NCBI GenBank assembly: GCA_017448245.1
Contig: JAFSLV010000033.1
Coordinates: 1-49,232, forward strand
DNA from: Lachnospiraceae bacterium
Lineage (GTDB): Bacteria > Bacillota > Clostridia > Lachnospirales > Lachnospiraceae
Direction: 5' to 3'
DNA: 49,232 bases
The notes under the pieces are model-generated. The model did not search any database and had not been told where the DNA came from. It saw only the letters and a list, made by a program, of their open reading frames with translations. A program made the position numbers and the translations under genes. Of this stretch, positions 1 through 49,232 are shown in pieces. How positions within the stretch are numbered: the first letter of the stretch is position 1; each line of letters starts with the position of its first letter.

Positions 1-309
1 CGTGCGTTACAGATGACATAGAAAAACCTCCGTAGATTTGCTGTTTGACGGCCGACTGACCGCCTGTGACGAAAACAAGATAACATACGGAGAATGATTT
101 GTCAATAGAATATTTATATATAGTTTATAATTATAATCAGCCCGCGATTTACGGGAAGTCAGGCGACCTCCCGGCAGACAACCCGAAAAAGAGGATCTAA
201 GAGATGACAAGCAGAGGAAACTCGACGCAATTCGTTGCATTTTGGATAAAAAGCGTATAGGATGAAGATTGTGGCTTTTTATCATGTTCGTACGAAAAGA
301 GGAAAAACC
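1..309 (+). other. intergenic region with probable uvrA promoter
   Basis: I see no convincing gene here. The stretch at about 95-140 is very AT-rich and holds two adjacent TATAAT hexamers (126-131 and 132-137). A TTGTCA lies at 99-104, but its 21-nt spacing to the first hexamer is too long for a standard promoter, so the exact promoter is uncertain. The first bases could be the end of an upstream gene (an in-frame TAG lies at 19-21), but six codons are too few to judge. Confidence 0.35.
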
Positions 310-3228
310 ATGCCGGACAACAGGCACATGACAAAGAAAAACACCACCGCACGCAAGATGCTGCCGAAGGATATCCACGATTATATCCGCGTCATCGGCG
401 CCAACGAGAATAATCTCAAGCACCTCGACGTCAACATCCCGCGCGGCACGCTCACCGTGCTGACGGGGCTCTCCGGCAGCGGCAAATCGTCGCTTGCCTT
501 TGATACGATTTTTGCGGAGGGGCAGCGCCGTTACATGGAGTCGTTGTCGTCGTACGCGCGCATGTTTCTCGGTCAGATGGAAAAACCGGACGTGGAAAAG
601 ATTGACGGACTCTCGCCTACCATCTCCATCGACCAGAAATCAACTAACCGCAATCCGCGCTCCACTGTCGGGACGGTGACGGAGATCTATGACTATTTCC
701 GTCTGCTCTATGCACGCATCGGCATTCCGCACTGCCCGAACTGCGGCCGGGAGATCCGCCGTCAGACCGTCGACGAGATGGCGGCACGGATTCTCGAGCT
801 TGACGAAGGCACAAAGTTCCAGATCTTAGCGCCGATCGTGCGCGGCAAAAAGGGCCGGCATGAAAAAGCGCTCGACCGTGCAAGACGTGCGGGCTACGTG
901 CGCGTGCGCATCGACGGCAGCCAGTATGATCTTTCGGAGGAGATCGAGCTCGACAAGAATATCAAGCACTCGGTCGAGATCATCGTCGACCGTCTCGTCA
1001 TCCGGGGAGAGGGAGACAGGGAAGAGGCGGATGCCTTCCGCACGAGACTCGTCGATTCCATCGAGTCCGCACTTTCCATGACGGAAGGGCTGCTCACGGT
1101 CGATGTCATCGGCGGAAATGAGATGACCTTTTCCCAGTCCTTTGCCTGTCCCGACTGCGGGATTTCGATTTCCGAGATCGAGCCGAGATCGTTTTCTTTT
1201 AACAATCCCTATGGCGCCTGTCCCGTTTGCGCCGGCTTAGGGTATAAGATGGAATTTGACGCCGACCTCATGATTCCCGACCGCAGACTGTCGCTCAACG
1301 AGGGCGCGATCGTCGTGCCGGGATGGCAGTCCTCCGCAAAGGACGGAAGTTTTTCCCACGCGTTGCTCGAGGCGCTTGCCAAATCGTACCGGTTCAGTCT
1401 CGATACGCCGTTTGAGGATCTTACGCAAAAGGTGCAGGATGTCATCATCTACGGCACGGAGCGTTCCGTGACCGTGCATTACGAAGGACAGCGCGGCGTC
1501 GGAGACTATCCGGTGACCTTTGAAGGGCTGATCGCCAATGTCGAGCAGCGATACCGCGAGACGTTTTCGGAGACGATGAAGCAGGAGTACGAAGAGTATA
1601 TGCGCATCACGCCCTGTGACGCATGCAAGGGACAGCGTCTCAAGCCGGAGTCGCTCGCCGTCACCGTCTCCGGCAAGAATATCCACGAGGTCACGTCGAT
1701 GAGTGTCGACGAGCTGCATGCCTATCTCCAAAAGATGAAGCTGACAAAACAGCAGACGCTGATCGGGGAGCAGGTATTAAAAGAAATCCGTGCCCGCGTG
1801 GGCTTTTTGATCGATGTGGGACTCGACTATCTGACACTGACCAGAGCGACCGGGTCGCTCTCCGGTGGAGAGGCACAGCGCATCCGCCTCGCGACCCAGA
1901 TCGGATCCGGACTGTGCGGTGTCTGCTATATCCTTGATGAACCGTCGATCGGTCTGCACCAGAGAGATAACGACAAGCTCCTTAATACCCTGAAGAATCT
2001 GCGCGATCTCGGCAATACGCTGCTCGTCGTCGAGCATGACGAGGATACAATGCGGGCCGCGGACTTTATCGTGGATATAGGCCCCGGCGCCGGCAGTCAC
2101 GGCGGAAAGGTTGTGGCGCTCGGCACCGCGGAAGAGATCATGAAGGTCAAGGAATCGGTCACGGGCCAGTATCTTGCGGGCAAAAAGAGTATCCCCGTGC
2201 CCGGCGTGCGCAAAAAGCCGGCCGGATTTCTCACGGTGAAGGGTGCGCAGGAAAACAATCTGAAAAAGATCGACGTGCAGTTTCCGCTGGGTGTCTTTAC
2301 CTGCGTGACGGGGGTGTCCGGATCCGGCAAGAGCTCCCTGGTCAACGAGATCCTGTACAAGCGTCTGGCAAGAGACCTCAATCGCGCGCGTACGATTCCC
2401 GGCAGGCATAAGAGCATCACCGGCATGGAACAGCTCGACAAGGTCATCAACATCGACCAGTCGCCGATCGGGCGCACGCCCAGATCCAATCCCGCGACCT
2501 ATACGGGTGTTTTCGACATGATCCGCACGCTCTTTGCGGGTACGCCCGATGCCAAGGCCAGGGGCTATCAGAAGGGCCGGTTTTCTTTTAACGTCAAGGG
2601 CGGACGCTGTGAAGCCTGTGCCGGTGACGGCATCATCAAGATCGAGATGCACTTTTTGCCGGATGTCTATGTGCCCTGCGAGGTCTGCCACGGCAAGCGC
2701 TATAACCGGGAGACGCTGGAGGTACACTATAAAGGAAAAAATATCTATGATGTGCTCGACATGCGCGTGGAGGAGGCGCTGCAGTTTTTTGAAAACGTGC
2801 CGACGATTCGCAGAAAGATCCGTACCCTCTACGATGTGGGTCTCGGATATATCAAGCTCGGGCAGCCGTCGACCGAACTCTCCGGCGGAGAAGCGCAGCG
2901 CGTCAAGCTCGCGACGGAGCTCTCCAAAGTCGCCACGGGACGCACGGTCTATATTCTGGATGAGCCGACGACGGGACTGCACTTTGAGGACGTCGGACGC
3001 CTCGTCATGATCCTGCAAAAACTGGTCGAGGCAGGCAATACGGTGATCGTCATCGAACACAATCTCGATGTCATCAAATGTGCCGATTATATCATTGACT
3101 TAGGGCCTGAGGGAGGTTCCCGCGGCGGCACGCTTGTTGCGAGCGGCACGCCGGAACAGATCGCCGCACACAAGGCCTCCTATACGGGGCAGTATATCAA
3201 AAAGATGCTTCCCAAATCGCGTAAATAA
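310..3228 (+). CDS. uvrA: UvrABC system protein A (excinuclease ABC subunit A)
   Basis: DNA damage sensor of nucleotide excision repair: a dimeric ABC ATPase that loads UvrB at lesions in the cytoplasm. The 972-aa product has the full family layout. The first Walker A is GLSGSGKS, zinc-module CxxC pairs (CPNCG, CPDCG, CPVC) follow, and an LSGGEAQRI signature precedes the second Walker [18 protein letters not shown] zinc finger and a second LSGGEAQR complete it. An in-frame ATG at 262 has no proper ribosome binding site. I chose the ATG at 310 because AAAGAGG ends 7 nt before it and it gives a normal N-terminus. It stands alone here; no uvrB is visible in the 300 nt upstream. A strong terminator follows. 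Confidence 0.97.
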
Positions 3229-3244
3229 GCGGGTTTCGCCGCGG

Positions 3245-3281
3245 ATTACGCACACGCGTTCGCGTGTGCGTAATTTTTTTT
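3245..3281 (+). terminator. intrinsic terminator after uvrA
   Basis: A perfect 14-bp inverted repeat (3245-3258 with 3261-3274, 2-nt loop) is followed directly by a run of T residues. It begins 16 nt after the uvrA stop codon and should end that transcript. Confidence 0.92.
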
Positions 3282-3345
3282 GCTTTTTTTCGGTTTTTTA
3301 AATCCTGCGGACCTCTTTTTCCGTCTTAGGGGCAGATACAGCAAA

Positions 3346-3427
3346 CCGATGTCCTCAAGGGACGGACAACACAAGGGAGCCCTTACAGGACAGCCGATGT
3401 CCTCAAGGGACGGACAACACAAGGGAG
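3346..3427 (+). repeat. two direct copies of a 34-nt leader segment
   Basis: Bases 3346-3379 recur exactly at 3394-3427 (offset 48 nt). Each copy contains a small GTCC/GGAC hairpin and ends in AAGGGAG. In the second copy this run is the ribosome binding site of the lipoprotein gene starting at 3435. The first copy therefore duplicates a ribosome-binding-like sequence without a start codon behind it. Confidence 0.9.
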
Positions 3428-3434
3428 GTGTCCA

Positions 3435-4256
3435 ATGGAACACACAATTAAAAAACGGTTATGGCTTTTGGCGATGGTTTTTGTACTCGCGCTTGCGACG
3501 TTTACGGGCTGCGGCGCAAGGAAGCCCGGCATCAGGGATTACGTGGGCTACTATACGCTCTTCTTTGAGGACAGTTATAACATCGCCATGGAAATCAGGA
3601 AGGATGGTACGGTGGTCTACATGAACGAGCGTAGCGGCAGCCATCGCGGTACCATCGAAATCGAGGAAGATGTGGCGGTCATCTACCTGCTCAAAGAGTA
3701 TGACTCCGGCAGAGAGAAGAATTCGTCTTATGCAAAGTACTGTCCGCTGACATTAAAGCTTGTCAATAGCGGAAAGCAGGGAATGCTCTCATCGGAACAT
3801 GACAACTGGATCACGGACAGTTTCGACGTCGTTGACAAAGAGACATTTGACTACATTATCAACGAAGACAGCACCGGATTGGTTTTATATGACGGGAAAG
3901 ACTGGCTGACATGGGAGGACAGGAATCCGGAGCTCGCCGCTGAAAGAGAGGCGGAGAGACTCAGGCAGCAGGAACAGCAGCAGGCGGAGCAGAGAGACAG
4001 GGAAATGTCCTGGATCCGGGAAATGAGCGAAGAGGATTTGCGGATGTATGTCACCGAGCTGTCGTATCTCATCGAAGATGTTGAACGGGATGAGTGTGTA
4101 GCGATACTGGAAGAGGGCGGATTTTTCGGGGAAGTGATGGACACGATTATGCTCCGGTATCTGGACGAGATTGAAAAGAACGGCATCGATGAGGATACCT
4201 ATCTGTATGCGGGAGATCTGTCCGGTATTTTGAAGGACATACGAAATCTTGAATAA
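3435..4256 (+). CDS. putative lipoprotein of unknown function
   Basis: A 273-aa product with a lipoprotein signal peptide: basic N-terminus (KKR), hydrophobic core, and a lipobox ending at Cys26 (TFTGC). It is therefore likely anchored to the outer face of the membrane. The middle part is beta-rich and resembles small secreted proteins that carry a scalar readout of conditions, but I recognise no family. Residues about 175-200 are rich in Glu, Gln and Arg and probably form a coiled helix. A strong GGGAGGTG site precedes the ATG. It is first in a run leading to the sigma-factor gene, so the neighbours may be co-expressed. Confidence 0.8.
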   Translation: MEHTIKKRLWLLAMVFVLALATFTGCGARKPGIRDYVGYYTLFFEDSYNIAMEIRKDGTVVYMNERSGSHRGTIEIEEDVAVIYLLKEYDSGREKNSSYAKYCPLTLKLVNSGKQGMLSSEHDNWITDSFDVVDKETFDYIINEDSTGLVLYDGKDWLTWEDRNPELAAEREAERLRQQEQQQAEQRDREMSWIREMSEEDLRMYVTELSYLIEDVERDECVAILEEGGFFGEVMDTIMLRYLDEIEKNGIDEDTYLYAGDLSGILKDIRNLE

Positions 4257-4353
4257 TGGCCCGGGGAAAGGGCAGAAACAGATAGCCTTCTTCAGACGGA
4301 AACGGTTGCGTGTCCGACACGGGCTGGGGTACAATGAAAGGCGAGGCGCACAT

Positions 4354-4482
4354 ATGAGCGACAGGGAATTGCAGGAACTGTTCCGGCTGCTGGATGAGAT
4401 CTATATCATGCATCCGAAGGTCGCACAGGAGCTGCTCAGGCGGATCCTCGAGATACTGCAAAGCGCCGGTGACGAAGAATAA
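4354..4482 (+). CDS. small acidic helical protein, 42 aa
   Basis: A 42-codon reading frame between the lipoprotein and the sigma-factor gene. The sequence has a Leu/Ile heptad-like pattern (LQELFRLLDEI, AQELLRRILEIL) and should be one or two amphipathic helices with no membrane segment. An in-frame TTG at 4249 would lengthen it, but the extension is basic and unlike the rest. The ATG at 4354 has GAGG about 8 nt upstream. The stop lies 21 nt before the sigma-factor start. I do not recognise a family; a small partner of the sigma factor is possible but is only a guess from position. Confidence 0.55.
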   Translation: MSDRELQELFRLLDEIYIMHPKVAQELLRRILEILQSAGDEE

Positions 4483-4503
4483 CATCAATTGAAGGTGAAG
4501 AGT

Positions 4504-6426
4504 ATGCAGGACACAGGAAACACACAGGTTTTCACGCAGGAGCTGATCGAAAGGGCGATCCGGAGCGATTCGATGGCGCAGACCACGCTCTATAACGCTA
4601 CGTACAATCCCGTTTATGCGCTGGTCAAGTCGATGGTCAAAGAAGAAGACACGGTGCTTGATATTGTACAGGACAGCTATGTCAAGGCCTTTTCCAATCT
4701 GCACCAGCTGCAGGAGGCGGACAAATTCCGCCCCTGGGTAAAGAAGATCGCCAAAAACCGTACGATGGACTATTTCCGGGAGCGCAAGGCCGTGATGTTT
4801 TCGGCCATGGCGCCGCTCGACGCGGAGGATGCGGAGGTGGAGTTTGAGGATACCGATCCGCGTTCGCTCCCGGAGGTGGTGATCGACCGGCAGGAAACGG
4901 CAAGACTCCTGAAGGAGATACTGGACGACATTCCCGACGACCAGAGAGCGATCATCTCCATGCACTACTATGGAGAGATGAGCGTCAGGGAAATCGCACA
5001 GGAGCTGGGTCTCAACGAAGCCACGGTCAAGAGCCGGCTGCGGTACGGAAAACAAAAAATAGAAACAAAGGTACTGGACCTCGAGAAAAGGGGTACCAAA
5101 ATCTACGGCCTTGCGGCGATCCCGTTCCTTGTGCTGCTGCTGCGTAACAGCGAGGCGTACGCGATGGAACCGGATGCGGCAGCGGGATGCCTGCAGCGGA
5201 TCTTTGGCCGTATCGGTGCGGGTGCGGGCCATGTCGTAACATCCGGTGCGGGCGCGGGAGCCGGCATGGGCGCTGGTCATCTACAGGGCGCCCCGGGTGC
5301 CGCGATGGCGGGCGCTGGTCATGCACAAAACTATGCGGCACAGGCCACGGGACTTTCGGGCGTCGGAAGTGTTGCGGGTACGGCAGCAGGCACCGCCGCA
5401 AAAGGAGGGCTTCCCCTGGCGGTCAAGATCCTGATCGGTGCGGCCGCGGCAGTGGTCATCGGTGCGGGCGCATTCTTTGTCATTCCCGCGGTCACTTCCC
5501 GCAATGATACGCCTGCAAGGCAGGAGGTACAGGCGGAGCCGCGCGGTGCGCAAGGAACAAGTGACAGCGGGGATGCTGCCGGCGCACCGGGACAAAACGA
5601 TGCGTCACAGGGTGACAACGCCGGAGGCGCACCTTCCGGAGCAGAGGATGCCGCGGCACAGGAGGATTCTCTTCTGGCACCGGTGCTTGATGAGCTGACG
5701 CAGTTTGCTGCATTGTGCGAACAGGAATCCTATGAGGAGATACAGACTCTTTTGCACGGCGCATCCTATGATGCGGTCTATGAGCTCTTTGACGGGATCA
5801 GGGATCAGATGCCTGTAATGATCGATACGGCGCACGGACGCGTCGGCGTCTATTATATGGACAGAGTCCCGAGGGACGCGCAGATCGCACTGACGAGACT
5901 GTGCAACTATATGCTCTACTGGGGAGACTGGGCAGACGGAGATATCCGCCAGGGCGAAGGGGTATGGGCCGGCAGCGGATATCTGGATGTGGGCACCTGG
6001 GATCACGATGTGCCGGAAGGGTCCCATATGTCTTATAAGTATGTGACATCCGGTTATTATACATCTTATCGGGATGAATCGTTTGAGGCGCATCAGGTGA
6101 TTACCGATGATGCCGGGTCGGAGGTGCCGCCCCGTCTGTATGCGACGTTGACAGGCTCCGTGACGAACGGATTGTGGAACGGTACCATGCGGATGAATCA
6201 GCTGGGAGAAGGCCAGCAGGGGATGAGAGCCATATATGATGCCACGTACAACATGGGCATGATGAATGTCGTACATGTCGATAATGACCGGCCGGACGGA
6301 CGCTACTGCTATTATTTTGCACTGCAGAATATCGATGGAGAGCCGTACAAATTCAGTGTCAGCGATTTTGGCTTTGCCTACTATGACACGCACGGCATCC
6401 GCGGCTATGCCGGATGGGACTTTTAG
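4504..6426 (+). CDS. ECF-like sigma factor fused to a membrane-anchored extracytoplasmic domain
   Basis: A 640-aa protein in three parts. Residues about 25-95 match sigma-70 region 2 (DIVQDSYVKAF, FRPWVKKIAKNRTMDYFR). Residues about 135-190 match region 4, with the helix-turn-helix MSVREIAQELGLNEATVKSR. A Gly/Ala-rich stretch (about 236-300) leads to a single transmembrane helix (about 303-331). An Ala/Gly/Asp-rich linker and a globular C-terminal domain (about 396-640) then lie outside the membrane. A normal ECF factor has only about 170-200 residues. No anti-sigma factor is encoded beside it. I chose the ATG at 4504 (GAAGGTG upstream) over the TTG at 4489. The layout suggests a one-protein sensor and transcription factor, which is inference. 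Confidence 0.85.
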   Translation: MQDTGNTQVFTQELIERAIRSDSMAQTTLYNATYNPVYALVKSMVKEEDTVLDIVQDSYVKAFSNLHQLQEADKFRPWVKKIAKNRTMDYFRERKAVMFSAMAPLDAEDAEVEFEDTDPRSLPEVVIDRQETARLLKEILDDIPDDQRAIISMHYYGEMSVREIAQELGLNEATVKSRLRYGKQKIETKVLDLEKRGTKIYGLAAIPFLVLLLRNSEAYAMEPDAAAGCLQRIFGRIGAGAGHVVTSGAGAGAGMGAGHLQGAPGAAMAGAGHAQNYAAQATGLSGVGSVAGTAAGTAAKGGLPLAVKILIGAAAAVVIGAGAFFVIPAVTSRNDTPARQEVQAEPRGAQGTSDSGDAAGAPGQNDASQGDNAGGAPSGAEDAAAQEDSLLAPVLDELTQFAALCEQESYEEIQTLLHGASYDAVYELFDGIRDQMPVMIDTAHGRVGVYYMDRVPRDAQIALTRLCNYMLYWGDWADGDIRQGEGVWAGSGYLDVGTWDHDVPEGSHMSYKYVTSGYYTSYRDESFEAHQVITDDAGSEVPPRLYATLTGSVTNGLWNGTMRMNQLGEGQQGMRAIYDATYNMGMMNVVHVDNDRPDGRYCYYFALQNIDGEPYKFSVSDFGFAYYDTHGIRGYAGWDF

Positions 6427-6484
6427 AGGCTGCACGAAAAGAAAGTGATGTAAGATGCGGCGATACGGAGGAAAGGATACGGAC

Positions 6485-7174
6485 ATGAAGAAGACAATCC
6501 TGACAATCATCATGATGATGTGCGTGATGTGCTTTACGGTTGCCTGTGGAAGCAAAAAAGAGGCGGCGCCGGCGGCGACGAAAGAGGTTTCGTCATCCGA
6601 AACGGAAGATGCCGGCGATACGGAGAATGCGGACATGGAATCGGACGAACCGGAGGAAGTAACAGAGGCGGCGTCCGGAGAGACACAGGACCGGGAAGAA
6701 GCGAAAGCACCGGAAGAGGAAAAAGAGCAAAGGCCTGCGATACTCGATTTTTTTGAGATGACGATGGGAGAGGTGGCGGACCGTTACGGTGACGATCTGG
6801 CACTCGATCTGTATCCCGGGATGCAGGGAGACGTCCTGTCGGTGTATCATCCGGATCTGGAGGGACTCACTTTTTATCCCTATGAATGGGGCGATCCTTT
6901 TGACAGGAATACCTTTATGGCAAGCAGATTTATGTATCTCGTCACGGTCGGTGAGGGATGGGAATTGCTTCCGGGTATCCCGTCGGACGGCACATGGACG
7001 CAGATCCGTGAGGCGCTGGAAAAAGAAGGCATCAAAGCGGAAGATCCCGTACGGCAGGGCGATTATTATGCGACGCAGTTTACATGTAACGATTATGAAG
7101 TGTCGCTGATCTGGTTTGCGGATCCCGCGAGCACGCCGTGCGTGCAGGTGACAGCCTACAGCGAAAACCGCTGA
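6485..7174 (+). CDS. putative lipoprotein of unknown function
   Basis: A 229-aa product with a Met-rich hydrophobic signal and a lipobox ending at Cys21 (TVAC). A strongly acidic, Glu-rich linker (about 30-80) follows and would hold the C-terminal domain away from the membrane. The C-terminal 150 residues start with a MTMGEVADRYGDD segment and end in a mixed alpha/beta domain; I do not recognise the family. The start at 6485 is preceded by GGAGGAAAGG at a good distance, whereas the in-frame ATG at 6455 is not. It follows the sigma-factor gene by 58 nt on the same strand and may be one of its targets or partners. Its stop is adjacent to that of the convergent tcdA. Confidence 0.78.
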   Translation: MKKTILTIIMMMCVMCFTVACGSKKEAAPAATKEVSSSETEDAGDTENADMESDEPEEVTEAASGETQDREEAKAPEEEKEQRPAILDFFEMTMGEVADRYGDDLALDLYPGMQGDVLSVYHPDLEGLTFYPYEWGDPFDRNTFMASRFMYLVTVGEGWELLPGIPSDGTWTQIREALEKEGIKAEDPVRQGDYYATQFTCNDYEVSLIWFADPASTPCVQVTAYSENR

Positions 7175-7175
7175 T

Positions 7176-7859
7176 CTATGCCGACGTCAGGTCCTTGATG
7201 ATCTCCGAGGCGATGATGAGTCCGGCAACGGACGGAACAAAGGCGACGGATGCCGGCGGGCGTGCGTCGCTTTTTGGCTCTTCCGTGGAATAGATGACCT
7301 TGAGATGGTCGATGCCGCGCTTTCTGCATTCCCTGCGCATCACCTTGGCGAGAGGGCAGACGCGGGTATCATAGAGATCGGCGACACGGAAGGCCGTGGG
7401 ATCCAGCTTGTTGCCGGCCCCCATGCAGGAGATGACGGGGACGCATGCCTCCCTTGCCTTTTCTATAATCGCCAGCTTGCCGGTCACGGTATCGACGGCG
7501 TCCGCCACATAGTCATAGAGAGAAAAATCAAAGGCATCCGCACTCTCCGGCAAAAAGAAGGTCCGGTGGCAGGTGACAGCGCAGCCCGGGTGGATACGCA
7601 GGACGCGTTCTCTGGCAACCACGGTCTTTTCGCGTCCGATGGTATCGGTCGTCGCGATGATCTGACGGTTCAGATTGGAGAGCGCGACCACATCGCGGTC
7701 GATCAGATCGAGTGCACCGATCCCGCTTCTTGCAAGCGCCTCCACCACATATCCGCCGACACCGCCGATACCAAAAACAGCTACACGTGCGCGCGACAGT
7801 CTTTCAAGCCCTTCTTTTCCGAGGAGCCCCCCGGTTCTTTCAAAAGCCGATTCCGCCAT
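7176..7859 (-). CDS. tcdA: tRNA threonylcarbamoyladenosine dehydratase (TcdA/CsdL-like, ThiF family)
   Basis: An E1-like enzyme that uses ATP to convert t6A at position 37 of ANN-decoding tRNAs into its cyclic form. The 227-aa product has the Rossmann ATP-binding motif GIGGVGGYVVEALARSG, the DRDVVALSNLNRQ segment and a late catalytic-region Cys (CMGAGNK). The PSDARPPAS-like segment near the end reads PKSDARPPAS. Length is slightly short of the usual 250 or so. No ribosome binding site precedes the ATG; instead an extended -10 ends 6 nt before it, so the mRNA may be leaderless. It is on the minus strand, 46 nt behind the solute-binding lipoprotein gene. Confidence 0.92.
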   Translation of the reverse strand: MAESAFERTGGLLGKEGLERLSRARVAVFGIGGVGGYVVEALARSGIGALDLIDRDVVALSNLNRQIIATTDTIGREKTVVARERVLRIHPGCAVTCHRTFFLPESADAFDFSLYDYVADAVDTVTGKLAIIEKAREACVPVISCMGAGNKLDPTAFRVADLYDTRVCPLAKVMRRECRKRGIDHLKVIYSTEEPKSDARPPASVAFVPSVAGLIIASEIIKDLTSA

Positions 7860-7865
7860 GTGTTT

Positions 7866-7874
7866 ATTGTATCA
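7866..7874 (-). promoter_or_regulatory. extended -10 promoter of tcdA
   Basis: On the minus strand the sequence reads TGATACAAT, an extended -10 element. Its last base lies 6 nt before the tcdA ATG, which would put the transcription start at or next to the start codon. The -35 region is weak. The regulator gene at 12930 has the same nine bases. Confidence 0.55.
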
Positions 7875-7905
7875 TCCGACGGGCCGGGAATAAAGAGGAA
7901 GTATC

Positions 7906-9990
7906 CTACCTGCGTTCCTCCAAATACAGGCTTACACGCGACTGAACGACATGCGCTGTTTCTTCGGCGGATTTCTGTCCGGAGAGAAATGCGGTGATCT
8001 CTTCATAAATGATGTCGTACAGGATATCTTCCGGATAATAGAAGGAGGTCGTTTGCTCCATTGCTTCCAGCATCTTTGAGACATCCTCTTCGGTGCAATG
8101 CGCATCTTCCATTTCCTGTATATGCTCGATACGTGCGTCACGAGAAGCTTTTGTCACTGCAAAACCGCTGCCAAATGGTGCACCCGGCATGATCTCACGA
8201 TCCTGCCATTCTCTGTCATAGATACCGCGGATAAACTGCCAGGCTGCGTCTTTATTTGCGGTCTGCTGCGGTATGGCAAAGACAAGTCCAAAAGGACTCG
8301 GTTCAAAATATCCGCCGGGGGTCCCTTCGTCATTCGGAAATCCGATATAACTGTAATTGCCGGGGCCATAGGTCAGGGCGCATCCGTTTGCATGAAGTTC
8401 ATTTTGTGCCCCATGAAACTGCAAAAGAATGCGCTCATCGTCATCCTGCATTGCACCTTCTGGTGCACACAATGCCCCGGCAATTTCGATAAAGGATAGC
8501 AGGTCTGTAAAACTGTCTTTTTCAAAATCACATGTCATTGTGTCAAAATCTACGCAGTCACCGATACTCATCATGGCTGCGTGCGCACCCAAAAATTGCC
8601 GGTTCTGCCACCAGTTAAAGGTATAGGATTCTGGGTGCGCCGCCAATAATTGTTCAAAGTCCTTTGTCGTCCATGTATTACGGTCTCCTACCGTCTGGCT
8701 GCGTCCGGTGATCGTGACAAACCAAAAGGAATCCATTGCAAACAACATCTTCCCCTCCATCAGCATCAGTTGAAAGATGTTTTCAACAAGGTCGTCTCCG
8801 GCAAGTGTTTCGTCCTCGTTGAGCAGCGGTAGCAGATCGGTAAATGACGCTTCGGAAACAGTGATGGTTGTCTCATTCAGCAGCAGCACATCAGGCGCCG
8901 TGCCGGCAATCAATTCGGTTTTTAACCTCGATGTATTTTCAGGACCATAATAGATGATTTCCGCAAAATACGCATCCTGTGAGGCGTTAAACCGAGCAAC
9001 ATACGGCTCCAGGTCATTACCTTCACGGTTAATTGCACCGATCGTGATTTTTTTGCGTTGCGATGTGTCCTCGATGATTTCAATGCGATTCAACACATTG
9101 TTATTGCGCATCGCGCATAATAATTCACCGTTCTTCAGTGATACCATATGGCAGATATCACCACCGGAGAATCCGGCTTGTTCCCAATCAAAGATTTTCT
9201 CCGGGATGTATTGCGTTGTATCAAACGTGTAGACACTGGTCGATGTATTCAGGAATAATTCATTTTCAAATCCGCTGAATGCAGTGGATGAAAGTCTGTG
9301 TATTTCATCTGTTGTCATTTCCTGCTCGGATTGCATAGTTGTTTTGTTTATTTTGCGCAGTACAGTCGTACCCCCATCGGCGAGCAGGATATAGCAATGG
9401 TCTGCATGACGCAATATACCGCAGATTTGTTGTCCGGACTCCAAGCCGGTTACGGAAAGCGATTTGTGTCCGTCAATGCAATATATCTGATCGGATGACC
9501 AGAGAAGAACGGAATGTTCCGTCAAATGAAAGGGGCCAAAGAGAGTCTCACCTTGCGTGAGGGATTCATCGGATATATCAATGGATTCCTTTACCTCGCC
9601 CCTGTCCGTATAGAACACGATACCGGACGGAAAATAGAGGATATAACCGTCCTCTTCATGTGCGCATATGCCAATAATGGATGCATCCCCGTTATCCGGA
9701 TGTTCCGGTATATATCCCGTGAGTTCATTCCCGCTTACATCAATCACGGAAACATACGGATGATAATCAGACATACCCGCAACCACGATCGAGCCGCTCT
9801 GTGTCTTTACAACGCCTGTAATGGAGTCAAATCTGCCGGACAGATCCAAGTCATGTACATACACATCGTTGATTACCGTTATTTCTTCACGGCCATCTGT
9901 CAGGCCTGCCTGCTGTGAGGCTGTAGCACAGCCGCACAGCAGGCAAAAAATGCAAAGAATCAATTGTACCGATAGAACACGTCGGATCAT
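7906..9990 (-). CDS. lipoprotein with N-terminal beta-propeller-like region and C-terminal family 1 solute-binding domain
   Basis: A 694-aa protein with a lipoprotein signal (Cys21 in LLCGC). Residues about 40-310 are a run of short beta-rich repeats typical of a propeller fold. Residues about 313-694 resemble an extracellular sugar-type ABC solute-binding protein: an opening strand ITIGAI, then TELIAGTAPDVLLL, then a C-terminal helical lobe with GFAIPQQT-like and AWQFIRGIYD segments. Ordinary binding proteins of this family have about 420-450 residues and no propeller. No permease or ATPase gene is nearby, so it is an orphan and may sense rather than import. A GGAG lies 14 nt before the ATG, longer than usual. 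It is probably in one operon with the two small genes upstream. Confidence 0.82.
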   Translation of the reverse strand: MIRRVLSVQLILCIFCLLCGCATASQQAGLTDGREEITVINDVYVHDLDLSGRFDSITGVVKTQSGSIVVAGMSDYHPYVSVIDVSGNELTGYIPEHPDNGDASIIGICAHEEDGYILYFPSGIVFYTDRGEVKESIDISDESLTQGETLFGPFHLTEHSVLLWSSDQIYCIDGHKSLSVTGLESGQQICGILRHADHCYILLADGGTTVLRKINKTTMQSEQEMTTDEIHRLSSTAFSGFENELFLNTSTSVYTFDTTQYIPEKIFDWEQAGFSGGDICHMVSLKNGELLCAMRNNNVLNRIEIIEDTSQRKKITIGAINREGNDLEPYVARFNASQDAYFAEIIYYGPENTSRLKTELIAGTAPDVLLLNETTITVSEASFTDLLPLLNEDETLAGDDLVENIFQLMLMEGKMLFAMDSFWFVTITGRSQTVGDRNTWTTKDFEQLLAAHPESYTFNWWQNRQFLGAHAAMMSIGDCVDFDTMTCDFEKDSFTDLLSFIEIAGALCAPEGAMQDDDERILLQFHGAQNELHANGCALTYGPGNYSYIGFPNDEGTPGGYFEPSPFGLVFAIPQQTANKDAAWQFIRGIYDREWQDREIMPGAPFGSGFAVTKASRDARIEHIQEMEDAHCTEEDVSKMLEAMEQTTSFYYPEDILYDIIYEEITAFLSGQKSAEETAHVVQSRVSLYLEERR

Positions 9991-10025
9991 TATTTAGTAG
10001 ATTTCTCCTGTTGAATTCACATGAT

Positions 10026-10301
10026 TCAATCTTTTCTTTTTCTTGCGAGTCGGTAGTACAACAGCCCGCACATCAAAACATATACATCTAAATAAAGCAT
10101 TGCCCACTCACCGATCACCGGCCACCCGTCTTTGAACAGCACCGCCCGTCCGGTTGCCAGTTTTGCTATTTCATAGAATAATAAAAGGGCACCGCCTATC
10201 GTAAATAACCATTTAAAGATCCGTTGTTCGAAGGTGGGTGTGAATGTCTCGTTTTCCGTCCTTTCGGTTATTCTTTCATCTTTCATATTTGTGCAGGTCA
10301 A
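10026..10301 (-). CDS. small membrane protein of unknown function
   Basis: The product has up to 91 aa with a charged N-terminus and two hydrophobic segments (LFTIGGALLLFYEIA and AMLYLDVYVLMCGLLYY), ending in a basic tail (RLARKRKD). A TTG start at 10301 overlaps the stop codon of the upstream secreted-protein gene (TTGA). An ATG at 10286 would give 86 aa. Neither has a strong ribosome binding site, so translation is probably coupled to the upstream gene. The tight coupling to a secreted protein recalls immunity or processing partners of secreted peptides, but no family is recognised and that role is speculation. Confidence 0.68.
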   Translation of the reverse strand: MTCTNMKDERITERTENETFTPTFEQRIFKWLFTIGGALLLFYEIAKLATGRAVLFKDGWPVIGEWAMLYLDVYVLMCGLLYYRLARKRKD

Positions 10302-10711
10302 CGAGAATTCCAGCCGTTATCATAGTATATGGCCAGAGGAACATTTACAATGTTGGGAAGCGCACCTCCGAACGCCAAATACAGCGCAGACTGACCGGCC
10401 CAATAGCCAACCCCGTTATTTCTACAGAACATCCCAAAATGATATGCTGCATCTGTGTATGTCTGATATGTTGCAATATATATCGCTGCTAATGAAAGCA
10501 GCGTCGCAGCACTTAAAGACTGTGGCGACACCACCTCTCCGGGGTGTCCGGCCTTCAGTGTAATCAGAGAGTCAGACATTGCCGAGTCTTCGAAATGCGT
10601 TTGCGGTCCGTCTGCCGGTCCTGCCGCAATTGCTGTCACGCCGTTTGACGCAAAAATACAGAAACTCATGATCAGTGCCATGGTTTTTCTCGCCATTCTT
10701 TTTGTCTTCAT
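10298..10711 (-). CDS. secreted protein of unknown function, 137 aa
   Basis: A classical signal peptide (basic KTKRMARK, hydrophobic core, AIAA before Gly) would release a mature chain of about 107 residues. That chain has a polar part and then a C-terminal part rich in Gly, Ala, Tyr and Asn (NNGVGYWAGQSALYLAFGG). It has one cysteine, so no internal disulfide. I chose the ATG at 10711 because AAAGGAGGT lies 5 nt upstream; the longer frame to 10744 lacks this. The gene heads the minus-strand set and faces the peptide gene at 10940 across a 228-nt promoter region. The hydrophobic Gly/Ala tail would suit a membrane-active or bacteriocin-like protein, but I cannot assign a family. Confidence 0.78.
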   Translation of the reverse strand: MKTKRMARKTMALIMSFCIFASNGVTAIAAGPADGPQTHFEDSAMSDSLITLKAGHPGEVVSPQSLSAATLLSLAAIYIATYQTYTDAAYHFGMFCRNNGVGYWAGQSALYLAFGGALPNIVNVPLAIYYDNGWNSR

Positions 10712-10787
10712 AAAGACCTCCTTTGTTGGATTATTAATTGGCAAATCTCATTTGATTTCATAACAGGTTATCGCGTGTTTCATGAAG

Positions 10788-10816
10788 ATTGTAATGCGTA
10801 AAACAGCGATAGTAAA
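10788..10816 (-). promoter_or_regulatory. promoter of the secreted-protein operon with overlapping palindrome
   Basis: On the minus strand TTTACT (10816-10811), a 17-nt spacer and TACAAT (10793-10788) form a good vegetative promoter, giving a leader of about 70 nt. A perfect palindrome, GTAAATAATCATTTAC at 10812-10827, overlaps the -35 element. It is a natural candidate operator for the HTH regulator encoded at 11104-12930. Confidence 0.55.
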
Positions 10817-10868
10817 TAATCATTTACAGCATAAGTCTTCGTTCGTAAAAATATGCTGACAATGAATA

Positions 10869-10897
10869 TTGATTAACAACCGGGGTTGATTCATACT
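10869..10897 (+). promoter_or_regulatory. promoter of the secreted peptide gene with palindrome in the spacer
   Basis: TTGATT (10869-10874), a 17-nt spacer and CATACT (10892-10897) form a plausible promoter about 40 nt before the peptide ATG. The spacer contains the 12-bp palindrome CAACCGGGGTTG (10877-10888), suitably placed for a dimeric regulator. Confidence 0.5.
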
Positions 10898-10939
10898 GCA
10901 TATAGTGATTGATTTATTTATCATACGGAGGATGTTTCT

Positions 10940-11107
10940 ATGAGAAGAGCAAATGTAATGCGACAAGTATTTATATTGTTTTTTAGCGCACTGGCAATCA
11001 TCATCATATTGCCGTCTTGTCCGCCTGCAGACAACGGAGGGTATATAAACGAGGAGCCTGCGGAGCCGCAGGATGATTATGATATTCCGACTGAAATCTT
11101 TCTCTAA
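10940..11107 (+). CDS. small secreted peptide precursor, 55 aa (candidate signalling peptide)
   Basis: A 55-codon frame with a near-ideal ribosome binding site (ACGGAGGA, 8 nt before ATG). The product has a basic start (MRRANVMRQ) and a hydrophobic core (about 10-24). An LPSC sequence could serve as a signal or lipoprotein cleavage site. An acidic, Pro-rich tail of about 28 residues ends in DIPTEIFL. Size and layout match precursors of exported pheromones such as PapR-type peptides, where the active peptide is cut from the C-terminus. They also match lipoprotein-signal pheromones, where it comes from just before the Cys. The gene runs into the end of the convergent regulator gene, overlapping by 3 nt. 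The peptide role is inferred from this layout. Confidence 0.7.
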   Translation: MRRANVMRQVFILFFSALAIIIILPSCPPADNGGYINEEPAEPQDDYDIPTEIFL

Positions 11108-12930
11108 CAGAAAGAATTGATTTTACTCAGATAAAACTCTCTTTGTCCATGGTTGTTACAGAATTCACTCAATGCCAGGCAGCGGTACAATATGTCCGTT
11201 GCCTGGCGCTTGTTGACGTTCTGCGTTTTGCTTTTATTCCAATAAAGATTATACAGGTTTCTTTCCAAAACGCCGATGCGATACCTTTTCAGGCATTCTT
11301 TTATTGTGAAATGACTGATGTCATCAGACTTTTTATATTCCTGATTGTTTCCGTAGACACTTTCAACCAGTGACATTACAAATTCATATAAGTTAATATA
11401 AATACCGATTAATCCGGTGTCTTGTATGTTTCTAAAATGCGTTTCGAAGACGGTAATCAATGGAGTTATATCTTTTTGAGATCTGTTACATACCACCGCC
11501 AGGTTTTGAAGACAATTCAATTCCCCCTTTGATAAAAAGATCTCTTTACCTTTTATAATACTTTCATAGGGAACGGTCAGTTCGAGGCATTTCTTTAAAC
11601 GTGAAATGCATTCATCCGTATCGATGAGATTCTGTCGATAATCCATCATGCATTCCATTCGGTCGACATACTGCCGGTTTATTCGCTCCTCCATGGGGAT
11701 CTTTTGTATGACTTGTTTCAGGATTTTTCTTGCTTCCGCAAAGCGTCCGTTGGAAAAACTTTTTTTGGACAGCTCCAGCATGTCAAAGACCGATGCATCT
11801 TCCGTAATTACAAAACGCATCATGGACTCTGCAGGCAGATTCAGAGCGGTGAATAACCTGCGAAAAGTATCTGTCTGTGTTCGTGCATTATCTTTTTCTG
11901 CTCTGTATACGGTAGCCATTCCGATATTTGCCAGATCGCCCAGCTCTTTTTGGGTATATCCAAACATATTCCTTCGCACACGAATGACATGACCGATGGA
12001 GTAGTTTTCCGTGGAATTATATATATATGCGTCATGTGTCATCTTCGTCGGGATATCATAGGCGTGATACGCTTCCAAAAAGGCCTTTTTCCATCTGTTG
12101 TTTTGATCCATATCTCCAAGCAAACGGACGTCCGTGCATACGCTTTTTGTTCTGCGCTCAAGGAGGTATTCGCGTAATTCGAGCAGTTCTGTCAAATAGT
12201 AAGATCGCTGTGTCCTGCGAAGTATATCAAGTGTTTGGCTACATATCTCAAGACTTTCTGCTGTCCATATATCCGCATCGTCATCTTTTATAAGCGACTG
12301 CAGATAATAACACACCGCCTTGGGAAGGATCTTTGATTGCAGAAGTAATTCGTAGTGATTGCTTTGGGCAAGGCTGATCAAGTCGCGCAATCGTTCTTTC
12401 CGTACACGTGCGTCAGAAATGGTAAAAGTATACTCTAACAGAATGTTCAGTTCGGAAACGGATAACAGCACCGTGCCAGGATTAACAGATGCCGCGGAAG
12501 GGATGGTACACGCCATAGCTTCCGAGTACAATTTGTGCAGTTCCCCGGACGAAACGCCCGATTCTTTTTTTAGATGTGCATGCATCATGAGAGAAAACTG
12601 CTTCGCAATGGCATGGTTTTTGGGCAGGAGGTGATCATACAGTTTCAATGCACGGTTAAAACCTGTGGCATTCCGGTTATGAAGTGACTCAAGAATCTGA
12701 TGTCTTGCATGAAACAATTCGGCCTCCTCCGGCCGTAAGTACTCTTCAAACCCTTCTACGGAGTAGCCAAGTCTCCCGATCAGGAATTCTCTTGTCATTT
12801 TGTCTGTTTTATACTCTCCCCGTTCAATTCGCGAAATAAAGGAATTGGAGGATGACAAGCCCTGGCCTAACTTTTCCTGTGAGATTTTCTTTGACTTTCT
12901 GAGGCTTTTTAGAAGTTTCGGAAAACTCAT
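11104..12930 (-). CDS. tandem HTH (XRE) and helical-repeat regulator, RNPP-like
   Basis: A 608-aa cytoplasmic DNA-binding protein made of two similar halves. HTH1 spans about residues 4-60 (LRKSKKISQEKLGQGLSSS, FISRIERGEY). HTH2 spans about 312-370 (TQKELGDLANIGMATVYRAE). Each is followed by about 240 residues of alpha-helical, TPR-like sequence. Peptide-binding regulators of the Rgg/PlcR/PrgX (RNPP) type usually have one HTH and about 280-320 residues, so this looks like two such units in one chain. A GGAG lies 10 nt before the ATG at 12930, behind an extended -10. The gene converges on a secreted peptide gene, the usual neighbour of RNPP receptors. The RNPP assignment is inference from architecture. 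Confidence 0.8.
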   Translation of the reverse strand: MSFPKLLKSLRKSKKISQEKLGQGLSSSNSFISRIERGEYKTDKMTREFLIGRLGYSVEGFEEYLRPEEAELFHARHQILESLHNRNATGFNRALKLYDHLLPKNHAIAKQFSLMMHAHLKKESGVSSGELHKLYSEAMACTIPSAASVNPGTVLLSVSELNILLEYTFTISDARVRKERLRDLISLAQSNHYELLLQSKILPKAVCYYLQSLIKDDDADIWTAESLEICSQTLDILRRTQRSYYLTELLELREYLLERRTKSVCTDVRLLGDMDQNNRWKKAFLEAYHAYDIPTKMTHDAYIYNSTENYSIGHVIRVRRNMFGYTQKELGDLANIGMATVYRAEKDNARTQTDTFRRLFTALNLPAESMMRFVITEDASVFDMLELSKKSFSNGRFAEARKILKQVIQKIPMEERINRQYVDRMECMMDYRQNLIDTDECISRLKKCLELTVPYESIIKGKEIFLSKGELNCLQNLAVVCNRSQKDITPLITVFETHFRNIQDTGLIGIYINLYEFVMSLVESVYGNNQEYKKSDDISHFTIKECLKRYRIGVLERNLYNLYWNKSKTQNVNKRQATDILYRCLALSEFCNNHGQREFYLSKINSFC

Positions 12931-12953
12931 ATGTTAAATTCTCCTATAACACA

Positions 12954-12962
12954 ATTGTATCA
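12954..12962 (-). promoter_or_regulatory. extended -10 promoter of the tandem HTH regulator
   Basis: The minus strand reads TGATACAAT, 23 nt before the regulator ATG, with an AGGAGA ribosome binding site in between. The palindrome ATCGCTTACGCGAT (12964-12977) lies directly upstream in the spacer position, where a repressor could bind. Confidence 0.55.
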
Positions 12963-13114
12963 AATCGCTTACGCGATGGCTACCTCTACGTAATGATATA
13001 CGGATTGCTCCGTTTCTTCGAAACTCCCGCGCACCCGTGAAAGCTCCGCCGGAGCTTTCACCATGTCGGGCGGCGTCCAAAGTCATTCGACGATTCTTGC
13101 AAGCAAGATCGTCG
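12963..13114. repeat. cluster of five palindromes between regulator and flagellar region
   Basis: Five inverted repeats follow one another: ATCGC/GCGAT (12964-12977), ACGGA/TCCGT (13000-13013), GTTTC/GAAAC (13012-13024), a perfect 11-bp stem GTGAAAGCTCC with a 3-nt loop (13037-13061), and a 12-bp stem with one bulge (13088-13114). No T-run follows on either strand, so they are not plain terminators. The 17 bases at 12963-12979 recur in reverse complement at 33262-33278 before glmM. I see no gene here; a 175-codon minus-strand frame over this stretch has no ribosome binding site and no protein-like character. Confidence 0.7.
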
Positions 13115-13170
13115 TCATGACATTTGACACCTATATCATATGATAAGTGCCAAACATATTTTCGCGGGGT

Positions 13171-13197
13171 TAAGTTTTTTCCGGTTCCTGCCGATAA
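13171..13197 (+). promoter_or_regulatory. sigma-28 (SigD/FliA)-type flagellar promoter
   Basis: TAAGTTTT (13171-13178), 11 nt, then GCCGATAA (13190-13197). The FliA consensus is TAAAGTTT-N11-GCCGATAA, and the SigD consensus is TAAA-N15-GCCGATAT. The -10 octamer is an exact match and the spacing is exact; one base of the TAAA core differs. Flagellar genes start about 1.4 kb downstream. Confidence 0.75.
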
Positions 13198-13203
13198 TAG
13201 AGG

Positions 13204-13300
13204 TGTAACAACCAAACAACACGTCATTACACAAGGAAGCGTATGATGAGAAAACAACATTGACGGAAGGATCCGTTTCAAAGGGTGAAGCGGGTTTTTT
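13204..13300 (+). ncRNA. candidate short sigma-28 transcript with a 6-codon frame and terminator
   Basis: Transcription from the sigma-28 promoter would start near 13204 and reach an intrinsic terminator ending at 13300, giving an RNA of about 97 nt. It contains a ribosome binding site (AAGGAAGC) followed by a tiny frame, MMRKQH (13243-13263). It could be a small RNA, a leader-peptide attenuator for the mbl/flagellar genes downstream, or a microprotein gene. The boundaries are inferred from the promoter and hairpin only. Confidence 0.45.
13271..13300 (+). terminator. intrinsic terminator or attenuator of the sigma-28 transcript
   Basis: The stem 13271-13280 with 13286-13295 (core CCGTTTCA/TGAAGCGG, including G-U pairs, 5-nt loop) is followed by six T residues. 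It lies between the sigma-28 promoter and the mbl promoter. Confidence 0.7.
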
Positions 13301-13503
13301 CGTTTGTGTGCGTATAGGCTGCCGGCAAGCGGCTGCCGGGACGCGGACTTGTACGCAGGACCGTGCAGACATTTGCCGGCGCAACGGACATGAGGCAAAA
13401 AGCAACGCGATACAACGTGAGCGGTGCGATTGCCGAATGGACGTGAGGCTTGCGATAGCAAGACTCTGCCTTATTTGAATATATTTCATCTGCCCCCTTT
13501 TTG
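13301..13503. other. intergenic stretch without an assignable gene
   Basis: Between the terminator and the mbl promoter I see no protein-like frame with a ribosome binding site. A GGCTGCCGG repeat (about 13317-13346) and a perfect CTTGC-GATA-GCAAG hairpin (about 13449-13462) suggest local RNA structure, but no known family is recognised. Confidence 0.4.
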
Positions 13504-13512
13504 TGATATACT
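13504..13512 (+). promoter_or_regulatory. extended -10 promoter of mbl
   Basis: TGATATACT (TG, one base, TATACT) lies 35 nt before the mbl ATG. No good -35 is seen at 17 nt, as is common for extended -10 promoters. Confidence 0.55.
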
Positions 13513-13547
13513 ACTGACAGTATGACTTTTGAAAGGGGCAAAACGCA

Positions 13548-14540
13548 ATGCAATACAGCGATATTGGAATAGACCTCGGCACGGCTTCCATCCTGGTATA
13601 TATCCGGGGGAAGGGTGTCGTGTTAAAAGAGCCGTCGGTCGTCGCCTATGACCGCGATACCGAAAAGATCAAGGCAATCGGCGAGGACGCAAGGCTCATG
13701 CTGGGACGTACCCCCGGCAATATCGTGGCCGTGAGGCCCTTGAGGCAGGGCGTGATCTCGGATTACAAGGTCACGGAGCAGATGATGAAGCACTTCATCA
13801 CCAAGGCGATCGGCCACAGGGCATTCAGAAAACCGCTCATTGCGGTGTGTGTCCCCTCCGGCGTCACGGAGGTGGAGCGCAAGGCGGTCGAGGACGCGAC
13901 CCTGATGGCGGGGGCGAGAGACGTCCGCATCATCGAGGAACCGATTGCGGCAGCGATCGGCGCAGGCATCGATATCACCAAACCCTGCGGCAACATGGTC
14001 GTCGATATCGGCGGCGGCACCTCGGACATCGCGGTGATTTCTCTTGGCGGCACGGTCGTATCGGCCTCCGTCAAGATCGCGGGAGACGACTTTGACGAGG
14101 CGATCGTCAGGTACATGCGCAGAAAGCACAACCTCCTCATCGGGGAGCGCTCGGCGGAGGATATCAAGATCCGGATCGGCAGCGCTTACCCGCACGCAGA
14201 GGTGGACTATATGGACGTCAGGGGCAGAAATCTGGTGACGGGCCTGCCCAAGACCGTTAAGGTATCGAGTGAAGAGACGGAGGAAGCATTAAGGGAAACG
14301 ACGGCTCAGATCGTCGAGGCGATCCACTCCGTATTGGAAAAGACCCCGCCGGAGCTGGCGGCGGATATTGCGGACAGAGGAATCGTTCTGACGGGAGGCG
14401 GCGCCCTGCTGAGAGGTCTCGAAGACCTGATCGCCTCGAAGACGGGCATCAACACCGTCACCGCGGAAGATCCGATGACCGCCGTTGCGGTCGGAACGGG
14501 ACGATATGTGGAGTTCTTAGCCGGATATCATGATGATTGA
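13548..14540 (+). CDS. mbl: MreB/Mbl-family rod-shape actin homologue
   Basis: A membrane-bound actin-like filament protein that guides sidewall peptidoglycan synthesis. The 330-aa product has the family's nucleotide-binding motifs: DIGIDLGTAS (phosphate 1), VVDIGGGTSDIAVIS (phosphate 2) and LTGGGALLRGLEDL (adenosine). EEPIAAAIGAG is also present. Length is normal for MreB/Mbl. Start: AAAGGGGC precedes the ATG. I name it Mbl because two flagellar rod/hook-like genes follow directly, as in Bacillus mbl-flhO-flhP; sequence alone does not separate Mbl from MreB. No mreC/mreD is linked. Confidence 0.9.
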   Translation: MQYSDIGIDLGTASILVYIRGKGVVLKEPSVVAYDRDTEKIKAIGEDARLMLGRTPGNIVAVRPLRQGVISDYKVTEQMMKHFITKAIGHRAFRKPLIAVCVPSGVTEVERKAVEDATLMAGARDVRIIEEPIAAAIGAGIDITKPCGNMVVDIGGGTSDIAVISLGGTVVSASVKIAGDDFDEAIVRYMRRKHNLLIGERSAEDIKIRIGSAYPHAEVDYMDVRGRNLVTGLPKTVKVSSEETEEALRETTAQIVEAIHSVLEKTPPELAADIADRGIVLTGGGALLRGLEDLIASKTGINTVTAEDPMTAVAVGTGRYVEFLAGYHDD

Positions 14541-14607
14541 GCGAGCCAAAGTCACCGGATGATGTGCTTGCACAATCGGACGGAAATAAAGACCGAAGGG
14601 AGCAACC

Positions 14608-15411
14608 ATGGTCAAAGGCCTGTACACAGCCTATACGGCAATGCGAAACGAGCAGCATCGCATGGATATCACGACCAATAACCTCGCCAATGTCAACACG
14701 ACGGGCTTCAAAAAAGAGGGCAGTGTGTCGCAGCCGTTTTCTGACGTTCTCGGCATCAAGATCAAGGACCGTTCCGATACCTTTGCCGCAAGGCCGCTCG
14801 GCACGCTCAACCTGGGCGTCAAGCTCGGGGAGACCTACGTGGACTGGTCACAGGGGCCGTTTCGCGTGACGGACGAGACCTTTGACTTTGCTCTGGGCGG
14901 CAACGGCTTTTTCATGATTGAGTACACCAACAAGGCACCCAATGTCCGCCGCGACGAGGCGGGACAGACCACGATCATGTATACCCGCGACGGCAATTTC
15001 ACGCTGCGGGAGGACGGGACGCTCGTCACCCAGGACGGCGACTACGTGCTCGACATGAACGGCAATCATATCCTGTTGGATCCGCTCGCGGAAACCGCCG
15101 TCAACATGCAGGGACAGATCTGGCAAAACGGAGTCGTGGTTGCGGAAATCGGGCGTACGGATTTTGAGGATTACAATACGCTGATGCGTTACGGGGAAAA
15201 CTTTTTCGAGCCGGTGGAGGGTGCGGTACAGATCCCCGCGACCGGCACGGTATATCAGGGATATCTCGAGCAATCCAATGTCTCGACGGTGGATGAGATG
15301 GTCAACATGATCGCCATTCAGAGACAGTATGAGGCAAATGCCACGATGATCCAGACAGAGGATGAGACACTCGCAATCGCGGTGTCACAGGTGGGGAGAC
15401 TGAACGGCTGA
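14608..15411 (+). CDS. flhO: flagellar hook-basal body rod protein, FlgF/FlhO-like
   Basis: A 267-aa axial flagellar protein, exported by the flagellar type III system and built into the rod. Residues 1-35 carry the conserved N-terminal helix and ANDIF-like motif (NNLANVNTTGFKKEG). The middle has the hook-domain signature (FALGGNGFFMIEY, YTRDGNFTLREDG). The C-terminus ends in the coiled VDEMVNMIAIQRQYEANA segment. A GGGAGC site lies before the ATG. It follows mbl by 67 nt and precedes a paralogue by 23 nt. FlgF versus FlgG is hard to tell by eye; order matches Bacillus flhO. Confidence 0.9.
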   Translation: MVKGLYTAYTAMRNEQHRMDITTNNLANVNTTGFKKEGSVSQPFSDVLGIKIKDRSDTFAARPLGTLNLGVKLGETYVDWSQGPFRVTDETFDFALGGNGFFMIEYTNKAPNVRRDEAGQTTIMYTRDGNFTLREDGTLVTQDGDYVLDMNGNHILLDPLAETAVNMQGQIWQNGVVVAEIGRTDFEDYNTLMRYGENFFEPVEGAVQIPATGTVYQGYLEQSNVSTVDEMVNMIAIQRQYEANATMIQTEDETLAIAVSQVGRLNG

Positions 15412-15434
15412 TCAGTGCATAAGGAGGCTTAGTC

Positions 15435-16262
15435 ATGGTAAGAAGCTTATGGACAGGCGCAGCGGGAATGAATGCCCAGCAGACCAACGTCGACACGATT
15501 TCCAACAATCTGGCCAACGTCAATTCGGTCGGATACAAGGCACAGGGTGTGCAGTTTAAGTCTCTTCTGTATCAGGACCTGCAATCTCCCGCAACGACCG
15601 CCAACGGCGATCCCAAGCCGACCGATTCCGAGGTGGGACTGGGTGTACGCGTCAACGCAATCACCAACTTTTTCAATCAGGGACCGCTCCTTGCCAATGA
15701 CTCGGAGACCGCGCTCGCGATCCAGGGAAAGGGACTCTTTGCCTACCACGATGTCAACGGCGAGACCTATTATACGCGCAACGGTGATTTTACCTGGGCG
15801 CTCGGCAATCTGGAGGGCACGGAGCTTGTGCTGACCAATTCCGAGGGCAACCCGATCTTAAATACCGAGGGCAATGAGATCCGTGTGGGACCCAACCTCA
15901 TCTCCTCCCGTCTGCAGATCGCAAAGGACGGAGGCATCATGTATGAAAATATCGAGACAGGCGTACCGGAGCCGCTCGGCCAGACGATCGGTCTGTGGCA
16001 GTTTAACAACTTCGGCGGCATGGAGCGCATCGGCAACACCGCCTTTGCGGTGACCGAGGCTTCGGGACCCGCACTGAATGAAGCGACCAACGACGATCTC
16101 GTCAAATCGAGTATCGCCACGGGATATCTGGAAGGGTCCAGCGTCAACGTCGCAACGGAGATGGTCAATCTCATCATTGCACAGCGTGCCTACGAGATGA
16201 ACTCGACCTCGATCCAGACGACCGACCAGATGATGCAGACAGCCAACCAGCTCAAGCGTTGA
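15435..16262 (+). CDS. flhP: flagellar hook-basal body rod protein, FlgG/FlhP-like
   Basis: A 275-aa paralogue of the preceding protein and probably the distal-rod subunit. It has the N-terminal motif SNNLANVNSVGYKAQG, a central LAIQGKGLFAY and YYTRNGDFTW, and the C-terminal SSVNVATEMVNLIIAQRAYE followed by STSIQTTDQMM, typical of FlgG. AAGGAGG precedes the start. The two rod proteins and the rod-binding protein behind them form one transcription unit with short gaps. Confidence 0.92.
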   Translation: MVRSLWTGAAGMNAQQTNVDTISNNLANVNSVGYKAQGVQFKSLLYQDLQSPATTANGDPKPTDSEVGLGVRVNAITNFFNQGPLLANDSETALAIQGKGLFAYHDVNGETYYTRNGDFTWALGNLEGTELVLTNSEGNPILNTEGNEIRVGPNLISSRLQIAKDGGIMYENIETGVPEPLGQTIGLWQFNNFGGMERIGNTAFAVTEASGPALNEATNDDLVKSSIATGYLEGSSVNVATEMVNLIIAQRAYEMNSTSIQTTDQMMQTANQLKR

Positions 16263-16277
16263 TAAAAGGATAACCCT

Positions 16278-16703
16278 ATGGAACTCAGTAGCCTAAGCAG
16301 TGCCGATCTTGCCGCGCAGCGCGCCTACCAGGACGCGACGGCGGCCAACGTCGAAAAGCTCCGTCAGACCGCGCAGCGCACCGGCGCCGCGTCCACCGAC
16401 GAGGAGCTGATGAGCGCCTGCAAGGAGTTTGAGGCGTATTTTCTGGAGCAGGTCTTCAAGGAAATGCAAAAGTCGGTGGATGTGTTCAAAAAGGACGCGG
16501 GAGGCGACAAGACCAACGATACCCTGGTCAATTTCTTCCGCGACAACACCCTGCAGTCGCTTTGCAAGACCGCGACCGAGACGCAGGGTCTCGGTCTTGC
16601 GCAGATGCTGTATGAAAACATGAAGGTCAATCTCGGCAACCGGATCACCCCTGAGGAGCTCGACGCGCAGGCGTCCGCCCCCGGAAAGACCGCGGAGGGT
16701 TAA
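16278..16703 (+). CDS. rod-binding protein, FlgJ N-terminal-domain-like
   Basis: A 141-aa protein matching the FlgJ N-terminal rod-capping domain: LMSACKEFEAYFLEQVFKEMQKSV, split here as CKEFEAYFLEQVFKEM, followed by a helix ending LGLAQMLYENM. Proteobacterial FlgJ adds a peptidoglycan hydrolase domain of about 150 residues, which is absent here, as is usual in Gram-positive homologues. It likely helps rod assembly with the two proteins encoded upstream. It starts 15 nt after the FlgG-like gene, with an AAAGGATAA site. Its stop overlaps the end of the LUD-gene remnant on the other strand. Confidence 0.88.
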   Translation: MELSSLSSADLAAQRAYQDATAANVEKLRQTAQRTGAASTDEELMSACKEFEAYFLEQVFKEMQKSVDVFKKDAGGDKTNDTLVNFFRDNTLQSLCKTATETQGLGLAQMLYENMKVNLGNRITPEELDAQASAPGKTAEG

Positions 16704-16818
16704 AAGCCGAGCACTTCATCCACGAGGATCACACGGATCCCTCCGGGATCAGGGAGAGCGCAAGCTCAAGAGCCTCCTTTTTGTCCGCCGCAAAATTATC
16801 AAACGGGGTATGACTCAT
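16700..16818 (-). pseudogene. remnant of a LUD-domain (LutC/YkgG-like) gene with internal deletion
   Basis: The minus strand from an ATG at 16818 encodes 29 residues containing NFAADKKEALELALSLIPEG, typical of the N-terminus of LUD-domain proteins, and then a TGA. In the next frame the following bases encode RVILVDEVLGF and a stop, typical of the C-terminus of the same family. About 170 residues between them are missing. The simplest reading is a large internal deletion that joined the two ends out of frame. The remnant lies between the flagellar genes and the CotH gene. Confidence 0.7.
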
Positions 16819-18646
16819 GGAACCAAAACAGACAAAGGCGAATGAAAAAGGAAAAGATCCCGTATGGCTTTTGATCATACCCGCGGTGATATTTGCGCTT
16901 TTGGTACGCTTTTGGAACGTTGGCGCAGAGACGGTATCCTATGTCGCGGAAGGGGTAAGGGAAGCGGAGCAGAACGCGCTTGCGGAAACCGACGAAACCC
17001 TTACGGACATGACGTCTTCCGGAGGCCCGCTGCAGGACAGCCGCTATCTCTATGATGATGAAGACGAAGGCAATGTCATCACGATGTATCTGACGGTCCG
17101 GACGGGCAACGCCTCGGAGGGGACCAATCACACCTGGGAAGAGGTCAATGCCCATCCGGCATATTACTACACGGAAAGAGGCATCGACCGTTACAGGGTG
17201 GAAGGGCTGCTGCAGGTGGGCGACGAGAACGGTCCCACGGAGGGCGCCTTTGGCTATGATGAGACGGTGCCGAACGTCACGGTCCAGATCCGGGGAGAAT
17301 CCTCCTCCAGAAATGTTCAGAAAAGCTACAAGATCAGCATCAAACCCAATCACGGCGAATGGAACGGCATGACGACCATCGCCCTGAACAAGCATGTCAG
17401 CGATTATCTGCGCTTCCGCAACAAGCTCGCCTTTGATCTGCTGAAGGGGATCGAGGAGCTGCCGAGCCTGCGTACCCGATTTGTACATCTGTATGTGAAA
17501 GACGAAACCGCGGGTCCGGATGCGGAGTTTGTGGATTACGGCCTGTACACGCAGGTGGAGGTCTGGAACAGAAAGGCGCTGCGCGCGCACGGCTTTGACC
17601 GCAACGGCCATCTTTACAAGGCAATCAACTGCGAGTTTTACCGCTATGAGGATGAGATCCGTATGGGCGATGACCCGGCATTTAACCAGGCGGCGTTTGA
17701 AAAGCGCTTGGAGATCAAGGGCGATACGGATCACGCAAAGCTGATCGCGATGCTCGAGGACGTCAACAACGAGGAGATCCCGATCGAGGAAGTGCTGGAA
17801 AAACATTTTGACGTTACCAATCTGACGTACTGGCTGGCGTTTCAGATTCTGACCGGCAACACGGATTCCCAAAACAATAACTTTTATCTGTACAGTCCGC
17901 TGAGCGCGGATACCTGGTATATTCTGCCATGGGATTTGGACGCCGGTTTCGGTACGGATGACATAAATATCGTCGGCTGGCACAAAACGGAATCGCCCTG
18001 GAACCGCGGTATCAGCAATTACTGGGGTAACGTCCTGTTCCGCAGATGCCTGCAATCGGAAGACTTCCGTGAGGCACTGGACGCGGCGGTGGAAGACCTG
18101 TACGCGTATATGAATGAAGAGCGGCTGAAGCAGATGACGGACGTTTACCGCTCTGTCACAACACAATACGTCTTTAACGAACCGGACATGGCGCATAACT
18201 TATTGTCGAACCAAAGAAGTGCCTATGAGGAAGTGGCGGACCGCCTGCCTGCGATGGTTTCTTTCTACTATGACAATTACAGGCAGTCCCTTGAAGCGCC
18301 GATGCCGTTTTACATCGGCGTGCCGGAAATTGCAAATAAGACGCTGACCCTGCATTGGAGCGAATCGGTTGATTTGCAGGGCGGTGCGCTTTCCTATCAG
18401 GCGCAGATCGCGCGTGACCCGGAAATGAATGAGATCGTTGCGGAATACGAGGGCACGGAGCGGACACTGAAAACAGACGCTCTGCCTTCAGGACAATACT
18501 TTGTCCGCGTATGGGTGCGCGATGAAGACGGCAACGAACAGAGCGCGTTTGACAATTACCATTTCGAAGACGCGGAAGGCTGGCACCAGTTCAGCGGCGT
18601 GCGCGTGTTTTATGTGAACGCGGACGGAACGGTATCTGTGGAATGA
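16817..18646 (+). CDS. CotH-kinase family protein, membrane-anchored
   Basis: A 609-aa protein with one N-terminal membrane helix (about 17-32) and the rest outside. The CotH domain (about 90-500) shows VQIRGESSSRNVQKSYKISI, NNNFYLYSP and the metal-site-like WDLDAGFG. CotH proteins are atypical kinases that phosphorylate proteins, first seen in spore coats and also in envelopes. The last 110 residues look like a fibronectin III-like beta domain. Only a weak GGGG site precedes the ATG. Its stop overlaps the start of the VTC gene (ATGA), and the run continues into the Pel genes, so its substrate may be part of that machine or its surface; this is inference. Confidence 0.87.
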   Translation: MEPKQTKANEKGKDPVWLLIIPAVIFALLVRFWNVGAETVSYVAEGVREAEQNALAETDETLTDMTSSGGPLQDSRYLYDDEDEGNVITMYLTVRTGNASEGTNHTWEEVNAHPAYYYTERGIDRYRVEGLLQVGDENGPTEGAFGYDETVPNVTVQIRGESSSRNVQKSYKISIKPNHGEWNGMTTIALNKHVSDYLRFRNKLAFDLLKGIEELPSLRTRFVHLYVKDETAGPDAEFVDYGLYTQVEVWNRKALRAHGFDRNGHLYKAINCEFYRYEDEIRMGDDPAFNQAAFEKRLEIKGDTDHAKLIAMLEDVNNEEIPIEEVLEKHFDVTNLTYWLAFQILTGNTDSQNNNFYLYSPLSADTWYILPWDLDAGFGTDDINIVGWHKTESPWNRGISNYWGNVLFRRCLQSEDFREALDAAVEDLYAYMNEERLKQMTDVYRSVTTQYVFNEPDMAHNLLSNQRSAYEEVADRLPAMVSFYYDNYRQSLEAPMPFYIGVPEIANKTLTLHWSESVDLQGGALSYQAQIARDPEMNEIVAEYEGTERTLKTDALPSGQYFVRVWVRDEDGNEQSAFDNYHFEDAEGWHQFSGVRVFYVNADGTVSVE

Positions 18647-19404
18647 TGAGACCTGCGCAGTTTCGGCATGAACGGAAATATCTCGTCAGCATGGGAGAAA
18701 AGGAAGCCCTGAAGTCAAGGCTTAAGCCGCTGATGGCAACCGATCCCCACGCGACGGACGGCGTCTATATAATCCGCAGTCTGTATTTTGACGACTATTT
18801 CGATTCCGCTTACGAAGAAAAAAACATGGGCGTTTATGCCCGCAGCAAATACCGCATCCGCTTTTACGATTATTCGGACAGGGTCATCAAGCTGGAGCGG
18901 AAGCTGAAGCGCGAAAACTATATTTTCAAAGAAGACGCGTCGCTGACAAGAGAAGAGGTCGAAAGGATTCTGAACGGGGATGTTTCGTTTTGCCTGACCT
19001 CCCCGCAACCGCTTCTGCAGGAGTTTTATTGCGAGTACGTCTCGAAGGTGCTGCGGCCGCGGGTGCTGGTTGACTATGACAGGGAACCGTTTCTTTTGGA
19101 AGACGGCACCGTGCGCGTGACGTTTGATCTGGACCTGCGCGTGCCCGTCATGAGCGGCGACATTTTTGATCCGTCGCTTCCCGTGGTGCATGTGATGGAT
19201 GCGGATATGCTCGTGATGGAGGTCAAGTTTACCGAGTTTCTGCCGCAGGTGATCCGGCAGATCGTGCCGCCGAAGGCTGCGGAAATCAGCGCGGTTTCGA
19301 AATACGTGTTTTGCTGTGAACGGACTGCCTTTTTGCGTGGATACGGCTACTACAGGGACGCGGAAACGCATTACAGCTACTGGCAAAGAGAGGGTGCGCC
19401 ATGA
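18643..19404 (+). CDS. VTC-domain (polyphosphate polymerase-like) protein
   Basis: A 253-aa cytoplasmic protein of the VTC/CYTH-like tunnel-fold superfamily. Seen in order: FRHERKYLV, the basic YARSKYRIRFYDY strand, KLERKLKRENY, and late EVKFTEFLP and SAVSKY. In yeast Vtc4 this fold makes polyphosphate from ATP; bacterial single-domain members are mostly uncharacterised. It overlaps the CotH stop by 4 nt and the next gene by 4 nt, so the three are translated together. The CotH-VTC-DUF4956 trio next to Pel genes points to a role in exopolysaccharide or cell-surface assembly. Confidence 0.87.
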   Translation: MMRPAQFRHERKYLVSMGEKEALKSRLKPLMATDPHATDGVYIIRSLYFDDYFDSAYEEKNMGVYARSKYRIRFYDYSDRVIKLERKLKRENYIFKEDASLTREEVERILNGDVSFCLTSPQPLLQEFYCEYVSKVLRPRVLVDYDREPFLLEDGTVRVTFDLDLRVPVMSGDIFDPSLPVVHVMDADMLVMEVKFTEFLPQVIRQIVPPKAAEISAVSKYVFCCERTAFLRGYGYYRDAETHYSYWQREGAP

Positions 19405-20072
19405 GTATCAACGATATCATCAAAAAATCATTTCTGGAATCGCGGGTGTTTTCCGAGGTGGATGTGCGAAAGCTTGTGATCTGCCTGCTGTTGTCGCTGA
19501 TTTTAGGCTGTCTCATCTATCTGATCTATAAGCGGTTTTACGCGGGCGTGATCTATTCGCGCAGCTTTGCGGTCACCCTGGTGGGCATGACGGTTCTGAC
19601 CTGTATGGTGACACTCGCGATCAGCACGAACGTGGTGATATCGCTGGGTATGGTCGGTGCGTTGTCCATCGTGCGTTACCGTACCGCGGTGAAGGATCCG
19701 CTGGATCTTTTGTATCTGTTCTGGGCGATCACGACCGGTATCACCGTCGGTGCGGGCATGTTTCTTTTGGCGTTTATCTCGTTTGTCGTGATGTTTGTGA
19801 TGCTGTATGTTTTTTATCACAAACAGTCGCGCGGCGCGATCTATATCATGGTGGTCCACTACGACGGGGACGCCTCCGGCGGTGAGATTCTGCGCAAGCT
19901 GTCGGGCACGCGGCACTACGTGAAATCACGCACCATGCGCGGCGACACCAACGAGATGGCCATCGAAGTGATGCTCAAAAATGACAATCTCGTGTTTACG
20001 GAGAAAATCAGGGAGCTGGAGCAGGTGCGCGATGTGACACTGATCCAGTACAACGGCGAATATCACGGCTAA
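19401..20072 (+). CDS. DUF4956-family membrane protein
   Basis: A 223-aa protein with three or four transmembrane helices in the first 145 residues (LVICLLLSLILGCLIYLIY and similar). A soluble C-terminal domain of about 75 residues ends in VRDVTLIQYNGEY. The loop SLGMVGALSIVRYRTAVKDP is the family hallmark. Function is unknown; members are often next to VTC-domain genes, as here. The start codon overlaps the VTC stop (ATGA). It likely works in the membrane as partner of the VTC protein. Confidence 0.87.
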   Translation: MSINDIIKKSFLESRVFSEVDVRKLVICLLLSLILGCLIYLIYKRFYAGVIYSRSFAVTLVGMTVLTCMVTLAISTNVVISLGMVGALSIVRYRTAVKDPLDLLYLFWAITTGITVGAGMFLLAFISFVVMFVMLYVFYHKQSRGAIYIMVVHYDGDASGGEILRKLSGTRHYVKSRTMRGDTNEMAIEVMLKNDNLVFTEKIRELEQVRDVTLIQYNGEYHG

Positions 20073-20081
20073 GGAGACAAC

Positions 20082-22190
20082 ATGGAACTTCTTTTCGTCG
20101 GGAACATGCTTCCCGTTACGGACCGTTTCTTTGATCTGTTTTTGACGGAACATCACTGCGTAGCGGCAAGGAGTGTCGATACGAACATGAAGTCCGGCAA
20201 GAAGCTTGCCGTCCACCGCTACCATAAACTGGAAGAACTTGAGGATATTTTTGTCGCGTATCATTTTGATGCGATTCTTTTTTTCTCATACGATCTGGAC
20301 GGCGGACTCGATGTCTATAAGGAGCTCGAGCGCCTCGAGGTCACCCTGACCCTCGCGAGAAAATATGACGTCGGGATGTTTTTGTATGTGACCTCCAACG
20401 AGCTCGAAAACAAAGACAAGGAAACGGTGCTCGAGGGACGCGCGCGCTATATCATCAACACGGCCTGCGAGGATCTGTGCCGGGTTTTCCAAAACAACTG
20501 CGGCATTAAGACACGCATCATCCGTCTGCCTTATATTTACACAAAAGAGCCTTCCGGCACGAGAACCTGTTATCTGATGCGTCTGGCCGGAAAGGAGGGC
20601 GAGATTATTCTGCGCGCGGAACCCGAGCGCGAGATCGATCTGATCTGTGACGAGGATCTCGGGACGTTTTTGATGCGCGTTTTGGACGATCCGGGCGATG
20701 AGGACATCCGCACCTTAAACCTCGGAGGCGGAAACCGGATGCAGTACGGCAAATTCGCGGAGCTTCTGACCGGGCTGATGCCGGGACTCAAGGTCGGGTG
20801 GCTCGGTGAGCAGTACGCGTTTCCGATGTATCTCGAAGAAAAACAGGTTCAGGACGATTTTGACTGGGAGCCGGTCAACCGCCTGGAGGACGACATCGAA
20901 GCGCTTTACAGGGGCGTTGTGAACGAAAAGAAGAGTGCCTCCGAAACCGGGGAGAGTGACGGGGATGCGCAGGGAAAGAAAAAGCGTTTCACCGGTATCC
21001 GTCATCCTCTCGATCTGGTACTGATCATGGGCGTTGCCGAGCTTTTGGCGAGGCTCGTTCCCGACGGCGGTCTGTTTTCCGCGTGGGACATCCGCCTTGC
21101 GGCCGTGCTGCTGCTCGGCATGATGGACGGGCTCGCGGCGGGGATTGCCGGTGCAGTGATCGCAGTGATCCTGTATCTCGTGAGTGTTGTCACAAAGCAA
21201 AACATCTTTGTGCTGTTCAGGGAGCCCGCGGCACTGATTCCGCCCGCACTCTATGTGCTTGCCGGCGGCATCAGCGGTTATCTGTGCGATCACAAAAATG
21301 ACGAGATTGACAGGGCGCGCGCCGAATCGGCGCTGCAAAAGGACCGCTACGTGTTTCTGAACGGCCTCTATGCCCGTGCACGGGAAAGCAAAGAGGATTT
21401 CCAAAACCAGATCCTCGGTTTCCGCAACAGCTACGGGCGGATCTACGCGCTGTTAAAACGGATCGAGGCGGCGGACGACAAGGATCTCTACAAGGAGGCG
21501 GTCGCGAGCATGGAGGAAATGCTCGAAAGCCGCAATATCGCGATCTATAAGCGTGTCGGCGCCGGCGAACACTATACGGAGCAGGCGCGCTCGAGAGGCG
21601 CGGCAAGGCGCGTTCCGGAGACCATCAGTCTGAAAGACTATCCCGAGATCTATGAGATGCTCAAGGATAAACAGACCTATGTGAACCGCGAGCTGAAGGC
21701 AGGCTATCCCGCCTTTGCCGCGGCCATTTTGTCCGGCGACGAAATGAGCGGCATCATCATGGTGACCGATTCCAAATACCGGCATATGAACACGGAATAC
21801 GCCAATAAGTTTTCCGTGGTGACGGGCATCATTTCCGTCGATCTTGTCAGGGCCATGCGTCTGCACGGCGATCTGGAGGGCCAGATCATGGAGGCCGGTC
21901 TGATGGCGGAATCCGAGTTTGCCAAACTGGTCAGGGGTTTCTGCGACGACACGGGCCGCGTTTCCGAGCGTCACAGTCTGCTCCACTTAAAACCCGTCAA
22001 CATGACGGTCAGGGAAGCGGTGCGCCGGGCATCCCGCACCATCCGCGGCGATGACGTGATCGGCGCGGACACGCAAAACCGCCTGCTGCTGCTGTTGCCG
22101 GGAACGGGTGAGGACGGCGCCCGGATTGTCATGGAAAAACTGCGCTCCGACGGCATTGATTCGGAGATTGTCCGGAGTGTGACCGACTGA
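20082..22190 (+). CDS. pelD: PelD-like c-di-GMP receptor with N-terminal epimerase-like domain
   Basis: A 702-aa inner-membrane protein. Residues 1-280 resemble an NAD-dependent sugar epimerase but lack a clean Gly-rich motif and the Tyr-x3-Lys pair, so this part is probably not catalytic. Four membrane helices (308-402) and a coiled stretch follow, then a GAF-like domain (about 455-590) and a GGDEF fold (about 600-702). The active-site motif there is replaced by TQNRL (664-668), while an RxxD inhibitory site remains (RGDD, 655-658). Pseudomonas PelD likewise binds c-di-GMP through RxxD with no cyclase activity. It should gate polymer synthesis by PelF with PelE and PelG. An AAGGAG site precedes the start. 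Confidence 0.87.
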   Translation: MELLFVGNMLPVTDRFFDLFLTEHHCVAARSVDTNMKSGKKLAVHRYHKLEELEDIFVAYHFDAILFFSYDLDGGLDVYKELERLEVTLTLARKYDVGMFLYVTSNELENKDKETVLEGRARYIINTACEDLCRVFQNNCGIKTRIIRLPYIYTKEPSGTRTCYLMRLAGKEGEIILRAEPEREIDLICDEDLGTFLMRVLDDPGDEDIRTLNLGGGNRMQYGKFAELLTGLMPGLKVGWLGEQYAFPMYLEEKQVQDDFDWEPVNRLEDDIEALYRGVVNEKKSASETGESDGDAQGKKKRFTGIRHPLDLVLIMGVAELLARLVPDGGLFSAWDIRLAAVLLLGMMDGLAAGIAGAVIAVILYLVSVVTKQNIFVLFREPAALIPPALYVLAGGISGYLCDHKNDEIDRARAESALQKDRYVFLNGLYARARESKEDFQNQILGFRNSYGRIYALLKRIEAADDKDLYKEAVASMEEMLESRNIAIYKRVGAGEHYTEQARSRGAARRVPETISLKDYPEIYEMLKDKQTYVNRELKAGYPAFAAAILSGDEMSGIIMVTDSKYRHMNTEYANKFSVVTGIISVDLVRAMRLHGDLEGQIMEAGLMAESEFAKLVRGFCDDTGRVSERHSLLHLKPVNMTVREAVRRASRTIRGDDVIGADTQNRLLLLLPGTGEDGARIVMEKLRSDGIDSEIVRSVTD

Positions 22191-23080
22191 TGGATATGAG
22201 GATGCTTCTTGCGGTACATCTGATCCTTTGTGTGTTCGTGACCGCCCTCGGAAAAGGGAGGTCCGTTTCCGGTGCGTCTTATATGCTGCCGGTGGTCTGG
22301 CTGGTGCCCTTTGCGGGCTGCGCCCTGTTTTTGGCCGAAGCTTTTTTGCTCAGGCGCATGCCGGACGCAGACCGCGGTTTTTTGCATATCAGCGCCGTCA
22401 CCGATGAGGCGGAAGCCGTCGAGGAGGACGAGGATGCGGACGAGAATCTGATCGTGCCCGTCGAGGAAGCGATGGTCGAGGAGGGCGAGGAGATCCGCAG
22501 ACGCCTGATGTTTCATCTGCTCGAAGCAAGGGAGTCCGACAATATCCGCCTGTTGCAAAAGATTGCGGCCTCCGATGACACGGAGCTTGCGCACTTTGCG
22601 TCGACGCGCATGATGACCTTCCGCAGGGACCACGAGCACGACATCGCGGTGCGGGAGGCATTTCTTAAGGAAAACCCGGGTGACCGTGTGACCCTCGAAC
22701 AGTATTGTGCACTCTTAAAAGAATATCTCGACAGCGGCATTTTGCCGCCCGCCATCGCGCGCACCTACCGGAACGCGCTGAAAGAGGGCTATGAGCAGCT
22801 GATTGAGGCCGACCCGAAGGATATGGATCACCGGGAGGCCTATCTGAGGTTTCTGATGGAGGCGGACGTGCCGGACGAGGATACAAAAAAAGCGGTCGAA
22901 GAGACGTTGGCCGCGTTTCCTGCGGAGATGCGTTCGTATCAGATGGCCTGCGGATACCGCTTTTTGCAAAAGGACCGGGACGGGATCGACGAAATCCTGC
23001 AGCAGGTAAAGGATCGGGGCGTCTATCTCAACCAGGCGGGAAGACGGTGGTATGCGTTTTGGAGAGGTGAAACGGAATGA
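22190..23080 (+). CDS. pelE: PelE-like membrane protein with TPR-like repeats
   Basis: A 296-aa protein with two N-terminal membrane helices (about 4-18 and 30-52), a very acidic linker (about 70-100), and about 190 residues of helical repeats. PelE in known Pel systems has the same plan and forms an inner-membrane complex with PelD, PelF and PelG. Its start overlaps the pelD stop (TGATG), and its stop overlaps the start of the 29-codon gene (ATGA). Identification rests on architecture and position, because PelE sequences are poorly conserved. Confidence 0.8.
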   Translation: MDMRMLLAVHLILCVFVTALGKGRSVSGASYMLPVVWLVPFAGCALFLAEAFLLRRMPDADRGFLHISAVTDEAEAVEEDEDADENLIVPVEEAMVEEGEEIRRRLMFHLLEARESDNIRLLQKIAASDDTELAHFASTRMMTFRRDHEHDIAVREAFLKENPGDRVTLEQYCALLKEYLDSGILPPAIARTYRNALKEGYEQLIEADPKDMDHREAYLRFLMEADVPDEDTKKAVEETLAAFPAEMRSYQMACGYRFLQKDRDGIDEILQQVKDRGVYLNQAGRRWYAFWRGETE

Positions 23081-23166
23081 ATGAGTACCGGATCCACAGA
23101 ATCATCGGTGTTATCGCGGCCTTTGCGCTGCTCGCGCTGCTTGTCATCGCGGAGCGGGTCTGGTAG
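23077..23166 (+). CDS. 29-aa single-span membrane microprotein between pelE and pelF
   Basis: A complete 29-codon frame: a short basic start (NEYRIHR), one hydrophobic helix (IIGVIAAFALLALLVIA) and the end ERVW. It overlaps the pelE stop by 4 nt (ATGA), has its own site (GGAGAGGTG, 7 nt before ATG), and ends 9 nt before pelF. The ribosome binding site and coupling argue for real translation. I know no counterpart in described Pel clusters. It may stabilise the PelDEFG complex, which is speculation. Confidence 0.65.
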   Translation: MNEYRIHRIIGVIAAFALLALLVIAERVW

Positions 23167-23175
23167 GGGTATGAC

Positions 23176-24597
23176 ATGAAAGTCTGTATGATATTCGAGG
23201 GCAGTTATCCGTATATCCACGGCGGCGTCTCCAGCTGGGCGCACAACCTGATCCGGGATTTGCCGGATGTGGAGTTTGTGCTCTGGTGCATCGGCGCAAA
23301 GGAAGAGGATCGCGGTAATTTCTGCTATGAACTGCCGGATAACGTGAGCGACGTGCACGAGGTCTTTCTTGATACGGCACTGAAGCTCAAATACAGCAGG
23401 CGCTATCGTGACGGCTTTTTTACCGCAAAACAGCACGAGGAGCTGTCGAATCTGTTTGTGTCCAAAAAGGTGGACTGGGATGTTTTGTTTGAGCTGTTCC
23501 AGAAACGCCATATCAATCCCGCCGATCTCATGGTCAGCGATATTTTTACCGATCTTCTGATGCGCGACTGCGAGACGTATTATCCGAACGTCGGATTCTC
23601 GGATTATTTCTACACGGTGCGCAGCATCGTGATGCCGATTCTGTTTCTGATCGGGCAGACGGTGCCGGACGCGGACATGTACCACGCCGTTTCCACCGGA
23701 TACGCGGGTGCCCTGGGGTCGCTTGCGGCGTGGAAGACGGGAAGGCCCTTTCTTTTGACGGAGCACGGCATTTATACGAGAGAACGGGAGGAGGAGCTTT
23801 TGCGCGCCGACTGGCTGGTGCCGCGTTTCAGGACGCTCTGGATCGATTTCTTTTACACGCTGTCCGATTGCGCCTACTCGCACGCGAGCCGGATCACGTC
23901 GCTCTTTCAGGGGGCAAAGCGCATCCAGCACGAAATCGGTGCGGCTGCGGAGCGGCAGCTGGTCATCCCTAACGGCATCCACGAGGAACGGTTTATGGAT
24001 CTTCCGCTCAAGGAGGAGGACGAAAACGAGATCGCGATCGGTGCCGTCGTGCGCATCGCAAGGATCAAGGATCTCAAGACCATGATCTACGCGTTTATCG
24101 AGGCGGAGCAGATTCTCGAGGTCGCAAAGCTCTACATTCTCGGCGATACGGATGACGAGGAATACCGCGAGGAATGTGTCCGCGTGGTCAGGCAGTCCGG
24201 CTTTGAGGACCGCATCATTTTCACAGGCATGGTGGATGTGCGCGAATATCTTCAAAAGTTTGATTTCACGCTGCTGACGTCCATCTCCGAGGGGCAGCCG
24301 CTGAGCATCCTCGAATCACTCGCAGCGGGCCGGCCCTGCATCGCGACGGACGTGGGATGCTGCAGGGAGCTGTTGCTTGCCGAGGACGGACACGGGACGG
24401 CGGGCATGATCGTGCCGCCCATGAACGCGACGCTGCTCGCGAACGCGATCGTTCTGATGGGCGGTGACGCCTATCTGAGACAGCACATGGCGGAGAACGG
24501 CAGGGCGCGCGTGAACGCGTTTTATACCAACCGCAAGATGGTTTCGAGTTACAGGAGGATGTACGAGGAAGCATGGCAGGCATCGGATTCGAACTGA
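23176..24597 (+). CDS. pelF: PelF glycosyltransferase (GT4 family)
   Basis: The cytosolic polymerase of Pel polysaccharide, which uses UDP-N-acetylhexosamine donors. The 473-aa product has the PelF-type N-terminus (MIFEGSYPYIHGGVSSWAH), the TEHGIYTREREEELLRADW segment, and a GT4 donor site with an E-x7-E motif (EGQPLSILE) followed by SLAAGRPCIATDVG. Length fits the family (about 470-510). It starts 9 nt after the microprotein with AGGGGT upstream. Its last 25 nt overlap pelG. Confidence 0.94.
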   Translation: MKVCMIFEGSYPYIHGGVSSWAHNLIRDLPDVEFVLWCIGAKEEDRGNFCYELPDNVSDVHEVFLDTALKLKYSRRYRDGFFTAKQHEELSNLFVSKKVDWDVLFELFQKRHINPADLMVSDIFTDLLMRDCETYYPNVGFSDYFYTVRSIVMPILFLIGQTVPDADMYHAVSTGYAGALGSLAAWKTGRPFLLTEHGIYTREREEELLRADWLVPRFRTLWIDFFYTLSDCAYSHASRITSLFQGAKRIQHEIGAAAERQLVIPNGIHEERFMDLPLKEEDENEIAIGAVVRIARIKDLKTMIYAFIEAEQILEVAKLYILGDTDDEEYREECVRVVRQSGFEDRIIFTGMVDVREYLQKFDFTLLTSISEGQPLSILESLAAGRPCIATDVGCCRELLLAEDGHGTAGMIVPPMNATLLANAIVLMGGDAYLRQHMAENGRARVNAFYTNRKMVSSYRRMYEEAWQASDSN

Positions 24598-25967
24598 AAA
24601 AGGCGTTCGCGAAGAAGGGGGTTCTGAATCTGTTCAAGGCCTACGCGATGTCCGGCGTGGTCGTGACGGGACCGATGTTTTTGAGCATCTCGCTTTTGGC
24701 GGGGCTGCGCCTGATTTTTGATCACGCGGGTGTGACGATGACGCCGGAGCGTCTGATGATGAACGGGCTCATCACCTACACGACGCTGTTTTCGGTGGTG
24801 TGGGTCAATTCGTTCGCGCTCGTCGTGGTCCGCTATGTCGCGGATGTTTTGTACACCGAAGAATACGAAAAGGTCATGCCGTCCTTTTTCGGCAGCGTCA
24901 CGATGCTGTTGGGGACCGGAGAGATTTTGTACGGAGTGTTTTTATACTTTATGCGTATTCCGCTTTACGCGGCGGTTCCCGCGCTCATTTTGTTCGGCAT
25001 CTATGTGATTGTCTGGATGCAGATCAATTATCTGTCCGCCATCAAAAACTATATGGGCATCCTGCTTGCGTTTTTTGCGGCGGTGATCTGCGGTCTGATT
25101 GCGGGATGGGCCATTGTGAAGGTGTTTGGCGGCGATCTGTCCTACGCGGTGATGCTTGCGGTGATCATCGCCTACGGGATTCTTTCGGTCTGTTATCATG
25201 TGCTGCTTTCGGGCTTTTTCCCGAGAGGAAAGGGCAGCGCCTTTGCGTTTTTGAAGCATTTGGAAAAACACAGGGAGCTGGTGATCACCGGCATCTGTCT
25301 GCAGGTCGCGCTCTACGGTCACATCGTGATCATGTGGTTTTCCCCGGCGGGACAGACCGTCGCGGGCGGACTGCGCCAATGCGCACTCTATGACATGCCG
25401 GCCATGCTCGCGTTTCTGACCTGCATCATCACGATCATCAATATCACGACGTCCCTGGAGGTCAATTTCTATCCCTATTATTTCCGTTACATCCGTCTGA
25501 TCAACGGCGGCGGCAGCATCACCGAACTGAAAAAGGCGGAACGCCTGATGAAGCGCACGCTGTTTGACGAAATTTTCTATTGCCTGATCAAGCAGTTTTT
25601 TGTCACGCTCATCTGTATCGTGTTCGGTTCGCTGATTCTCAACGCGGTTTTGCCGGGCATCACGCCGGAGATGACGGGGATTTTCCGCGTGCTCTGCGTG
25701 GGCTACGCGCTCTACGCATCGGGTTATGCGCTGCTTCTGGTACTGATGTATTTTGACTACCGGCTGGTGTATGTGAGTCTTTTGCTCTATGCCGTCAGCA
25801 CGACGGTGCTCGGTATCCTGTGCGCCATTGGCGACGCGCGGTTCTACGGTGCGGGTTTTGTGATCGGCGGCATGGTCTTTCTGGTTGCCACCTTCACGGC
25901 GCTGTATTCCCACCTCAGGGATATTCTGCTGCATCTGTTTGTCGGCCAGCAGATGGTCAAGGAATAG
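24573..25967 (+). CDS. pelG: PelG polysaccharide membrane transporter
   Basis: A 464-aa polytopic membrane protein with about 12 helices. The N-terminus MAGIGFELKKAF is the PelG hallmark. It belongs to the same broad superfamily as flippases and should move the polymer made by PelF across the membrane, under control of PelD and PelE. The start lies inside the pelF end. It is the last gene of the run; I see no clear terminator in the 86 nt before recD2. No PelA-type hydrolase/deacetylase gene follows or precedes it in the window. Confidence 0.92.
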   Translation: MAGIGFELKKAFAKKGVLNLFKAYAMSGVVVTGPMFLSISLLAGLRLIFDHAGVTMTPERLMMNGLITYTTLFSVVWVNSFALVVVRYVADVLYTEEYEKVMPSFFGSVTMLLGTGEILYGVFLYFMRIPLYAAVPALILFGIYVIVWMQINYLSAIKNYMGILLAFFAAVICGLIAGWAIVKVFGGDLSYAVMLAVIIAYGILSVCYHVLLSGFFPRGKGSAFAFLKHLEKHRELVITGICLQVALYGHIVIMWFSPAGQTVAGGLRQCALYDMPAMLAFLTCIITIINITTSLEVNFYPYYFRYIRLINGGGSITELKKAERLMKRTLFDEIFYCLIKQFFVTLICIVFGSLILNAVLPGITPEMTGIFRVLCVGYALYASGYALLLVLMYFDYRLVYVSLLLYAVSTTVLGILCAIGDARFYGAGFVIGGMVFLVATFTALYSHLRDILLHLFVGQQMVKE

Positions 25968-26018
25968 AAAAAGACAGAAACAGGCAGGAATAAAAAGAAA
26001 AATAATATGATCTAAATA

Positions 26019-26047
26019 TTGACAAAGTATAAAATAAATATTACCAT
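26019..26047 (+). promoter_or_regulatory. recD2 promoter placing transcription start at the ATG
   Basis: TTGACA (26019-26024), a 17-nt spacer and TACCAT (26042-26047) lie so that the start point would be about 26054, the A of the recD2 start codon. The region is very AT-rich and has no ribosome binding site, in keeping with a leaderless mRNA. Confidence 0.55.
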
Positions 26048-26053
26048 AGATTC

Positions 26054-28330
26054 ATGGAAATTCTCACCGGTTATGTAAAAAACATCGTTTACCGCAACGC
26101 GGAAAACGGTTATACGGTGCTGGCGCTCGTTACGGACGGCGAGGAAATGACCTGCGTGGGATCGATGCCCGCGGCGGACACGGGCGACATCTTAGAGTGC
26201 ACGGGCGAGTACACGGAGCATGCCGTCTACGGCGAGCAGTTCCGCGTGGAGAGCGTGCGCATCATGCTGCCGGACGATGCGACGCAGATGGAACGCTACC
26301 TTGCTTCCGGCGCGGTCAAAGGCGTCGGCGCCGTGACCGCCGCGCGGATCGTTGCGCTCTTTGGCGACGACACCTTCCGCGTGATGGAGGAGGAGCCGGA
26401 ACGTCTGGCCGGGGTCAAGGGCATCTCTCTCAACAAAGCGCGCGAGATCGGCATCGCAATGCGGGAAAAGCAGTCCACAAGAGCCGCACTGATCTTTCTG
26501 CAGGGATATGGCATCGGCGGGGAAAAGGCGGCGCGGATCATCCGCAGGTACGGAGACGAAGTATACAGCGTAATGCGTGAAAATCCCTACCGTCTGGCCG
26601 ACGAAATCGAGGGGATCGGTTTTAAGACGGCGGATGAGATCGCGATAAAAGCGGGCATTGCGCGCGAAAGTGAATTCCGTGTGAGGGGAGGCCTCCTGTA
26701 TGCGCTCTATCACGCGGCGCAGGAAGGACACTGCTATCTGCCGGGGAGCGTACTGAAGAAACAGCTGCAGATACTGCTCGAAGCGCGGGTAGAGGACGCA
26801 CTGGTGGAAAACGAGCTCCTTCGTCTGCAGATGGACGGGCGCATCATGATGGTCTCCGCGGAAGACGGTACGGAAGACGAGCGTGTGACAGGCGATACCA
26901 CACGCATCTATGCGGCCCCGGTGTATCATGAAGAGCGCGGGTGCGCGGCGATGCTGACACGCATCAACCGCGCGGTCAGCGTAGCGGACGAAGAAGCCTT
27001 TGACGAAGCGCTGGATGCGGAGATCGCGCGCATCGGCAGGGCAAGCGGCGTTATCCCCGATGCCTTGCAGAAAAAGGCGGTCTGCGCAAGTCTCGGCGGC
27101 GGGGTCGTCATCATCACCGGAGGACCGGGAACCGGCAAAACGACGACCATCAATACGATCCTGCGCCTGTTTGAGGCAAGAGGACTCGAGGTGCTGCTCG
27201 CCGCACCGACGGGGCGTGCGGCCAGAAGGATGTCCGAAGCAACGGGGTATGAGGCCAAAACCATTCACCGCCTGCTGGAGGTACGCGGTGTTCCGGATGA
27301 GGGCGGACTCGTGCACGCGCGGTTTGAGAGGGATGAACACAATCCGCTCGAGGCGGATGCCGTGATCATCGATGAGATGTCGATGGTGGATATTCATCTG
27401 TTTTACAGTCTGCTCAAGGCCGTGGCGGAGGGGACCCGTCTGATTCTTGTGGGTGACGCCAACCAGCTGCCGAGTGTCGGTCCGGGGCAGGTGCTGCGCG
27501 ACCTGATCGCCTCGGGGCGTTTTCCGACGGTGATTCTTGACCGGATCTTCCGGCAGGAGGAGGCGTCGGACATCATCCTCAACGCACATCATATCCGCAA
27601 GGGAGAGCACATCACGCTCGACAACAGCGGAAGGGATTTCTTTTTCCTGAAGAGAGACCGGACAGAGGTGATTCTCGGTCACATCGTCTCCCTCGTGCGC
27701 GACAAGCTCCCGCCGTATCTGCAGGTAGACGCCTCGCAGATCCAGGTACTCGTGCCGATGAAAAAAGGACCGCTCGGCGCGTCGGCGCTCAACCGCCTGC
27801 TGCAGGAGGCGCTCAATCCGCCCGGTCCGGGGAAGCGGGAGCAGGCCTTCGGTGAGAGGATCTTCCGCGAGGGCGACAAGGTCATGCAGGTCAAAAACAA
27901 TTATCAGGCACAGTGGGAGGTGTCCGGAAAATGGGGGATCGTGACGGAGCGGGGCGAGGGCGTCTTTAACGGCGATCTCGGACTGATCCGGGAGATAAGG
28001 CCGCGCGCGGGATATCTGGTGGTGGAATTTGACGACGCGCGGTGCGTCACCTATCCGTTTTCCGAAGCGTCGGAACTCGAGCTTGCCTATGCGCAGACGA
28101 TCCACAAGAGCCAGGGGAGCGAATATCCGGCGGTGGTGCTGCCGCTGCTTGCGGGGCCCAGGATGCTCTTTAACCGCAATCTCTTATATACCGCGGTGAC
28201 CAGAGCCCGTCAGCTGGTCGTGATGCTGGGGGATCCCGCAACCGTGCAGGAGATGATCGACAATGCCGAACAGGCCGCACGTTTCACGGGATTAAAGGAG
28301 CAGATATGGGACGTACCTTCGATGCCGTGA
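26054..28330 (+). CDS. recD2: RecD2-type SF1B DNA helicase
   Basis: A 5'-3' DNA helicase found in bacteria without RecBC and linked to recombination and repair. The 758-aa product has an N-terminal OB-like region (GYVKNIVYRNAENGYTVLAL) and helix-hairpin-helix repeats (about 85-205: VKGVGAVTAARIV, YGIGGEKAARIIRRYG). Walker A is GGPGTGKT (356-363), Walker B IIDEMSMVD, and motif VI-type YTAVTRARQLVV ends the ATPase core. The start matches the family N-terminus, yet there is no ribosome binding site. The last 25 nt overlap comF. Confidence 0.94.
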   Translation: MEILTGYVKNIVYRNAENGYTVLALVTDGEEMTCVGSMPAADTGDILECTGEYTEHAVYGEQFRVESVRIMLPDDATQMERYLASGAVKGVGAVTAARIVALFGDDTFRVMEEEPERLAGVKGISLNKAREIGIAMREKQSTRAALIFLQGYGIGGEKAARIIRRYGDEVYSVMRENPYRLADEIEGIGFKTADEIAIKAGIARESEFRVRGGLLYALYHAAQEGHCYLPGSVLKKQLQILLEARVEDALVENELLRLQMDGRIMMVSAEDGTEDERVTGDTTRIYAAPVYHEERGCAAMLTRINRAVSVADEEAFDEALDAEIARIGRASGVIPDALQKKAVCASLGGGVVIITGGPGTGKTTTINTILRLFEARGLEVLLAAPTGRAARRMSEATGYEAKTIHRLLEVRGVPDEGGLVHARFERDEHNPLEADAVIIDEMSMVDIHLFYSLLKAVAEGTRLILVGDANQLPSVGPGQVLRDLIASGRFPTVILDRIFRQEEASDIILNAHHIRKGEHITLDNSGRDFFFLKRDRTEVILGHIVSLVRDKLPPYLQVDASQIQVLVPMKKGPLGASALNRLLQEALNPPGPGKREQAFGERIFREGDKVMQVKNNYQAQWEVSGKWGIVTERGEGVFNGDLGLIREIRPRAGYLVVEFDDARCVTYPFSEASELELAYAQTIHKSQGSEYPAVVLPLLAGPRMLFNRNLLYTAVTRARQLVVMLGDPATVQEMIDNAEQAARFTGLKEQIWDVPSMP

Positions 28331-29028
28331 TGCACATGCTCTATCCGCGCCGCTGTCCCGTGTGTGACGATGCGGTGTCGCCCGCGGGCGCCGATGTCTG
28401 CAGGGATTGCAGGGGTGTGTTCCCCGCGCTTCCCGAAGAGACCTGTGCCAAATGCGGTAAACCGCTTTCTGCCCGCCAAAAGGATGAGGGCTACTGCGGG
28501 GACTGTCTGCGGATCGATCATGCCTTTGACCGCGGGTTTTCCCTCTTTTCCTACCGTGATGTCGCGCCGAGCGTCTATCGTTTCAAATACAAGGGCAGGC
28601 AGGAATACGCATCCTATTATGCCGGGCGTTTTGTGAAGCGCAACAAAAGAGCCCTCGGCAGGCTTTCCCTGGATGCCCTGATTCCCGTGCCGCTGGCAAA
28701 AAAGAAGCTGCAAAAGCGCGGCTACAATCAGGCCGAAGTCTTTGCCCGTGCGCTTTCCGGGCATCTCAGGGTACCGGTAATGAACGATATCATAACACGC
28801 GTTCGGGACACAAAACCGCAAAAGGAACTGGATTATTACGGCAGACGTAATAATTTGAAAAATGCTTTTATTATGAAGAAAAATGATGTATCATTAAAGA
28901 GCGTCGCGTTGGTGGACGATATATATACGACCGGCAGCACGGCGGACGAGATCGCCTCATTGTTAAAGCAAAGCGGTGTGCGTTTCGTTTATGTATTTAC
29001 GCCTGCAATCGGACAGTTGCAATCATAA
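28306..29028 (+). CDS. comF: ComF/GntX-family phosphoribosyltransferase-like protein
   Basis: A 240-aa protein with three or four N-terminal zinc CxxC pairs (CPVC, CRDC, CAKC, CGDC) and a C-terminal phosphoribosyltransferase fold with the PRPP loop VALVDDIYTTGSTADE. The PVPLAKKKLQKRGYNQAE segment is typical. In Bacillus ComFC is needed for DNA uptake in competence; elsewhere the role is less clear. It overlaps recD2 by 25 nt and precedes a YvyF-like gene, matching comFC-yvyF of Bacillus. No comFA helicase gene is present. Confidence 0.93.
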   Translation: MGRTFDAVMHMLYPRRCPVCDDAVSPAGADVCRDCRGVFPALPEETCAKCGKPLSARQKDEGYCGDCLRIDHAFDRGFSLFSYRDVAPSVYRFKYKGRQEYASYYAGRFVKRNKRALGRLSLDALIPVPLAKKKLQKRGYNQAEVFARALSGHLRVPVMNDIITRVRDTKPQKELDYYGRRNNLKNAFIMKKNDVSLKSVALVDDIYTTGSTADEIASLLKQSGVRFVYVFTPAIGQLQS

Positions 29029-29063
29029 GTTTGCTGTAGGCACAGTAGAAACGGAGGTATGGG

Positions 29064-29486
29064 ATGGGTGTCAGAAATTGTTCCAGATGCGGTAAGATCT
29101 TCAACTATGTAGCGGGCCAGCCGATCTGTGAGAGTTGCAGAAAGGAACTCGAGCAGGATTTCCAGAAGGTCAAGGACTACATCAAGGAGAATCCGGGACA
29201 GGGAATCAAGGAAGTGGCGGAAGCCTGCGAGGTTCCGGAAAACCAGATCAAACAGTGGGTACGCGAGGAGCGTCTGGAGTTTTCGAAGGGAAGCGGCGCG
29301 CTTGCCTGTGAGCAGTGCGGTGAGCCGATTTCGACGGGACGTTTTTGCGAAAAGTGCAAGGCTACCATGACCAACAACCTCAACGCATCGGTGCGCCCGG
29401 GGATCGAGGCGAGACGCCAGGCGGCGCTCGACGCGGCACAGAAGGAACTCAAGAATAAAGGCGGTATGCGTTTCATCAAAAACTAA
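29064..29486 (+). CDS. yvyF: YvyF/TIGR03826-like flagellar-operon zinc protein
   Basis: A 140-aa protein with an N-terminal zinc ribbon (CSRCGKIFNY, CESC), a helix-turn-helix-like middle (GIKEVAEACEVPENQIKQW) and a second zinc ribbon (CEQCGEPI, CEKC). This layout is typical of the YvyF family, encoded between comFC and flgM in Bacillus and associated with flagellar gene sets. Here no flgM follows. GGAGG lies before the ATG, which is 35 nt after comF. Confidence 0.83.
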   Translation: MGVRNCSRCGKIFNYVAGQPICESCRKELEQDFQKVKDYIKENPGQGIKEVAEACEVPENQIKQWVREERLEFSKGSGALACEQCGEPISTGRFCEKCKATMTNNLNASVRPGIEARRQAALDAAQKELKNKGGMRFIKN

Positions 29487-29489
29487 GAT

Positions 29490-29882
29490 ATGATCAATGA
29501 GCAACGCGTCATTCTCATGACCAAAATGGCGGCACAGGCCGAAAGGCTGCGCCATGAAGGGGCAAAGGTCAACCAGTATTACCGTGGCGACTATGTCGGA
29601 TTTGAGATCGTAAAATCCGTTATAGCCGCTACGGTGTTGTATGCCGTTTTGATCGGAATGTACGTGATGTTCCACTTTAATGAGTTGCTGCAGGATTTTT
29701 ATGACGGCAACGGGTTTGACGACATCGGCCGCTACGTGATGCTGTATGTCGTGCTGGTTGCGGTGTACGTGGTGGTGTCCTATATCGTGTACTCCGTACG
29801 CTATACAAGATCCAGGAAGCGTGCCCGTGCGTATTACGGCAATCTCAAAAAGCTGGAAAAGTATTACCGTCGGCATCGTTAG
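29490..29882 (+). CDS. small membrane protein of unknown function
   Basis: A 130-aa product with a basic N-terminus (MAAQAERLRHEGAKVNQYY), two transmembrane segments (about 42-62 and 86-106) and a strongly basic C-terminal tail (RYTRSRKRARAYY, KYYRRHR). It begins 3 nt after the yvyF-like stop with a poor ribosome binding site, so it is probably coupled, and ends 6 nt before the next gene. It may be part of the transcription unit that runs into cdaA. No family recognised. Confidence 0.72.
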   Translation: MINEQRVILMTKMAAQAERLRHEGAKVNQYYRGDYVGFEIVKSVIAATVLYAVLIGMYVMFHFNELLQDFYDGNGFDDIGRYVMLYVVLVAVYVVVSYIVYSVRYTRSRKRARAYYGNLKKLEKYYRRHR

Positions 29883-29888
29883 GGGATT

Positions 29889-30956
29889 ATGGACATTACA
29901 TCGTTACTGGAAATCAGACAGACCATCCGGATCCTGTATATCCGCTATGAACAGTATGTCAAATACGGCGTGCGTTTTTTGGTTGCGCTCGTATGTATCG
30001 GTCTGATCAACGGCCGCATGGGCTACTGGGCGATGCTGTCATCCTTTTTTGTGACGCTTTTGTTGTCGCTGTTGTGCGCGGTACTGCCGATGGGCTTTAC
30101 GGCGCTGGCCTGCGCGCTTCTGATTATCGCGCATCTCTACCGGCATTCGCTCGAGAGCTGTGCGATCGCGATCGTATTGTTTTTGTGCATCTATCTGATG
30201 TATTACAGATTTTCCCCGCACGACGCATTTGTGATGCTGCTGACGCCGGTACTGCTTGCCATGCACATACCGTCCGTCATGCCGTTTGTCGTGGGACTGC
30301 TCTTTCCCCCGGTTTCGGTGCTGTCGATGATCTTTGGCGTGGTGATCTGGTTTTTCCTGCGGGGTGCCGCAGGAGGAGACGCCGGCGAGGGTGTCCTGTC
30401 CGTGGAGGGGGCGGGTGAGTCGCTCGGCAAGATCCAGAGCATCGTCACCGCCATGATCGGTGACAAGACGATGCTCGTCTGTATCGCGGCGTTTACGGTG
30501 GCCGCATTTGTGATCTGGTTTGTCAGAAGGCTTTCGATCAACCGCGCATGGATGATTGCCATCGCCGCGGGGGCTTTTGTCAATCTGATCATCCTGCTCA
30601 TCGGTGATCTTGCGCTCGATGCGGACGTGGGCGTCATCGGTGCGATTTTCGGGACGATTCTGGGCGTGTGCGTGGGATTTCTGATTCTCTTTTTCAGATT
30701 CAATCTGGACTATTCGCGCGTGGAGCAGGTACAGTTTGAAGATGAGGAGTATTATTACTATGTCAAGGCGGTTCCGAAGATTGTATTACAGGAGAGAAAG
30801 CCGCTGACCAAGAGCATCAACCGCGCACATGAGGGAGCGGAAGAGCACAAGACAGAGCATAAGGGAGAGACCAAAGCGACCCCTCACAGGAAAAGGGAGG
30901 GAAAAGACAGCGGGATGCTGACCAAAGAACGTCAGCACGCGATTAAAGCCAAGTAG
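29889..30956 (+). CDS. polytopic membrane protein of unknown function upstream of cdaA
   Basis: A 355-aa protein with about eight or nine membrane helices, one soluble loop (about 158-195, Gly/Glu-rich) and a cytosolic C-terminal tail of about 80 residues. The tail is rich in Lys, His and Glu (EGAEEHKTEHKGETKATP). It ends 3 nt before cdaA, so co-expression with the c-di-AMP genes is very likely. I recognise no family. A role in envelope or osmotic control would fit c-di-AMP biology but is inference from position only. Confidence 0.75.
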   Translation: MDITSLLEIRQTIRILYIRYEQYVKYGVRFLVALVCIGLINGRMGYWAMLSSFFVTLLLSLLCAVLPMGFTALACALLIIAHLYRHSLESCAIAIVLFLCIYLMYYRFSPHDAFVMLLTPVLLAMHIPSVMPFVVGLLFPPVSVLSMIFGVVIWFFLRGAAGGDAGEGVLSVEGAGESLGKIQSIVTAMIGDKTMLVCIAAFTVAAFVIWFVRRLSINRAWMIAIAAGAFVNLIILLIGDLALDADVGVIGAIFGTILGVCVGFLILFFRFNLDYSRVEQVQFEDEEYYYYVKAVPKIVLQERKPLTKSINRAHEGAEEHKTEHKGETKATPHRKREGKDSGMLTKERQHAIKAK

Positions 30957-30959
30957 CCT

Positions 30960-31820
30960 ATGTTGCAGCAAATCGAGTACTTCTTACAAAACAGTCTGCC
31001 GGCACTGCATATGCCGCGGATCCGTGCGACGGATATCGTGGAGATCCTGATCATCAGTTTTGTGGTGTATCACTTTCTGGTATGGGTCAGGAACACGCGG
31101 ATCTGGTCGTTGTTCCGCGGACTGGTGGTGATTCTTGTTTTTATTTTCATCGCGCTGATCTTTAATATGACGACGATCATCTGGATCGTCGAAAATGTTC
31201 TGAGTATCATGATCATAGCCATTGTGGTTATCCTGCAGCCGGAGCTGAGAAAGGCACTGGAGGGACTGGGCCGCAAGAGTCATTTTTCCGGGCTCTTTCC
31301 TTTTGACACACGTAACAGCGGACGTTTTTCCGACAAGACGATCACGGAGATCACGCGCGCTTCGTTTGAGATGGCCAAGGTCAGAACCGGCGCTCTGATC
31401 GTGATCGAGCATGAAAATTCGCTGGCGGATTATGAGCTGACCGGAATCGAAGTCGATGCCATCGTATCGAGCCAGCTGCTGATCAATATTTTCGAGCACA
31501 ACACACCGCTGCATGACGGGGCGGTGATCATCCGCGGTGACCGCGTGGTTTCCGCGACCTGCTATCTGCCACTGTCCGACAACATGAACCTGGACAAGGA
31601 CCTCGGCACCAGACACCGTGCGGGGGTCGGCGTATCGGAAGCGACGGACTCGCTCACGATCATCGTCTCGGAGGAGACCGGAAAGATCAGTATCGCGATG
31701 GGCGGAGAACTCGAGCGCGGTGTGGATGCGGACCGGCTCAAGGAGAGGCTCAGGCAGATCCAGGATAAGCCGGAGGAAACGGTGCGCAGGCGCGTATGGA
31801 GGGGGGCGAAGGCAAAATGA
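30960..31820 (+). CDS. cdaA: diadenylate cyclase CdaA
   Basis: The membrane enzyme that makes c-di-AMP from two ATP. The 286-aa product has three N-terminal helices (about 25-92) and a DAC domain with the catalytic DGA at 186-188 and RHR at 218-220. Length is normal. It starts 3 nt after the preceding gene. Its stop overlaps the cdaR start (ATGA), and glmM follows: the conserved cdaA-cdaR-glmM order in which CdaR and GlmM adjust the cyclase to cell-wall status. Confidence 0.97.
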   Translation: MLQQIEYFLQNSLPALHMPRIRATDIVEILIISFVVYHFLVWVRNTRIWSLFRGLVVILVFIFIALIFNMTTIIWIVENVLSIMIIAIVVILQPELRKALEGLGRKSHFSGLFPFDTRNSGRFSDKTITEITRASFEMAKVRTGALIVIEHENSLADYELTGIEVDAIVSSQLLINIFEHNTPLHDGAVIIRGDRVVSATCYLPLSDNMNLDKDLGTRHRAGVGVSEATDSLTIIVSEETGKISIAMGGELERGVDADRLKERLRQIQDKPEETVRRRVWRGAKAK

Positions 31821-33100
31821 AAGAAAACACTTCGCTGCTTGGAAGATTGTCGCATAACTGGGGATGGAAGCTGGCCAGTGTGCTGCTGGCCGCGCTTTTA
31901 TGGTTTCTGGTAACCAATTACAACGATCCCGTGATCAGTGTGCCCTTTTATAACATCCCGGTGACGCTGCGCAATACGAGCGTGCTGACGGATGCGGGAC
32001 AGGTGTATGAGATACTCGATAATACCGACACGGTGGCGACGGTGACGGTGACCGCCAACCGTTCGATTGCGGAATCTCTCTCCAGAGACAACATCATCGC
32101 AACGGCGGACCTGTCGGAGCTGACGAGCAGGGATACCGTGCCGATTCATCTCAGCGTCAACAAAAACGCATCGGATATCACGCGTATCACGGGCTCTATC
32201 GAGGATGTGCGGCTCAATATCGAGGACCGCAAGACGCGGACGATTGCACTGACCGTTACGACCAGCGGCGAGCTCACCGACGGCTATGTGATCGGACAGA
32301 TCTCGCCGGCACAGAACCTCGTGCGGATCTCCGGCCCCGCATCGCGCGTGGACAATGTAGCCAGTGCGGTGGCCGACGTGGATGTTACGGGCTTTACCTC
32401 GGAAATCGGTACGGAAGCGGATATCCGGCTCTATGACGCGCAGGATGTTCTGATCCGGGATACGGCGATCACGCAAAACATCACCTCCGTGCGCGTGCAG
32501 GTCGCGATCCTGACGGTGCGTACGGTGCCGCTCAGGGCGAGGTACACCGGAACGCCGGAGACCGGTTATATGGTCGCGGGAGATGCGCTGATTCAACCGG
32601 AAACCGTGACAATCGCCGGTACCGCGGCGCAGATACAGGATGTGACGGAGATCGTGCTCGAGGGTGAAACGCTCGATATCAGCGGCAGGACGCAGGAGCT
32701 GGTGACCTCTGTACGCATAGCGCCGTTCCTGCCGGCCGGAGTCACGCTGGCACATGATCCGCAGGATCTGTCGGCGGAGGTTACGATTCCCGTACAGATC
32801 GAATTTACGACGGAACGGCATGTGCCGTATACGCGCATCATTCTGGAAAACATACCCGAGGGCGCGTCGTATGAGATCGTTACGGGAGAAGAGACCGCCT
32901 TCACGGTGACGGTGGTGGGACTGGAGGAAACGGTCGAAGCGCTCAATGTGGAAGAGATGGTCTTTGCGGTGGATGTCGGCGCTGCGATCGGTGCGGACGC
33001 GGCCGCACCGCCGGAGCAGATCGAGACCTTTGCGGTACTCAGACAGCCGGACGGACTGCGCATCGTGGGAACCGTACCCGTAACCCTGAGACTGCAATAA
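31817..33100 (+). CDS. cdaR: YbbR-domain regulator of CdaA
   Basis: A 427-aa protein with one N-terminal membrane helix (about 17-33, WKLASVLLAALLWFLVTNY) and about four extracytoplasmic YbbR repeats of some 80-90 residues. A longer frame starts at 31796, but the ATG at 31817 overlaps the cdaA stop as ATGA and has GGAGGGGGG upstream. CdaR binds CdaA in the membrane and modulates its activity. It is followed by a 221-nt leader region before glmM. Confidence 0.94.
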   Translation: MKENTSLLGRLSHNWGWKLASVLLAALLWFLVTNYNDPVISVPFYNIPVTLRNTSVLTDAGQVYEILDNTDTVATVTVTANRSIAESLSRDNIIATADLSELTSRDTVPIHLSVNKNASDITRITGSIEDVRLNIEDRKTRTIALTVTTSGELTDGYVIGQISPAQNLVRISGPASRVDNVASAVADVDVTGFTSEIGTEADIRLYDAQDVLIRDTAITQNITSVRVQVAILTVRTVPLRARYTGTPETGYMVAGDALIQPETVTIAGTAAQIQDVTEIVLEGETLDISGRTQELVTSVRIAPFLPAGVTLAHDPQDLSAEVTIPVQIEFTTERHVPYTRIILENIPEGASYEIVTGEETAFTVTVVGLEETVEALNVEEMVFAVDVGAAIGADAAAPPEQIETFAVLRQPDGLRIVGTVPVTLRLQ

Positions 33101-33321
33101 GGACGAAGCACTTGCTGCTGAGTCCGTGAGAACGTGTGGATTGTGCCAAGCGGCGTCGAAGGCAACGCCGCAGGATTATTGAAATGTAAGTAGTAATCAG
33201 GACGAAGCACTTGCTGCTGAGTCCGTGAGAACGTGTGGATTGTGCCAAGCGGCGATGAGGACCATCGCGTAAGCGATTATAGATGTCCGAATCGCCTCAT
33301 GGTACGACCGAAGGGAGTACT
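33100..33321 (+). repeat. duplicated 56-nt structured leader before glmM
   Basis: Bases 33100-33155 recur exactly at 33199-33254 (offset 99). Within each copy GGAC can pair with GUCC around a 17-nt interval. The GCGGCG at the end of copy 1 pairs with CGCCGC at 33166-33171. After copy 2, ATGAGG (33255-33260) can pair with CCTCAT (33295-33300), closing an ATCGC-GTAA-GCGAT hairpin (33264-33277). The glmM ribosome binding site follows at about 33310. I recognise no known riboswitch or ribozyme; it is not a glmS ribozyme. Confidence 0.8.
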
Positions 33322-34668
33322 ATGAGACTGTTCGGAACAGACGGAGTACGCGGCGTGGCCAACGAAGAACTGACCCCCGCACTTGCCATGCAGCTGGGGC
33401 AGGCCGGCGCGTGGGTTTTATCGAGGGAAAACAAGCACCGTCCGACCATCATGGTCGGTTGTGACACGAGGCTCTCCGGCGACATGCTGGCCAACGCCCT
33501 GATGGCGGGTGCCTGCAGTGTCGGCGCCGATGCCGTGTATCTGGGCGTATTGCCGACCCCCGCGGTTGCGTATCTTGCACGCAAATACAAAGTGGACGCG
33601 GGTGTCGTGATCAGCGCCTCGCACAATCCGATGGAATTTAACGGCATCAAGTTTTTTGACGGCAGCGGGTACAAGCTGCCCGATGCGCTCGAGGATGAGA
33701 TCGAAGCCCTCATCAACAGCGGGATGAAGGGCGTGACCTTTGCGACCGGCGCTTCCGTCGGCAGGATCAAGCAGCGTCCCGATGCGAGAGAACAGTATAT
33801 CAATCACAACATCACGGTGGTCGATGTCGACTTAAGCGGGATGAAGATGGTCGTCGACTGTGCGGAGGGTGCGGCCTCCTATACATCGATCGAGGCGTTC
33901 CGCCAGCTGGGCGCGGACGCGATTGCGATTCACGTCAATCCCGACGGTACCAACATCAATGCCGGCTGCGGGTCGACGCATATGGAAGAACTCAAAGCAC
34001 GCGTCGTGGCCGAGGGCGCGCGCATCGGTATTGCCTTTGACGGAGACGCGGACCGTTTTCTCGCGGTCGACGAAAAGGGAGAGACGGTCGACGGCGACCA
34101 GATCATGTCCATCGTCGGCAAGTACATGAAGGAAAAGGGTCTCCTCAAAAAGGATACGATCGTGGCGACCGTGATGAGCAATCTCGGATTTTTCCGGATG
34201 GGAGAGCGCGAGGGTATCACGATCGAACAGACCAAAGTCGGTGACCGCTACGTGCTCGAGCGGATGCAGGAGGGCGGTTTTTCGCTTGGCGGCGAGCAGT
34301 CCGGTCACATCATCTTCCTCGATGAGGCGACCACGGGAGACGGCCTGCTGAGTGCGCTGCATCTGCTGCAGGTGATGGCGGATACCAAAAAGCCCCTGTC
34401 GGAGCTTGCGGGGATCATGCAGGTAATGCCGCAGGCGCTCGTCAACGCCAAGGTACCGACACATAAAAAAGACAGTTACATGGAGTATCCCGAGATCGTT
34501 GCGGCGATCAAAGAGATCGAAGACCGTTTTGAAGGAAACGGAAGAGTATTGATCCGTCCGTCCGGAACGGAGCCTCTCGTACGCGTGATGATCGAGGGAC
34601 AAAATCTGGAAGAGATCGAATCGGAAGCAAAGAAGCTGGCCGAGCTGATACAAAAAACAATGCTGTAA
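33322..34668 (+). CDS. glmM: phosphoglucosamine mutase
   Basis: Converts glucosamine-6-phosphate to glucosamine-1-phosphate for UDP-GlcNAc and peptidoglycan synthesis. The 448-aa product starts MRLFGTDGVRG, has the catalytic phosphoserine Ser100 in ISASHNP, the metal loop DGDADR, the sugar loop GEQSGH and the phosphate site RPSGTEPLVRVM. The ATG at 33322 has GAAGGGAG upstream; an earlier in-frame ATG at 33283 lies inside the structured leader and adds 13 unrelated residues. GlmM also binds and restrains CdaA in other Firmicutes. Confidence 0.97.
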   Translation: MRLFGTDGVRGVANEELTPALAMQLGQAGAWVLSRENKHRPTIMVGCDTRLSGDMLANALMAGACSVGADAVYLGVLPTPAVAYLARKYKVDAGVVISASHNPMEFNGIKFFDGSGYKLPDALEDEIEALINSGMKGVTFATGASVGRIKQRPDAREQYINHNITVVDVDLSGMKMVVDCAEGAASYTSIEAFRQLGADAIAIHVNPDGTNINAGCGSTHMEELKARVVAEGARIGIAFDGDADRFLAVDEKGETVDGDQIMSIVGKYMKEKGLLKKDTIVATVMSNLGFFRMGEREGITIEQTKVGDRYVLERMQEGGFSLGGEQSGHIIFLDEATTGDGLLSALHLLQVMADTKKPLSELAGIMQVMPQALVNAKVPTHKKDSYMEYPEIVAAIKEIEDRFEGNGRVLIRPSGTEPLVRVMIEGQNLEEIESEAKKLAELIQKTML

Positions 34669-34682
34669 AGGAAAAACGCGTC

Positions 34683-34946
34683 ATGGTAAAACAACAGGTC
34701 ACCGTGAAAAACGCGACGGGACTCAGTCTGAAACCGACGGAATATCTCTACAAGATTGCACTGCTCTACAAGGCACATACGGCCTTTGAATACAACGGCG
34801 GCACCGCCAACGCGAAGAGCATCCTGAGTATCCTCGGAAGCGGCGTCAAGTGCGGCGATGAGATCACACTGGTGTGTTCGGGCAATGATGAAGAGGAAGC
34901 GCTTGCGGCGCTGGTTGCGGCCGTCGAGGAAGGCCTCGGAGAATAA
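34683..34946 (+). CDS. HPr-family protein lacking the active-site histidine (Crh-like)
   Basis: An 87-aa HPr fold. In HPr the sequence GxHARPA carries His15, which accepts phosphate from enzyme I. Here it reads GLSLKPT: position 15 is Ser and Arg17 is Lys, so phosphotransfer to sugars is not expected. Ser46, the site of HPr kinase/phosphorylase, is kept in AKSIL. Bacillus Crh has the same pattern (Gln15, Ser46) and acts only in carbon regulation, with CcpA and on methylglyoxal synthase. The function here is inferred from that precedent. It lies 14 nt after glmM and 1 nt before rfbD. Confidence 0.85.
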   Translation: MVKQQVTVKNATGLSLKPTEYLYKIALLYKAHTAFEYNGGTANAKSILSILGSGVKCGDEITLVCSGNDEEEALAALVAAVEEGLGE

Positions 34947-34947
34947 G

Positions 34948-35832
34948 ATGCAAAAGACGATACTGGTAACGGGCGCAAACGGTCAGCTCGGACGAGCGGT
35001 CAAAAAAGCATATGCCGGTCAGGACGTGACGCTGATCGAAACGGAAGCGCCGGCTGTGGCCGGGAAGACGGGACATCGTGCGCTGGATATCACGGATGCC
35101 GGGCAGGTCGCGGCCGCGGTTGCGGACGCGAAGGCGGATGTGATCATCAACTGTGCCGCCTATACCGCGGTCGACAAACAGGAAGAAGACAGTGACCTGT
35201 CTTATCTGATCAATGCGATCGGTCCGCGCAATCTCGCCATGGCAGCGGAGAGGCATGGCGCACAGCTGATTCATGTCTCCACGGACTATGTCTTTGACGG
35301 AAGGGCGTCGCGTCCCTACACGGAGTGGGATCCGACATCACCGCAGAGTGTCTACGGCAGGTCCAAACTCGCCGGCGAGCAGATGGTACAGATGTTTTGC
35401 GGACGGTTTGCGATCCTTCGCACCGCCTGGCTCTACGGCGACGGCAATAACTTTGCGCGCACGATGCTGAGATTGTCCGGGACACATGACACGGTCAGTG
35501 TGGTGGATGACCAGACAGGCACGCCGACATCGGCGGATGCGCTCTCGCTTGCGGTGCGTGCGCTGGCATTTACGGACAATTACGGGATCTTTCACGCGAC
35601 CTGCGAAGGGAGCTGTTCCTGGGCGGATTTTGCCGAAGAGGTTTTTCGTCTGGCGGGGAAAGACACGCGGGTGGAACGCGTCTCGACCGCCGAATATACA
35701 AAAAAGAATCCGCAGAGTGCGCCGCGTCCGATGTATTCGATTCTCGACAACATGATGCTGCGTCTGACGGGAGCCTGTACGTTCCCGGACTGGCATGAGG
35801 CACTGGAAGACTATATGAGGCAGATGATATGA
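34948..35832 (+). CDS. rfbD: dTDP-4-dehydrorhamnose reductase-like enzyme
   Basis: A 294-aa short-chain dehydrogenase/reductase with the NAD(P) motif TGANGQLGRAV, the catalytic YGRSK preceded by STDYVFDG, and VVDDQTGTPTSADALS. All are hallmarks of RfbD, which makes dTDP-L-rhamnose. The other rhamnose genes (rfbA, B, C) are not in the window. A frame running back to 34858 overlaps the HPr-like gene; I chose the ATG at 34948, which has GGAG upstream. It overlaps the next start by 4 nt. Confidence 0.92.
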   Translation: MQKTILVTGANGQLGRAVKKAYAGQDVTLIETEAPAVAGKTGHRALDITDAGQVAAAVADAKADVIINCAAYTAVDKQEEDSDLSYLINAIGPRNLAMAAERHGAQLIHVSTDYVFDGRASRPYTEWDPTSPQSVYGRSKLAGEQMVQMFCGRFAILRTAWLYGDGNNFARTMLRLSGTHDTVSVVDDQTGTPTSADALSLAVRALAFTDNYGIFHATCEGSCSWADFAEEVFRLAGKDTRVERVSTAEYTKKNPQSAPRPMYSILDNMMLRLTGACTFPDWHEALEDYMRQMI

Positions 35833-37055
35833 CCTACGGGGAAGCAAAGAAAAAACTGGAAGCATACGGACAGACACATGTACTTCGATATTATGATGCG
35901 CTCGACGGGGAAGAAAGGGCGCGTCTTTTGTCACAGATCGAACGGACGGATTTTGCCGTGCTGGACAACATGCGCTACCGCGGCCAGGCGGCGCCGCGCG
36001 GTGTGTTTGCACCGCTCGATGCGCTCGAACTGGATGAAATCTCACAAAGAAAGGATGAGCTCGAAGCAACCGGCGCACAGGCAATTCGCGACGGCAGGGT
36101 GGCGGCGTGTCTTCTGGCCGGAGGCATGGGGACGAGACTCGGAAGCGACGACCCGAAGGGGATGTATGATCTCGGCGAGACAAAGCATGTCTATATCTTC
36201 CAGCGCCTGATCGAGAATCTCCTGGAGGTGACGGATCGTGTCGGCGCTTTTCCCCGGCTCTTCATCATGACGAGTGAAAAAAATCACGATGCGACGGTTG
36301 CGTTTCTGAAAGAAAAAAAATACTTCGGATATCCGGAAGAGAAGGTGACCTTTTTCATGCAGGACATGGCACCCGCCTGTGACTATGACGGGAAGGTGTT
36401 TATGGAGAGTAAGTCTGCGATCGCAACCTCTCCCAACGGCAATGCCGGATGGTATCTGTCGATGTGCAAGGCACATCTGGATGACGTATTGCACAAAGAG
36501 GGAATCGAGTGGATCAATATCTTTGCGGTCGACAATGTGTTGCAGCGCATCTGCGATCCGGTCTTTATCGGGGCGACGATCGAACAGCACGCAGAGTGCG
36601 GCGCCAAGGTCGTAAGGAAGGCGGCGCCCGACGAGGCGGTCGGTGTGATCTGTCTCGAGGACGGACATCCTTCGATCGTTGAGTATTATGATCTCACGGA
36701 CGAGATGAAGGACGCCAAAAACGAAAAAGGAGATCCCGCATACAATTTCGGCGTGATTTTGAATTATCTGTTTTATGAACCCGCGCTGAAGCGGATCATG
36801 GATGACGAGCTGCCGCTGCATGTGGTGGAAAAAAAGATTGCGCATATCGATGAAGAAGGCAATCCGGTCAAACCGGACAAGCCCAACGGCTGCAAGTTTG
36901 AGCAGCTGGTGCTCGACATGATCCATGAGCTCGACAGCTGTGTGGTATTTGAGGTGGTGCGGGAGCATGAATTTGCCCCGGTCAAGAACCGTACCGGCAT
37001 CGACAGCGTGGAAAGTGCGCGCGCGCTTTTGAAAAAAGCGGGCATCGCATTGTAG
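35829..37055 (+). CDS. UDPGP-type nucleotidyltransferase (UDP-sugar pyrophosphorylase)
   Basis: A 408-aa member of the eukaryote-like UDPGP family, which makes UDP-sugars from UTP and a sugar-1-phosphate. The nucleotide loop is LLAGGMGTRLGSDDPKGMY; FMQDMAPAC and NPNGNAG-like (SPNGNAGWY) substrate segments follow, with NIFAVDNVL and FAPVKNRTG near the end. These fit UDP-GlcNAc or UDP-GalNAc pyrophosphorylases best. It is distinct from the usual bacterial GlmU/GalU types. Co-location with glmM suggests it supplies UDP-GlcNAc, and PelF also needs such donors. Confidence 0.9.
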   Translation: MTYGEAKKKLEAYGQTHVLRYYDALDGEERARLLSQIERTDFAVLDNMRYRGQAAPRGVFAPLDALELDEISQRKDELEATGAQAIRDGRVAACLLAGGMGTRLGSDDPKGMYDLGETKHVYIFQRLIENLLEVTDRVGAFPRLFIMTSEKNHDATVAFLKEKKYFGYPEEKVTFFMQDMAPACDYDGKVFMESKSAIATSPNGNAGWYLSMCKAHLDDVLHKEGIEWINIFAVDNVLQRICDPVFIGATIEQHAECGAKVVRKAAPDEAVGVICLEDGHPSIVEYYDLTDEMKDAKNEKGDPAYNFGVILNYLFYEPALKRIMDDELPLHVVEKKIAHIDEEGNPVKPDKPNGCKFEQLVLDMIHELDSCVVFEVVREHEFAPVKNRTGIDSVESARALLKKAGIAL

Positions 37056-37064
37056 GAGCGTGTG

Positions 37065-37349
37065 ATGTTCAGACTATGGATCCGTCTCTTTACCGACAAC
37101 CGTCTGACGCACGACATGATCGTTGAGGACGATTCCTTTGATACCAGAACGCACAAGGTGCGCCGTGCGATCGAGGAGGGGTGCGACGCGTTTGATGTCG
37201 GCAAACCGATCTGGTTAAAGAAGAATGTCAGTGACTTTCAGAGATATGCCGCATGCAGGTTTACAAAGGACAATTTCGTGGAAGATATTTCGTTTGATTA
37301 TATGGATGTGCGCGTGATAGAGGAGGATGACAGCATATGTCCGGAATGA
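37065..37349 (+). CDS. conserved-looking small protein of unknown function
   Basis: A 94-aa soluble, acidic protein with a segment DTRTHKVRRAIEEGCDAFD, then KPIWLKKNVSDFQRYAACRF, ending EEDDSICPE. It has the look of a real protein, with no membrane segment and no known motif. The ATG at 37065 has AGGAG 6 nt upstream; a GTG lies one codon earlier. It overlaps the start of the HtrA gene by 13 nt, so the two are coupled. Confidence 0.7.
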   Translation: MFRLWIRLFTDNRLTHDMIVEDDSFDTRTHKVRRAIEEGCDAFDVGKPIWLKKNVSDFQRYAACRFTKDNFVEDISFDYMDVRVIEEDDSICPE

Positions 37350-38719
37350 ATTATTATTTTTATAATCAGGAGGATGTGCAAAATGACACGGCACCGGAGT
37401 ATCTGATCCCGCCGGAGCCGGAGGAGGTCGTCCGCAAGAAGCGGCTCACCGGACGTGTGGTGACGACGGTTGTCGCGCTGATTCTTGCCGTCGCCGTGAT
37501 GGCCGGAATGCTGGCAACGGTACTCAATAATGTCAGGAACGGCAGACCGACACCCGCCGCAACACCGGATCCCGCGCCCGTGGCCACACAGGAGACGCCC
37601 GGCGGTGCACAGACACAGAATCCGCCCGCGGGACAGCAGGCAGAACCCGGCTCTTCCACGATCACGCTCAATGTATCCGAAGATACGAGAACGGTGGTCA
37701 CGGACGTGACGGAGGTCGTCAAGCAGGTGATTCCCTCGATCGTTGCGATCGACAATTCCTTTACCGAACGCGAGCGCACGATCTACGGCGTCTATGAGTA
37801 TGACGTGATGGGCACCGGCAGCGGTGTCATCATCGGGAAGAGCGACACCGAGCTCCTGATCGTGACCAACAATCACGTGATCTCCGGGGCCAATGAGCTC
37901 AAGGTGCGTTTCCTCGGCGACGGGGAGGCGCCTGCCCAGGTCAGGGGCACCAACGCGGGGATGGATCTGGCGGTCATCGTGGTACAGATGGCGGACATTG
38001 ATGCCTATACACAGCAGATGATCAGCGTGGCGACACTTGGAGATTCCGATCTGCTGCAGATGGGAGAACCGGTCATCGCCATCGGTAACGCGCAGGGACT
38101 CGGTCAGTCCGTGACCACGGGCGTTGTCAGTGCGCTGGACAGGGAGGTCACGAGCGACGAAGGTCTGACCGGCCGCTTCATCCAGACGGATGCGGCAATC
38201 AATCACGGCAACAGCGGCGGTGCGCTCCTCAACAGCTGGGGAGAAGTGATCGGCATCAACACGCTGCGTGTCGACGGATCGGCCGTGGAGGGCATCGGCT
38301 TTGCCATCCCGATCACCAAGGCGAGGGAGACAATCGAACGGTTGATGAATCTCGGCATCCACGAACGTGTTCCGGAGGAAGAACGCGGCTATATCGGCAT
38401 ATCCGTCACCACGGCGGACGACGTCACCGGCGCTTATGTGACGGCGGTACACGAGGACAGCGCGGGCGAGCGCGCGGGACTCGTCGTCGGTGACGTCATC
38501 AAACAGGTGGATGATATCGAGGTGACGACGGCGGATGAACTGATCAGCGCATTGGAATTTTTTGCGGCGGGAGACGTCGTCGATGTGATCATCGACCACA
38601 GGACGGCAGGCGGCACGGTCGAACAGAAGATACAGATCACGCTGCAGCCGAAAGACGGCTATCTTCCTACGGAGGCGCCCGAAGAGGAAGAAGGCGCCGA
38701 AGAAGACGACGGACAGTAA
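37337..38719 (+). CDS. htrA: HtrA/DegP-type membrane-anchored serine protease
   Basis: A 460-aa protease with a short cytosolic N-terminus, one membrane helix (about 40-62), a Pro/Gln/Ala-rich linker (about 70-105), a trypsin-like domain and a C-terminal PDZ domain (about 355-440). The catalytic triad is complete: His180 (TNNHV), Asp210 (NAGMDLA) and Ser293 (GNSGGAL). It should degrade or refold damaged exported proteins outside the membrane. The acidic tail (EEEEGAEEDD) is unusual but common in such anchored proteases. Confidence 0.95.
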   Translation: MSGMNYYFYNQEDVQNDTAPEYLIPPEPEEVVRKKRLTGRVVTTVVALILAVAVMAGMLATVLNNVRNGRPTPAATPDPAPVATQETPGGAQTQNPPAGQQAEPGSSTITLNVSEDTRTVVTDVTEVVKQVIPSIVAIDNSFTERERTIYGVYEYDVMGTGSGVIIGKSDTELLIVTNNHVISGANELKVRFLGDGEAPAQVRGTNAGMDLAVIVVQMADIDAYTQQMISVATLGDSDLLQMGEPVIAIGNAQGLGQSVTTGVVSALDREVTSDEGLTGRFIQTDAAINHGNSGGALLNSWGEVIGINTLRVDGSAVEGIGFAIPITKARETIERLMNLGIHERVPEEERGYIGISVTTADDVTGAYVTAVHEDSAGERAGLVVGDVIKQVDDIEVTTADELISALEFFAAGDVVDVIIDHRTAGGTVEQKIQITLQPKDGYLPTEAPEEEEGAEEDDGQ

Positions 38720-38734
38720 GCGGAGTAATCTTGG

Positions 38735-40618
38735 ATGTGCGGGATTGCGGGACTCCTTCATTACGGTAAGAAAGCGGCGGACGATATCGAGGCGATGAAG
38801 CGGCGGATGTCGCACAGAGGTCCCGACGCGGACGGCACGTGGATCTCGGAAGACGGCGATGTCGTGCTCGGTCATGTGCGTCTTGCGGTCATCGGGCTCG
38901 GTGAGACGGGTGCGCAGCCGATGATGTCGCATTCCGGACGCTTCATGATGGTCTATAACGGAGAGATCTATAATTTTCCCCTGCTCAAAGAAAAGCTCGC
39001 GGAACGGAATGTCACGGAGTTTCGCGGCACTTCCGACTCCGAGATTCTTCTGGAGGCGCTCGAGCATCTCGGGATCGATGAGACACTGTCGCTGATCAAG
39101 GGGATGTTTGCCGTCGCGTTATATGACAAAGAGTCACATACAATCACGCTGTTTCGTGACCGTATCGGAGAAAAGCCCCTGTATTACGGGTATGTAAAGG
39201 ACGCGTTTGTCTTTGCGTCCGATATCGGATGCATCCGCACACTCTCCGCGTTCACGCCTGAGATCAACCGGAAGGTGCTCGGTATCTACTTTGCGCACGG
39301 ATATATTCCCGCGCCGCACACGATCTACCGGGACATATTCAAGCTGGAGCCCGGAAAAAAGCTGACGCTCCATGCACCCTTCACACCCGGTTCGGAGACG
39401 ATCGATACATACTGGTCCGTGCGGGAAGTTGCGCGCAAAGGGCGCGTTGCACCGTTTCGCGGATCCTTTGAAGAGGCTTCGGCAGAGCTCGAGCGCCTGA
39501 TTACGGAATCGATCCGAGGACAGATGGTGGCCGATGTACCGGTCGGCGCGTTTTTATCCGGAGGCATCGATTCCGCCACATGCGTGGCGCTGATGCAGAG
39601 CATCAGCCCCGGCAGCGTGAGGAGCTTTACAATCGGCATGAACGATCCCGCGTACAACGAAGCGGAATACGCAAAGGAGATTGCCGCGCATCTGGGAACG
39701 TCGCATACGGAGCTCTATATCACGGAAAAAGACGCCATGGAAGTGATTCCTTTGCTTTCGCGTATGTTCGGGGAGCCTTTTGCGGACAGTTCGCAGATCC
39801 CGACCTTTCTGGTGAGCCGCATGACGAGAGAGCATGTGACGGTATCCCTGTCCGGTGACGGCGGGGATGAACTCTTTGGCGGCTACAATTCCTATACGAG
39901 TGTAGAAGGCGTCTGGAATAAAATCCGTCACATTCCGCATCCCGTGCGGCGTCTGGCCAAAGGAGCAATCACGAAATCGCCGCTGTACCGGAATGCGCAC
40001 TGGGAGGCAGTCGCCAAGCTCGTGGACGCAAAGAGCCCCGAGTCACTCTACCGGCAGCTGTTTGAAGGGACCTACGGCGCATCGGAGATCGCGCTTGAAA
40101 AAGACCGGCTGCCCTATGCCTATACGGACGGCATCGCCGGCTGTGACGAAATGGGATCGGTGGCAAAGGATATCATGCTGATGGACATGCGGATGTATCA
40201 TCCGGATGACATTCTGGTCAAGGTCGACCGCTGCGCGATGGCGGTGTCGCTCGAGACGAGAGTGCCCCTGCTCGATAAGGATGTGGTGGAATTTGCGTGG
40301 ACGCTTCCGTTATCCTTCCTGCGCAGGGAGCAGACCGGCAAGCTGATCCTCAGGGACGTGCTCTACCGTCATGTGCCGCGCGCGATGATGGAGCGCAAAA
40401 AGACCGGCTTTGCGATTCCGGTTCAGAAGTGGTTAAAGGGTCAGCTCAGGGAGTGGGCCGAGTCACTGATTGATGAAAAAAAGATACGTGAACAGGGGCT
40501 GCTCGACGGCAATGTCGTGAAACAGATATGGGATGATTTTATCATGCGGGACAGATGGCGGACACAACTGTGGTTTTTGCTGATGTTTGAAGCGTGGCTC
40601 GAAGAAGAGTACGGTTGA
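38735..40618 (+). CDS. asnB: asparagine synthase (glutamine-hydrolysing)
   Basis: A 627-aa amidotransferase. Cys2 after the initiator Met (MCGIAGLL) is the glutaminase nucleophile; MSHRGPDADG and YNGEIYNF belong to that domain. The synthetase domain has the PP-loop FLSGGIDSATCVALM and later LSGDGGDELFGGY and KVDRCAMAVSLETRVPLLD. It uses glutamine, ATP and aspartate to make asparagine. Some homologues amidate other substrates such as cell-wall precursors; sequence alone does not decide. GGAG lies 8 nt before the ATG. Confidence 0.94.
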   Translation: MCGIAGLLHYGKKAADDIEAMKRRMSHRGPDADGTWISEDGDVVLGHVRLAVIGLGETGAQPMMSHSGRFMMVYNGEIYNFPLLKEKLAERNVTEFRGTSDSEILLEALEHLGIDETLSLIKGMFAVALYDKESHTITLFRDRIGEKPLYYGYVKDAFVFASDIGCIRTLSAFTPEINRKVLGIYFAHGYIPAPHTIYRDIFKLEPGKKLTLHAPFTPGSETIDTYWSVREVARKGRVAPFRGSFEEASAELERLITESIRGQMVADVPVGAFLSGGIDSATCVALMQSISPGSVRSFTIGMNDPAYNEAEYAKEIAAHLGTSHTELYITEKDAMEVIPLLSRMFGEPFADSSQIPTFLVSRMTREHVTVSLSGDGGDELFGGYNSYTSVEGVWNKIRHIPHPVRRLAKGAITKSPLYRNAHWEAVAKLVDAKSPESLYRQLFEGTYGASEIALEKDRLPYAYTDGIAGCDEMGSVAKDIMLMDMRMYHPDDILVKVDRCAMAVSLETRVPLLDKDVVEFAWTLPLSFLRREQTGKLILRDVLYRHVPRAMMERKKTGFAIPVQKWLKGQLREWAESLIDEKKIREQGLLDGNVVKQIWDDFIMRDRWRTQLWFLLMFEAWLEEEYG

Positions 40619-40638
40619 GACAGCCGGAGGGAATACAC

Positions 40639-42123
40639 ATGGAAGATTACAGGGAAGTCACCGGAGACGAAACAAAGGGTACCGGAAAGAAAGAGAGCAA
40701 GGGTTCGCCGGCGGGCGAAAAAAAGGACGACTACGAGCAGATCTGTTTTATCTGCCGTCGTCCCGAGTCCAAGGCGGGGCGGATGTACAATCTTCCCAAT
40801 CATATCAATATCTGCGAAGACTGTATGCACCGCACCATGGATGCGGTCAGTCAGTATGACTACAACAATCTGCTGAACAATCCGCAGCTGATGAACGAGC
40901 TCAACAAAAACGGACTGGGCGGCTTTCCGATGATGGGCATGGGGCAGGATGCCGCCGGCATTCCCAATTCCCAGCGGGTAAAAAAGAAAAAGGAAAAAGA
41001 AAGCGACATTCAGCCGGTCTTTGATATCAAAAACATTCCCGCGCCGCATCATATCAAGGAGCGGCTCGACGATTATGTCGTCGGTCAGGAACAGGCCAAG
41101 AAGATCATCTCGGTGGCAGTCTATAATCATTACAAGCGTGTCAAAACCGGCACGATGGACGACATCGAAATCGAAAAGTCCAACATCCTGATGCTCGGTC
41201 CCACGGGAAGCGGTAAGACCTATCTTGTGCGGACGCTGGCAAGACTTCTCGATGTACCGCTGGCGGTGGCCGATGCGACTTCGCTGACCGAGGCCGGCTA
41301 TATCGGCGACGACATCGAATCCGTTGTGTCAAAGCTCCTGGCGGCGGCCGGCAACGATATCGAGCGTACGGAGCAGGGGATCATCTTTATCGACGAGATC
41401 GACAAGATCGCCAAAAAGAAGAATGTCAACAGCCGTGACGTCAGCGGCGAATCCGTGCAGCAGGGGATGCTCAAGCTTTTAGAGGGCGCCGACATCGAGG
41501 TACCGGTCGGCGCGAGCTCCAAAAATGCCATGGTGCCGATGACCACCGTCAATACGCGCAATATTCTCTTCATCTGCGGCGGCGCATTTCCGGATCTCGA
41601 GGACGTGGTCAAACAGCGCCTCAATCTGGAAACGGCCATCGGCTTTAACTCGATGCTCAAGGATGAAAACGATGATGACAAAAACATCCTGTCCAAAGCC
41701 ACCGTCGAGGATCTGCGCAAATACGGCATGATTCCGGAGTTTCTGGGAAGGCTGCCGATCATCTGTGCCTTGTCCGCACTGGACAAGGAGATGCTGATCC
41801 GTATCCTGAAGGAACCGAAAAACGCGATCTTAAAACAGTATCAGAAGCTTCTGGCACTCGATGAGGTAGATCTGCGCTTTGATGATTCCGCACTGGAAGC
41901 GATTGCCGACAAGGCGCTCGAAAAGGACACCGGCGCGAGAGCCCTGCGTGCGATCATCGAGGAATTTATGCTGGATATCATGTATGAGATTCCCAAGGAT
42001 GATAATATCGGGCGCGTGACGATCACGGGAGATTATATCAGGGGAAAGGGCGGACCCGTTATCGAGATCCGGGGAGAGCAGCTGCCGAAGATCACGGCAA
42101 AGGTACAGGGCGCACCTTCGTGA
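40639..42123 (+). CDS. clpX: ClpX, ATP-binding unfoldase of the ClpXP protease
   Basis: A 494-aa AAA+ unfoldase that feeds tagged proteins to ClpP. The N-terminal zinc domain has Cys36, Cys39, Cys59 and Cys62. Walker A is GPTGSGKT (187-194) and Walker B IIFIDEIDKIA; GYIGDDIESV and the sensor-2 region GARALRAIIEE follow. The protein is longer than usual (about 420): about 35 extra residues lie before the zinc domain and a Lys-rich linker of about 45 residues (about 75-125) follows it. The start at 40639 has CCGGAGGG upstream. No clpP is linked. Its 3' end overlaps the convergent GH2 gene by 32 nt. Confidence 0.95.
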   Translation: MEDYREVTGDETKGTGKKESKGSPAGEKKDDYEQICFICRRPESKAGRMYNLPNHINICEDCMHRTMDAVSQYDYNNLLNNPQLMNELNKNGLGGFPMMGMGQDAAGIPNSQRVKKKKEKESDIQPVFDIKNIPAPHHIKERLDDYVVGQEQAKKIISVAVYNHYKRVKTGTMDDIEIEKSNILMLGPTGSGKTYLVRTLARLLDVPLAVADATSLTEAGYIGDDIESVVSKLLAAAGNDIERTEQGIIFIDEIDKIAKKKNVNSRDVSGESVQQGMLKLLEGADIEVPVGASSKNAMVPMTTVNTRNILFICGGAFPDLEDVVKQRLNLETAIGFNSMLKDENDDDKNILSKATVEDLRKYGMIPEFLGRLPIICALSALDKEMLIRILKEPKNAILKQYQKLLALDEVDLRFDDSALEAIADKALEKDTGARALRAIIEEFMLDIMYEIPKDDNIGRVTITGDYIRGKGGPVIEIRGEQLPKITAKVQGAPS

Positions 42124-43975
42124 TCTTGCGGTCGTAGGTCATCAGTCCGTTGACCTCTTCCTCGATATCGGACACCTGTGTATAGACGGCACCGCACAGC
42201 CCTTTTTCGATCAGCGGAAAGATGGTCTGTGTGAGGAGCTTGCGGTAGGCGTCTTCGAGTTCCTCGGTCGTCGCAAATTTGTGATAACCGTAGATGCGGT
42301 CCACGGAGGAGTGACCGTCGATGTGACAGGCATACCCTCCGTATTCCGATACGATAAAGGCGCGGTTGTGCTTATCCGACAGCACGCTGATCTTGCGGAA
42401 ATAATTGTGCACGCTGAGGAAATCCCCGCCGCCCTGATCAAACCATCCGCTCGCCTGGTCGATCGGCCTTGACGGATCGAGACTTCTGGCGATTTTCGTC
42501 ATCGCATTTGCCTCAAACTGTCCCCAGCCTTCATTGAACAATACCCAGGCGGCAATCGAGGGTGTACCCTTCAGATACGCGATCGTACCGCGCATCTCCT
42601 GTTCCCACTGTTTTCTGCCCTCCTTGTCCGCGCGGGACAGCATCCGGTATTTCAAAGGACCGTCGTGGATATGCGTAAAGACACCGGGGAAGAGCGTCGG
42701 CAGATAACTCGTCAGCGGTTTGGCGTAAGAAGTACCGCCGCTCACCATGTCCTGCCAGACGATCATGCCGAGACGGTCACAGTGATAATACCATCTGGCG
42801 CATTCGATCTTGATATGCTTGCGGATCATATTAAAACCCAGGTATTTGACCCGTGTGATATCATAGACGAGCGCCTTGTCGGAGGGCGGGGTCATCAGAG
42901 ATTCCGGCCAGTAGCCCTGGTCGAGCACGCCGTGCAAAAAGAACGGCTTGCCGTTCAGCGTAAAGCGCATGACGTCCTGTGCGTCCGGCGCCACACCAAA
43001 GGTGCGCATCGCAAAGTAGGTCTCGATCGTATCGTCATCCGCGCAGACCCGCATCCGGTAGAGGTAAGGGTCCTCCGGTGTCCACGGATGTGCTTCGGGG
43101 ATATAGAGACGCACGTGCGCGGGATAAAATCCTTCGCTTTTGTGATTGCAGGGCGCGAGATCGGAGCCGGACCGGCTAAGGAGCAGGGGATTTTCGCCGG
43201 TCGGCTGTGTGCTCGTGGTGCACAGTCCCCTGGTAAAGGGACGTCCCTCCTCATCCAGCAGGAACACTTCCACACTGCCGGGCGCAGAGGTCTCAAGCGA
43301 TACGGTGATGCTCGTGAGGTCATCATGCGGCGTAACGCTCAGCTGCGTGACAAAGCGATCCGGTACCCACTCCATCCATACGCTCTGCCAGATGCCGGAC
43401 TGTGCCGTATAATACATCCCGCCGCGCTCGAGCGTCTGCTTGCCTCTCGAATGATAGGAGGTCTGTGAAAGATCGCGGACGCGCAGTGTGAGACGCCCCG
43501 GTGCGGAAGGATCACGGATCGCTTCGGTGATATCCGCGGTAAAAGGCAGATAGCCGCCGACATGCGTACACAGATAGGTATCGTTGACATATACCTCGCA
43601 GATCTGGTCGACGGCGCCAAAATGCAGGAGAAGCCGTGCTGCCTCCGCGGGCCTGGGAAATGCGGGCAGTTCCCTGAAATACCAGAGATATTCGTCGGGC
43701 TTGAGCTGTCGCTCCACACCGGAGAGCCGGCATTCCGGAGAAAACGGAACGAGGATTCTGCCGTCCGGCGTATCCGGCTGCGCGTCACTGTCCGTGATCG
43801 CATAATGCCAGACGCCGTTCAGGGACAAAAAGGAATCCCGCACGAGCCGGGGTCTCGGATATTCGGGCAGTGCGTCCGGAAGCGAGGGATGCTCGCCCCA
43901 GATCGTCGAAAGAGGATGCAGAACGTCTTCCGTATGCGGTTTGTCGATGCTGCGGATCATGTCAAGCAGATCCAT
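42092..43975 (-). CDS. glycoside hydrolase family 2 enzyme
   Basis: A 627-aa retaining beta-glycosidase without a signal peptide, so intracellular. The N-terminal sugar-binding domain has the RDSFLSLNGVW-type opening, an Ig-like middle follows, and a TIM barrel carries acid/base Glu482 (FNEGWG) and nucleophile Glu544 (SEYGG). Family 2 includes beta-galactosidases, glucuronidases and mannosidases; substrate cannot be fixed by eye, but galE in the same operon favours a galactoside. I chose the ATG at 43975 (GGAAGGTGG upstream) over a GTG at 43984. It overlaps the DUF975 gene by 14 nt. Confidence 0.92.
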   Translation of the reverse strand: MDLLDMIRSIDKPHTEDVLHPLSTIWGEHPSLPDALPEYPRPRLVRDSFLSLNGVWHYAITDSDAQPDTPDGRILVPFSPECRLSGVERQLKPDEYLWYFRELPAFPRPAEAARLLLHFGAVDQICEVYVNDTYLCTHVGGYLPFTADITEAIRDPSAPGRLTLRVRDLSQTSYHSRGKQTLERGGMYYTAQSGIWQSVWMEWVPDRFVTQLSVTPHDDLTSITVSLETSAPGSVEVFLLDEEGRPFTRGLCTTSTQPTGENPLLLSRSGSDLAPCNHKSEGFYPAHVRLYIPEAHPWTPEDPYLYRMRVCADDDTIETYFAMRTFGVAPDAQDVMRFTLNGKPFFLHGVLDQGYWPESLMTPPSDKALVYDITRVKYLGFNMIRKHIKIECARWYYHCDRLGMIVWQDMVSGGTSYAKPLTSYLPTLFPGVFTHIHDGPLKYRMLSRADKEGRKQWEQEMRGTIAYLKGTPSIAAWVLFNEGWGQFEANAMTKIARSLDPSRPIDQASGWFDQGGGDFLSVHNYFRKISVLSDKHNRAFIVSEYGGYACHIDGHSSVDRIYGYHKFATTEELEDAYRKLLTQTIFPLIEKGLCGAVYTQVSDIEEEVNGLMTYDRKITKVRPVPLP

Positions 43976-44687
43976 GACGTCCACCTTCCATCAAGTCTTT
44001 ATAGAATACCGCAAGGGCTGCTTCATAGTAGGAGTATAACCACAGCATCGGCAGAAAAAGCGTCACCACGCACACGAGAAAGAGCGGGAGAAAGGACAGT
44101 GTCAAAAGAAACAGACGCAGCTTATGCCCGTTCATCAGCCTTGCGCTCGCACGTAACAGGGAGGGCACATCGCGTTCCGGAAAATCCTGCAGGAGAAAGT
44201 AGACCTGCGAAAAAGGAAGTGTCAGGACAAAGGTAAGAACGGGAACCGCTGCCATAAGGATCAGTGCGACCAAAAGACGGTAGTTATCTCCCGCGGTCAG
44301 TTCATAGATGATGGACGGAAGATTGGCCGCGAGTGCCGCAAGGACAAAAACGATCTGCAGCGCGATCGCCTTGAGCGGCATTTCCTTAAACGCATGGAAG
44401 AGATCCCCGACGGAGGCCGGCTGTCCGTAGACGAGATTGAGGTAGAGAAAAGCAAGTCCCGACGCAAACAGACCGGAAAAAAGCCGCAACACGACCGAGG
44501 TGATCTCCAGCCAAATGAGTGTGAGGGTGGTGTCCGGCGGCGGCGACACAAAACCGAATACCGTCATATAGATCACCAGAAAGATGACCGTTGCGCTGAT
44601 TGTGAGCCCGTATCTGCCGAGCAGCACCGTTCTTGCCTGTGCTTTTAACTGCGCGGATGTCCGGAAGGATGCGTGTTCAGTTTCCAT
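43962..44687 (-). CDS. DUF975-family integral membrane protein
   Basis: A 241-aa protein with about five or six membrane helices and the family-typical segment SARLMNGHKLRLFLLTLSFLP near the end. The N-terminus is soluble (SAQLKAQARTVLLGRYG). Function of the family is unknown. A GGAG lies 7 nt before the ATG. It overlaps the upstream small membrane gene by 11 nt and the GH2 gene by 14 nt, so the four genes from galE form a tight operon. Confidence 0.85.
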   Translation of the reverse strand: METEHASFRTSAQLKAQARTVLLGRYGLTISATVIFLVIYMTVFGFVSPPPDTTLTLIWLEITSVVLRLFSGLFASGLAFLYLNLVYGQPASVGDLFHAFKEMPLKAIALQIVFVLAALAANLPSIIYELTAGDNYRLLVALILMAAVPVLTFVLTLPFSQVYFLLQDFPERDVPSLLRASARLMNGHKLRLFLLTLSFLPLFLVCVVTLFLPMLWLYSYYEAALAVFYKDLMEGGRHGSA

Positions 44688-45027
44688 TGAGCTGCTCCAG
44701 GTATTCGCTTAAGCTGAATCCGAAATTCTCCATATACAATCTGTCCAGCTCCGCCAGTGCCGCGGGATCGTTCATGGCCGGAAGCAGAACGTTAAAAATC
44801 ACATTGACAATCAGTATCAGGCTGACGCCGATCGTAAAGGCGGCAATGAGAATCGCATAGCGCGTTTTGGCGCTTCCTTTGCCGTTTTCGTCAAGGGAGA
44901 GTACCGCAAGCATCACGGCGACCCCCGCAACGGCCAGCGAAAAATAACCCGTGATGCTCAAAGGGATTGAGATCAGTGCGAGCAAAAACGCGGTATTGGA
45001 CATTTTCTGCCGGGGATCAGTCTGCAT
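44677..45027 (-). CDS. small membrane protein, possibly DUF4190-like
   Basis: A 116-aa protein with two or three hydrophobic segments (FLLALISIPLSITGYFS, AVAGVAVMLAVLSL, AILIAAFTIGVSLILIVNVI) and a soluble C-terminal tail that ends SLSEYLEQLNGN. The segment order recalls DUF4190-type proteins, but I am not sure. The ATG at 45027 overlaps the galE end by 11 nt and has GGAAGG very close; a second ATG at 45003 is possible. Longer in-frame starts lie deep inside galE and are unlikely. Confidence 0.7.
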   Translation of the reverse strand: MQTDPRQKMSNTAFLLALISIPLSITGYFSLAVAGVAVMLAVLSLDENGKGSAKTRYAILIAAFTIGVSLILIVNVIFNVLLPAMNDPAALAELDRLYMENFGFSLSEYLEQLNGN

Positions 45028-46033
45028 AGCCTTCCGGATTGGCGGACTGCCAGCGCCACGAGTCCGCGCACATGTCCGCGATGGTCTTTTGTGCTTCCCA
45101 ATGCAGCAGATCCTTTGCACGGGAAGTGTCCGCATAGCAGGCAGCGATATCACCGGCCCTGCGTCCGTCGATCACAAAGGGGATTTTTTTGCCGCAGGCA
45201 TCCTCAAAGGCACGGATGACCTCGAGGACGCTGTTGCCCCGTCCGGTACCGAGATTAAAGATCTGTACATCCTTCAGACGATCAAAAGCCCGGAGGGCCG
45301 CCACATGGCCGCGGGCCAGATCGGTGACATGGATATAATCCCTGACGCCCGTGCCGTCCGGTGTCGGATAGTCGTTACCAAAGACATGCACTTCGCGGAG
45401 CGTGCCCGCGGCAACGCGCGCGACATAAGGCACGAGATTGTTGGGGATGCCCTTGGGATCTTCGCCGATCAGACCGCTCTCGTCGGCGCCGATCGGATTG
45501 AAATAACGTAAAAGCATCACCTGCCAGTCATGGTCGCTCTTCCACAGATCCGTAAGGATCCGCTCCTGCATCGCCTTGGTCTCCCCGTAGGGATTGGTGC
45601 GTTCCCCCAGAGGGCAGTGTTCCGTGATCGGAATCTCCGCCGGATCCCCGTAAACGGTCGCGGAGGAAGAAAAGACGATCTTTTTGCAGCCGTGCGCACG
45701 CATGACATCACACAGCACCAGTGTCGTATTGAGATTGTTGGTATAGTATTCGAGCGGCTTTTCGACCGACTCTCCGACCGCCTTGTATCCCGCAAAATGA
45801 ATCACGGCATCGATCATCTCTTTTTCAAAGAGGCCGTTCAGCGCGGTGCGGTCGCTGACGTCGATTTCGTAAAAGCGGGGCGTCTTTCCGGTGATCTGCG
45901 CGATGCGGCCGATCACCTTCGGGCTTGCGTTATAGAGATTGTCGGCGATGACGACATCGTATCCTTCCCGTAATAGTTCGACGGCGGTGTGGGAGCCGAT
46001 AAAGCCTGCGCCGCCGGTAGCAAGTACCGTCAT
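45017..46033 (-). CDS. galE: UDP-glucose 4-epimerase
   Basis: Interconverts UDP-glucose and UDP-galactose (some forms also the N-acetyl sugars). The 338-aa product starts MTVLATGGAGFIGSH, has the catalytic Ser-Tyr-Lys set (SSSATVYGD, NPYGETK), RYFNPIGADESG and DYIHVTDLARGH. I chose the ATG at 46033 because the family begins there and AAAGGATG lies upstream; the frame extends to 46087 without support. It heads the operon that ends in the GH2 glycosidase. Confidence 0.95.
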   Translation of the reverse strand: MTVLATGGAGFIGSHTAVELLREGYDVVIADNLYNASPKVIGRIAQITGKTPRFYEIDVSDRTALNGLFEKEMIDAVIHFAGYKAVGESVEKPLEYYTNNLNTTLVLCDVMRAHGCKKIVFSSSATVYGDPAEIPITEHCPLGERTNPYGETKAMQERILTDLWKSDHDWQVMLLRYFNPIGADESGLIGEDPKGIPNNLVPYVARVAAGTLREVHVFGNDYPTPDGTGVRDYIHVTDLARGHVAALRAFDRLKDVQIFNLGTGRGNSVLEVIRAFEDACGKKIPFVIDGRRAGDIAACYADTSRAKDLLHWEAQKTIADMCADSWRWQSANPEGYAD

Positions 46034-46069
46034 ATCAGAACATCCTTTCGTACGTATTTCTTCCATAAC

Positions 46070-46078
46070 AGTATACCA
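46070..46078 (-). promoter_or_regulatory. extended -10 promoter of galE
   Basis: The minus strand reads TGGTATACT (TG, one base, TATACT), 36 nt before the galE ATG. No good -35 is seen, as with the other extended -10 promoters in this window. Confidence 0.55.
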
Positions 46079-46111
46079 TGTATCCAAAATGAATGGTATG
46101 ATAAAAAAGAC

Positions 46112-46128
46112 TCTAATCTGTTTCTAAT
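46112..46128 (+). promoter_or_regulatory. 11-bp-spaced direct repeat, probable response-regulator site before the kinase gene
   Basis: TCTAATCTGTTTCTAAT: two TCTAAT boxes with an 11-bp period, 22 nt before the kinase ATG. The same 17 bases with one change (G to T) stand before the PepSY gene at 48293. Direct repeats of this period are typical for OmpR/PhoB-type regulators. Confidence 0.65.
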
Positions 46129-46150
46129 GTTGAGGAATTAGCGTAACCGT

Positions 46151-47578
46151 ATGAAGCACTGGTCCATCCGGATGAAAATGACGCTGTTTTTTGCGGCCGC
46201 GCTGATCGTAATCGTATTGGCAACCTTTTTGACGATGCGGCTGATCAGCGCTTCGGTACTGCGCGCAACGGCGAGGAAATACCTCCTCGAAAGCGTCAAC
46301 GCCAATGCGGATGAGGTCCTCTATATCCGCAGCATGGCGCAGGCACGCGATACGATCGGCGGAGATATTTTTATCGAATATGACGGCGGTTATCTGGAAA
46401 TCGATGATGATTTTCTGGATATCATCAACGATGTGCATACCGCGCTGTATACCGGAGACGGTACGCTCCTCTACGGGACCAACCCGCTGGCCAGACAGAT
46501 GGACGGGCAGGCGTTTGCGGACAATGCGATGCGCAGGCTCAGGGTGAACGGCATCCAGTATGAGATCTACGAAAGAAAGATGACGATCGAAGGAACGGAT
46601 GCGTTGTGGCTGAGGGGCGTGATGCCGATGACGGCACAGAACGAACAGCTGCGCGATATCACGCGCGTGGCATCGGTGCTGTTGCCGGCACTGATCCTGC
46701 TTGCGGTGATCGTTTCCTATCTGCTGACAGGCAGGATGCTGACACCGCTCAGGAATATCGAAAGGACGGCGGCGGAGATCTCCGGAGGTACGGATTTGAA
46801 ACGCCGCATTGCGCTCGAGGGACCGGACGACGAGGTACACCGTCTTGCGGACACCTTTGATGAGATGGTGGAACGCCTGGATGCGTCCTTTGAAACGGAG
46901 CGCCGCTTTACGTCGGATGCTTCACATGAGCTGCGCACGCCGATGTCGGTGATCATGGCCCAATGTGAATACACGCTCGATAAGGAGCGAACGACACGGG
47001 AGTATGAGGATGCGCTGCGCACCATCCGCAGGCAGGGCGCGAGGATGAACGGCCTGATCAATGATATGCTCGACTATACGAGGATGGAACAGAAGGCGGA
47101 AAACTATCCGCTCACCGTTCTCGATTTTTCGGAGCTCGTGCGCGGGATCTGTGCGGACATGGCGATGCTGAAGACCAATGAGATCACGCTGTATGCGCGG
47201 GTACCGGATGACATATATGTGAACGGAAACAAGATGCTTCTGACCAGGATGCTGCAGAATCTGATCAGCAATGCCTACCGTTACGGCAACGAAAACGGCA
47301 TGATCGAGGTGCGTCTGACCGGCGGACAGAAGGTCACGCTGGAGGTGGAGGACAACGGCATCGGTATCGCCGAAGAACATCTGCCGTTTCTATTTGACCG
47401 CTTTTACCGTGCGGAGTCCTCCCGTTCGCAAAAGGGAACGGGACTGGGGTTGTCCATGGTACAGCGGATAGCGGAGCTGCATGGCGCAGGGATACAGGTA
47501 AAGAGCGCACCGGGCGAGGGAACGACCTTTACGGTGACCTTTCCCGCGGCGGCGGGGCCCGGCGGTGTGCGTAACTGA
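46151..47578 (+). CDS. sensor histidine kinase
   Basis: A 475-aa two-component kinase. It has two membrane helices (about 11-34 and 173-193) with an extracytoplasmic sensor domain between, and a HAMP domain (about 194-246). HisKA follows with phospho-acceptor His259 in SDASHELRTP, then an HATPase domain with N, G1 (DNGIGI), F and G2 (GTGLGLSM) boxes. The gene precedes its response regulator, the reverse of the usual order. A GAGGA lies 14 nt before the ATG, farther than usual. The repeat at 46112 suggests that its own regulator controls it. Confidence 0.94.
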   Translation: MKHWSIRMKMTLFFAAALIVIVLATFLTMRLISASVLRATARKYLLESVNANADEVLYIRSMAQARDTIGGDIFIEYDGGYLEIDDDFLDIINDVHTALYTGDGTLLYGTNPLARQMDGQAFADNAMRRLRVNGIQYEIYERKMTIEGTDALWLRGVMPMTAQNEQLRDITRVASVLLPALILLAVIVSYLLTGRMLTPLRNIERTAAEISGGTDLKRRIALEGPDDEVHRLADTFDEMVERLDASFETERRFTSDASHELRTPMSVIMAQCEYTLDKERTTREYEDALRTIRRQGARMNGLINDMLDYTRMEQKAENYPLTVLDFSELVRGICADMAMLKTNEITLYARVPDDIYVNGNKMLLTRMLQNLISNAYRYGNENGMIEVRLTGGQKVTLEVEDNGIGIAEEHLPFLFDRFYRAESSRSQKGTGLGLSMVQRIAELHGAGIQVKSAPGEGTTFTVTFPAAAGPGGVRN

Positions 47579-47619
47579 ACAAAGAAAACGTGTCGCGGAT
47601 TGCGGCCGGAGGGAGTACG

Positions 47620-48288
47620 ATGAGACTGTTATTTGCGGAAGACGAAGCGGATCTGAACCATATCGTGACAAAGCGCCTGACGGAGGAAGGCTACAGCGTG
47701 GATGCCTGCTTTGACGGGGAAGAAGCGATTGACTGTCTGGATGCGGCCGATTATGACGCGGTGATCCTGGACATCATGATGCCGAAGGCGGACGGGTTTA
47801 CCGTACTGAAGCATCTGCGTGACATGAAGAAAACCACGCCCGTGTTGTTTCTGACGGCGCGCGACGCGGTCACGGACCGCGTCAGGGGACTGGACATGGG
47901 AGCCAATGACTATCTGGTCAAGCCGTTTGCGTTTGACGAGCTCAAGGCCAGGATCCGGGCAATGACGCGCACGGTGTTCCGTGAGGCGGATACGCTGCTG
48001 GAGGTCGGCAACTTACAGATGGACGTGGCGGCGCATGTTGTCAAAAGAGGCGACCGTGTCATCGATCTGAGCGCCAAGGAGTATGCGCTTCTGGAATATC
48101 TGATGCACAATGCCGGTACGGTGCTTTCGAGAGAAAAGATCGAAGATCATATCTGGAATTTTGATTATGAAGGCGGTACCAATGTGGTGGATGTGTATAT
48201 CAGCTACCTGCGAAAGAAAATCGACGCGGAGGGCGAGGACAAACTGATCCACACCGTGCGGGGCGCAGGCTACGTGCTGCGTGCGTGA
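47620..48288 (+). CDS. OmpR/PhoB-family response regulator
   Basis: A 222-aa DNA-binding regulator. The receiver domain has acidic residues at 7-9, phospho-acceptor Asp51 (ILDIMMP), Thr in LTAR and Lys in VKPF. The C-terminal winged helix carries SAKEYALLEYL and TNVVDVYISYLRKKI. The ATG at 47620 has GGAGGGAG upstream; the frame back to 47590 is unlikely. It follows the kinase by 41 nt and precedes a PepSY gene, a frequent three-gene set in Clostridia. Confidence 0.95.
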   Translation: MRLLFAEDEADLNHIVTKRLTEEGYSVDACFDGEEAIDCLDAADYDAVILDIMMPKADGFTVLKHLRDMKKTTPVLFLTARDAVTDRVRGLDMGANDYLVKPFAFDELKARIRAMTRTVFREADTLLEVGNLQMDVAAHVVKRGDRVIDLSAKEYALLEYLMHNAGTVLSREKIEDHIWNFDYEGGTNVVDVYISYLRKKIDAEGEDKLIHTVRGAGYVLRA

Positions 48289-48292
48289 GCTT

Positions 48293-48325
48293 TCTAATCT
48301 TTTTCTAATAAAAGGAATCTATACT
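48293..48325 (+). promoter_or_regulatory. response-regulator site and promoter of the PepSY gene
   Basis: TCTAATCTTTTTCTAAT (48293-48309) matches the site before the kinase gene at 16 of 17 bases. A TATACT -10 follows at 48320-48325, with the second box in the -35 position, as expected for activation by an OmpR-type protein. The PepSY gene starts 46 nt later. Confidence 0.65.
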
Positions 48326-48371
48326 AAATTTTGACGAAACGGGTATAAACAGGCGGTAAGGGAGAGGACAG

Positions 48372-49232
48372 ATGAAAGAGTTGTTCCGGATCACAAAAGG
48401 AGCGGTGATTACGGCGTTGATCGTGATTTTGAGCATTGCGGTCATCGGCGCGGGGGGCGCGTACGCTTTTGACCAGATCGCACAGAACAATTCCGTCGGC
48501 GCGGATGCGGCAGCGAGTTTTGCGTTCATTGACGCGGGCGTTTTGCCGGAGGATGCCGTGATTGTCCGTACGGAATTTGAGTTTGAACGCGGTGTCTTTG
48601 TCTATGAGGTGATCTTTATCGCAAACGGCGTGGAGTATGAATACACGGTGCGTGCCTCGGACGGCCTGATCCTTGCACGGAGCGATGAGGCGATCGAGGG
48701 ATATCGCGTGCAGACAGAGCAGGGAACACAGATCACGCAGGCACAGACACAGCTGCATGCTGGTCATACCGCCTACATCGGCGTTGATGAAGCGAGAGTG
48801 GCAGCCGTCACACGCGCGGGTGTCGCAGCGGACGCGGAGATCATTTTTACAAAAACCAAGCTCGATAACGATGACGGTAAGATGCTGTATGAAATAGAAT
48901 TCTATTACGGCAGTACGGAATACGAGGTAGAGATCGACGCCTTCAGCGGAAGCGTTCTCGCGTATAATGAAGAGACAACAACCGTAACGGGTACACAGCC
49001 CGCAGCAGCACCGCAGCCCGCGACAACGCAGCCGCAGACCGGAACGCCCGCCACGCCGCAGCCTGCGACACCTGCACAGCCGGCAACACCCGCGCAGCCT
49101 GCGACACCTGCACAGCCGGCAACGCCCGCGCAGCCCGCGACACCGTCGCAGCCCGCAACGCAGCCGTCGTATCATGACGATGACGACGATGATACGCCAT
49201 CTTCCAGCCGTCGAACTCCTGCGACAGATAGC
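48372..49232 (+). CDS. PepSY-domain membrane protein, cut by the window end
   Basis: At least 287 codons, open at the right edge. A short basic start is followed by one membrane helix (about 12-35). Two PepSY domains follow (about 50-115, and about 137-200 with [16 protein letters not shown]). A long Pro/Ala/Thr/Gln tail then leads to a His/Asp-rich patch (SYHDDDDDD). PepSY domains outside the membrane often inhibit proteases or bind metals; the His/Asp patch would also suit metal binding, which is inference. GGAGAGGA precedes the ATG. Its promoter carries the two-component site. Confidence 0.88.
49059..49130 (+). repeat. 36-bp tandem repeat in the PepSY tail
   Basis: Two copies of a 36-bp unit (49059-49094 and 49095-49130, one base different) encode [12 protein letters not shown] twice, with a degenerate third copy behind. 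It probably forms an extended spacer and may vary in copy number. Confidence 0.85.

Follow-up and report, generated by a model that had tools for sequence, protein, structure and literature searches.

In PlcR/PapR-type signaling, a peptide is secreted, matured, imported through the Opp permease and bound by its receptor, and promoter activation follows. Peptide-gated regulators of the PlcR kind are normally homodimers, and the PlcR box has the consensus TATGNAN4TNCATA. The PapR heptapeptide is given as ADLPFEF in PMC6568020. For the wider RRNPP group, RRNPP_detector keeps by default receptors of 250 to 500 aa, according to PMC10075063. Although the Lachnospiraceae abound in rumen and gut, the string "Lachnospir" has 0 occurrences in the main text of this large RRNPP survey and is likewise absent from the main texts of PMC9765709 and PMC12700828; nor is the family among those listed with signal-linked biosynthetic clusters in the relevant passage of PMC10075063. 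Here we describe a locus in a 49,232-nt stretch of DNA from a Lachnospiraceae bacterium (the window) that is probably a self-contained PlcR/PapR-type peptide quorum-sensing switch with a duplicated receptor, driving an operon for a secreted and a membrane protein whose product is most likely antagonistic.

Results

Organization of the locus

The window belongs to an assembly of 2.54 Mb in 48 contigs that is 99.5% complete. The features of the locus are as follows.

7906-9990, minus strand: solute-binding-like lipoprotein gene; SBP_bac_1 match with E 0.025, below the cut-off; genus-wide paralogs
10026-10286, minus strand: two-TM membrane-protein gene, 86 aa; candidate immunity protein; alternative TTG start at 10301; no family
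10298-10711, minus strand: secreted-protein gene, 137 aa; AGGAGG upstream; bacteriocin-like by context only
10760-10771, strand not applicable: short perfect palindrome, ATAACAGGTTAT
10815-10870, strand not applicable: candidate operator, an inverted repeat with 19-nt arms, 16 positions paired, and an 18-nt spacer; centre 97 nt from the peptide ATG
10877-10888, strand not applicable: short perfect palindrome, CAACCGGGGTTG
10940-11107, plus strand: signal-propeptide gene, 55 aa; RBS CGGAGG; Sec-type signal by reading; C-terminus ...DDYDIPTEIFL
11104-12930, minus strand: receptor/regulator gene, 608 aa, HTH-TPR-HTH-TPR; HTH_3 in two stretches; PlcR best match by profile and fold
11104-12039, minus strand: receptor C-half, residues 298-608, HTH and TPR; location of the PlcR match; candidate peptide-reading half
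12040-12930, minus strand: receptor N-half, residues 1-297, HTH and TPR; homologous to the C-half; own lineage in the tree

An ORF check placed all four elements of the original prediction, their ORFs and coordinates, where that prediction had them. The peptide stop (11105-11107, plus strand) interlocks with the receptor stop (11104-11106, minus strand) in a convergent 4-nt overlap at 11104-11107, and the peptide gene is separated from the divergent secreted-protein operon by 228 nt (10712-10939). If the two-TM ORF were to start at TTG 10301, it would overlap the stop of the preceding secreted ORF. The lipoprotein gene, which had been proposed as a possible further member of the operon, begins 35 nt beyond the two-TM ORF, with no terminator-like site called on the minus strand in between, and is probably co-transcribed; it is part of a genus-wide paralog family and is therefore probably not specific to the circuit.

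Domain structure of the receptor and its kinship with PlcR

In Pfam the receptor matches HTH_3 (E 4.7e-13) in two stretches, giving it the N-terminal HTH of RRNPP(A) receptors. PlcR is the best solved match both by profile search, where it scores E 3.3e-10 and aligns to the C-half, and by fold. The AF2 model (pLDDT 85.8) matches the structures of PlcR, Rap, ComR, Rgg and NprR, among general TPR proteins, which provides the TPR peptide-binding domain expected of this group; the lead of PlcR over general TPR proteins is only about 2 Z units, and its structural alignment with the receptor has 13% identity. Of the peptide-contact asparagines of PlcR, only part seem to be kept, judged by eye in the profile alignment, and we base no conclusion on them. 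The two halves, which we cut at residue 297/298 by our own choice, are homologous to each other (E 6.7e-27), and on sequence the receptor is a tandem duplication with the order HTH-TPR-HTH-TPR. The statement that no protein here matches a known family is wrong for the regulator, with its HTH_3 and PlcR matches; for the secreted protein and the membrane protein it stands, as far as Pfam, NCBIfam and PHROGs go.

Distribution and history of the two receptor halves

Relatives of the receptor were found in 39 of 299 sampled genomes of the family, the window's own genome included; the named organisms with a receptor relative are Butyrivibrio and Pseudobutyrivibrio (Lachnospiraceae). For a collection scan we took the closer receptor alignment (A2), because the distant one (A1) had no sufficiently conserved stretch; 78 stretches matched and 9 loci were confirmed. 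Cultured Butyrivibrio with a system of this kind include MC2021, P18 and Su6. In viral contigs neither the receptor alignment nor the secreted protein had a relative; phages contained none of the receptor, and plasmids none of the secreted protein.

A tree of 92 half-receptors drew on 41 fused receptors, each divided into its halves, on the members of four split pairs and on two singles. Not included were 13 regulators that were fragmentary or odd, L024 and L025 as near-duplicates, and the fused receptor L121 (581 aa, with too short an N match). The N-halves of all 41 fused receptors group with the four split N genes, opposite a second group made up of all 41 fused C-halves, the four split C-halves and the two singles; each side has an SH-aLRT of 98 by a quick method in which long branches were flagged. 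The tree separates N from C in fused and split receptors alike, which argues that the halves are old, distinct partners. The N and C units are adjacent separate genes in eight systems (L032, L109, L114, L115, L119, L136, L137 and L138), four of them in the tree, and these split-pair genes encode 251 to 356 aa, inside the RRNPP_detector length range.

A convergent signal peptide accompanies the receptor

The first set comprised 57 stretches. Besides the window it took in L040, L042, all but one of the 15 members of an earlier relative set, and 40 places from the search of 299 genomes. From the 54-system count 13 rows were excluded as N-halves, fragments or contig edges, and L021 (G068), whose receptor is cut by a contig end, was kept out of the counts. 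A strict rule called a peptide where an ATG start with an RBS opened an ORF of 30-100 aa that had a basic N-terminus and a hydrophobic core, ran convergently to the receptor gene and lay between -60 and +250 nt from its stop; the secretion signal was judged by a simple rule of our own rather than by a trained predictor. In the window, the ORF at 10940-11107 on the plus strand supplies the adjacent propeptide with a secretion signal that is characteristic of RRNPP(A) systems. An ORF of this kind converges on the 3' end of the receptor gene in 39/54 systems. As controls we took the remaining genes of these stretches that encode 150 aa or more, and 8/387 of them have one, confirming that the convergent peptide occurs more often than by chance; the system counts are not independent trials, since the systems share descent and include close orthologs. 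Peptide and receptor overlap in 25 of the 39, by exactly 4 nt in 13. The rule fails in 15/54 systems (L019, L020, L029, L030, L086, L088, L089, L092, L094, L096, L099, L101, L105, L106 and L119), and relaxing it adds candidates in L020, L030 and L092.

In the second set, 20 stretches from the 299-genome search, a peptide accompanies all six double or paired systems and none of 13 single-unit homologs (L130 and L139 lie near contig ends); the ambiguous pair L140 has no convergent peptide under the rule. One single-unit homolog of the first set, L033, does carry a convergent peptide. This pattern bears on the possibility that the regulator senses some other cue, for example envelope stress, with the small ORF encoding a membrane or regulatory small protein, or that the two form a toxin-antitoxin-like pair. 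Antitoxin models, couple_hipB among them, do give matches to the receptor HTHs, below the cut-off. We nevertheless regard this explanation as unlikely: the TPR domains match PlcR, the peptide combines a signal sequence with a variable tail, and, with the exception of L033, it goes with double or paired receptors and with 0/13 singles of the second set.

The peptide tail diverges together with the C-half TPR

The variable tail is best seen in four close Butyrivibrio systems (L023, L024, L025 and L027), whose propeptides are very alike except for the last ~7 residues. Codons were compared for the three pairs among L023, L024 and L025, L027 being omitted for its length. Peptide dN was 0.01-0.06 ahead of the tail and 0.20-0.77 within it (about 21 sites). 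Tail dS was likewise high, at 0.32-0.76 on fewer than 4 sites, so that positive selection on the tail cannot be claimed. Over the whole peptide gene, dS was 0.12-0.25, well under the receptor dS of the same pairs (0.50-1.43).

Across the four receptors, identity is 95-99% in the two HTH blocks, 69-83% in residues 81-280 and 53-63% in the C-half TPR (residues 401-520). Such co-divergence is expected if the tail is the pheromone and is read by the C-half, and from these sequences the C-half is the likely peptide-reading half.

An inverted repeat as candidate operator

Two palindromes had been proposed in the divergent gap. Both short perfect palindromes exist, but such repeats are barely more frequent than in shuffled sequence (6 observed, 2.9 +/- 2.0 in shuffles), and we rejected the two as significant sites. 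The longer repeat at 10815-10870 stands out: its score of 13.5 was equaled in 1/1000 shuffles, yet it lies under the 95th percentile of the control regions (15.8). For each system we searched 260 nt ahead of the peptide start, with 150 upstream regions from the same stretches as controls. Relatives have stronger repeats; the best score is at least 18 in 26/40 systems versus 6/150 controls, and 27/40 systems reach the control 95th percentile. Among repeats scoring at least 12.5, 27/35 are centered 75-125 nt from the peptide start, against 4/23 in controls, and the arms measure 17-35 nt in 33/40 systems. Among six peptide-bearing systems of the second set, two reach 18, one 17.5, and three are at or below 12.

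Long near-perfect arms with short AT-rich loops would also fold as RNA, and the repeat might work in the leaders as an attenuator hairpin and not as an operator in the DNA. This we consider improbable. Diverged systems have a common core near ATGAC within the arms (found with a simple EM of our own that had no shuffled control), and a pure stem would have no use for one; moreover, in many systems the repeat lies between two divergent genes. Reading the repeat as an operator, we searched the window's own genome with a half-site pattern from its two arms: no other place matched at up to 2 mismatches and five did at 3, and a reversed control pattern gave one match. The regulon is thus probably local. 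A PlcR-box-like site is absent from 10712-10939 at up to 2 mismatches, and the 13 in the whole window are at chance level. The idea that the long arms reflect the fused double HTH is weakened by the single-unit system L033, whose repeat is equally long.

The secreted-protein operon and its counterparts in relatives

The 137-aa secreted protein matches no curated family above cut-off in Pfam (best E 2.4), NCBIfam or PHROGs, known bacteriocin families included, and nothing scores above cut-off for the 86-aa membrane protein, whose two TM segments were judged by reading, in the same three collections. A single-sequence model of the secreted protein was poor (pLDDT 48). One clear relative was found, in G241 (37% identity over the C-terminal 82 aa, E 1.7e-9), which is 1/396 other genomes of the family; the 193 other relatives of the first sample held none. 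The G241 gene is flanked by two small 2-TM ORFs, and downstream of it come a gene that by reading is GntR-like and the genes for an ABC ATPase and a DUF6449 protein; no double receptor was seen beside it. This neighborhood supports, and does not prove, a bacteriocin-plus-immunity reading.

Further matches to a two-row profile of the secreted protein were weak and mostly over the signal peptide, and none was counted as a relative. A G248 match to the secreted protein at 0.0046 was not counted either. A weak profile match in G109, over profile positions 3-123 in a 377-aa frame, was likewise not counted.

The output was surveyed in the 42 systems with a called peptide, namely the 39 strict systems, L020, L030 and the contig-edge system L112. 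A gene of at least 90 aa lies within 700 nt past the peptide in 36/42, and it is divergent in 30/36. One outcome that the original prediction named as refuting, a lack of conserved gene order, is therefore not what the relatives show: the pairing of receptor with convergent peptide recurs, and past it a divergent gene usually follows, though the gene controlled is not the same in every system. A signal-like N-terminus is present in 14 of the 30 divergent genes, compared with 113/574 genes overall; by reading, one of the 14 (L042) is an ABC membrane protein. Radical-SAM genes (PF04055) lie past the peptide in L022, L032, L040, L113 and L121, that of L040 behind a masked stretch and more than 1 kb off. 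In the NCBIfam matches listed for the other four, peptide maturases rank first, and every match falls short of its curated cut-off. L102 has a SPASM-only match and L098 a ThiF gene; FtsX permeases are found in L090 and L107, and ABC ATPases in L107, L118 and L120. Some divergent genes encode Big_2-domain or 1375-aa secreted proteins and others small secreted proteins. Not product-like are a glycosyltransferase, present in L023 and by reading also in the close relatives of L023, EAL proteins in L031 and L114, LytTR in L028, a HEPN-like protein in L084 and, by reading, an MFS-like gene. The divergent operons of relatives are thus often radical-SAM peptide clusters or secreted proteins.

The same circuit could have a non-antagonistic output, in which the 137-aa protein would serve at the surface or in the matrix, or in interaction with a host, with the 2-TM protein as a partner in assembly. 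This alternative, which deserves weight but seems to us the less probable, accords with a secreted protein that matches no bacteriocin family and with relatives that control Big_2-domain, 1375-aa secreted, glycosyltransferase or EAL genes. It sits less well with the radical-SAM genes of five relatives, the SPASM-only match and the ThiF gene, several of them accompanied by ABC proteins by reading, or with the relative of the secreted protein that lies between small 2-TM ORFs near an ABC transporter. Quorum control of a bacteriocin-like product and its protection factor, as originally proposed, is supported in part. Conserved order, PlcR homology, the operator-like repeat in many relatives and the variable tail give good support to control of the divergent secreted operon by peptide and receptor; the bacteriocin-like role of the product, which matches no known family, is plausible only.

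Discussion

Our preferred model is the peptide switch with an antagonistic output. Judging by its signal sequence, the 55-aa propeptide would be secreted, and then presumably cut to a short C-terminal pheromone around DIPTEIFL. Re-import may proceed through an oligopeptide permease, as OppA-family proteins are present (three SBP_bac_5 proteins over the cut-off). The co-divergence in close relatives suggests that the pheromone would be bound mainly by the C-half TPR, and the repeats of relatives suggest that the receptor, as a covalent N/C pair with two HTHs, would sit on the inverted repeat between the divergent promoters. There it would turn on the peptide gene, in a positive loop, and the secreted/membrane-protein operon. 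The secreted protein would most likely act as an antagonistic, bacteriocin-like product, with the 2-TM protein as its putative immunity partner. Antisense interference between the overlapping convergent genes is an added idea, suggested by how frequently they overlap.

A broader proposal, to which we give about even chances, is that these systems form an undescribed, family-wide quorum-sensing class of the Lachnospiraceae, with an obligate N/C hetero-pair as receptor, usually fused and sometimes split. The C-half would read the pheromone and both HTHs an extended palindrome, the overlapping peptide gene would add antisense feedback, and the class would mainly drive RiPPs and secreted antagonists. 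If these circuits are real, some twenty RiPP or secreted-protein loci in the sample gain a predicted, synthesizable inducer peptide, and the fused or split hetero-receptor becomes a natural case of how a normally homodimeric peptide-gated regulator works with diverged halves.

Among the matches listed from the open-access literature, none that we saw described a receptor with doubled HTH-TPR units, or circuits of this kind in Lachnospiraceae. The streptococcal Rgg/SHP-RiPP systems reportedly have single-unit receptors, in another lineage and with operators other than the window's. What Rgg/SHP control of radical-SAM RiPPs (PMC13361665) shares with the systems described here is a cytoplasmic peptide receptor tied to radical-SAM peptide clusters. 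The RRNPP/RRNPPA systems, as presented in PMC10075063, have a TPR and HTH receptor beside a secreted propeptide, often with the target operon nearby; at 608 aa, the receptor falls outside the 250-500 aa length range of RRNPP_detector, so that the ~600-aa form is excluded by default. PlcR-PapR of the Bacillus cereus group has the same HTH-TPR fold and an adjacent secreted propeptide, and by eye its heptapeptide ADLPFEF resembles the tail DIPTEIF of the window peptide. The window differs from PlcR-PapR in its doubled 608-aa receptor with two HTHs, its convergent overlapping genes, its long inverted repeat and its lack of a PlcR-box-like site. The circuit reads as a duplicated variant of PlcR/PapR-type (RRNPP) signaling, in which the kinship, the doubled receptor and the breadth of occurrence are the new part.

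Synonymous divergence of peptide genes and receptors

The peptide genes of three close Butyrivibrio systems were compared with their adjacent receptors.
L023 10662-10880, peptide gene
L024 8753-8971, peptide gene
L025 8740-8958, peptide gene

Synonymous divergence between these peptide genes is 0.12-0.25, far below the 0.50-1.43 of the adjacent receptors (calculated by half, for the same pairs), which may reflect either recombination or, alternatively, constraint at the DNA level. None of the 13 single-unit HTH-TPR homologs (L126-L135, L139, L144, and L145) has a convergent peptide under the strict rule for start codon, RBS, length, composition, and distance from the receptor stop.

Genes flanking the proposed circuit

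4489-6426, +, 645-aa ORF with ECF sigma-70 regions 2 and 4 within its first ~195 residues
7906-9990, -, SBP-like lipoprotein
13548-14540, +, MreB/Mbl gene, beyond the receptor 5' end
14608-15411, +, FlgEFG-type flagellar rod gene, beyond the receptor 5' end

On reading the 645-aa ORF, the sigma regions are followed by a hydrophobic stretch and then a long C-terminal part, and the protein looks like a membrane-tethered sigma factor. The lipoprotein, with no permease gene apparent adjoining it in the window, belongs to a genus-wide family with five matches within its own genome and is represented in 56 of the 99 genomes searched (its own counted), all 56 from the window's genus.

Candidate outputs of related systems

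L084 7367-8218, +, first divergent gene, HEPN_Swt1-like
L022 8026-8160, -, 44-aa Cys-containing ORF ahead of a radical-SAM gene
L113 4357-4491, -, 44-aa Cys-containing ORF ahead of a radical-SAM gene

The HEPN_Swt1-like match (E 7e-6, just under the cut-off) raises a possible link to defence for the L084 system. The 44-aa ORFs, which have no NCBIfam match, are candidate RiPP precursors that would be controlled by the peptide-receptor circuit.
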